Shown: positions 1 through 32,572 of the stretch, piece by piece | Numbering within the stretch: position 1 is the stretch's first letter | Layout: each line of letters starts with the position of its first letter | IMG/VR virus record: IMGVR_UViG_3300037502_001844 | Location: 1 to 32,572 of that record | Direction: 5' to 3' (one strand) | DNA: 32,572 bases | Source of the DNA: a virus | Notes under the pieces: generated by a model | Told to the model about the DNA's origin: nothing | What the model saw: only the letters and a program-made list of their open reading frames with translations | Databases searched by the model: none | Position numbers and translations under genes: made by a program

Positions 1-98
1 ACGTTTAAGGTGCCGGTGAAATCGGGATGCGTCTCCTTCTCTTTGCGTTCGTTATCGAACAGGGTGCCGCTATTAGTGTTATCGTATTCTTTGCTCAT
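1..98 (-). CDS. Partial small conserved phage protein (N-terminus only)
   Basis: This gene runs off the left edge; only about 32 codons are present. It begins MSKEYDNTNSGTLF and continues with a charged stretch, then HPDFTGTLNV. The pattern N-x-x-G-x-LF-x-N-x-(R/K)-K...HPD-(Y/F)-TG is familiar from short phage proteins of roughly 70-110 residues. These often sit near recombination or single-strand-binding genes, but I know no proven function. The start codon overlaps the stop of the preceding gene as ATGA, which supports this start and translational coupling. An OB-fold or SSB-like role is only a guess from the neighbouring exonuclease and Sak4-like genes. Confidence 0.75.
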   Translation of the reverse strand, partial: MSKEYDNTNSGTLFDNERKEKETHPDFTGTLN

Positions 99-481
99 CG
101 TTTCGTTTTGTTTTTGGTTCTCTTGCGTGCCATCGTCTTTGCGACTCTGACAAATGTTTCTGGTGTTGTTTTGAGTATGCCCTCTGACCAAGCATTTATA
201 TGCTGGCAGAGTTGCAGACAAGCCGGTGACTTCAGGAAGGTAGCTCCATGCTGCCACTCAGCCATATCTTCGCGCATGATCGAGACGAACTTAGGTTGGA
301 ACGTAACCGGGTCTACAATGCCAGCCTGTATGCCTCGCACTGCGTCTTGGACTGCTACCTTGATGATTTCAAGGTATAGCCAGGACTCCCGGTTGAGGTG
401 CGCCTCGGCGTGGTCTTGGAAGAAAGTCCACTCCGAGACGCAACCATCGGTCACTCCCAAGTCTGGTCGGTCTTCGCCCAT
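95..481 (-). CDS. Hypothetical phage protein, 128 aa
   Basis: I do not recognise the family. The product is mostly helical in appearance, with many Trp, Glu and His residues in the first half (EWTFFQDHAEAHLNRESW) and a strongly basic C-terminus (ARKRTKNKTKR). It has no signal peptide or membrane segment. It overlaps the end of the RecE-like exonuclease gene by 31 bases and is followed by an ATGA overlap with the partial gene at the left edge. Its position between a recombination exonuclease and a small conserved phage protein suggests a nucleic-acid-related accessory role, which is inference only. Confidence 0.75.
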   Translation of the reverse strand: MGEDRPDLGVTDGCVSEWTFFQDHAEAHLNRESWLYLEIIKVAVQDAVRGIQAGIVDPVTFQPKFVSIMREDMAEWQHGATFLKSPACLQLCQHINAWSEGILKTTPETFVRVAKTMARKRTKNKTKR

Positions 482-1269
482 GAAGGCAGTGTGAGGGTGA
501 TAGGTTTGCTGCTGATGCCGAACCAGTTGCCAGTCTCGCGGCAGTTCTTGTAGGTAGCCAGATCTTCCTGATAGGCTCGACGACCTGCCTGTATCATAGC
601 CTCATCGACCATGTAGACGGCAGAGAGGTAAGGTGGTTTCTTCTCCTGAGCGACGAACAAGAACGTGGGGCATTCCTGACCCGTAACTTCCTTGTATCCA
701 TCAGCGTAGAATGCTGCTTGAACGTGGTAGCGGAAGTTCATGATCGTCCGCAGGAAGGCACCTGGCGTTGCGTTGTCGGTGGTCTTGTAGTCCACGATGA
801 TGCCGTCCTTGCGGATCAAGTCAGGTCGGCAGCGGCACTGGACATCCTCGACCGGGTCGATCCAGTAAAGGCTTGCCTCAACATACTCCTGGTGACCAAG
901 AGCGGTTTTGCAGGCCTTGTCTGCCATGACAGCTTGTCGCATCGCGGCAAGTTGCTCATGCTCATCTTGTGTGATGACCATACGACCTGCTGCCTGGCGC
1001 ATAGCTTCGGCGTAGACCTCCTTGCCTTCCTTGGTGCGACGGTCGCAGGCTGGCATGACGAACGTCTCGTCAGAGAACTTCTCAAACTCAAGGATCGCCA
1101 GGTGAGCAAGAGTCCCGAAACGCATCGCGGGAGTCTGCTCCTCCTGCGGGTTCCAGTGTTTGTGCCAGTAGAGAGCAGGAGCATGACGGATGAGGTCAAG
1201 ACCGTGTTTGCTGACACCTGCGGAGTTGTGATAACTTGCCGCCTCCATGTTGGGGATAAGTTCGTTCAT
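451..1269 (-). CDS. RecE / exonuclease VIII-like PD-(D/E)XK nuclease
   Basis: At 272 aa this matches the nuclease core of RecE-like phage exonucleases, which resect linear double-stranded DNA to leave 3' single strands for annealing. Visible motifs are FGTLAHLAILE (about residues 51-61), Glu131 in EASLYW, RPDLI (148-152), the catalytic VDYKTT (159-164, with Asp160 and Lys162), and a helix QAAFY (184-188) matching the QxxxY motif of the family. The start overlaps the stop of the Sak4-like ATPase as ATGA, so the two are probably made together as a recombination pair. The C-terminal 40 residues are less typical. Confidence 0.9.
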   Translation of the reverse strand: MNELIPNMEAASYHNSAGVSKHGLDLIRHAPALYWHKHWNPQEEQTPAMRFGTLAHLAILEFEKFSDETFVMPACDRRTKEGKEVYAEAMRQAAGRMVITQDEHEQLAAMRQAVMADKACKTALGHQEYVEASLYWIDPVEDVQCRCRPDLIRKDGIIVDYKTTDNATPGAFLRTIMNFRYHVQAAFYADGYKEVTGQECPTFLFVAQEKKPPYLSAVYMVDEAMIQAGRRAYQEDLATYKNCRETGNWFGISSKPITLTLPSWAKTDQTWE

Positions 1270-2102
1270 TCTGCCGCCTCCTTCGCTTCAAGATACTTAG
1301 TGATTCGGGTGAGTTCAGCCTCGTCGCATTCGTCGAGGGTATTCTTCGACAGCTTGACCAGCAAGCCGGGAACGAGTTTCTTGGCAAGCGGGTGCTGCCG
1401 GATAGCAGTCTTAGCGTCAACCTGCACGGGTTCTGCCACAGGTGCCGGAGCTTCGCCAGCAGAGAGCCACTTGGCGAGCCTTGTGCCAGTCTCCGCTGTG
1501 ATGACCTCAGGCTTGCCGTCAAAGAGACGGGTTCGGTCTTTCTGTGCCTCCGCCATATGCTGGGCATTGATGTTCCAGCAGACCGTGAATTCAAAGTCGA
1601 TGCCGTCACGTTGCTGCGGATCCATGCCGCTTTTCTGCACCTTGCCCTTCTCATCCATGCTGTAGCCTTGCTTGGCACGAACAGTGGCAATGATATGCGC
1701 TTTGCTACGCATCATCGACTGGATGAACCGATCATGCCTTGGCGTAACCTTAGCCCAGTCCTGAAACCTATCGCCCAGCTTGGTCTTGATGTCCAAGCAT
1801 CCGCCTGGGCCGCTCCATTCGTGGGTAATGGAGTCAATGACAATGACCTCGTAGCCAGCCGACTCTGCTGCCTCGATTGCTTCAATGAAGCGTTCAGGCG
1901 CGTAAGGCGGCGACAACTCCAGAACGTCGAAGTCGAATCGATCTGCGTAAAGGCTAGCACTGCCAGCCTCGGTGTCGATGAAGGCAATCTTCTTGCCCAA
2001 CTGAGCCGCGACAGTGAGTGCCGCAGTCGTCTTGCCAGAACCGCTGGCACCGGAGAATAGAAGCCTAGCCTTTGCTTGGCTTTTGGTAGCTTTCTTGAAC
2101 AT
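1266..2102 (-). CDS. Sak4-like RecA-fold ATPase (AAA_24 type)
   Basis: The 278 aa protein has a Walker A loop GASGSGKT (residues 18-25) directly after a short N-terminal strand, a Walker B strand VIVIDS (86-91), and a stretch of aromatic and charged residues typical of phage RecA-fold NTPases (Sak4/AAA_24). Sak4-type proteins act in single-strand annealing together with an exonuclease and SSB. The RecE-like nuclease begins inside this gene's stop codon, which fits that role. I chose the ATG giving MFKKATKSQ because the Walker A position is then normal. The open frame continues 80 codons upstream, but that extension has no family character and overlaps the next gene. The tail after residue 210 (PAPVAEPVQ) looks like a flexible linker plus a small helical domain. 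Confidence 0.85.
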   Translation of the reverse strand: MFKKATKSQAKARLLFSGASGSGKTTAALTVAAQLGKKIAFIDTEAGSASLYADRFDFDVLELSPPYAPERFIEAIEAAESAGYEVIVIDSITHEWSGPGGCLDIKTKLGDRFQDWAKVTPRHDRFIQSMMRSKAHIIATVRAKQGYSMDEKGKVQKSGMDPQQRDGIDFEFTVCWNINAQHMAEAQKDRTRLFDGKPEVITAETGTRLAKWLSAGEAPAPVAEPVQVDAKTAIRQHPLAKKLVPGLLVKLSKNTLDECDEAELTRITKYLEAKEAAE

Positions 2103-2127
2103 TGTGTTGTCAGTGTGTGGTTGAGGT

Positions 2128-2367
2128 TTACATGAAGAACCCGGCGAGACCTGCACCAACGACGGTGCAGACGATAACGGCAAGAACGATGTCCATTGCC
2201 GCTTGGAAGCGACGATATGCCGCCAGTTTGTTTGCGCCCTGCTGGTAGTCCGCAGGGATGGTTTCCGAAACGTCCTGACGACGTTCCAGTTCGCGACGAA
2301 AGCTCGCCACGTTGTCGGTGATGCGGTCGGAGTTGCGACCAACTTTGGTGTTGCGTTTGCGTGTCAT
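2128..2367 (-). CDS. Small single-pass membrane protein, 79 aa
   Basis: No family is recognised. The N-terminal two thirds is highly charged (TRKRNTKVGRNSDR, ELERRQDVSE) and the last 20 residues form one hydrophobic segment (DIVLAVIVCTVVGAGLAGFF), so it is probably a C-terminally anchored inner-membrane protein with a cytoplasmic basic domain. I chose the internal ATG because AGGA lies nine bases upstream, one of the few Shine-Dalgarno-like signals in the window. A GTG ten codons earlier is the alternative. It sits between the Sak4-like ATPase and a winged-helix gene. Confidence 0.65.
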   Translation of the reverse strand: MTRKRNTKVGRNSDRITDNVASFRRELERRQDVSETIPADYQQGANKLAAYRRFQAAMDIVLAVIVCTVVGAGLAGFFM

Positions 2368-2406
2368 GTTGTGCTGTCCTGTGTTGGACGAGCGCACTTC
2401 TAGAGC

Positions 2407-2435
2407 AGTGTTTTCAGGCCGTCAAACACTTTTTT
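2407..2435 (+). terminator. Candidate rho-independent terminator on the plus strand
   Basis: A 7-bp inverted repeat (AGTGTTT, loop of 10 bases, AAACACT) is followed by six T residues in plus-strand sense. In minus sense the hairpin directly follows the stop codon of the winged-helix gene but is followed by GCTCTAG, so it lacks a U-tract for the operon that is actually transcribed. It may stop antisense transcription or simply protect a transcript end. Confidence 0.4.
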
Positions 2436-2767
2436 CACGCAATCACTCGGTAGTGCGGAACGTGGTGAACAGCACCATCGCTGCGAGTGACCCTGAACAG
2501 CTTCTTCTCGACGCGGCCCTTCTTGATGCCGTCGATCAACCTAGCTTGCGTTGCTGCACGCTTCAGGCCGAGGATGAGTTGAAGCTCATGCACCGACTTC
2601 CATTCCTCACCGGGAGTCTCCTGAGGTGCAGGAGCGTTGAGTGCCTTAAGCCAACTCGAAACGTCGGAAGCTGGTGCAGAGGTGCCAGCCACCGTTGACC
2701 TTTCGCGCTTCTTGGACGGTAAAGTCTCCGTTGTCCAGGATGAGTCCGTAGAGGAATCCGGTTTCAT
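2435..2767 (-). CDS. Putative winged-helix DNA-binding protein, 110 aa
   Basis: The C-terminal 55 residues, beginning EEWKSVHELQLILGLKR, read like a small winged helix. There is an HTH (SVHELQLILGLKRAATQARL), a basic helix (DGIKKGRVEKKLFRV) and a short beta wing (HHVPHYRVI). The N-terminal half is a Ser/Thr/Pro-rich linker. The start is uncertain: the ATG giving MKPDSSTDSS lies 122 bases inside the upstream metallophosphoesterase gene, and a further ATG 14 codons earlier lies deeper still. No in-frame ATG exists after the overlap, so either the overlap is real or a GTG start is used. It is probably a phage regulator; its target is unknown. Confidence 0.65.
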   Translation of the reverse strand: MKPDSSTDSSWTTETLPSKKRERSTVAGTSAPASDVSSWLKALNAPAPQETPGEEWKSVHELQLILGLKRAATQARLIDGIKKGRVEKKLFRVTRSDGAVHHVPHYRVIA

Positions 2768-3380
2768 GTCGTAGTGATGATGTGTGTCGTTTGTTGTATT
2801 CCTGATCAACGTCTAGTAACCCGCCAGACGAGTATGCGGTTTTGCGTTCTGCAAAAGTTCCGAAGGTATGCGTATCGAAGGCATGGATATGCCCGAACAA
2901 GCATGACCCATAGATCGCAGCGTGCTGTCGTGCAGCGTAGACACCGTGATGGTAGCCGTGCAGCATATTCAACCTGCCGAAGCTGAAGACACCTTTGCGC
3001 TTGTGATAGGGTCGCCAGTCACAGTGTAGCTTGCGAAGTGTATTCTCAAGATCCCCGCACAGCTTGCGGGCATAATCAGCCTTAATCCCCGCAGTGCTGT
3101 TCTCCGCGAGTTCAAACAGACGGTCATCATGGTTGCCCATCAGCAGGTGAGTCGGTTTCCATGAATGCAGGAAGTCATTGCCGGCATTCCAGTCGTCCTG
3201 CATCGTCTCGCACTGCTCCTCGGCAGATGCTCCTCGACGCAAAGGCCGAAGGTCGAACAGGTCACCACCGAAGACCTTATAGTCCGGCTTGAATTCTTTG
3301 GTGAAAGCCTTGAGGACTTGGACGACCTCGGCGTTCTGCCGATCCCCGTGCAAGTCCGTTGCGAAGATGAACTTCTTCAT
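2646..3380 (-). CDS. Calcineurin-like metallophosphoesterase
   Basis: The 244 aa protein has the five metal-binding blocks of the calcineurin-like phosphoesterase fold in order: TDLHGD (residues 8-13), GGDLFD (38-43), GNHDD (82-86), LHGYHH (140-145) and GHIH (163-166). The family hydrolyses phosphomonoesters or phosphodiesters with two divalent metals, and phage members include protein or nucleic-acid phosphatases and nucleases. No extra domain identifies the substrate. It has no signal peptide, so it acts in the cytoplasm. It opens the nucleic-acid module that continues with the winged-helix, Sak4-like and RecE-like genes, which suggests a DNA or nucleotide substrate. Confidence 0.9.
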   Translation of the reverse strand: MKKFIFATDLHGDRQNAEVVQVLKAFTKEFKPDYKVFGGDLFDLRPLRRGASAEEQCETMQDDWNAGNDFLHSWKPTHLLMGNHDDRLFELAENSTAGIKADYARKLCGDLENTLRKLHCDWRPYHKRKGVFSFGRLNMLHGYHHGVYAARQHAAIYGSCLFGHIHAFDTHTFGTFAERKTAYSSGGLLDVDQEYNKRHTSSLRHETGFLYGLILDNGDFTVQEARKVNGGWHLCTSFRRFELA

Positions 3381-3417
3381 TCGTGCGGGAATTTAGGCAG
3401 ATTTAACAATCGTCAAG

Positions 3418-3561
3418 TTACTTTTTCCCGGCTTTCTTCAGTGCGGCTTTCTGCGTAGCGTAAGCGATTGCCAGGGCTTGCTTCTGAGGCTTGCCTCGCT
3501 TCATCTCAGTCTTGATGTTCTTGGAGAACGACTTGTCGGAGTATCCTTTGATCAGTGGCAT
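3418..3561 (-). CDS. Small basic conserved phage protein, 47 aa
   Basis: This short gene starts MPLIKGYSDKSFSKNIK and ends with a Lys/Ala-rich helix (ALKKAGKK). The arrangement (M)PLIKGYS-x-K-x-x-x-x-NIKTEM-x-x-GKPQKQA-x-AIA is a recurrent small protein in phages, usually among head or internal-protein genes. The function is unknown, but its basicity (about a quarter Lys/Arg) fits DNA or virion association. It fills the space between the giant virion protein gene and the metallophosphoesterase gene. Confidence 0.8.
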   Translation of the reverse strand: MPLIKGYSDKSFSKNIKTEMKRGKPQKQALAIAYATQKAALKKAGKK

Positions 3562-3572
3562 GGCAGTGCGGG

Positions 3573-6500
3573 TTATTTGGTTGCGAGTTTCTTCGCGGCT
3601 TGCTCAGTGTCTCGGATGCCCAGCAGGGTGCCGGTGACAGAGTAGACTCGGAACTTGCCGGAAGGGGATTTAATGATCCTGGTGCCGTTGCTGCCGTTCA
3701 GGATGGAAGGTGAAGCGGCATCGGGTTGGAAGCGAATATCTGGTGACTCGACATTAAAGCGTTGAGACAACGGGATGATGTTGCCGGAGGAGTCACGGGT
3801 GATGGGGTCGGAAAGACGCTCAATATTTTCAGACCCTGGGAAAGCAATAGCTCCATTTCCAACTGACAACGCATCACCGTTGCGCAACAGATCATTTTCA
3901 AAACGCTGCCAAAACTCAGAAACAAATTGAGGGTCGTCCCAAGCACCAGCTCCCTCCACAATGTCAGGAGGGTTCATAATACGCTCCGCATCCTCACGGC
4001 TCAGATTAAAATACTCAGCACCGAATTCTATCATATTATCCGACAAGGGGCGCGTCTTTTTAGTTTTCCACAAAGCCCTGTCTTTTGTTGTGCCTCCCCA
4101 GTATGACTGATCGGGACGACCTCGAACAAACTGGACAATAAATCCTCTAGCCCCTGCATTTCCCCCGTGATAAAAGTCAATAGGCAAGGAATCGTTGATA
4201 GCCTCATCAACCATCTTCTGCGCCGTAGCCGTGTCGCCAGCCTGAGCAGCACGCATATAAGCGGCATCCTGCTCGGGTGAAACGGGCTGGAAGCGTTTCG
4301 TCGAGGTGGGTTCTTGTTTAGCTCGATTCTCGACAAATTGCTGTGCCAAATCCAGTTCGGGCAACACCGTTTGCAACGGTTGCGCCTGCAGAACACCCTT
4401 TTTGTTGTAAATACGAGGATCTGAGGTTAGTTGCGAAACAGGAGAGCCTTCTGATAAGAACCCAATAGATTTGCCTGACACTGCCCAAGGATACGAGTAA
4501 TGAAACCCGCTTTGGACTGGAGTTTGATTGATGGGAATCTCCACCAATGCAACCACAGTTCCGAAAGGAACATCGGCATACCTAGCGTCAGCAGTTTGTC
4601 TGGCAACATCAAATGCAGAGATGCCGATCTCCTTTTGCACTGACAATGGAAGGCTAGACTTAGTCCCCTTAAGTTGCATCTTATTAAGGATTGGAGTCAT
4701 TTCAGCAAAGTTGAGAGACTTTGAAGTCACGGCTCGCTTGAAGTCATCAAACGAATTAATTGCCTGCACTCTGCTTCTAGCAGCAGCACTGAGTTTAGCT
4801 TTTGACTTGGCAACAGATTCAAAAAGATTGCTGATGTAAAGATTCAAGTCTTTCAATGACACCTGCTTTGAATCAAGTGCTGCCTGCAATGCAGTCACAT
4901 ATGCAAGCTGACCTGTTTGGTTTTTCAGGTGATTGATTGGAGACATTGCAGTGATGGCAGCAATGACACTATCCTCACCAGGCCTTGCAACCTTTCTGAG
5001 CCTTCCAAGCAATGATTTTGCTGCCTTTTCATCAGAAAAAGCCCATCCTGCATTCTCAAGCAAGCCCATATATCCGGCACCTCCTTGAGATTTAACTGGC
5101 ACTGTTTGCTCTTTACCTTTTGGCCCCACCATTGCGTATCCAATCCCCATGCGATCTGCCGGAAGAGCAATCATGGTCTTGCCGATATAGTTGGCAAGGT
5201 CAACATTTTCGTTCGGCTGAAAGCGAAGGAACGTGTTCTTGGTAGTGGTGAAGACATCCGTCTCTCCCTTGACTGGCTTGGCATCAATCTCGGCAAAGTT
5301 CATGCTGCTCTTCTCAAGGGCATTATTGGTAGTCTTCGCCGCATCACTCTGCGCCTTCTTCATGGCAGCAGTCTCGGTCGAGGCAGTGCCGATCAGTTCA
5401 CCCTTGTCGTCGTAGACGCGGAACAGTTTACCGCCAGTCTGCTTCAAGATGCGGTAGCCGTCAGGGTTGGTCATCGCTTCACCGTTGGGCAGCGTTTCTT
5501 TGGTGAAGGCATTTGGCTGGAAGTTCCTCATCACTCGCTCATAAGTCGTGCCTTCTTCAAAGGCGAAGCGTTCACCGGAGTCAACCAGTTTGGCAAAGCG
5601 TTCGGCACGGTAACTCTTGAGAGTGTTCTTGGACTTGCTGATGACTTCAGCTGGGACGTTGAGCAGAGTCTCGTTGTTACGCAGACGGAACCCAAGAGCA
5701 TCGTAGAACAGGTTGCGCTTCTGCGCTCCACGAACACCACCACCAAGAACAGTCTCGCTTGGAATAGCACTGATGTTCGTCAGGTTGGTCAAATAAGCGC
5801 GAAAGTCCTTCAGGGCATCGCCAGCGTTACCGTAAAGGTCTTTGAACTGCGGCTTTTTAAGTGCAACCATCAGACGGTCACGCACCTTCGTCATATCGAC
5901 AGCACGAATGATGACACCATCCTTGCTGTTCATCTCGACGGAATACGGCAGAATCTCGTTCTGGCTGGCAGACTTTACGCCAGCAACCATCTTGTTCGTT
6001 CCTCGACCACGGGTGTAGACACCATAGTAGCGGGTGTCAAAGGTCGCCTTGTCGAAGTTCTTCATCGACATCAGAACCTCACGCAGCGTTGCCTTGGCAG
6101 ACTGGTCGAGAGTATCACTCGACAAGATTGCGTTGATAGCGGCATCACTGAGTTGCCCCTTGGCGGTCATCACTGCCTTGCCGTTCTTGTCCCTGGTGAA
6201 GTCCAGGCCGATGCGCTCATTCTCTGGCAGTGCAGAGAGTCGGGAAGTCATATCCTGCCAGCGAGCAGCGGCTTCGGCCTCGATCTGCTTCAGGCTTTTT
6301 GGCGTGCCGTCAGGGTTGACGATGCCTTGAGCACCACCATAGGAGCGCAGCCAAACAGCACGGTCAGCAGGGTTTACCGGTATCAGGTCAGGCTTTGCCT
6401 TGGCTTCCGGCACCGCCTTGCGCTTCGGCTGCATCGCACGCTTGATGATGGCATCAAGCTCGGGGATACGCACTGGACGACCTTTCGAGTCGGTGAACCT

Positions 6501-8729
6501 GCCTCGGGTAGCATCAAATCCCAATTCGTTGCCTTGCTCGAAAAGGGTCGTGCGAAGTTTCTCCAGGATGCCATCCTCGATGCTGTTCAGCACTCGACGA
6601 TACACCAAAGGAAGTCGATCAGGATTGAATCGACCAGGACGCAGACGACCCTGAAGTTGGCCGGAATACATTGCTGTCAATTCGTCAGCAACGGCTGAAC
6701 GCGCCTTGGAGAGGGTTTCTGGGTCAGTAACCTTGCGAAGTTGATTGGCGTAACCTTTGAAGGTATCTCTCGCACCAGAATTAGTCTCGCCATACAGACT
6801 TGCAATAAGATCTGAAACGCGAGCCAAGTCAGGATCGGTGAACAGACCTGGACGCACAATTTCACCAGACACCGGATCAACGGCACCATAGATGGCATTC
6901 TCGATTTCGGTCTTGAATGCACGGTTGAGAGTCGATGAAAACAGAATGTGAGTTCCTTCATGCGCTGCTGTATCGCCAAGAATGCGGTCTGGATTGATCA
7001 CAAGTTCATCACCTGTGGTTTTTGCCCAGCCTGGCGCAGGGTTCTCGATCATCTCTTGCTTTGTAGCGATGCGAAGTCTGGCACCATTAGCTTCAGCAAT
7101 ACGCATGGCATCGACCTGAGCAGCAGCCTTTTCAGGGCCAAGAACATCAACCAGCCGTCTCATCGTTGTAGCCCAAGCACCTTGCTCGATCTCGGGACGT
7201 TCAGCGATGAAGCTGTTGATGTCGCCAGTAGCTTGCCTAGCAGTGCGCTCGGTAGAGTAGCCCAAGGCTTCACGACCAGCACGGAAGGTGCCTCTCATTG
7301 CGCCAAACATCCCACCGAAAGCAGTGCCTGCACCAGCACCTGCTGCGGCACCTTCAAGGTTCCGTTCTGCAAGGTAGCCAAGACCTGCACCAACGGCAGC
7401 ACCAGCAGCACCCTCCTTGAGGGCTTGAGCGGTCACTCGTTTGGCAACGCCAAGAGCGGGTTGAATCTGGGCAAGACCCTCTGCCAGTTTGCGGGCAGAA
7501 GTAGATACGTTTGGACTCTGTGCAACACGCTCAAGCAATCCCGCTCGGCTTGCCTCACCTCTTGCAGCACGGGCGGCAGCGGCAGCGACTTCTGCGGTCT
7601 TTTCTGTGGTCTTCAGCCCTGCAATGGTTCCAGCAGTCAAGCCAGCATCACCAAGCATTGCAGCAGTTGCTGCTGAGGCTTTAAGCGGTGCGGAGGTTCC
7701 CGGCATGACTCGTTCCACGACATTGCCAACAGCATCGACAAGTCTTCCCGGGACACTGGCAACGGCTTGCACTGCACCTGCTCCAGCTTCTACGGCACCC
7801 AGTGCGGCTTGACCCAATCGGCCAGGAGCAGTCGATACGCCGGGAGTAGGAGCGGCAAACATAGTGCCGCCGCTTTCAATGGTCTGAACCGCACCAGCAG
7901 GAGGAGGAGTTACTGCATCAGCAACAGCGGCAGCGGTTTGTGCGCCAGTCCTAGCCACACCCTTCTTGAACAAAGTCTTTGCACCTGCCTTGAGAAGTGC
8001 AGAAGCACCACCAGCAAGCATGGTCGGGTCAACATACTGACCAGCACGGGCAATATCCTCGATTGGCGCACCTCGGATGATGTCTTCCATCAGATACAGT
8101 CGATTGACTGCATCGGCATCCTTTTGCATCTCACTATCAATGAGATCGTTGTAGTCCTGTTCTGTTGCTGGACGGAAGGTCGGAACAGTAACTTCCTCAA
8201 CACCAAAGTCACCACGCACAGTCTGAGTGCCTTGCACGGGAATGCGACGTTTGAGGAACTCCTCTTTGGTCGGAATGTTTTTCTTTGGGTCTAGAATGCG
8301 TATGCCAATGTCATAGAGTCCAACACCACCTGCCGCCATGCCTTCAGCAGCAGACTGAACGGCTGGCGAGAATTCTCCCACAATCGCAGCAGCACCTGCC
8401 TCGGTGAGTCCTTTTCCAACGTCAGAGAAGACCTGACCAGCAACATCTGTGGCAATGCCAAGCAGATCTCCAAGACTGCTCTTTTTGGATGCCTTATACT
8501 CCTGAAGCAGAAGATAGTCATCGCGTGACATCTTGTTTTCACCCTCAAACGGATTGACGGTGACGGCACCATCCAGCGACTGCTGGCTTGCCTGCTCAAC
8601 CTCAAAAGCTACGTCCTCACCGGAGCGAGGGTATTTCTCCTGAAGGTATGCATCAATCTCCTCATCCGGCAAGTCATCTGGAAACTCAACTTCGATCTTC
8701 CTGCTGGGAATGGAAACGATTCTAGGCAT
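3573..8729 (-). CDS. Giant polyvalent-type virion/ejection protein with zincin motif, 1718 aa
   Basis: The N-terminal 45 residues are a small domain (IEVEFPDDLPDEEIDAYLQ) common in internal virion proteins. Residues about 85-480 are very rich in Ala and Gly, with glycine-zipper stretches (AAVGAGLGYLAE, GAAAGAGAGTAFGG near 444-472) that could insert into a membrane. A zincin motif follows, AHEGTHILF, with HEGTH at 590-594 and a candidate third ligand near ADELTAMY (681-688). The C-terminal third is modular. FQP motifs at 1070-1072, 1170-1172, 1480-1482 and 1667-1669 separate segments, and two FRVY modules lie near 1100-1126 and 1691-1716. The segment starting DFYHGG (1518) and ending NVESPDIRF resembles an ADP-ribosyltransferase-like polyvalent segment, although its catalytic residues are not clear. 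Position among internal proteins suggests ejection with the DNA to act on the envelope or host. Exact activities are inferred. Confidence 0.85.
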   Translation of the reverse strand: MPRIVSIPSRKIEVEFPDDLPDEEIDAYLQEKYPRSGEDVAFEVEQASQQSLDGAVTVNPFEGENKMSRDDYLLLQEYKASKKSSLGDLLGIATDVAGQVFSDVGKGLTEAGAAAIVGEFSPAVQSAAEGMAAGGVGLYDIGIRILDPKKNIPTKEEFLKRRIPVQGTQTVRGDFGVEEVTVPTFRPATEQDYNDLIDSEMQKDADAVNRLYLMEDIIRGAPIEDIARAGQYVDPTMLAGGASALLKAGAKTLFKKGVARTGAQTAAAVADAVTPPPAGAVQTIESGGTMFAAPTPGVSTAPGRLGQAALGAVEAGAGAVQAVASVPGRLVDAVGNVVERVMPGTSAPLKASAATAAMLGDAGLTAGTIAGLKTTEKTAEVAAAAARAARGEASRAGLLERVAQSPNVSTSARKLAEGLAQIQPALGVAKRVTAQALKEGAAGAAVGAGLGYLAERNLEGAAAGAGAGTAFGGMFGAMRGTFRAGREALGYSTERTARQATGDINSFIAERPEIEQGAWATTMRRLVDVLGPEKAAAQVDAMRIAEANGARLRIATKQEMIENPAPGWAKTTGDELVINPDRILGDTAAHEGTHILFSSTLNRAFKTEIENAIYGAVDPVSGEIVRPGLFTDPDLARVSDLIASLYGETNSGARDTFKGYANQLRKVTDPETLSKARSAVADELTAMYSGQLQGRLRPGRFNPDRLPLVYRRVLNSIEDGILEKLRTTLFEQGNELGFDATRGRFTDSKGRPVRIPELDAIIKRAMQPKRKAVPEAKAKPDLIPVNPADRAVWLRSYGGAQGIVNPDGTPKSLKQIEAEAAARWQDMTSRLSALPENERIGLDFTRDKNGKAVMTAKGQLSDAAINAILSSDTLDQSAKATLREVLMSMKNFDKATFDTRYYGVYTRGRGTNKMVAGVKSASQNEILPYSVEMNSKDGVIIRAVDMTKVRDRLMVALKKPQFKDLYGNAGDALKDFRAYLTNLTNISAIPSETVLGGGVRGAQKRNLFYDALGFRLRNNETLLNVPAEVISKSKNTLKSYRAERFAKLVDSGERFAFEEGTTYERVMRNFQPNAFTKETLPNGEAMTNPDGYRILKQTGGKLFRVYDDKGELIGTASTETAAMKKAQSDAAKTTNNALEKSSMNFAEIDAKPVKGETDVFTTTKNTFLRFQPNENVDLANYIGKTMIALPADRMGIGYAMVGPKGKEQTVPVKSQGGAGYMGLLENAGWAFSDEKAAKSLLGRLRKVARPGEDSVIAAITAMSPINHLKNQTGQLAYVTALQAALDSKQVSLKDLNLYISNLFESVAKSKAKLSAAARSRVQAINSFDDFKRAVTSKSLNFAEMTPILNKMQLKGTKSSLPLSVQKEIGISAFDVARQTADARYADVPFGTVVALVEIPINQTPVQSGFHYSYPWAVSGKSIGFLSEGSPVSQLTSDPRIYNKKGVLQAQPLQTVLPELDLAQQFVENRAKQEPTSTKRFQPVSPEQDAAYMRAAQAGDTATAQKMVDEAINDSLPIDFYHGGNAGARGFIVQFVRGRPDQSYWGGTTKDRALWKTKKTRPLSDNMIEFGAEYFNLSREDAERIMNPPDIVEGAGAWDDPQFVSEFWQRFENDLLRNGDALSVGNGAIAFPGSENIERLSDPITRDSSGNIIPLSQRFNVESPDIRFQPDAASPSILNGSNGTRIIKSPSGKFRVYSVTGTLLGIRDTEQAAKKLATK

Positions 8730-8732
8730 AAA

Positions 8733-9791
8733 TCATTGTGCTGGGGTTCGCTTGTTACCGCTCCAAACTTCTCGCGTGTATCCCTCCTGAACAGGAGGAG
8801 AGGACGGTGCTGATCCTTGTGCAGCATCCGATTTTGGCTTGTTGGCCCTTTGTTTGATCTCATACAATCTCTGCTGCAAGCCTCGCAAACTAGCGACAGC
8901 TTGTTCGTCGGTGCCTCCAAGATTGATCGAGGAAAGAGAGTCTTTGATCGACTGACGTTCAGCATCAGAAAAGGAACCCTGTCCTGCAAAGATCGTCGCA
9001 CCAACGGCACCAACTTTAGAGGCTAGGTTCTGGATGTCTGTCTGAATCCCAGACGTTTCCGTTTTCCAGAACGGACTGATTGCAGACAAGAAGTCACCAC
9101 TGGATCCTGCCGCCCATTTAATATTATCTTCCTTTCTCAGTCTGCGAGCTTTAGCCTCTGGGGTATCTTTTCTAGGATCTGCTGGAGGAGGTTCACCGAT
9201 GAGCGCGTCAACGCTTTTAACGGCATCGTTCAGAACATCGCTAAGGCGGAACCCTTCAGCTTCTGTCTCTGCTTGAGTCTTGAATGTTTTAATGTCCCCA
9301 CCTGGAGTCATAAATGTTCCAGGGATAGGTTTGCCTTGAGGATCGACAACAGGTTTAAGCTGTACTCCATCAGCCTGCTGCTGATTCGTTTCGATAACCT
9401 GCGGTGCAGTAAATCCACCTCCAGTCACAACGACTCGGTTGGTGCCGGGAATCTGTTGCACTTGGATCTGTTGCGGCATAGCTGGAGGCGGGCCATAACG
9501 CAGCGCAATGTCTTTCTCTGCCTTCTGTTGAGCAATCTCAATCAATCCATTGCGGGCAACACGATCAATACCCCCAGCTTGGTTGATAAGTTCTTGGAAT
9601 CGTTGCTCAATGGCATTTATATACTCTTGCCGTCCAGGAATAGGTTGTAGTCCGCTGTATTGCTGAATCTCTGGCGTTTGTTGAGGAGTTTGAGGCTGTG
9701 CATAACGATCAATCGCTGGAGGTTGTTGTGGAGGCATAGCACCACCCATAGCCTGCGAATAATACATCAACTGTTCAGGTGTCAGTGCCAT
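8733..9791 (-). CDS. Putative internal virion protein, Gln/Pro-rich, 352 aa
   Basis: I recognise no named domain. The first 60 residues and the 100-160 region are rich in Gln and Pro (PPQQPPAIDRYAQPQ, MPQQIQVQQIPG), which is typical of flexible phage structural proteins. A helical segment near residues 255-310 (NLASKVGAVGATIF followed by GSFSDAERQSIKDSL) matches a pattern often seen in phage internal or ejection proteins. It lies three bases downstream-side of the giant protein gene and shares its compositional style, so it is probably part of the same ejected set. No signal peptide or catalytic motif is visible. Confidence 0.75.
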   Translation of the reverse strand: MALTPEQLMYYSQAMGGAMPPQQPPAIDRYAQPQTPQQTPEIQQYSGLQPIPGRQEYINAIEQRFQELINQAGGIDRVARNGLIEIAQQKAEKDIALRYGPPPAMPQQIQVQQIPGTNRVVVTGGGFTAPQVIETNQQQADGVQLKPVVDPQGKPIPGTFMTPGGDIKTFKTQAETEAEGFRLSDVLNDAVKSVDALIGEPPPADPRKDTPEAKARRLRKEDNIKWAAGSSGDFLSAISPFWKTETSGIQTDIQNLASKVGAVGATIFAGQGSFSDAERQSIKDSLSSINLGGTDEQAVASLRGLQQRLYEIKQRANKPKSDAAQGSAPSSPPVQEGYTREVWSGNKRTPAQ

Positions 9792-9842
9792 ATCTCAAGA
9801 AGTTATTGCCTCAAAGGCATTGTTGATAAATTCATTGTCAAA

Positions 9843-10322
9843 TTAACGACCCATTCCCCACAGTCCCAAAATGGTATTTCGCTCAACTGGGTTACCTTGG
9901 TTCTGAGCAGCACGTGCAGCGGCTTGCTGCTGCATCTCAAACAGGGCTTGTTGGCGTTGAATTCCAGCCATGTTCAAGGCATTCTGCTGCGCTCCAGCGA
10001 TGTCCTTGTTCAACTGCATCAGGCCAGCACCGGAGAGGTTATCACGGTTGGCAAAGCGTTCGATGATGGTCGGATCCATCTGCTGTCCAGTAGCCTGTGT
10101 GACCTGCTCATATTGAGACATATTGGTCGGCAGAGACTGCTGGTTTTGCGTCTTCTGCTCCATGCCTTTAGCAAGGGCACCAGCACCAGCAACGAGTCCG
10201 CTACCAAGGGCTTGAATGCCTTGAGCGTAGTTTTGTCCAACCTGCGTTGCGGCTTTCATCCAGCCTTCCGGCATGACGTTGTAGCCTCCACGGTATCCTC
10301 CAAAAAGCATTGAGTCGGGCAT
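9843..10322 (-). CDS. Putative small internal virion protein, 159 aa
   Basis: The product is rich in Gln, Ala, Met and Gly. Residues about 17-55 form an amphipathic Gly/Ala helix (ALGSGLVAGAGALAKG), and 110-145 form a Gln-rich helix (MAGIQRQQALFEMQQQAA). It resembles the short DNA-ejection or internal core proteins of podoviruses in size and composition rather than by a definite family signature. It lies three bases from the stop of the PAPS-reductase-family gene, and a 51-base gap separates it from the next gene. Confidence 0.7.
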   Translation of the reverse strand: MPDSMLFGGYRGGYNVMPEGWMKAATQVGQNYAQGIQALGSGLVAGAGALAKGMEQKTQNQQSLPTNMSQYEQVTQATGQQMDPTIIERFANRDNLSGAGLMQLNKDIAGAQQNALNMAGIQRQQALFEMQQQAAARAAQNQGNPVERNTILGLWGMGR

Positions 10323-10325
10323 AGG

Positions 10326-11129
10326 TCAGTCCTTCATGTATGAGAGTTTGTCTTGAGATGCCCAAGGAACCAGGGCAGAGATATTTTCAATGGTCATGCC
10401 CAGTTTGGGACATTGAACGAATTTAGCAGCAGTTTCTCGCCTATCAAGGCACCGAGTGCAGGCATGAACGTAATCGACATTGTGCCGCTTATTCTCCTTC
10501 TCGCGCCATTTACCGTGCCACTTCTCGTAGCGATCAAAGTCAATCGGCACCTGATTAGCCTCGATGTAGTCCCAAACGTCATCATGCGTCCAGTCACGAA
10601 GCGGGAACATCATGGTTGTTCCATCCGGCAGTGTTCTAGCCTCGATGCGGGTTCCTGCGTCACCTCCAACGATAGGGTCAGAATCGCATCCTTTATGACC
10701 GATCCAGAGTGCCTGGAACGGTGTTGTCTCCAGTAGAGTCTGCTTCGGACGGTGCAGGATGTCCAAAGCACAAACCCAAGGTTGTGTAGAGATAGGATCG
10801 ACGATCCCAGTCGGGCAGGTCAGTTTGGTACCGTTGATCTGGTAGAGGTTCTGCACCTCAAATTCGTCATCGGTCTGCTGAAAAGCTGATTCCTGCGGAT
10901 GCCAGGTGTAAACCAGCAGATTCCAGCGACGAATAAGATCGTCATGGAACTCGTATTTGGACGGTTGCCAAGGTTCGCGGAAGAAGATGACCGGCAGGTT
11001 GTAGCTCATCTGCCGCATGATATGCAGCAGTGCCATACTATCCTTGCCTCCAGACCAGCAGACCATGCCAGACGGCATTTTAGCCATGCCATCAGCAATG
11101 ATTTGCTTTGTTCTTTCGAGCTTAGTCAT
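10326..11129 (-). CDS. PAPS reductase / ATP sulfurylase-like (N-type ATP pyrophosphatase) protein
   Basis: The 267 aa protein has the PP-loop SGGKDS (residues 26-31) and, later, PLRDWTHDDVWDYI, a hallmark of the PAPS reductase / CysD-type family. This family either adenylates a substrate or reduces phosphoadenylyl-sulfate. A C-terminal CTRC pair could bind metal. The ECGLH redox motif of assimilatory PAPS reductases is not visible, so reduction should not be assumed. Phage members of the family are common but of uncertain role (sulfur metabolism, DNA phosphorothioate-like chemistry, nucleotide modification). Unusually, it is embedded between internal virion protein genes, its start overlapping the stop of the upstream gene as TAATG. 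Confidence 0.88.
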   Translation of the reverse strand: MTKLERTKQIIADGMAKMPSGMVCWSGGKDSMALLHIMRQMSYNLPVIFFREPWQPSKYEFHDDLIRRWNLLVYTWHPQESAFQQTDDEFEVQNLYQINGTKLTCPTGIVDPISTQPWVCALDILHRPKQTLLETTPFQALWIGHKGCDSDPIVGGDAGTRIEARTLPDGTTMMFPLRDWTHDDVWDYIEANQVPIDFDRYEKWHGKWREKENKRHNVDYVHACTRCLDRRETAAKFVQCPKLGMTIENISALVPWASQDKLSYMKD

Positions 11130-11959
11130 TAGAACAATCCGGCAGCAATCAATCCAGATCCAACAAGTCCCATCCCAGCCCCGGCCATGGCAGAACGGTT
11201 GGCAGCACCTGCTGCACTGGCAGCGGCCTGCGTTTGGCTACGCATTCCAGAAATGTCCATAGCCATTTGCGACTCAGGGTTGAAGATACGACCCGAAGTG
11301 AGTCCTTGAGCCTGTCCAGCAAGACCTGACAAGGTTCCAAGAGTGCTTTGGCCTTGCATATTGGCGTAGTATTGAGGCAGACCAGACGCTTCCAGCATAC
11401 CAGCAACACCAGTTGCTGCGGCCTGGCGTTCGCGCAGACGCTGTTGTCCAAGCCCGTATTGACTGAGGATCTCGGATCCGATTGCACGGTTGCTCAGACC
11501 CATTCCACGGGAAGCATAGGCACCTCTCGCTGCCTGTTGAGCCTGACGCTGTTCCTCGGGAGTCAGGGAAGTTCCCGCCGCAAGTTCCTGCTGTGCCTGC
11601 TGCTGAAGACCGGAGAGCAGGGCTTGAGTTCCTGCCGCTTGTCGATAAGCCTGCACATACTGAGGAGCAAACTGTTGGAATTGACCAAGTTCCGTTTGAC
11701 GTTGGGCAGCAATGTCACCCGCTTCAAATTGCCGAAGCTGTGGCGCGAGGTCTTGCAGCATCTGGAAGTAACCAGGCTGGCTTTCAGTGCCTCCAAGAGC
11801 GGTGCCAAGGGTCTGAAGGTTGAGGGCAGTGAACTGCGGCTGATATTGCTGCTCAAGGGCAAGCTGTCGAGGAGCAATACGCTCCTGCGCTTTCAACGCC
11901 GCGTTCATTTGTGCCGCATAGCTTGGCACTTTCGGTGCATCAGGTGTGGACGATCCCAT
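11129..11959 (-). CDS. Putative internal virion / ejection protein, 276 aa
   Basis: A long helical, Gln/Ala-rich protein. The central pattern QAARGAYASRGMGLSNRAIG followed by a Gln/Arg-rich helix (LGQQRLRERQAA) recurs in phage tail-internal proteins of podoviruses. The last 40 residues are Ala/Gly-rich and hydrophobic (AGAGMGLVGSGLIAAGLF), a likely membrane-active tail. It overlaps the preceding 114-aa gene by 20 bases and couples to the PAPS-reductase-family gene. Role as a DNA-ejection component is inferred from composition and place between the fibre gene and the other internal proteins. Confidence 0.75.
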   Translation of the reverse strand: MGSSTPDAPKVPSYAAQMNAALKAQERIAPRQLALEQQYQPQFTALNLQTLGTALGGTESQPGYFQMLQDLAPQLRQFEAGDIAAQRQTELGQFQQFAPQYVQAYRQAAGTQALLSGLQQQAQQELAAGTSLTPEEQRQAQQAARGAYASRGMGLSNRAIGSEILSQYGLGQQRLRERQAAATGVAGMLEASGLPQYYANMQGQSTLGTLSGLAGQAQGLTSGRIFNPESQMAMDISGMRSQTQAAASAAGAANRSAMAGAGMGLVGSGLIAAGLF

Positions 11960-12284
11960 GGAATTTAGAGGCTAGGGTTTGATATTCGTAAGCGTGAATC
12001 TTGTTCATACCATGCCGCTGAAACAGCACGTAATCAAGACGGAATGGAAGACGTTTCTCAAAGTCTGTAAGGTCACCGGCAGCAAGGTGAATGAACCATG
12101 CATTCCACTTGTCGGTCTGAGTGAAGTATTCCTTGCCGTCCCAGAAGACCGGCTTGAACAGCATGAAGGACAGCGGTGATGACCAGACGAAACCGTTTTG
12201 CAAAAAGTGCGCCAACAAGCCTTCAAAGCTATCCTTTGGGAAGTGCTTTGCCAGCCAGTATTGCGCTTTCTGCCATGGTTGCAT
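11940..12284 (-). CDS. Conserved phage protein of tail module, 114 aa
   Basis: It contains many aromatic residues (WQKAQYWLAKHFP, FVWSSPLSFML, WNAWFIHLAAGDL) and the pattern LPFRLDYVLFQRHG, familiar from small proteins next to phage tail and internal-virion genes. T7 gp13-like proteins occupy this place in some podoviruses, but the similarity is too faint to name it. No signal peptide or clear membrane segment is seen. The start overlaps the stop of the tail fibre gene as TAATG. Confidence 0.72.
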   Translation of the reverse strand: MQPWQKAQYWLAKHFPKDSFEGLLAHFLQNGFVWSSPLSFMLFKPVFWDGKEYFTQTDKWNAWFIHLAAGDLTDFEKRLPFRLDYVLFQRHGMNKIHAYEYQTLASKFHGIVHT

Positions 12285-13576
12285 TACGCCAAGTCTCCGA
12301 AGACGGTGAACATGATCGAGCCAGCATTGACTGCAACAGTAGTGTAGCGAGTGCTGATGCTAAACGTGCGGGTGGTTTTGTCGAAACCCGTTGCTCCAAT
12401 GTAGTTAAAGGAGGTCGTGCCGTATTCATTCGCGTCTTCACGACTGAAAGTCGCGACGATGGCATAGTTCGTGTTCGCCATAGCGTTGCTGAAGTTGATC
12501 TGAGCAGTGTTGTCCGTTGTGCTGCTCTTGAAGGCAGAAGAAATGCCGGAACCAGAAACACTCAGTGCATACCAGCTAACATTTCCATTTGCTAGACCTG
12601 ATGCAACGACAACCTGAAATTCGTCTGCATTAGTGACCGCAGAGACGCTATACCACCCATCATAGGTGGTGCTGGGGAAGTTGAGATACAGAACATCACC
12701 CACCTTCAACCCGTGAGCAACTTTTGAGATGCTTACAGTATTGGAAGAAACCGTATAGGATGCCGTGACCGTCGTGGTGTCAGCAGTGCGAATCGAAATG
12801 CACCCCCAGGCTTTAGGCAGGCAGGCTTGCACTCCCTTCAGCTTACCAGAGTCAGAGGCATCGCGGATCAGCACAGAGTCACCTGCCGCATCACTGACAT
12901 TGGTAAGCGTCACCGTGGGACTGCCTTGGATGTTGCCAGCCAAGGTGCCTTGCAGGGTCGTTGTCTTCTCATACCAAGAGACGTTGCCGGTCGTCGCACC
13001 AGAGTTTGCAACGGTGATAGTGAAAGTGTCGTCGGTCAGCTTAGTCACCGAGTAACTGCCGGAAAGCGCAGCATTATTCTCAATCGAGAACCACCTAGTG
13101 TCGCTTGTGACCAGACCATGCGCCACCTTGGTCACCGTCAAGGTCGTAGTCGAACGTGAATAGGTTCCAGTCACAGCGGCAGTTCCAAGCGTCGTATTCC
13201 CGTTGACAATGACGTTGCCGGAAGCAGTCAGAGTGCCGCCGATGGTTGCAGTGCTGGAGGTCGTCAACGTGCTGGTCGTCATGCCAGCAGTATTGGTGAG
13301 CGTTCCGGTGACGGTCGCATTACCGCTAACGGTAAGCGAGGAAGCTGTGGTTGCGGGCAGAGCAGCAGCAATATTGGCAAGCGTGATCTTCTTGACCGCA
13401 CCACCGTCAACATCGTTGACCATGAATGTGTCTGCGCTATCTGGAACAGTAAGGGCAGATTGTCCTTCAATGAAGTCAGGAAGCGGACTTGCCTCGACTA
13501 CATGATTGTTAAGAGCAGACGCGGTAAGAGTCTGTCCTGTGGTAAAGGTTCCGTGACCAGAGACGAGTTTAGCCAT
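12284..13576 (-). CDS. Tail fibre protein, 430 aa
   Basis: The N-terminal 70 residues (FTTGQTLTASALNNHVVEA) are the usual virion-attachment start of short fibre proteins. Residues 75-145 are a Thr/Ser/Gly-rich beta repeat (ATVTGTLTNTAG, TATIGGTLTASGN). Two related modules follow at about 136-203 and 268-337, each with VAHGL, a GSYSV or GWYSV strand and a closing GNVSWY. The last 90 residues (AQINFSNAMANTNYAI through TVFGDLA) form a compact beta domain, probably the receptor-binding tip. It lies two bases beyond the nozzle gene. No chaperone or adhesin gene follows, so the protein probably folds unaided as a trimer, which is inference. Confidence 0.85.
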   Translation of the reverse strand: MAKLVSGHGTFTTGQTLTASALNNHVVEASPLPDFIEGQSALTVPDSADTFMVNDVDGGAVKKITLANIAAALPATTASSLTVSGNATVTGTLTNTAGMTTSTLTTSSTATIGGTLTASGNVIVNGNTTLGTAAVTGTYSRSTTTLTVTKVAHGLVTSDTRWFSIENNAALSGSYSVTKLTDDTFTITVANSGATTGNVSWYEKTTTLQGTLAGNIQGSPTVTLTNVSDAAGDSVLIRDASDSGKLKGVQACLPKAWGCISIRTADTTTVTASYTVSSNTVSISKVAHGLKVGDVLYLNFPSTTYDGWYSVSAVTNADEFQVVVASGLANGNVSWYALSVSGSGISSAFKSSTTDNTAQINFSNAMANTNYAIVATFSREDANEYGTTSFNYIGATGFDKTTRTFSISTRYTTVAVNAGSIMFTVFGDLA

Positions 13577-13578
13577 AA

Positions 13579-15483
13579 TTATTGCGAGGAAGTCAGGTTT
13601 CTGCCGGAAATTGTAGCGTCTGCCGCCATGCTTCTCAAGATAGGTCTTCCAGCAAGAGACTCCATCTTAATTTCAAGTGCATAACCTCTGCGACCAATAC
13701 GGGTGCGGATCGTCTTATCCTCATCAGTTGCAGAAGTGAAGTCGATGAGTTCGGCATCCTGGTCAGGGTTGGTAACAATAGCGGTGAGCCTAACTCGGTC
13801 ACCAGCAGACAGGTCAAAGTCAGTCTGAAGGCCGGAGAACCGCTTTTCGTCGAAGGTCTTGAATGCCATTCGTCGGCTTGTCATCTGACCGTCAATGACG
13901 ATCTCATCGGCACCAAGGGTGAACACGGCAGAGTCATCGCCAGCGTTGTCTCCCAGCTTGGCAAGACCCAAGACAGGCGTTCCAGTGCCATCGTTGACGC
14001 GATCCAGTTCACCGGACTCCATGAGGAAGTAGTGCCGGGAAGTGATAGCGTGCAGTCGCTTCGTTTCACCGTTCAAGGCCTGAACCAAGTTCTTCGGACG
14101 AATTGCAACTGGGTAGGTGTCGATGCTCTCCCAGGCCTGATTCAGTAGAGAGTAGACCAGAATGGCATTGTTGCTGTTGGCAGTGTCCAGCGGCACAGCA
14201 AGATAATACCGGTTGTTATAGAACACTCCACAAGATCCTGAAGCGTAGTTTGCATTTATGCGGTTGATGATGTTGGCAATAGGCTCAGACAGAGGACGCT
14301 GATCACCGATCAGGCGCAGGTCGAGCGTATGAGAAAGTTGATAGATGCCGCGATCCGACAGGAAGAAGACCTGTTGTCCTGCAACCTGAATGCTGCGTCG
14401 AGCAGAGCATCCAAACTGGTTTGTCAAAGTCTGGATGAAGGCATCGGTCGGAATGCCTCTGTCGATGGACGTTGAGATAGCTGGAGGCGGCAAGTAAGCA
14501 TAGTAAATGCTGTTGCGCTGGAAGATCAGAAACTTGTCCTCTTGGAACGGTGTGAACCCTGTGATGTAGTCGTTCGCACCAAGGTTGATCTTGAACTGGT
14601 CAAGGGTCAGGTCGAAGACGTTCGGCTCGTAGTAGTTCGACGCTGCGATCTCGTCCCGACCAACACAAAGGACGATTCGACCCTGGAAATACAGTCCAAA
14701 GTCGGCAGGAGGCATGAAGGAGTCATCTTCGCCAGCAAGGAAGTTGTAGATGCCAGCACCATCGGTCTGATCGGTCATGCTGACAGTAGTGCCGTTCCAG
14801 ACAAGCGGTGCCTTCGCCTTGATGCTGGTGAACGTGTTGTGACTCTTATTTGAGCCAACAGAGTAATAGGTAAGAGTCGATGGGGTTGGAACCGTTTCGA
14901 CAATCCAGCTTCCACTCAGGTCAGCATTCCCTGGGGCATAAACAAAGATTTCATCGCCAACATTGTAGCCATGAGCATTCCCAGTCTGGTAGTCCAGAGT
15001 TACGATGTCAGAATTTCTGGCAATGCAACTACCGGCCGAAACCGTCACCGCACTTGTCCTTGGATAGCCTCGCAGGATGTAAACCTTGTTTTCAGCTTGG
15101 AAGCAGTCGCAAGGGTCAGTGGCATCAATATCACGGTAGTAAGTCGTGCTGCTGATCGTGCGAGATGGAAAGTTATATTTGCTCGACAGGTTGCCAGTGC
15201 TGGTGTTGTAGGAATACAAGCCAGTTGAGCAAACGAGAATGATATATTCAACGCCACTGGTATCGAGGAACGTGCATGACGTTAGGATCGTCTCATTGGC
15301 GTTCAGAAGCGAAGCTGTAGTCAGGTCGAAGGCACCTTCTCGGACAGCAGCATTACCTCGATCCATTCGTAGGTTCTGAGCATACTGGACGACACCAGCA
15401 GGCAGGTTCAGCGGGTTGTCCCTGCTGTTCATGCCGATAAAGCCGGAATCACCGTCCGTCTGATATGGAACCGTTGCTGCCAT
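13579..15483 (-). CDS. Tail nozzle / tubular protein B-like (P22 gp10 / T7 gp12 type)
   Basis: The 634 aa protein begins with the signature GFIGMNSRDNPLNLPAGVV (residues 14-32) and then ARNLR-type and REG motifs (QNLRMDRGN, VREGAF), which are characteristic of the beta-propeller nozzle proteins closing the tail of podoviruses. Later propeller-like strands include YYLAVPLDTANSNN, FFLSDRGIYQLS and a C-terminal beta domain. A module at about 158-217 (AHGYNVGDEIFV, then GSWIVE) looks inserted and resembles the repeated modules of the neighbouring fibre. It would join the head-tail adaptor above to the fibres below. Confidence 0.85.
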   Translation of the reverse strand: MAATVPYQTDGDSGFIGMNSRDNPLNLPAGVVQYAQNLRMDRGNAAVREGAFDLTTASLLNANETILTSCTFLDTSGVEYIILVCSTGLYSYNTSTGNLSSKYNFPSRTISSTTYYRDIDATDPCDCFQAENKVYILRGYPRTSAVTVSAGSCIARNSDIVTLDYQTGNAHGYNVGDEIFVYAPGNADLSGSWIVETVPTPSTLTYYSVGSNKSHNTFTSIKAKAPLVWNGTTVSMTDQTDGAGIYNFLAGEDDSFMPPADFGLYFQGRIVLCVGRDEIAASNYYEPNVFDLTLDQFKINLGANDYITGFTPFQEDKFLIFQRNSIYYAYLPPPAISTSIDRGIPTDAFIQTLTNQFGCSARRSIQVAGQQVFFLSDRGIYQLSHTLDLRLIGDQRPLSEPIANIINRINANYASGSCGVFYNNRYYLAVPLDTANSNNAILVYSLLNQAWESIDTYPVAIRPKNLVQALNGETKRLHAITSRHYFLMESGELDRVNDGTGTPVLGLAKLGDNAGDDSAVFTLGADEIVIDGQMTSRRMAFKTFDEKRFSGLQTDFDLSAGDRVRLTAIVTNPDQDAELIDFTSATDEDKTIRTRIGRRGYALEIKMESLAGRPILRSMAADATISGRNLTSSQ

Positions 15484-15503
15484 GATAGCAAGATACGCTA
15501 GGA

Positions 15504-16055
15504 TTAGACAGCAGCAAGGATGTTCGCCAGTTCCTGACAGGCAAGGGAACGTAGGTCAGGATCGGTCATCTTCTTGAAGTCATCGGGGTTGTCGATGAAC
15601 CCGATTTCCAGCAGGATACATGGTTGGAAACTCATCACAGCAAGCCGGGAATGCTGTGACGATCCCTCGGTCTTGATGCCTCGATCCTTGGTGCCAAGGG
15701 CTTTGACCACGGCATCGTTGATGGATTTTGCCAATGCTTTGTTGCTTTCGCCTCGGTAAAAGGACTCTGTGCCGCTTGCAGTGCCGTTAAAGGCGTTGCA
15801 GTGCAGGGAGAGCATCACCTTGCCTTTGTAGTCACGCGCTATGTCAGCACGCTCAGAAACGTGAGCAGGATCGGAAGCGTTTGCTCTGGTGCGGATCACC
15901 TTGTGACCCAAGCATTGCAGGAAAGCGCGGATCTCGTTTGCCCAGTCCATGACGATTTCCGCCTCTGTGACCTTGTTGATGCCAACGGCACCGGGGTCAT
16001 AGACATCAGCACGGCGGTTTCCCATGCCGTGACCGGGATCTAGAATGATCGTCAT
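15504..16055 (-). CDS. N-acetylmuramoyl-L-alanine amidase (Amidase_3) endolysin
   Basis: The 183 aa protein is a single Amidase_3 domain. Zinc-binding and catalytic positions are visible: ILDPGHG with His9, EAE at 31-33, SLHCNAF with His85, and LLEIGF with catalytic Glu150. The enzyme cuts the bond between MurNAc and L-Ala in peptidoglycan to release progeny. No signal peptide or cell-wall-binding domain is present, so export depends on the holin. Its start overlaps the holin-like gene stop as ATGA, making a classic lysis cassette. Confidence 0.93.
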   Translation of the reverse strand: MTIILDPGHGMGNRRADVYDPGAVGINKVTEAEIVMDWANEIRAFLQCLGHKVIRTRANASDPAHVSERADIARDYKGKVMLSLHCNAFNGTASGTESFYRGESNKALAKSINDAVVKALGTKDRGIKTEGSSQHSRLAVMSFQPCILLEIGFIDNPDDFKKMTDPDLRSLACQELANILAAV

Positions 16056-16264
16056 TTCTTCGGCGTGATGACGACAAGGGCAAGACCGGCAGCGGCCTGA
16101 ACAAGTTCACCGGCAACGTTGGTGATCTCAGGAGGAAGCGGAACACCGAAGGCGGTCAGCAGGGTAACAAGGCCAAGCCAGGTGCTTTTCTCGCGGAGTT
16201 TGGAGAGGATGGTTTTCATAGGTTTAGAGGGTCTGAACAGCGGGTGGTAGTTGGGGGACTTCAT
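16052..16264 (-). CDS. Putative holin, small membrane protein
   Basis: The full open frame gives 70 aa; the internal ATG at 16219 gives 55 aa. The region after MKTILSKLREKSTW holds one or two hydrophobic stretches (LGLVTLLTAFGVPL and VQAAAGLALVVIT) separated by a short polar turn, the form of small phage holins. The longer start begins inside the stop of the upstream gene (TGATG), which argues for it; the shorter start looks more like family members. It is followed directly by the amidase. Membrane topology is inferred. Confidence 0.72.
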   Translation of the reverse strand: MKSPNYHPLFRPSKPMKTILSKLREKSTWLGLVTLLTAFGVPLPPEITNVAGELVQAAAGLALVVITPKK

Positions 16265-16518
16265 CAGTGTGAGATGTTTCGCACTTCCGAAAGCAGTCGA
16301 TGCAGGTTCAAGCGATCCTTTTCACAGTCATCGGACTTCTTCTCCAGTTTCTCGACCTGCTTAGTTAGTCCGTCAAGGCGTTCTTTGCGTTCACTATTCA
16401 AGGCAGTGACCAGCTTTTCGTTGCCTCTAGTTAGCCACCAGACAGCAAGAAGCAGCAAAGCGGCGACCGGGCCCGCTCCAATGACGGGCTGAATGATAGA
16501 AATAAACTCAGGCGGCAT
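16264..16518 (-). CDS. TM plus coiled-coil protein (spanin- or holin-like)
   Basis: Starting at MPPEFISIIQ, the 84 aa product has one hydrophobic segment (GAGPVAALLLLAVWWL) and then a highly charged coiled coil (LDGLTKQVEKLEKKSDDCEKDRLNLHRLL). This architecture suits an inner-membrane spanin (Rz-like) or an accessory holin. An outer-membrane lipoprotein spanin partner is not evident nearby. The frame continues upstream to 16590, but that extension overlaps the fusion gene by 59 bases and is basic and unstructured. The stop overlaps the next start. Confidence 0.65.
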   Translation of the reverse strand: MPPEFISIIQPVIGAGPVAALLLLAVWWLTRGNEKLVTALNSERKERLDGLTKQVEKLEKKSDDCEKDRLNLHRLLSEVRNISH

Positions 16519-16531
16519 ACTGAATTGTAGA

Positions 16532-17923
16532 TCACGAGTTGATAAAAGCAAGACTAGTGTGGAACGCCGGAATCTCCGACAATGCTTCAAGGTGTTCGCT
16601 CGTCATCTGCTCTTTCCAGCCGGGATTGGCTGATGTATTGAGCTTCGGCCCGGCTAGGTGAGGACTTCCGGTCATCTCGATCATTACCTTATCGAGGTTT
16701 TCGAGGCTGAACGGCAGGCAGTAGTCCAGCAGGTTATGCCAGTCAGGAAGCGACCAGAGTTGAGGATACTTGATGACCTTGGTGAAGAACTGGTCGAAAG
16801 TGCCAAGGTCGGTATCGGGTTCGTCGAAGAAATGCACCTCACCGCTTTCGGCGATCCTGCGCTTGCCGAAGTGATACAGCGAGCAAATCAATTCTCGCGG
16901 ATCACGGTAAAACATGACCGTCTTCCAGCCGTTCTTGCGTGCCAGGATAACCTGCTCGGCAGTCGTCGAGACGTGGTGCTGGTGCAGGAAGGTGAACGGC
17001 TCGCTGCTGGTCAGGTGATGCTCCAGTTCCTCGGCAGTCCAGTCACGGTGGAGCTTGAATGGTTCTCTCCAGCTGTCCTTCTTGGTATATCCGGTCAGAA
17101 TACGGTTAAATGCCGTCGAGGTGTAGACTCCCGCTGCCTTGCCGTAGTGGATGAACCAGATCTTCTCTGGATGCCCAAGTTGCTTGTGAGCATAGGCAGC
17201 AACGTCATCCGGCAAATGACTCCAGACCTCGGGACGCAGAGCAAGCGTTCCTTGGCGGATGTAGTCCGTCATGTAGAGGTTGTCACCCAGATGTAGGTGG
17301 TAGCTCGCAACGCCTCGGGCTGGCTTACCTCGCCAGAATCCCCAGTTGTGCTGAAGCGGAAAGTAGTCAGTCTGCCACTTGTGCGGAACCATTCCCAAGC
17401 ATCCCTGCTCGTAGAAGGCATCTCGCATCGTCGGGTTGAGGTATTCTTGCCTCCACCAACGAACGAACTCCAGTGACCTCGACCAGAGCAGTCCAGCGTT
17501 GAACAAGCCAAACTTGGCAACATTCTCCTGCATATTTGGCGTGACGCTAAGGTTCAGCGACAGCATCACTTCACCGACGTTTGGAGGAAGCTGGATCAGT
17601 TGCATGAACACGATGTCAGCATCGAAGAACAGGGCATCACCGTGCTTCTCAATGGCATATTCCATCGCATCCATCTTCAGCCGGATGGCATCTGGACGGT
17701 GGTAGAGGTTGTGCAACTTGACCTTGCTAGGCAGGTCACCGAGATCTTGCACAAGCGGCACCGCTCCTGCTTGGCGGATAGCTTCAGCCTGAGCTTCCTG
17801 GCAGGCAACGTAGATCGGCAGTCCTGGGTGATGCTTCCTTAAACTGAAAATCGCTACCAGACACTCTGGCAGCGTTTCAGTGGTCGTAACCGTGCAGGCA
17901 GACTGCATTGCTTGCTGACTCAT
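16532..17923 (-). CDS. Glycosyltransferase-sulfotransferase fusion protein
   Basis: The 463 aa protein has two parts. Residues 1-270 look like a GT-A fold glycosyltransferase of the nucleotide-diphospho-sugar transferase type: a Rossmann-like start, RLKMDAMEYA, a metal-binding FFDADIVF (DAD at 101-103), FNAGLLW (141-147) and a closing WFIHYGKA. Residues about 305-463 match the sulfotransferase half that binds the 3' phosphate of PAPS, MFYRDPRELICSLYHF (337-352), and end with a PGWKEQMTSE block like the GDWK region. The N-terminal 5'-phosphosulfate loop is not evident, so activity is uncertain. It couples to the upstream 77-aa gene (ATGA) and precedes the lysis genes. It may decorate host envelope glycans or the virion. 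Confidence 0.8.
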   Translation of the reverse strand: MSQQAMQSACTVTTTETLPECLVAIFSLRKHHPGLPIYVACQEAQAEAIRQAGAVPLVQDLGDLPSKVKLHNLYHRPDAIRLKMDAMEYAIEKHGDALFFDADIVFMQLIQLPPNVGEVMLSLNLSVTPNMQENVAKFGLFNAGLLWSRSLEFVRWWRQEYLNPTMRDAFYEQGCLGMVPHKWQTDYFPLQHNWGFWRGKPARGVASYHLHLGDNLYMTDYIRQGTLALRPEVWSHLPDDVAAYAHKQLGHPEKIWFIHYGKAAGVYTSTAFNRILTGYTKKDSWREPFKLHRDWTAEELEHHLTSSEPFTFLHQHHVSTTAEQVILARKNGWKTVMFYRDPRELICSLYHFGKRRIAESGEVHFFDEPDTDLGTFDQFFTKVIKYPQLWSLPDWHNLLDYCLPFSLENLDKVMIEMTGSPHLAGPKLNTSANPGWKEQMTSEHLEALSEIPAFHTSLAFINS

Positions 17924-18153
17924 TTGAGCAGTTCAGCAAACTCTCCAGAGTCGATCTTGGCCTGAATGATCGCTTCCGCTTCCTCGGTCGTCCAGTCCTC
18001 GTTGTAGGTGGCACCTTCGCCGAGGACAAAGCCCTTGCCGGTGAGCGGCGGGAAGATAGCAAACAGACGCTTGCTTTGAGTATTGTCGAAGTAGACAGGA
18101 AACACTTCCTTGAAGGTCAGGTTCCCTTTCTTGATGGGCGGATTTAGGATCAT
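17920..18153 (-). CDS. Hypothetical small protein, 77 aa
   Basis: Not recognised. The sequence has an N-terminal LNPPIKKGN and the aromatic KEVFPVYFDN, and ends with an acidic helix (EEAEAIIQAKIDSGEF). It is soluble with no signal peptide. Overlaps on both sides (ATGA with the FN3-like gene and with the glycosyltransferase fusion) show that it belongs to the late operon. A minor virion or tail-accessory role is plausible but unproven. Confidence 0.7.
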   Translation of the reverse strand: MILNPPIKKGNLTFKEVFPVYFDNTQSKRLFAIFPPLTGKGFVLGEGATYNEDWTTEEAEAIIQAKIDSGEFAELLK

Positions 18154-18512
18154 GGGTAAGGTGCGCTTGGTGTGGTTCCACTCAGGAGTTCTTCTGTCGA
18201 GTCAGCATATCCTGCTTTACGTGACTTGATCGAGCAAGTCCATGCTTCATCTGGCGGGAGTTGAACGCCTTGACTAATAACACCAAAGGGAATGTTGAAC
18301 GTCAATGTTCCAGAGTTCGCGCCGACCAAAACCATGTAATAATTATCAGGCTCAGGGCCGGACGATGGTGCATCCCATGTAAATGTCACCAAGTAGTCTG
18401 GATTCAGATATAAGTCTGAATAAGCGAACGAAGTAGGCGGCATAAGACCAGACAGCAAACCGCCGCCTTGTATCGTGCTACCCAACACCAAAGATATGAA
18501 CAGATCGTTCAT
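18150..18512 (-). CDS. Ig/FN3-like small virion protein, 120 aa
   Basis: After a hydrophobic, Gly-rich first 30 residues (ISLVLGSTIQGGGLLSGLM), the segment YLVTFTWDAPSSG through TCSIKSRKAGYADS has the strand pattern of a fibronectin type III or Ig-like domain. WDAP lies in an early strand, and the W-x-C...S-x-K-x-GY pattern in the late strands. Such domains decorate phage capsids and tails and bind surface carbohydrates weakly. The gene sits between the capsid/adaptor block and the glycosyltransferase. The N-terminal stretch might be a membrane or virion anchor. Confidence 0.65.
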   Translation of the reverse strand: MNDLFISLVLGSTIQGGGLLSGLMPPTSFAYSDLYLNPDYLVTFTWDAPSSGPEPDNYYMVLVGANSGTLTFNIPFGVISQGVQLPPDEAWTCSIKSRKAGYADSTEELLSGTTPSAPYP

Positions 18513-18772
18513 CGCATTTTATAGGCTCGCACTTTGCCGCCAGACAGCGTGAAGGCAGTGATGCCAAGACCATTATAAAGGATCGTGCCAGCAGGAATGC
18601 TAAAACCAGTCATTGCGTCACCACTGGCACCGCTTTCAGTGAACGTGGTGAAGGTGGCAGCTTCAAGCACCTGAATGGCGTAGAACTTGCCGGTGACAGC
18701 AGTGGTGCCAGTTTCCACAACGACACCAAGTGCTGCGCCAGTGTGACCGGAGATTTGGACATTGTTATTCAT
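18509..18772 (-). CDS. Small beta-rich virion protein, 87 aa
   Basis: The protein has a Thr/Gly-rich beta pattern: GKFYAIQVLEAATFTTFTE followed by GFSIPAGTILYNGLGITAF and ending GGKVRAYKM. This arrangement is often found in tiny proteins next to phage head-completion genes, and I regard it as a conserved structural protein of unknown exact position. It overlaps the FN3-like gene by ATGA and lies five bases after the adaptor gene. Confidence 0.72.
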   Translation of the reverse strand: MNNNVQISGHTGAALGVVVETGTTAVTGKFYAIQVLEAATFTTFTESGASGDAMTGFSIPAGTILYNGLGITAFTLSGGKVRAYKMR

Positions 18773-18777
18773 GGGTA

Positions 18778-19542
18778 TCAGTATGTATTGATGACGTTCA
18801 GGCGGCGAACCTGTCCTTCACTGCGAAGGACTCGATCAACCTGGAGCATTTTGGCCTGTTCAGCTTCCTCCTCGGCAATCGCTGCCGCTTCAAACTGGCT
18901 TTCCGTGCGGAGATAGTCAGAGAAGACGGAGCGAACCAGATACTCACCGCAGAAGTAAGGAATCTTGACTAGCGACCAGTTGCCGGGTGCCGTGTTCGGG
19001 CTTTGTCCTGCCGTCGTCGAGGTGACGCAGGTGTAGAAGTTGCCAACGGAAGGTGCCGTCGAGCTTGGCAGATAACTGCCGGAGTTGCTGCCGGTGTCGA
19101 AGTAAATCTGTGCGCCAGCAGAGTAGATAGCCGTGCCAGAGTAGCTTTCGCCAAACAGGTCGGGTTTTGGCTGGCGGTATTCGATCCAGACCGGGCTTGT
19201 GGCATCCATGATGATGATGCGGCGATTCGTGCCGTCATCGTCGAGGTAATAGGCGACCGGCACTGCCCTCGCAGTTACAGCCGGGTTGAGGGTGTATACT
19301 TGCAGAACGTCGCCAATGTTGCTGCTAAGGTTGACATAGTCAACTCCCTCGGAATCTGTGGCAGGTGTCGCTTCATAAGTGCGAACGATGTCCGGCCAGG
19401 GTTCTTGTTCCCAAATGCGAGCGACTCGTTGACTGGCAAAGTCACGAATCATGCGGAACGTGCTATCTTGAATCGCAGTCCGGTCAAAACCGCACAGGGT
19501 CACTGCACGGTAGAGAATATCGCTGAAGTTTATCGTTCTCAC
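18778..19542 (-). CDS. Head-tail adaptor / tail tubular protein A-like, 254 aa
   Basis: The N-terminal helical region (MRTINFSDILYRAVTLCGF, then VARIWEQEPWPDI near residues 40-51) and the C-terminal helices (FFSDY-type VFSDYLRTE, then an EEAEQAKM helix) match the helical fold of podovirus adaptors that sit under the portal. A beta insert at about 133-194 (GTAIYSAGAQIYF, then GNFYTC and APGNWSLV) resembles small carbohydrate-binding modules. It starts with GTG overlapping the upstream stop as GTGA. Order portal-capsid-adaptor-nozzle supports the call. Confidence 0.75.
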   Translation of the reverse strand: MRTINFSDILYRAVTLCGFDRTAIQDSTFRMIRDFASQRVARIWEQEPWPDIVRTYEATPATDSEGVDYVNLSSNIGDVLQVYTLNPAVTARAVPVAYYLDDDGTNRRIIIMDATSPVWIEYRQPKPDLFGESYSGTAIYSAGAQIYFDTGSNSGSYLPSSTAPSVGNFYTCVTSTTAGQSPNTAPGNWSLVKIPYFCGEYLVRSVFSDYLRTESQFEAAAIAEEEAEQAKMLQVDRVLRSEGQVRRLNVINTY

Positions 19543-19898
19543 GCGAAGACTTTACGATACTTGACGTTGCGTGTCGAGGACGGTTCTGAAGTAAATCCAA
19601 ACTGGAGCTTAGTGCCTTTTGAGTTCACCTTGCAATAGGGATTGCTTTTCTCGTATTCGTTCAGAAACGTCTTGTCTTGCCAGCACTGGTAGCCAAGGCG
19701 TTGTCCCCAGTAATGGAACGAGTCAGGGTCAACTCGCATCCTTAGACGACCAACACCATCAATGCTGCGGTGTTCTTTGTGATTCAACTGTCCAATCTGC
19801 TGCGACTGCGCCTCTGCCATTACCTTTCTGAAGTTCCATCCTGTCTTGAACTCCTTCAACATTTCGCTGTGAAGTTCTTCGGGGATATGTTCAATCAT
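19539..19898 (-). CDS. Conserved phage head-module protein, 119 aa
   Basis: It carries the pattern SIDGVGRLRMRVDPDSFHYW followed by GQRLGYQCWQDKTFL, which I recognise as a conserved phage protein usually just after the major capsid gene. No function is established. The N-terminus is helical and acidic, and the C-terminus is basic with a GTKLQFGF strand. The start lies 52 bases after the capsid stop region; the stop overlaps the adaptor GTG. It may be a head-completion or accessory factor. Confidence 0.75.
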   Translation of the reverse strand: MIEHIPEELHSEMLKEFKTGWNFRKVMAEAQSQQIGQLNHKEHRSIDGVGRLRMRVDPDSFHYWGQRLGYQCWQDKTFLNEYEKSNPYCKVNSKGTKLQFGFTSEPSSTRNVKYRKVFA

Positions 19899-19926
19899 AG
19901 GGTAATGGCAGAGGGTTGTTGCAGTT

Positions 19927-19948
19927 GCTACGGCACTAAGCCGTTAGC
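19927..19948 (-). other. Hairpin just after the capsid gene
   Basis: Immediately after the capsid stop codon, the minus-strand transcript can form an 8-bp stem with one bulged base (GCTA/TAGC and CGGC/GCCG) around a five-base loop (TTAGT). No U-tract follows, so it is not a typical terminator. It may protect the abundant capsid mRNA from 3' exonucleases or partly attenuate downstream genes. Confidence 0.4.
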
Positions 19949-19950
19949 GG

Positions 19951-20967
19951 TTAGGAAGCAGGAGCAAACTTGCCCAGGCCAAGGGGGTTCTTGACCACGA
20001 GACCCGCGACAGCTTTGATCAAACGGGCCGGGCCGCCGCCAGCGTCAGGAAGTTCACGAACTTCCGGCATGTTGGTGTAGCGCAGTTCAAGCAGATCCAT
20101 GTCGAGGACATAACCACGACGGACGTTCGGCATGAACAGGCTCGGGTGCAGCTTCAGGCGACCAAAGTCACCTTCGAAGATGTCAACGCTGGCGATGTAA
20201 GCATCGCTGTTGGCATCACGGTTGAAGGTGCGGATGGCAGTGGCTCCGGAACCAGTCACTCCGACAGTCGAGGTCGTGGTGATACCAGTCGTGAACAGCA
20301 AGTTGCTGAAAGCACGCTTGAGGGTCGTGCCCACAACGCAGTCATATTCCTTGAAGGAACCAGTCTGACCGTAGATCGAGGTGAGAACACCCTGAACATC
20401 CGATTCAGCGAAGTTCGCAATGGTGGTCGTGCTGATGCTCGCAGAAGGAGGGCAAAAGTCATCAGGCGGAGGAAGAACGGTGTCTTTGTCAGCAGCAGCA
20501 ACAATCCACTCGCCAAGGCCACGGGTCTTATAGGCAACAGTGCCATTGTCGAGAACCGCACCGTTATCACTGGCAACTGTCGCTTCCATGTCACGCTTCA
20601 ACAGTTTGATGCCCTTGGCGACCATCCCGGCGAGTTCATCACGAAGACCAGCAACCACCGAAACGTCAACCGCAAGCGGCGAAACGCGGATAGCACGCTG
20701 GAAGACCTGAATGTAGTTCTGGATCTTTGCGCGCTTATAGTTGAGGTTTTCGTAGCCAGTGACATCAACACCGTCAACGCTGCCGGTGGTCACTGCATCT
20801 GGCATACTATCGGCCTGCCACTCAAGCAGTGTGTTGCCGGGCTTTTTGCCCTTGGGAATCATCGAAACGATAGGGGTGTCCTTCGCGTCAACGAGGGAGA
20901 TGTAGTCGGCGAGGTCTTCGCGCTTTCCGACCTGGTCACGTTCAAAGAGGGGGGTGTTTTGAGGCAT
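19951..20967 (-). CDS. Major capsid protein, SU10-like (DUF5309 family)
   Basis: The 338 aa protein follows the SU10-type HK97-fold capsid plan. The N-terminal block DLADYISLVDAKDTPIVSM is followed by LLEWQADSMPDA, then the E-loop-like NYIQVFQRAIRVS and the spine helix (LAGMVAKGIKLLKRDME). The C-terminal half has the strands FEGDFGRLKLHPSLFMP and GYVLDMDLLELRY, typical for this family. It lies directly after the scaffold gene and is probably the most abundant virion protein. A poly-purine stretch upstream of its ATG (AAAGAAAGAT) may serve as a ribosome site. Confidence 0.92.
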   Translation of the reverse strand: MPQNTPLFERDQVGKREDLADYISLVDAKDTPIVSMIPKGKKPGNTLLEWQADSMPDAVTTGSVDGVDVTGYENLNYKRAKIQNYIQVFQRAIRVSPLAVDVSVVAGLRDELAGMVAKGIKLLKRDMEATVASDNGAVLDNGTVAYKTRGLGEWIVAAADKDTVLPPPDDFCPPSASISTTTIANFAESDVQGVLTSIYGQTGSFKEYDCVVGTTLKRAFSNLLFTTGITTTSTVGVTGSGATAIRTFNRDANSDAYIASVDIFEGDFGRLKLHPSLFMPNVRRGYVLDMDLLELRYTNMPEVRELPDAGGGPARLIKAVAGLVVKNPLGLGKFAPAS

Positions 20968-20997
20968 AATCGTTTATCTTTCTTTTGTTTTTAGAGG

Positions 20998-22023
20998 TTA
21001 CAGGAACTGATCAAGCACAATCTGTTTGAGGTTATGCTCATCTGGTCTTTTGATAAAGTTTGCTTTGGCATTCTTGGAAGCAAGATTCTTCGGGTTGACC
21101 TGCGTTGGTGCTGATGCGGCTCTCGGGTTAGCCGGTGCCTTCTTGACCATTGGTGCAGCCTTCTTGCTCTTACCTTCTCGGAGTTTGCGCCCCTCGATCA
21201 TATCTCCAATGGAGAGTTTGAAGTCGGGGAACTTTTGGATCTCAGGGAAGGCGCGGATCAGTTCAGCGGCATACTGGTATTCTGGCGAAGTGCGCTGTTT
21301 CAGGAAGGGGTAAGCCTTTTCCGCTTCAGCGTCGAACTGTCTGCGGTTTGCAACATAGTTCAACTGGGCGGGAAGCTGTTCTTCCAAGGCATCAATAGCA
21401 TTGAGCTTGATTCTCCGAACTTCTTCAGCCGAATACTCGATCTCATTGCCATCTTTACCGGTCACAATCGCACCATCAGGATTCTCCTCAGCCCAGCGTC
21501 TAACCTGTCGAGCGTTCTTGATCTCAGCCTGAATTTCCTGCTCCGATTGAAGCTGGAAATACGGGTTCAGACCTTGACCAACTGGCACCACCTTGGTTTC
21601 CCCAGGCGTATTGTTAGCCTCTAACTCTCCAAGTCTTTCACTGAGTTCCTTCAACTGCTTCTCAGCTTCTTTCTTCTGCGCGGTGAGCTTGTCAATGCGC
21701 TTCTGAACGCCTTTTGGCAGTTTACTGGAGTCCTTCGCGGGTTCCTCGTCCGTCTCGTCTTCCTCGTCAGCTTCTTCAGCTTCATCGGATTCGGTTTCAG
21801 ATTCGGTTTCAGAATCTTCCATCTCGGATTCCTGCTCGGTATCTTCTACCTCGCCTTCTTCCTCGACTTCGGTTTCTGTCTCAGTCTCAGCCTGAGCAGG
21901 CTGCTTTTCGTCATCAGTGAAAAGGGTCTGGCGTAGCAAGCTGGTCAACTGCTCAGAGTCAATCGGCTTGGTGGGCATCGCAGGTTTAGGCTGGCTGCTA
22001 GCAGTTTCGGTATTTTCGGGCAT
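20998..22023 (-). CDS. Head scaffolding protein, 341 aa
   Basis: The protein has a very acidic N-terminal half (residues about 50-95 almost only Glu, Asp, Ser, Thr), a central coiled coil (VQKRIDKLTAQKKEAEKQL) and a basic C-terminus (GKSKKAAPMVKK, SKNAKANFIKRP). Acidic body, coiled coil and basic capsid-binding tail directly before the capsid gene are the classic scaffold profile. No protease motif is seen in it or next to it, so the scaffold may leave the head uncleaved. Confidence 0.85.
   Translation of the reverse strand: MPENTETASSQPKPAMPTKPIDSEQLTSLLRQTLFTDDEKQPAQAETETETEVEEEGEVEDTEQESEMEDSETESETESDEAEEADEEDETDEEPAKDSSKLPKGVQKRIDKLTAQKKEAEKQLKELSERLGELEANNTPGETKVVPVGQGLNPYFQLQSEQEIQAEIKNARQVRRWAEENPDGAIVTGKDGNEIEYSAEEVRRIKLNAIDALEEQLPAQLNYVANRRQFDAEAEKAYPFLKQRTSPEYQYAAELIRAFPEIQKFPDFKLSIGDMIEGRKLREGKSKKAAPMVKKAPANPRAASAPTQVNPKNLASKNAKANFIKRPDEHNLKQIVLDQFL
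21788..21811. repeat. Tandem 12-bp repeat coding for ETES units
   Basis: Two exact copies of GATTCGGTTTCA lie in tandem within the acidic part of the scaffold gene and give the repeated Glu-Thr-Glu-Ser units. Slippage here could vary the length of the acidic segment without loss of frame. Confidence 0.7.
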
Positions 22024-22122
22024 TGGGCAGAAGGTTTAATGACCGTTCAGAGGTCGGAGTATTTGGCAGCGTTTGAGAACTCGCAGAAACTCATCACAAA
22101 ACTAATAGTCGGAACTTACCCG

Positions 22123-22365
22123 TCAAGGGTTAAATTCAAGCTCAGTGAAAGCACGCTCGGCATACTCGTCAATAGTAGCACGCAGGTCGATAAGTGCGGC
22201 AAGTTGTCCAGCATAGTGCGCTCGCTCCTCACCCTGCACCTCAATGTCGATGGTGTTAGCCAGTGCCTGGTTGTGTGCTGACTGGATAACCGCCTGCAAA
22301 GCCTCCATGAAGACTTTCGGCCCCTTGGCAAAGGTAAATGCTTCAATTACGTCTTGCTGGTTCAT
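22123..22365 (-). CDS. Hypothetical small helical protein, 80 aa
   Basis: The start overlaps the portal stop (ATGA) and AAGGA lies six bases upstream, one of the clearer ribosome sites here. The product is helical (VFMEALQAVIQSAH, LAALIDLRATIDEYAERAF) and acidic, without known motifs. Small genes between portal and scaffold are usual in podoviruses; the role is unknown. Confidence 0.75.
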   Translation of the reverse strand: MNQQDVIEAFTFAKGPKVFMEALQAVIQSAHNQALANTIDIEVQGEERAHYAGQLAALIDLRATIDEYAERAFTELEFNP

Positions 22366-24485
22366 GCTTGTCCTTGTTGTGTCATCTGTTCACTAACCGG
22401 AGTAACTCCCATGCGACCGATCTGAGCGTTCTTCTGCTGCACCAGACTCATCTCAAGGTTCTTGACGTAGTTCTGGAGCAGGGCTTGGAAGATCGGATCA
22501 GCCTGTGCTGCCTGCTGCGCCTTCGGGTTTTTAGCAAGAACGTCTTGCGCGTATTGCAGTCGAGCTTGGGCAGTCGGATCGTTCTCACGATACAGAGGTT
22601 CATTGCCAAGCATCATCATGCCGATGTCAGACTGCACCTCACGGAACATCTGCTCGGAGGCAGAGGTCTGATCCATGATGAGGTCACGGGCAGACTCAGG
22701 TGCAACCGCTTCGATGACCATTTGAATGAGTCGGTTGCGGTTCAGCACTCCTCCAACGTCGAGAGGCACCACGAACTGCGCCAGTGCTTGAAGTTTCTTG
22801 GCAACGAGGTCGTTGTCGAGGGTCTGCACGTTGAAACGAATGATGAAGTCATAGCTTCCGCTGATGTCGGTCAGATTCTGCGGCAAAGGCACTCCAGTGA
22901 TGCGCTCGATCTCCTCCTGCGGCATATATTGCAGGCAGAGGCTGAACACCTGACTGTAGATCTTCGCCCAGGTGCCAAGCCAACGATTGACAAGTTGCTG
23001 CTGGGCAAGTTGCGCCTTGATAGGCGGCACAGTGCCTCGGTTCAGGCCGAAGTATTGAGCATGGTTGTTCTCAACCCGCTCGATGAGGTTGAAGGCAGTC
23101 GTCGGTGCGCGGCTGGGTGCCTCCATCCAGGAATAGTCATCAGGACGTGTGACAGGAAGCTGAACGCCTGGGCCGATCTTATTGATGGCACCGATGCGCT
23201 TGACGACCTTGAGCGGCGGCAGCGTCTCGAAAGCAGTGCGGTCACGGATGCTGTCATGCTGTGCCTTGATCTCATCCTGCTCGGTCATGCCAAGCTCGGG
23301 GACACCTCGGCTTTCGGTGATCGGACGACGCAGAACCTCACGACGGAACTCAACAAAGGGATATTCCCCGTGAGCATAGTCGAGGAGTTCGTGTTTGGCG
23401 TAGAGGCTCTCTTCGACCAACGAGGAAAAGACCGTGCAGTAGATGCCAGGAACTCCTTCTGGCCCGATCTGGCGAGCATAGGCGTAGACAATCTCGATGA
23501 GGTTGTCCTGCCGGGTTACTGGTGACGATCCGAGAGCAGTAATTGAGTCAGTAGGGTCGCCATAATAGCTCATCTTGCCTGCTGTGTTAGCCGCAGCCTC
23601 AACAAAGTCCTTGTCCCAGCCGTCCTCGACGATTTTGGCACGTAGTTCCACCTCGGTCATGTAGACTCGGCGAAAGATGACGCGGGCAGATTGCAGGTCG
23701 ATGGTTTCCGGTGGGAAAGCAACCTCCTCAAAGGGCTTGAGGGCAGAAATGCATGGCAGATTGCGGCGAACGTAGCTTTCCTCGATCTTGCCAACGCCAG
23801 TTTCGCGCAGTTCCTTGACCATCTGGCGGGCATCCTTGATGGAATAGCCTGGCATTGCAGCAACAATGAGTTCTGCGGCTTGGTCAGCACTGTCGGGATT
23901 GGTGATCAAGGCTGGAAGGTCAGCAAGCGCACTACCCTGCATCTGCTGGGCAATGGCAGCAACCTCCTCGATGCTGATTTTCTGGAACCGGGTGGCAATC
24001 TGCTGATCCCAGCCGACGTAAAACACCGTCCAGCCGTATTGCAGACCGTATTGCGCTCCAAGCTCGGACTCCCGGCTGACTTCGTGACGCAGTTTCTGCT
24101 GCACAAGCCAATTCATCAGGGTCGTCGCAGCGGAAGCGGAACCCTGATCGTTGAATTCAGTTGGCAAAACAGCAACTTGCGAACGCTCAAACGAGGTCGT
24201 CAGCATTGTTGCAAGCTCATTGATGGTCGAATCTACGAGACGGGTGCGAACATCGGAAGCACCTTCAAACGGGAACGCCTGCTGGTTGTTCGGCAGGTTC
24301 TCGGAGTGCTTTTTACCGTCATCGGACTGCCCTGCCCAGCGGCAGAAACGGATATCATCGGCGTTGTTGAGCCTCTCAAAGTCCGAAGTCGTGTAGAGAC
24401 TGCGGGTAAGTTCGCTGGAAAGCTCATTTACGTCTGGTTCAGCCGTGTAAAAAGCTAGCTTGTCGGTGTTCGTCTTGTTTTCCAT
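22362..24485 (-). CDS. Portal protein, 707 aa
   Basis: Length and order (terminase, portal, scaffold, capsid) define it. Supporting motifs are the N-terminal QAFPFEGASDVRTRLVDST (portal wing start of P22/SU10-like proteins), YGLQYGWTVFYVGWDQ, a stem and barrel region near GVQLPVTRPDDYSW, and a long Gln-rich helical C-terminus (LAQQQLVNRWLG, KAQQAAQADPIF) that probably forms the barrel. Twelve copies would form the DNA entry and exit channel. The start lies one base after the terminase stop. Confidence 0.88.
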   Translation of the reverse strand: MENKTNTDKLAFYTAEPDVNELSSELTRSLYTTSDFERLNNADDIRFCRWAGQSDDGKKHSENLPNNQQAFPFEGASDVRTRLVDSTINELATMLTTSFERSQVAVLPTEFNDQGSASAATTLMNWLVQQKLRHEVSRESELGAQYGLQYGWTVFYVGWDQQIATRFQKISIEEVAAIAQQMQGSALADLPALITNPDSADQAAELIVAAMPGYSIKDARQMVKELRETGVGKIEESYVRRNLPCISALKPFEEVAFPPETIDLQSARVIFRRVYMTEVELRAKIVEDGWDKDFVEAAANTAGKMSYYGDPTDSITALGSSPVTRQDNLIEIVYAYARQIGPEGVPGIYCTVFSSLVEESLYAKHELLDYAHGEYPFVEFRREVLRRPITESRGVPELGMTEQDEIKAQHDSIRDRTAFETLPPLKVVKRIGAINKIGPGVQLPVTRPDDYSWMEAPSRAPTTAFNLIERVENNHAQYFGLNRGTVPPIKAQLAQQQLVNRWLGTWAKIYSQVFSLCLQYMPQEEIERITGVPLPQNLTDISGSYDFIIRFNVQTLDNDLVAKKLQALAQFVVPLDVGGVLNRNRLIQMVIEAVAPESARDLIMDQTSASEQMFREVQSDIGMMMLGNEPLYRENDPTAQARLQYAQDVLAKNPKAQQAAQADPIFQALLQNYVKNLEMSLVQQKNAQIGRMGVTPVSEQMTQQGQA

Positions 24486-24486
24486 G

Positions 24487-26136
24487 TCAGTATGAGCCTA
24501 TGTTTCCAAATGCGCGGTAACCGCCAGTGCCTTGATTTTCGGGATTCATGACCGCAAGGTAGCGCAGAACGTCAACAGGGTCTTTAGTCGCACCCTTGTC
24601 ACCGTCTGCGCCTGTCCATTCTTTGAGAGAGTAAATGATATTGCGGCAATTCTCACTAATGTAGAGTTTAGGCTCGTTATGTAGCGCAAGCAAGGGTTGG
24701 TCTTTGTCCCAAGCAAGCCAGTCGTTGATCATGGATACGCCATCCTCGACGCGGATACCTGCTGCCGGTGTGAAATACATCGGGTCAGGGTCTTCCTGCA
24801 TCAGATCGATGAGGCTTGTGCCGCCATCCTTGCCGATTGCCTGCGTCCCACCTGCTCGCGGGTCAATAAATCGCTCGGCAATCTCCTCCTTGCCCTCTAG
24901 TTCGCTGATGAGTGCCTTGTAATCGTTGATCCCTCGACCTGCTCCGTTGCGTTGTGCAGTGCCAGGACGACCATCTGCCTTGTCAGCAGGCAACGCCCAC
25001 TCACCGTAGCTAATATCGGGCCATTCCCGGTAGATAAACTTGCGACCATGCTCGTCAACTCGTAGCCAAAGCATGAACCAGTTTCGCGCACCAGCAGGGT
25101 CAACTGCCATGTAATTCGTGCCTGTTTCTGGAATTTTGTCTTGCGGAATGATGTTCCAGTCGCCAAACCTCGGGAACTGACTACCCGCCAGGCTTTCGGC
25201 ATAGCCGTAGGCACGGATCTTGACCTCGTAGCCCGTTCTGCCGTGCAATGCTCGCTGAATCTCAGTGAAGGGCGAGTAAGCGTTAAGCTCCGAGTGAAAC
25301 CACATCACCCTGCCGTTGGGCTTGTGACATTTAGCTACGTGGGGCATCATGCCCTTGTCACCACCAGGGACGTTGATCGTGTCTTTGAGCAGGCTGGCAG
25401 GCTTCCAGTCGGTGACCTGTGCGCCAGCCATGTATTCCTTCACGACACTCGTATAGCCTGAGATCGGCGTGAACGTCAGAATCATCTTACCTCGGCGGGA
25501 TGCTAGACGATAGCGCAGCGTCTTGAGCCAGTCGCTGTTCACTTCTTCGTCGATCCAGAGGAAGTCGATCTCACCACCTTCGATGACCTTGATATCCTGG
25601 GACTGGTTCAGGAAGTAGCACTGACTGCGATTCGGCAGCACGAAGGTATTCTCGCTGAACCCGTTCTTCTGCGTGAAGCTGACGTTGGTGATTTTCGTCT
25701 TCTTGGCAGTCTTGAACTCGGCTGGCAGATATTTGTAAACAAGAGGTTGCTGCATCTGCACGCTACTCATGTTCGTGGTATGCACGCACCAAACCCGCTT
25801 ATCGGGATACTTCGACAGCACCTGAGCAACACGTTTTGCAGCATATTCCGACTTACCTGCTCGGTTTCCTCCAAGGATGACAAGCTCGTTGACCTCGGGA
25901 TCGGATAGCATTGCGTCTGCCGTCTTCCAGTGTTCCGGCTCGTAGCCATGCCGGAAGGGATCCATCTTTTCGGCGAGGATCTTGTCCTCGCGTAGCTGCA
26001 GACGACGAACTACCTCGTCCATGCCGACCTGCTTGACCAGTGCCGCGATGACCTCCGGTGACGGAGCAACGAGGATCGGGTGCGGTGTCGGTCTATATTG
26101 CCCAAGGTTGTCCTTGGTGACTTCAAGCTGGAACAT
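24487..26136 (-). CDS. Terminase large subunit
   Basis: The 549 aa protein has the packaging ATPase motifs ILGGNRAGKS (Walker A, residues 89-96) and DFLWIDEE (Walker B plus catalytic Glu, 191-198), a coupling TFTP (221-224), and a C-terminal RNase H-like nuclease with MAVDPAG (343-349), RFIDPRAGG (around Asp425) and a final Asp in KDPVDVLRYL. It translocates DNA into the procapsid and cuts concatemers. The cutting mode (cos, pac, terminal repeats) cannot be told from sequence alone. A short intergenic gap of 49 bases separates it from the small gene before it. Confidence 0.93.
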   Translation of the reverse strand: MFQLEVTKDNLGQYRPTPHPILVAPSPEVIAALVKQVGMDEVVRRLQLREDKILAEKMDPFRHGYEPEHWKTADAMLSDPEVNELVILGGNRAGKSEYAAKRVAQVLSKYPDKRVWCVHTTNMSSVQMQQPLVYKYLPAEFKTAKKTKITNVSFTQKNGFSENTFVLPNRSQCYFLNQSQDIKVIEGGEIDFLWIDEEVNSDWLKTLRYRLASRRGKMILTFTPISGYTSVVKEYMAGAQVTDWKPASLLKDTINVPGGDKGMMPHVAKCHKPNGRVMWFHSELNAYSPFTEIQRALHGRTGYEVKIRAYGYAESLAGSQFPRFGDWNIIPQDKIPETGTNYMAVDPAGARNWFMLWLRVDEHGRKFIYREWPDISYGEWALPADKADGRPGTAQRNGAGRGINDYKALISELEGKEEIAERFIDPRAGGTQAIGKDGGTSLIDLMQEDPDPMYFTPAAGIRVEDGVSMINDWLAWDKDQPLLALHNEPKLYISENCRNIIYSLKEWTGADGDKGATKDPVDVLRYLAVMNPENQGTGGYRAFGNIGSY

Positions 26137-26185
26137 AATCAGTGCCTATCTTCCGATGGGAAGTTGAGAAGGCAATACGGATTAA

Positions 26186-26467
26186 TCACCATTTTTGTTT
26201 GTCAGCCCAATATGCCGCAGACATCTTACCCTTCTTGATGTTCTCAGCGTGCCGTGCCTTGAAGGACTCTCGACGGTTCTTATCGGCTTCAGACTCACCC
26301 TTCTTGTAGGGCGATCCAGAGACACCTTGCTGACCGAAGCGGATCGTTTTCACCTCGCTGCCTTCCTTGGCAACGACAACATGACTCTTGGTCGGATGAC
26401 TGGGAGTGCGCTTTGGCTTGTTATAGCCAGTAACTCCGACTCGGGCTAGGCGTGGGTCTTTCTTCAC
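26186..26467 (-). CDS. Conserved basic phage protein next to terminase, 93 aa
   Basis: GTG start; the sequence runs KKDPRLARVGVTGYNKPKR, then HPTKSHVVVAKEG and KTIRFGQQG, ending with FKARHAENIKKGKMSAAYW. This is a very conserved small phage protein, widespread in podovirus-like genomes next to packaging genes, with no proven function. Its strong basic charge suits DNA binding, and its place just before the large terminase makes a packaging role attractive, but it does not look like a standard small terminase. Confidence 0.85.
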   Translation of the reverse strand: MKKDPRLARVGVTGYNKPKRTPSHPTKSHVVVAKEGSEVKTIRFGQQGVSGSPYKKGESEADKNRRESFKARHAENIKKGKMSAAYWADKQKW

Positions 26468-26525
26468 GCGGCAGAGTAATAGCGCAGAAAATCAAATCAA
26501 GTCCTTGCTTGACTGTTTCTTGTGG

Positions 26526-26626
26526 TATGGTAAGGGAACTTATAGGTTTGCGCTGTGCAAGGCGTGATCCGCCCTCAGGCAAACCCTCAGAGGCTGACGT
26601 TCTTGCACACGTCAGCCTCTTTGTTT
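26526..26626 (+). ncRNA. Candidate plus-strand structured small RNA ending in a terminator
   Basis: On the plus strand, an extended -10 like TGGTATGGT (26523-26531) with a weak TTGCTT 15 bases before TATGGT precedes a compact element. A 7-bp stem joins 26545-26551 with 26579-26585. A short hairpin GGCG/CGCC lies within. A 12-bp terminator hairpin follows. The 8-base terminator loop contains CTTGCAC (26602-26608), exactly complementary to GTGCAAG at 26555-26561. This would allow a pseudoknot or loop-loop contact. Its direction opposes all genes. No family is recognised, and transcription is not shown. Confidence 0.45.
26589..26626 (+). terminator. Strong intrinsic terminator, plus strand
   Basis: A perfect 12-bp stem (26589-26600 with 26609-26620, AGAGGCTGACGT and its complement), an 8-base loop and a TTTGTTT tract form a standard rho-independent terminator in plus sense. 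In minus sense no U-tract follows, so it would hardly stop the operon. Confidence 0.75.
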
Positions 26627-26958
26627 CGGGCATTCCTCGCCTGGCAGAAGATTGTAGCGTCCCTGAGTTGGGCAACGCGGGCAATCGGAGGATTCGGCGC
26701 ACGGTGGACAGCAAATCAGCCGTGCAAAAGGCGCATCCGCAAGGATGGGTTGCGCTCGTTGCCGTTCGACCTGTGTGCTACTGAGCCAGCCGAGCAGGGA
26801 GGCAGCGAGATTATGCGACGGGACTCCCGACGACCTATACGGAAGTGGAGCTTGAGCATGGCAGTTTCCCGGTCAGGGGATTGCTATGCTCTGAAACAGC
26901 CCTCTGCTCCTACCGGAAGCAGTGCCTGACTCCACAGAACCTGACAGAAAGTGCAACC

Positions 26959-26973
26959 TTCAAGTCACTTGAA
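26959..26973. promoter_or_regulatory. 15-bp perfect palindrome, operator-like
   Basis: TTCAAGTCACTTGAA is a perfect inverted repeat (7 bases each side of a central C) at the border of the non-coding region, covering the stop of the 27-aa open frame. A dimeric HTH repressor encoded in the early region could bind here; that is inference. Confidence 0.35.
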
Positions 26974-27048
26974 TGTCCCGGGTGTCATCCATTCCAAGAA
27001 GATGATCAGAGCAGCAGCGGCTGCGAAGTCCGTGAGTAGATCAATCAT
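26965..27048 (-). CDS. Possible 27-aa membrane peptide
   Basis: A short frame, MIDLLTDFAAAAALIIFLEW followed by seven residues, has one hydrophobic stretch and starts inside the stop codon of the preceding gene (ATGA), as most genes of this genome do. Tiny membrane peptides are common in phage early regions. It has no recognisable ribosome site of its own, so coupling would drive translation. Confidence 0.45.
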   Translation of the reverse strand: MIDLLTDFAAAAALIIFLEWMTPGTFK

Positions 27049-27242
27049 AAAAATGCCTCCTTTTCGATAATTACGTTGCCCAGCTTGGGGATGAACACCG
27101 TCCAGTGACGGTCATAGCCGTCCTGATCGGCACAAGGGTAGAGAGGCTGGCAGACTGTCCCTTCCGGCAGCAGGACGACCCTGTTATTGAGGATCGCTTT
27201 GCAGGCTGGCAGTTTCATGGCACCTGGCAGTCCGTAGGGCAT
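27045..27242 (-). CDS. Hypothetical protein, 65 aa
   Basis: Not recognised. It begins MPYGLPGAMKLP, has Cys at about 14, 31 and 37, and a beta-like end (HWTVFIPKLGNVIIEKEAF). The size and dense packing fit the small early genes of phages. It couples by ATGA to a 27-aa hydrophobic frame. No signal peptide is visible. Confidence 0.6.
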   Translation of the reverse strand: MPYGLPGAMKLPACKAILNNRVVLLPEGTVCQPLYPCADQDGYDRHWTVFIPKLGNVIIEKEAFL

Positions 27243-27279
27243 CTATCAGTTCAGAGGAAATTGATAGCAACTTGAGAGT

Positions 27280-27513
27280 TCACTCCGAAACCACCTTTTC
27301 ACTGGCTAGTGAAACACGGTGCTTCTTGATGATCTTCCCGACCTCATGCGCTGCGACTCGGTAGGTTCCAGACGAGATCGCACAGCACTGCTGCCACGGG
27401 GTCGAGTCACCGGGTCGATCACCGTCCTTCATGCCGCTTTGCTTGCTGTAGATCCTAGCTTCACGCAGGAACGACTCCCGTAGGGTTTCGAGGTCGGCGA
27501 TGATGTCAGGCAT
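27280..27513 (-). CDS. Hypothetical protein, 77 aa
   Basis: From the ATG giving MPDIIADLETLRESFLREA the product has two helices, a Cys pair (WQQCCAIS) and a basic helix (VGKIIKKHRVSLAS). A GTG 24 codons earlier lies inside the stop region of the DUF1599 gene, but that extension is Cys/Thr-rich and unconvincing. The function is unknown; it belongs to the early operon. Confidence 0.6.
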   Translation of the reverse strand: MPDIIADLETLRESFLREARIYSKQSGMKDGDRPGDSTPWQQCCAISSGTYRVAAHEVGKIIKKHRVSLASEKVVSE

Positions 27514-27571
27514 TGTATCGTCGCACAATACACTCGGGCAATGTAGCGTGCAGCAGAGGTTTAGCGTCGTC

Positions 27572-27928
27572 TCAGTGCCAGTCACCTTTCAGCACCATGG
27601 CACCGATGAGGCCGTAATTGGCAAGATCCAGCCAAGAGTCTAGCCGACTCTCGTTCTGAGCTTGATCCGGCATCACGCAGTCAGCAGGGCTATCAGCAAG
27701 CTCAATGCCCTTCCGCTTGCTCAACAGGTTGGCGATGCGTGCAGTCTTGTCGTCGCAGCGAACCAGAACTCCGAACTCACCATGGCGGGCGATATTCTGA
27801 CTGCCGTAGTCCTGCTGCTTGCGGTCAAGCGTCTGCACGTTTGCCAAGGCAAGGCGCAGTGCTTTTTGACCGATCTGGGTCTTGATGCCTAGTTCGGCGG
27901 CGAGGTTGGGGATGTAGTCGGGTTCCAT
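27572..27928 (-). CDS. DUF1599 (nucleotide-modification-associated) protein
   Basis: The 118 aa protein has the DUF1599 pattern: QQDYGSQN (39-45), GVLVRCDDK with Arg57 and DDK 59-61, TARIANLL, and ESRLDSWLDLANYGLIGAM near 93-110. The family (also called nucleotide-modification-associated domain 1) is frequent in phages and is thought to act with modified-base pathways; biochemical activity is not established. The start overlaps the stop of the Gp88-like gene as TAATG. Confidence 0.85.
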   Translation of the reverse strand: MEPDYIPNLAAELGIKTQIGQKALRLALANVQTLDRKQQDYGSQNIARHGEFGVLVRCDDKTARIANLLSKRKGIELADSPADCVMPDQAQNESRLDSWLDLANYGLIGAMVLKGDWH

Positions 27929-28560
27929 TATTTTGAGAAGTTCTCCAAGAGAGCAAAAGACTTGTCCTGCAGTGCTGCCAAGCTGTCGTCGGTGTCGATC
28001 TGTAAACCAAGCCGATCTGCTTCTTCCTTCGACCAGACGACCCTGGCAAACTTGAGTTTGTGCAAGTCGATGAGATGGTCATGCTTGCCGCCGTAAGATG
28101 CCTGCAGCATCAAGTTTGCCGGGATCTCATCCAGGTGCTTCACCCAAAACGGCAGTGACTTCGTGAATGCCCAGAACAGGACATCGGGCTTGCTGCGGAT
28201 GAACTCCAACCAGCCGAGGAAATACTGCTCAGAGAAGAAGTCACCAGCAGTGTGAATCCGCACCTTGGTGGCCTTTTTCGGGAAGCAGTCAGTCAGCACC
28301 TGAGCAACCTGCTCTGCGCTCTTCCCCCTTACGGCATCGAAGTTCGCCCAGTATCTCTCCCTGACCGAAGGATAGCGTTCGGTCATGGCAGAGTAGCACT
28401 TAAACACCTGCTTCGGCCCGTTGGTCATCTGTCCAGTCTCACGGTCAACAAATGCCAGGCACTGCTCTGCACCGGGACAGGTAGTTCCAGATGGCAGTGA
28501 CCATGACCAAGCCTTGGGGTCGAAGAGGTATCTGTTTGCCTTGGTAAAGGCTGGCTTCAT
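27928..28560 (-). CDS. Gp88-like phage protein, 210 aa
   Basis: The pattern RIHTAGDFFSEQYFLGWLE (101-119) followed by FWAFTKS, and three N-terminal Cys (28, 34, 55) in TTCPGAEQC and KCYSAM, match the Gp88-type proteins of actinophages and other phages. The Cys set could bind a metal or an Fe-S cluster, but no function is established for the family. It starts inside the stop codon of the preceding gene (TGATG) and is followed by DUF1599. Its cytoplasmic location is inferred from the lack of a signal sequence. Confidence 0.78.
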   Translation of the reverse strand: MKPAFTKANRYLFDPKAWSWSLPSGTTCPGAEQCLAFVDRETGQMTNGPKQVFKCYSAMTERYPSVRERYWANFDAVRGKSAEQVAQVLTDCFPKKATKVRIHTAGDFFSEQYFLGWLEFIRSKPDVLFWAFTKSLPFWVKHLDEIPANLMLQASYGGKHDHLIDLHKLKFARVVWSKEEADRLGLQIDTDDSLAALQDKSFALLENFSK

Positions 28561-29060
28561 CAGAACTTGCCAAGCCTCCGTGGTTGGAGTTTCGCAACAA
28601 GATGTTCACCATCCTGGCGCACTGGGATCACCATACCCGGCACAAAGTATCGGGAGTCCTTGCACTGACACCACCGCTCCTCGTCACCGTATTTGACGCG
28701 CAGCATCCTGCGGTTGGGGAAGCGAGTCGCCAGCACAGTAGCAGTGTCGTTCTCGGCCAGAAGACGCTCCAAAGCGTTTGTAGCGGTTGGCTTAACCTCG
28801 ATGACCTGCTCCTCGACAGGGTCAAGAACGACAGGAACAACCTCTACAGGCTCACTTTCCAGCACCTGTTCAGGTTCCTGCTCCTCGATGGGAGCAAGGA
28901 TTTCCTTCAGCCTAGCCATGCCAGCAGCATTGATGTAGGGCTTGTTGTATCGGCCAACTGTCCAGTGCTTGCCGCGTTTAAGGCTAGCTTTAGCCTCCTT
29001 TACGGCAGTTAATGTAGCACCAAGCTGACTTGCTGCCTCTTCTAGTGTAATGGCTTTCAT
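28560..29060 (-). CDS. HTH/MerR-like N-terminal regulator, 166 aa
   Basis: From MKAITLEEAASQLGATLTA the N-terminal 55 residues resemble a winged-helix or MerR-like domain, with the second helix in AVKEAKASL and a wing near HWTVGRYNKP. A Glu/Pro/Val linker follows (about 75-110). The C-terminal part (LRVKYGDEERWCQCKD, FVPGMVIPVR) is beta-rich. It starts inside the stop of the tandem-HTH gene (ATGA). The frame extends further upstream, but the extension overlaps the neighbour. Likely a DNA-binding protein. Confidence 0.68.
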   Translation of the reverse strand: MKAITLEEAASQLGATLTAVKEAKASLKRGKHWTVGRYNKPYINAAGMARLKEILAPIEEQEPEQVLESEPVEVVPVVLDPVEEQVIEVKPTATNALERLLAENDTATVLATRFPNRRMLRVKYGDEERWCQCKDSRYFVPGMVIPVRQDGEHLVAKLQPRRLGKF

Positions 29061-29317
29061 TTGGCGTTTTTCTGGCGATAGGCGTTCACACACTGACGAG
29101 TTACACAGCGGTCGTGAGCAATCTCGATGTCGCTCCTCGACCAGTCTACGTCGTCCCACTTGGACTTCCGCTTGCTAACACTGCCCTTGGCAATGCCAGC
29201 CTTCATGCGTCGATTACGGACTACGGTTTGAGACAGACCAGTTAGCCTGGCGATCTCGGCATCACGGAGAGTCCAGTCTTGCTGGCTTACCCAATCTTTG
29301 ATTTGTTTTTGTGTCAT
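29057..29317 (-). CDS. Tandem helix-turn-helix protein, 86 aa
   Basis: Two similar motifs are seen: DWTLRDAEIARLTGLSQTVV with RNRRMKAG, and DWSRSDIEIAHDRCVTRQCV with NAYRQK. Each has a DW start, a D-x-E-I-A helix and a recognition helix. This suggests an internal duplication forming a two-site DNA-binding protein, probably a phage regulator. The ATG giving MTQKQIKD is chosen; a TTG 18 codons earlier overlaps the stop of the upstream gene. A promoter or operator target is not known. Confidence 0.75.
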   Translation of the reverse strand: MTQKQIKDWVSQQDWTLRDAEIARLTGLSQTVVRNRRMKAGIAKGSVSKRKSKWDDVDWSRSDIEIAHDRCVTRQCVNAYRQKNAK

Positions 29318-29367
29318 ACGGACTTGCACTAAGGGCAGGGTTAGTAAGGAGTCAAACGGAAAGTTAC

Positions 29368-29688
29368 TCAAACATCAAGGGCATCACTGAACTTCTCGGC
29401 AGTGTCGCACAGGGCTATAATCACCTCCTCGATAGCGTCTGACTCAGGGCCAAGGTCGCCTACAAGGTCACGGAGCAGGTCGATAGTAGCGGCAGCTTCC
29501 TCTAGGACGGCAAGGAGGGCTAGACCAGCACTGCGCGAGAGGAGGAGAGTGCTAGGGCTTTTGGCGAAAATTTCTCCACAGTGAAATGCATCAGGCTTTT
29601 GCTGCGGCTGCGCTGCCTGACCCCCTCCCCCCCTATCAACGGCATCCATCGTCGCTTCGAACTCGTCCCAAGTGTGTTGTTCGTTCAT
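29368..29688 (-). CDS. Hypothetical acidic helical protein, 106 aa
   Basis: The N-terminal 30 residues are flexible (RGGGGQAAQPQQKP). The C-terminal half is helical and acidic (LAVLEEAAATIDLLRDL, AIEEVIIALCDTAEKF). There is no known family. It is the first gene after the putative promoter in the 29.69-29.74 kb gap. Confidence 0.7.
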   Translation of the reverse strand: MNEQHTWDEFEATMDAVDRGGGGQAAQPQQKPDAFHCGEIFAKSPSTLLLSRSAGLALLAVLEEAAATIDLLRDLVGDLGPESDAIEEVIIALCDTAEKFSDALDV

Positions 29689-29721
29689 AATCAGTGTGTT
29701 ACAGAAGTGCAGTCGCTTTAC

Positions 29722-29750
29722 ATTATGCTCATTGTATGTAGTTATGGCAG
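29722..29750 (-). promoter_or_regulatory. Putative sigma-70 promoter
   Basis: In minus sense CTGCCA is followed after 17 bases by CATAAT, 4 of 6 and 5 of 6 matches to the sigma-70 boxes. The start point would lie near 29715, about 27 bases before the ATG of the acidic helical gene. This is one of only a few intergenic gaps in the early region. Functionality is not shown. Confidence 0.35.
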
Positions 29751-30224
29751 TGGCTCGACCTCGGTGAACTCGCCCTCGATGGTGATGCCCTCAGCGTGAA
29801 AAAGGCTGTTTACGCTCTGATGGTCAACACGGAGACGGTGTTCGACCACCGTTTGAGGCTGATCGTGCAGTGCCTGAATTTTGTCAATGGCAATGGCGAT
29901 AGCGATGGGTAGATTCGCCAACGGTATCTGTTCCACCTGTTCCTCCAGTTTAGTCGCTCCCTTGCTGACGAACCGGCTCAATGTCGCTGCCGTGCTTCGC
30001 TTCCATGCCGCTAGATTGAAGCTAGGGTCAGCATCCTCAGCCCTGTCTCGGATCGCACTGACAGTGTGAGTGCTGAGTCCGTATTCCTGCGCCACAGCAA
30101 CCATGCCGTTCCCGGCCTTTAGTGCGGCTAGAACCTTCTCCTTCACCTCCTGCGGCACAGCTTCACCGCTAGACTTTGTGGAGTCCGTCTTGAGCCTCTG
30201 GTAGTCGTTTTCGTCGTCCTTCAT
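29742..30224 (-). CDS. HTH protein, possible small-terminase-like, 160 aa
   Basis: Residues about 24-60 form an HTH (VKEKVLAALKAGNGM, then VAQEYGLSTHTVSAI). A helical part follows, with the pattern NLPIAIAIAIDKIQALHDQP common in phage HTH proteins, some of which act as small terminases or transposase-like regulators. It lies in the replication region, 3.5 kb away from the large terminase, so a small terminase role is possible but not supported by position. The start overlaps the stop of the zincin gene (ATGA). Confidence 0.7.
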   Translation of the reverse strand: MKDDENDYQRLKTDSTKSSGEAVPQEVKEKVLAALKAGNGMVAVAQEYGLSTHTVSAIRDRAEDADPSFNLAAWKRSTAATLSRFVSKGATKLEEQVEQIPLANLPIAIAIAIDKIQALHDQPQTVVEHRLRVDHQSVNSLFHAEGITIEGEFTEVEPLP

Positions 30225-30574
30225 CGCTTCTTGGTCTTCTTACCCTCCGGTTTGGTTTGCTCGTCCTTAATCGACTTTATAGCCCATTTAAGGGCATCTG
30301 CCTGCACCTTGTTCCAGGCTGGCAGCAGCAGTTGCTCCAGACACCTCACGATCTGCTCCTCCTGTCCATCTGCAAGTCCGAATGCAACCCCGCTGATCTT
30401 CAGTGCTGCATGGGTCATCTCATGAAATAATGTCTCCAGTAATGCCTCAGGGTTGTCCCTGATGACAGGATCGAGGGTGATCTTCCTTTCATCATGATAG
30501 TAAGTGCCGAAGTTGTCCCCTGCTTCCCACTCCAGTGCTATCTTCCGTCCTGCGATGTTTATGTATGCTTTCAT
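30221..30574 (-). CDS. Small zincin-type metallopeptidase (SprT-like), 117 aa
   Basis: The motif LLETLFHEMTHAAL places HEMTH at 51-55, a classic HExxH zinc site in a helix, preceded by the beta strands GTYYHDERKITLD. EEQIVRCLEQLL (about 72-83) could carry the third ligand. It is small like phage SprT/WSS1-type or minimal zincins. The substrate is unknown. Coupled to DnaB-like and HTH genes by ATGA overlaps, it may process a replication or host DNA-bound protein (inference). The Lys-rich end (KPEGKKTKKR) suits nucleic-acid binding. Confidence 0.85.
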   Translation of the reverse strand: MKAYINIAGRKIALEWEAGDNFGTYYHDERKITLDPVIRDNPEALLETLFHEMTHAALKISGVAFGLADGQEEQIVRCLEQLLLPAWNKVQADALKWAIKSIKDEQTKPEGKKTKKR

Positions 30575-31818
30575 GGTGTTGTAGGTTCTCTGAACTTGTA
30601 ATACTGACCGAGAAAGTCGAGGTCGAGCGTCCAGAAGCGTTCTCCGGTGCGGTTCTTCTGGCAGTTCACCTTGCGGGTAGAGTCGTTGTCGCCAACCTTC
30701 TCCAGGAACAGGATATGATCGGCATCCTGGCCAATCGCCCTGGATTCCCGCAACTGGTTATTGTCGTTCAACTGGCTTGCAGTCAGCACGACCTTCTTCG
30801 ACCTCACTGCGGTGCGCTTGAGCCTCCGTGAGATACTAGCAACGAGTTCTTCTCTGGTGCCTCCCTTGCGTCCCTCGTCCTCAAGCAACTGGAGGTAGTC
30901 CACCATGATCACGTCAGCGTTACATTGCTCAATGTCGTTGAGAATGTCTGTAGCAGTCGCTCCGTCACAGTCAACGATCTCAGCTTTTGCCTTGTGCAGT
31001 CGCTTGATGCTCTCATGTAGTGCGGCCTGCTCTGCTCTGGACATCATGCCCTTCCAGACCAGCTGGTTGTCGAGGTTGCCCTGACTGCAAAGGATACGGT
31101 ATGCCTGCTCCTGCTGGGACATCTCTAGCGGATACATCCGCACTGCCTTGCCCTGCTCGATGGCGGCTTCAAGGAAGTTCTGCATCAACACCGACTTGCC
31201 ATCACCTGGCTTGCCAGCAATAACCCAGACTCTGCCAGGCTGCATCCCTTGAGTCTTCTTGTCGATGGTCGGGAATCCCGTTGAGATGCCTGGCAATGCT
31301 CCTCCTCGCATCATTCTCGTCTCGATCTCGTCCACAGTGTCGAGCAGTGCGGTTCCGAGGGTCTTGCTGGCCAGTGGCTTACCGGGGATCCGTCCAGCTT
31401 CGGTGAGCATCGTCTCCGTCCTCTGAACCGCAGCATCAAGGTCTTCACCACCGATGACAGCGGCCTCAAGCTCATCCTTCGCGTTTTGAAGGCTCTCGAT
31501 GCGCTTCCGCACCGCATACCCTTGGCGAAGACTCTGAACGAGTTTCGGGGCGTTTCTGTGCAAAGCAGGTGCCGTCCAGAGTTCCGCCAACCGTGCTGGC
31601 CCACCAACTCGGTCGAGGTCACCGGAATGGCGCAGCTTTGCGGTGGTCATCACCAGGTCAGGTTGCTCATCCTGTGCGGCAGCGTTGACCAGTTCGGTGT
31701 AGAGAGGTCGGTTGTCGGGGCTGAACATCTCAGCCGTGACTGCGTGCAGAGATTTCCGCAGTGCCTCGGGGTTCTGGGCGAAGATCGCCAGCAATGATTC
31801 TTCAATCGCGTCTTGCAT
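30571..31818 (-). CDS. DnaB-like replicative helicase
   Basis: The 415 aa protein has a DnaB N-terminal helical domain (residues 1-140), a linker and a RecA-like C-terminal ATPase with AGKPGDGKS (Walker A, 201-209), LEMSQQEQAYRIL (231-243), VIMVDYLQLLEDEG (Walker B, 303-316) and TASQLNDN, an arginine-finger-type region near the end. It unwinds the fork as a hexamer. The N-terminal domain is slightly short, as in many phages. The next gene upstream is the DUF1376 protein, two bases away, a probable loader. Confidence 0.92.
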   Translation of the reverse strand: MQDAIEESLLAIFAQNPEALRKSLHAVTAEMFSPDNRPLYTELVNAAAQDEQPDLVMTTAKLRHSGDLDRVGGPARLAELWTAPALHRNAPKLVQSLRQGYAVRKRIESLQNAKDELEAAVIGGEDLDAAVQRTETMLTEAGRIPGKPLASKTLGTALLDTVDEIETRMMRGGALPGISTGFPTIDKKTQGMQPGRVWVIAGKPGDGKSVLMQNFLEAAIEQGKAVRMYPLEMSQQEQAYRILCSQGNLDNQLVWKGMMSRAEQAALHESIKRLHKAKAEIVDCDGATATDILNDIEQCNADVIMVDYLQLLEDEGRKGGTREELVASISRRLKRTAVRSKKVVLTASQLNDNNQLRESRAIGQDADHILFLEKVGDNDSTRKVNCQKNRTGERFWTLDLDFLGQYYKFREPTTP

Positions 31819-31820
31819 GG

Positions 31821-32462
31821 TTACAGGTTGTAGCGGTTGACTGATGCGGTGTCGAGCGGTTTCTCATCCAGCCAACGCTGCTGGTTGAGGTAGGTGCCAG
31901 GGTGCGGGATGTATTGCCCTCCGTCCTTGATCCAAGCGTCTTGCTTGGTCTGCCATGCCAGAGCAGCAAGGACAGTGTCGAGGTCAGGCTTGAGCTTGTC
32001 CCATGCCTTCTGTGCTGCTCCCTTGCCAATCTTCCGAGGGTAAGTTTGCCAGAACTTTTGGAAACCAATGGAAGGTTGTTTGGTTATTGGTTCTTGGTTA
32101 GAACTAACGTTCAACGTCTGTTCAACAGGTGTTGAGCGTCTGTTAAATCGAGACTCTGCTGAAGCCCGTCCTGCCCTAGCTACAGCCTCCTTTTTAGCGT
32201 GAGCCTTGGCGATCTCCGACTCTGCTCGATGATGCACAAAACCATCATCAGTCTGGTCGAAATACTTCGTCAAAACGTACTCAACTGCATCATGATGCTG
32301 CATCATTCCGATGTTGCGAGCAATGTCTGTTGAACACGTGTTGAACGGATGTTCAGCAAGGTAGTAGGCATCGAGCAATCGACGGTAAGCGAGGTCTTCC
32401 ATGAGACTCAGCCCCTTGGTGTGGGAAGCGTAATCCCCGATATGGAACGGATAGTAGTTCAT
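31821..32462 (-). CDS. DUF1376 (YdaU-like) replication protein
   Basis: The N-terminal part MNYYPFHIGDYASHTKGLSL with MEDLAYRRLLDAYYLAEHP (about 21-39) is the DUF1376 domain found in phage replication initiators or helicase loaders. A central linker (about 95-130) precedes a C-terminal winged-helix or helical part (FQKFWQTYPRKIGKGAAQKAWDKL) like that of DnaD-type proteins. Adjacency to the DnaB-like helicase supports a role in origin recognition or helicase loading. No origin iterons are obvious inside it. Confidence 0.88.
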   Translation of the reverse strand: MNYYPFHIGDYASHTKGLSLMEDLAYRRLLDAYYLAEHPFNTCSTDIARNIGMMQHHDAVEYVLTKYFDQTDDGFVHHRAESEIAKAHAKKEAVARAGRASAESRFNRRSTPVEQTLNVSSNQEPITKQPSIGFQKFWQTYPRKIGKGAAQKAWDKLKPDLDTVLAALAWQTKQDAWIKDGGQYIPHPGTYLNQQRWLDEKPLDTASVNRYNL

Positions 32463-32465
32463 GTT

Positions 32466-32525
32466 CTATGCTTCTGTGTGGAACTCAAAACAGTCCAGCT
32501 CTGTGTCTGGCACGATCCCGCTCAT
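32466..32525 (-). CDS. Possible 19-aa micro-ORF
   Basis: MSGIVPDTELDCFEFHTEA fits exactly between the partial gene at the right edge (ATGA overlap) and the DUF1376 gene (3-base gap). The product is acidic with no known match. The precise fit in the coupled operon is the only evidence. Confidence 0.4.
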   Translation of the reverse strand: MSGIVPDTELDCFEFHTEA

Positions 32526-32572
32526 CCTGCTCCGTCCAAGGATGGGTCGGATGAATCGGACATGAGGTCGAC
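32522..32572 (-). CDS. C-terminal end of a gene cut by the right edge
   Basis: Only 16 codons and the stop are present (ending MSDSSDPSLDGAG). An acidic Ser/Asp-rich tail is all that can be seen. The continuation lies outside the window, so nothing can be said about its function. Confidence 0.5.
   Translation of the reverse strand, partial: VDLMSDSSDPSLDGAG

Follow-up and report, generated by a model that had tools for sequence, protein, structure and literature searches.

The closest described counterparts of the phage protein reported here come from two enzyme superfamilies: sulfotransferases such as heparan sulfate 2-O-sulfotransferase (HS2ST; PDB 4ndz/3f5f) and the cytosolic SULTs, and glycosyltransferases of the GT8/Nucleotid_trans GT-A type (glycogenin and LgtC; PF03407). 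The residues that define polysaccharide sulfotransferases are the PSB Lys and Gly, the PB (helix) Ser, and a His base (PMC11625862), and in HS2ST the putative catalytic base is His142 (PMC6094399). NDST likewise combines two successive steps of glycan synthesis in a single chain, the sulfotransferase being C-terminal, although this is a eukaryotic enzyme and the partner of its sulfotransferase is a deacetylase instead of a glycosyltransferase. Marine phages, including OM43-phage metagenomic genomes and Synechococcus phage S-SRM01, carry sulfotransferase genes (PF13469, Sulfotransfer_3) whose role has been called unclear (PMC10580990), and virion glycosylation has been reported for mycobacteriophages (Freeman et al., 2023, as cited in PMC12619734). 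Among open-licence papers, we found neither a report of sulfated virion glycans nor a description of a glycosyltransferase-sulfotransferase fusion of the kind described below.

The window (the whole stretch of DNA analysed here) is a virus record 32,572 bases long, with genes in the order terminase, portal, scaffold, major head protein, small virion genes, the fusion gene, lysis genes, and virion proteins (Table 1). This gene order agrees with the late operon setting given in a preliminary description of the sequence, and the 463-residue reading frame reported there without a strand is present on the minus strand. The major head protein has at most ∼29% likeness to the head protein of any named phage. 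The stop codon of the small late gene upstream overlaps the start codon of the fusion gene, and the two are therefore probably co-translated, judging from this arrangement. The full-length AF2 model of the fusion protein has a pLDDT of 89.3 and a pTM of 0.87. Elsewhere in the late region, the proteins encoded at 18150–18512 and 12284–13576 diverge rapidly (40–45% and 71% identity, respectively, between otherwise similar phages), and are candidates for receptor-binding or surface parts.

Table 1. Coordinates of the features discussed in the text (window positions unless a relative is named).
Feature	Residues	Position	Strand	Basis
Fused glycosyltransferase-sulfotransferase gene	463 aa	16532..17923	minus	ORF reading, full-length AF2 model, conserved full-length relatives
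Small late gene upstream of the fusion gene		17920..18153	minus	Stop overlaps fusion ATG (ATGA)
Lysis cassette downstream of the fusion gene (108-aa and 70-aa proteins, amidase endolysin)		15504..16590	minus	
GT8-like GT-A glycosyltransferase half	∼1–215	17279..17923	minus	VIA structural matches, standalone homologues
DAD metal/nucleotide-sugar motif	D101-A102-D103	17615..17623	minus	Residue conservation
Sulfotransferase half	∼252–463	16535..17170	minus	Stand-alone model, structural matches
Predicted 5'-phosphosulfate (PAPS) loop, FIHYGKAAGVY	257–267	17123..17155	minus	Residue conservation
Candidate catalytic base His316	H314-Q-H316	16976..16984	minus	Residue conservation
Predicted 3'-phosphate site	R340-D-P...S348	16880..16906	minus	Residue conservation; sole stretch seen by Pfam Sulfotransfer_1
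GDWK-like C-terminal motif (NTSANPG)	N429-x-S431-xxx-G435	16619..16639	minus	Residue conservation
PP-loop ATPase, PAPS-reductase/CysD superfamily (P0002), late virion region		10326..11129	minus	Pfam PF01507, 52 bits
Complete APS kinase gene		L004 6881–7459, same in L003	minus	

The fold search with the full-length protein listed glycosyltransferase matches only, as the N-terminal half filled the list, and the sulfotransferase half was hence predicted and searched alone. Modelled in this way (pLDDT 89.5, pTM 0.85), it is matched by sulfotransferases in all 50 of the 50 PDB entries listed by VIA, the best being HS2ST (4ndz; Z 12.9, rmsd 3.6, 195 residues aligned), with SULT7A1 (5x2b; Z 12.1, rmsd 3.3, 191 aligned) also among them. 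P-loop kinases occur among the Foldseek matches as well, but mostly with weaker scores, so that the half is best matched by sulfotransferases and not by P-loop folds generally. The likeness to HS2ST and the SULTs extends over the whole domain at ∼15% identity, which is out of reach of sequence search; unlike those enzymes, the phage domain is fused to a GT-A domain. No significant match to the fusion protein was obtained in a PDB sequence search, and a choline-kinase match (E 0.12), which does not cover the motifs, was set aside as chance. A profile search of the C-terminal half, suggested in the preliminary description as a check, detected Sulfotransfer_1 (PF00685) as a trace confined to the 3'-phosphate motif, at 18.4 bits for the half and 15.2 bits for the whole protein, and did not reach the 22-bit cut-off. 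Neither Sulfotransfer_2 (PF03567) nor Sulfotransfer_3 (PF13469) was matched in the Pfam profile search, and traces of Rod_C, PriX, and DUF488 were dismissed as inconsistent and under cut-off. Because Pfam gives only this sub-threshold trace, the half looks like a previously undescribed sulfotransferase subfamily. It shares phage carriage with the marine phage genes, but those are named by PF13469, whereas the present family scores below the cut-offs of Pfam and most of its members are glycosyltransferase fusions.

Enzymes of the PAPS-dependent sulfotransferase superfamily are recognized by their fold, by a strand-loop-helix PAPS loop with a conserved Lys (or Arg) and Gly, by a His or Glu as catalytic base, and by a 3'-phosphate site with a helix Ser and a strand Arg; the predicted model and the residues conserved across 24 viral sequences supply a counterpart for each. 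The predicted PAPS loop is set between a strand (254–259) and a helix (263–275) of the full-length model, and its H259, K262, and G265 are invariant (24/24). Position 266, usually Thr in PAPS loops, is Val in 19 of the sequences, Ser in two, Thr in two, and Ile in one. HYGKxxGVY stands here in place of the usual PKxGT-type loop of HS2ST and the SULTs. Two divergent members, L051 and the second copy in L016, retain an AKxGGTY form, and this points to FIHYGKxxGVY as a PAPS loop of derived form; the replacement of Thr by Val in most members could alter the affinity for PAPS. The candidate base H316 is located at the end of the strand preceding the 3'-phosphate strand in the model and is conserved in all 24 sequences (H314 in 17), in agreement with the putative base His142 of HS2ST. 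Invariance (24/24) extends to R340, P342, and S348 of the 3'-phosphate site and to N429, S431, and G435 of the C-terminal motif, and K262, G265, S348, and H316 agree with the defining residues given in PMC11625862. The intact Arg/Ser pair of the predicted 3'-phosphate site argues for PAPS rather than another nucleotide.

The N-terminal half resembles GT8-type GT-A enzymes over residues 4–252 of the full model (Z ∼16.5), the VIA matches including human glycogenin (3t7n; Z 16.6, rmsd 3.5, 216 aligned) and LgtC (1g9r; Z 16.4, rmsd 3.2, 221 aligned). In common with these enzymes, it has the predicted GT-A fold, a DxD motif (D101 and D103 invariant in all 22 ungapped sequences), and late conserved His residues (H209 and H211, 23/23). 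It differs in that its C-terminal helices run into the sulfotransferase and in being too divergent for a Pfam match: the window protein has no match to PF03407/GT8 in this half, and one relative matches PF03407 at E 0.0013.

Both halves are complete, conserved domains, and the reading of a glycosyltransferase plus a sulfotransferase in the preliminary description was essentially right. The DAD motif of a GT-A enzyme, the 3'-phosphate motif (YRDPREL..CSLYHF, residues 339–352), and the GDWK-like end (NPGWKEQ, 433–439) that it named are all in place, and structure prediction of both halves, which it proposed, returned a GT8-like GT-A and a sulfotransferase fold. Where it judged the 5'-phosphosulfate loop not evident, the loop FIHYGKAAGVY was found; it was probably missed because the domain was taken to start at residue 270 instead of ∼252, which dropped the strand and the first half of the loop (FIHYGK, 257–262). 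Two of its explanations for the apparent absence can be revisited accordingly: an odd loop describes FIHYGKxxGVY well, as a PAPS loop in which the usual Thr is mostly replaced by Val, and a degenerate domain is mostly answered by the complete fold and the invariant cofactor residues.

A total of 15 distinct fusions (<95% identical), including that of the window, were identified, all in uncultivated viral contigs. A direct scan retrieved near-identical pieces (L002, L005) and full-length relatives at 46% (L003, L004), an alignment scan retrieved a relative at 71% (L006), and scans with the separate halves gave L008 and L012 and then a wide set. In L015 and L021, the glycosyltransferase and sulfotransferase are separate, adjacent, overlapping genes, while L012, L024, and L025 have glycosyltransferase-only proteins. 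These standalone glycosyltransferase genes stop near residue 245 of the window protein and standalone sulfotransferase genes start at ∼250, so the domain boundary is fixed independently of any model. The sulfotransferase tree groups the window gene with L006, L004, and L008 with support (100/98), and the split pair forms one separate clade. No close relatives were found in INPHARED phages, PLSDB plasmids, or GTDB genomes (the GTDB scan was pattern-based and may miss distant copies), and no cultured phage or host is known. Its members score too low to pass in any of the profile libraries used here, so the family is likely unannotated in virus catalogues. The two enzyme superfamilies are known; what appears to be new is the unrecognized sulfotransferase subfamily and the joining of the two enzymes, which was encountered here in uncultivated phages only.

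Purifying selection acts on both halves (dN/dS 0.13 and 0.17 against L006), and together with the recurrence of the architecture in 15 proteins, this indicates that the fusion is not chance. The two halves also co-diverge (r 0.845, 0 of 5000 permutations), but any pair of domains encoded by a single gene should do so, and the correlation does not demonstrate that they work together. A product made in two steps would be consistent with halves that are fused, split yet adjacent, and co-diverging. In the comparison with L006, the fusion gene has a dS of ∼1.4–1.6, two to four times the value in the neighbouring head genes (0.4–0.8), and this excess of synonymous divergence suggests allele exchange at the locus.

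The sulfate donor PAPS is made by APS kinase. In L003 and L004, a complete gene for this enzyme lies ∼0.5 kb from the fusion gene, divergently oriented, and is identified by Pfam (156 bits), by human PAPSS2 in the PDB (E 4e-34), and by a score above the TIGR00455 equivalog-domain cut-off (164.3 vs. 138.7 bits). A similar kinase occurs in only 5 of 50,697 phage records, one of which is a 691-kb Salmonella record, and its neighbourhood with the fusion gene is therefore unlikely to be due to chance; the pairing represents one lineage only, as L003 and L004 are near-identical. An APS_kinase match on the L039 contig (26 bits) was discounted as too weak, and ATP sulfurylase (PF01747) was matched in none of 20 records. 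The PP-loop ATPase of the window is a possible sulfur link. It was not counted as a PAPS supply gene, being weak for both CysH and CysD and reaching neither NCBIfam equivalog cut-off, and it has no relative in INPHARED.

The folds, the invariant cofactor residues, and the adjacent APS kinase in a related lineage lead us to consider it probable that the fusion is a glycosyltransferase-sulfotransferase acting on glycans. Such a protein would be a soluble glycan-building enzyme with two active sites: the GT8-like domain would transfer a sugar from a nucleotide-sugar to an acceptor, with metal held by D101/D103 and His209, and the C-terminal PAPS-dependent sulfotransferase would then sulfate a hydroxyl, most simply on the same glycan; K262 and G265 would serve in the 5' loop, R340 and S348 would contact the 3'-phosphate, and His316 would be the base. 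We infer catalysis, PAPS use, the order of the steps, and the acceptor, and the same applies to the bifunctional action on one glycan and the host-surface or virion target put forward in the preliminary description. An alternative is that the C-terminal domain has kept the fold and lost sulfotransfer, and either binds PAP or another nucleotide or serves as the acceptor-binding module of a plain glycosyltransferase. The loop Val and the sub-threshold Pfam score would suit this explanation, but it appears improbable given that the Lys, His base, Arg, and Ser never vary across the 24 sequences in a domain under purifying selection, that this domain has a gene of its own in L015 and L021 and another fusion partner in L014, and that an APS kinase is a neighbour.

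For the glycosyltransferase-sulfotransferase, the most likely acceptor would be a protein of the phage virion (tail fibre or neck) that is modified while the late genes are expressed, and we give the virion as target a little short of an even chance. It is favoured by gene neighbourhood: the fusion gene follows fibre-like or other virion genes in the window, L013, L018, L034, L041, and L021, and in the latter five the genes ahead are long and fibre-like, with collagen repeats and a lectin-like domain in the L034 protein. The L003/L004 gene has replication genes as neighbours and is outside the virion module, which weakens a virion target and would suit a host surface glycan (exopolysaccharide or LPS), where the same two activities would change host charge and block superinfection. 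Sugar and sulfate transferases are the right chemistry for that role, and the gene after the split pair in L021 matches Capsule_synth (PF05159); yet the translational coupling of the window gene to late virion/lysis genes probably means that it is expressed too late for the cell to be protected, and no signal peptide or membrane anchor was seen in the sequence by eye, so that a host-surface target seems rather unlikely. Phage DNA, with the glycosyltransferase acting on a modified base and the sulfotransferase on the sugar, is a very improbable target. Phages have been reported to modify nucleotides by means of glycosyltransferases and sulfotransferases (PMC10829341), and phage glycosyltransferases often act on DNA (PMC12619734). 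However, a thymidylate-synthase/hydroxymethylase homologue is absent from 16 of 17 records (several of them fragments), and the fusion gene is usually among virion genes and not nucleotide genes; a TET/JBP search gave no match, but its control likewise gave none. Taken with the virion target, an undescribed sulfotransferase subfamily joined to a glycosyltransferase, and to an APS kinase in one lineage, would tentatively point to phages that decorate their own virion fibres with sulfated glycans through a phage-encoded sulfoglycan pathway, a proposal that falls somewhat short of an even chance. If active, these would be bifunctional phage enzymes making sulfated glycans from a sugar donor and PAPS, giving phages a means of controlling the charge on the surface of virions or hosts; they would also bear directly on the question of why sulfotransferase genes occur in marine phages, and would constitute a compact natural module of glycosyltransferase and sulfotransferase.

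Several members of the family carry further domains. An N-terminal extension (PRLKINDKEVGLRDLGDGLFEPKN-like) is common to the fusion or glycosyltransferase proteins of L013, L016–L019, L034–L042, L051, and L021, with no Pfam match in L013 and L021, and in L026 (6999–8810) the glycosyltransferase domain of the family is joined behind a different, GT2-like domain. In L014 (7911–9431), the sulfotransferase is fused to a nucleotidyltransferase-like domain (CWIAGGSI-like motif), which is encoded just downstream in L013 (8717–9340), L034 (5149–5721), and L041 (5295–5876).
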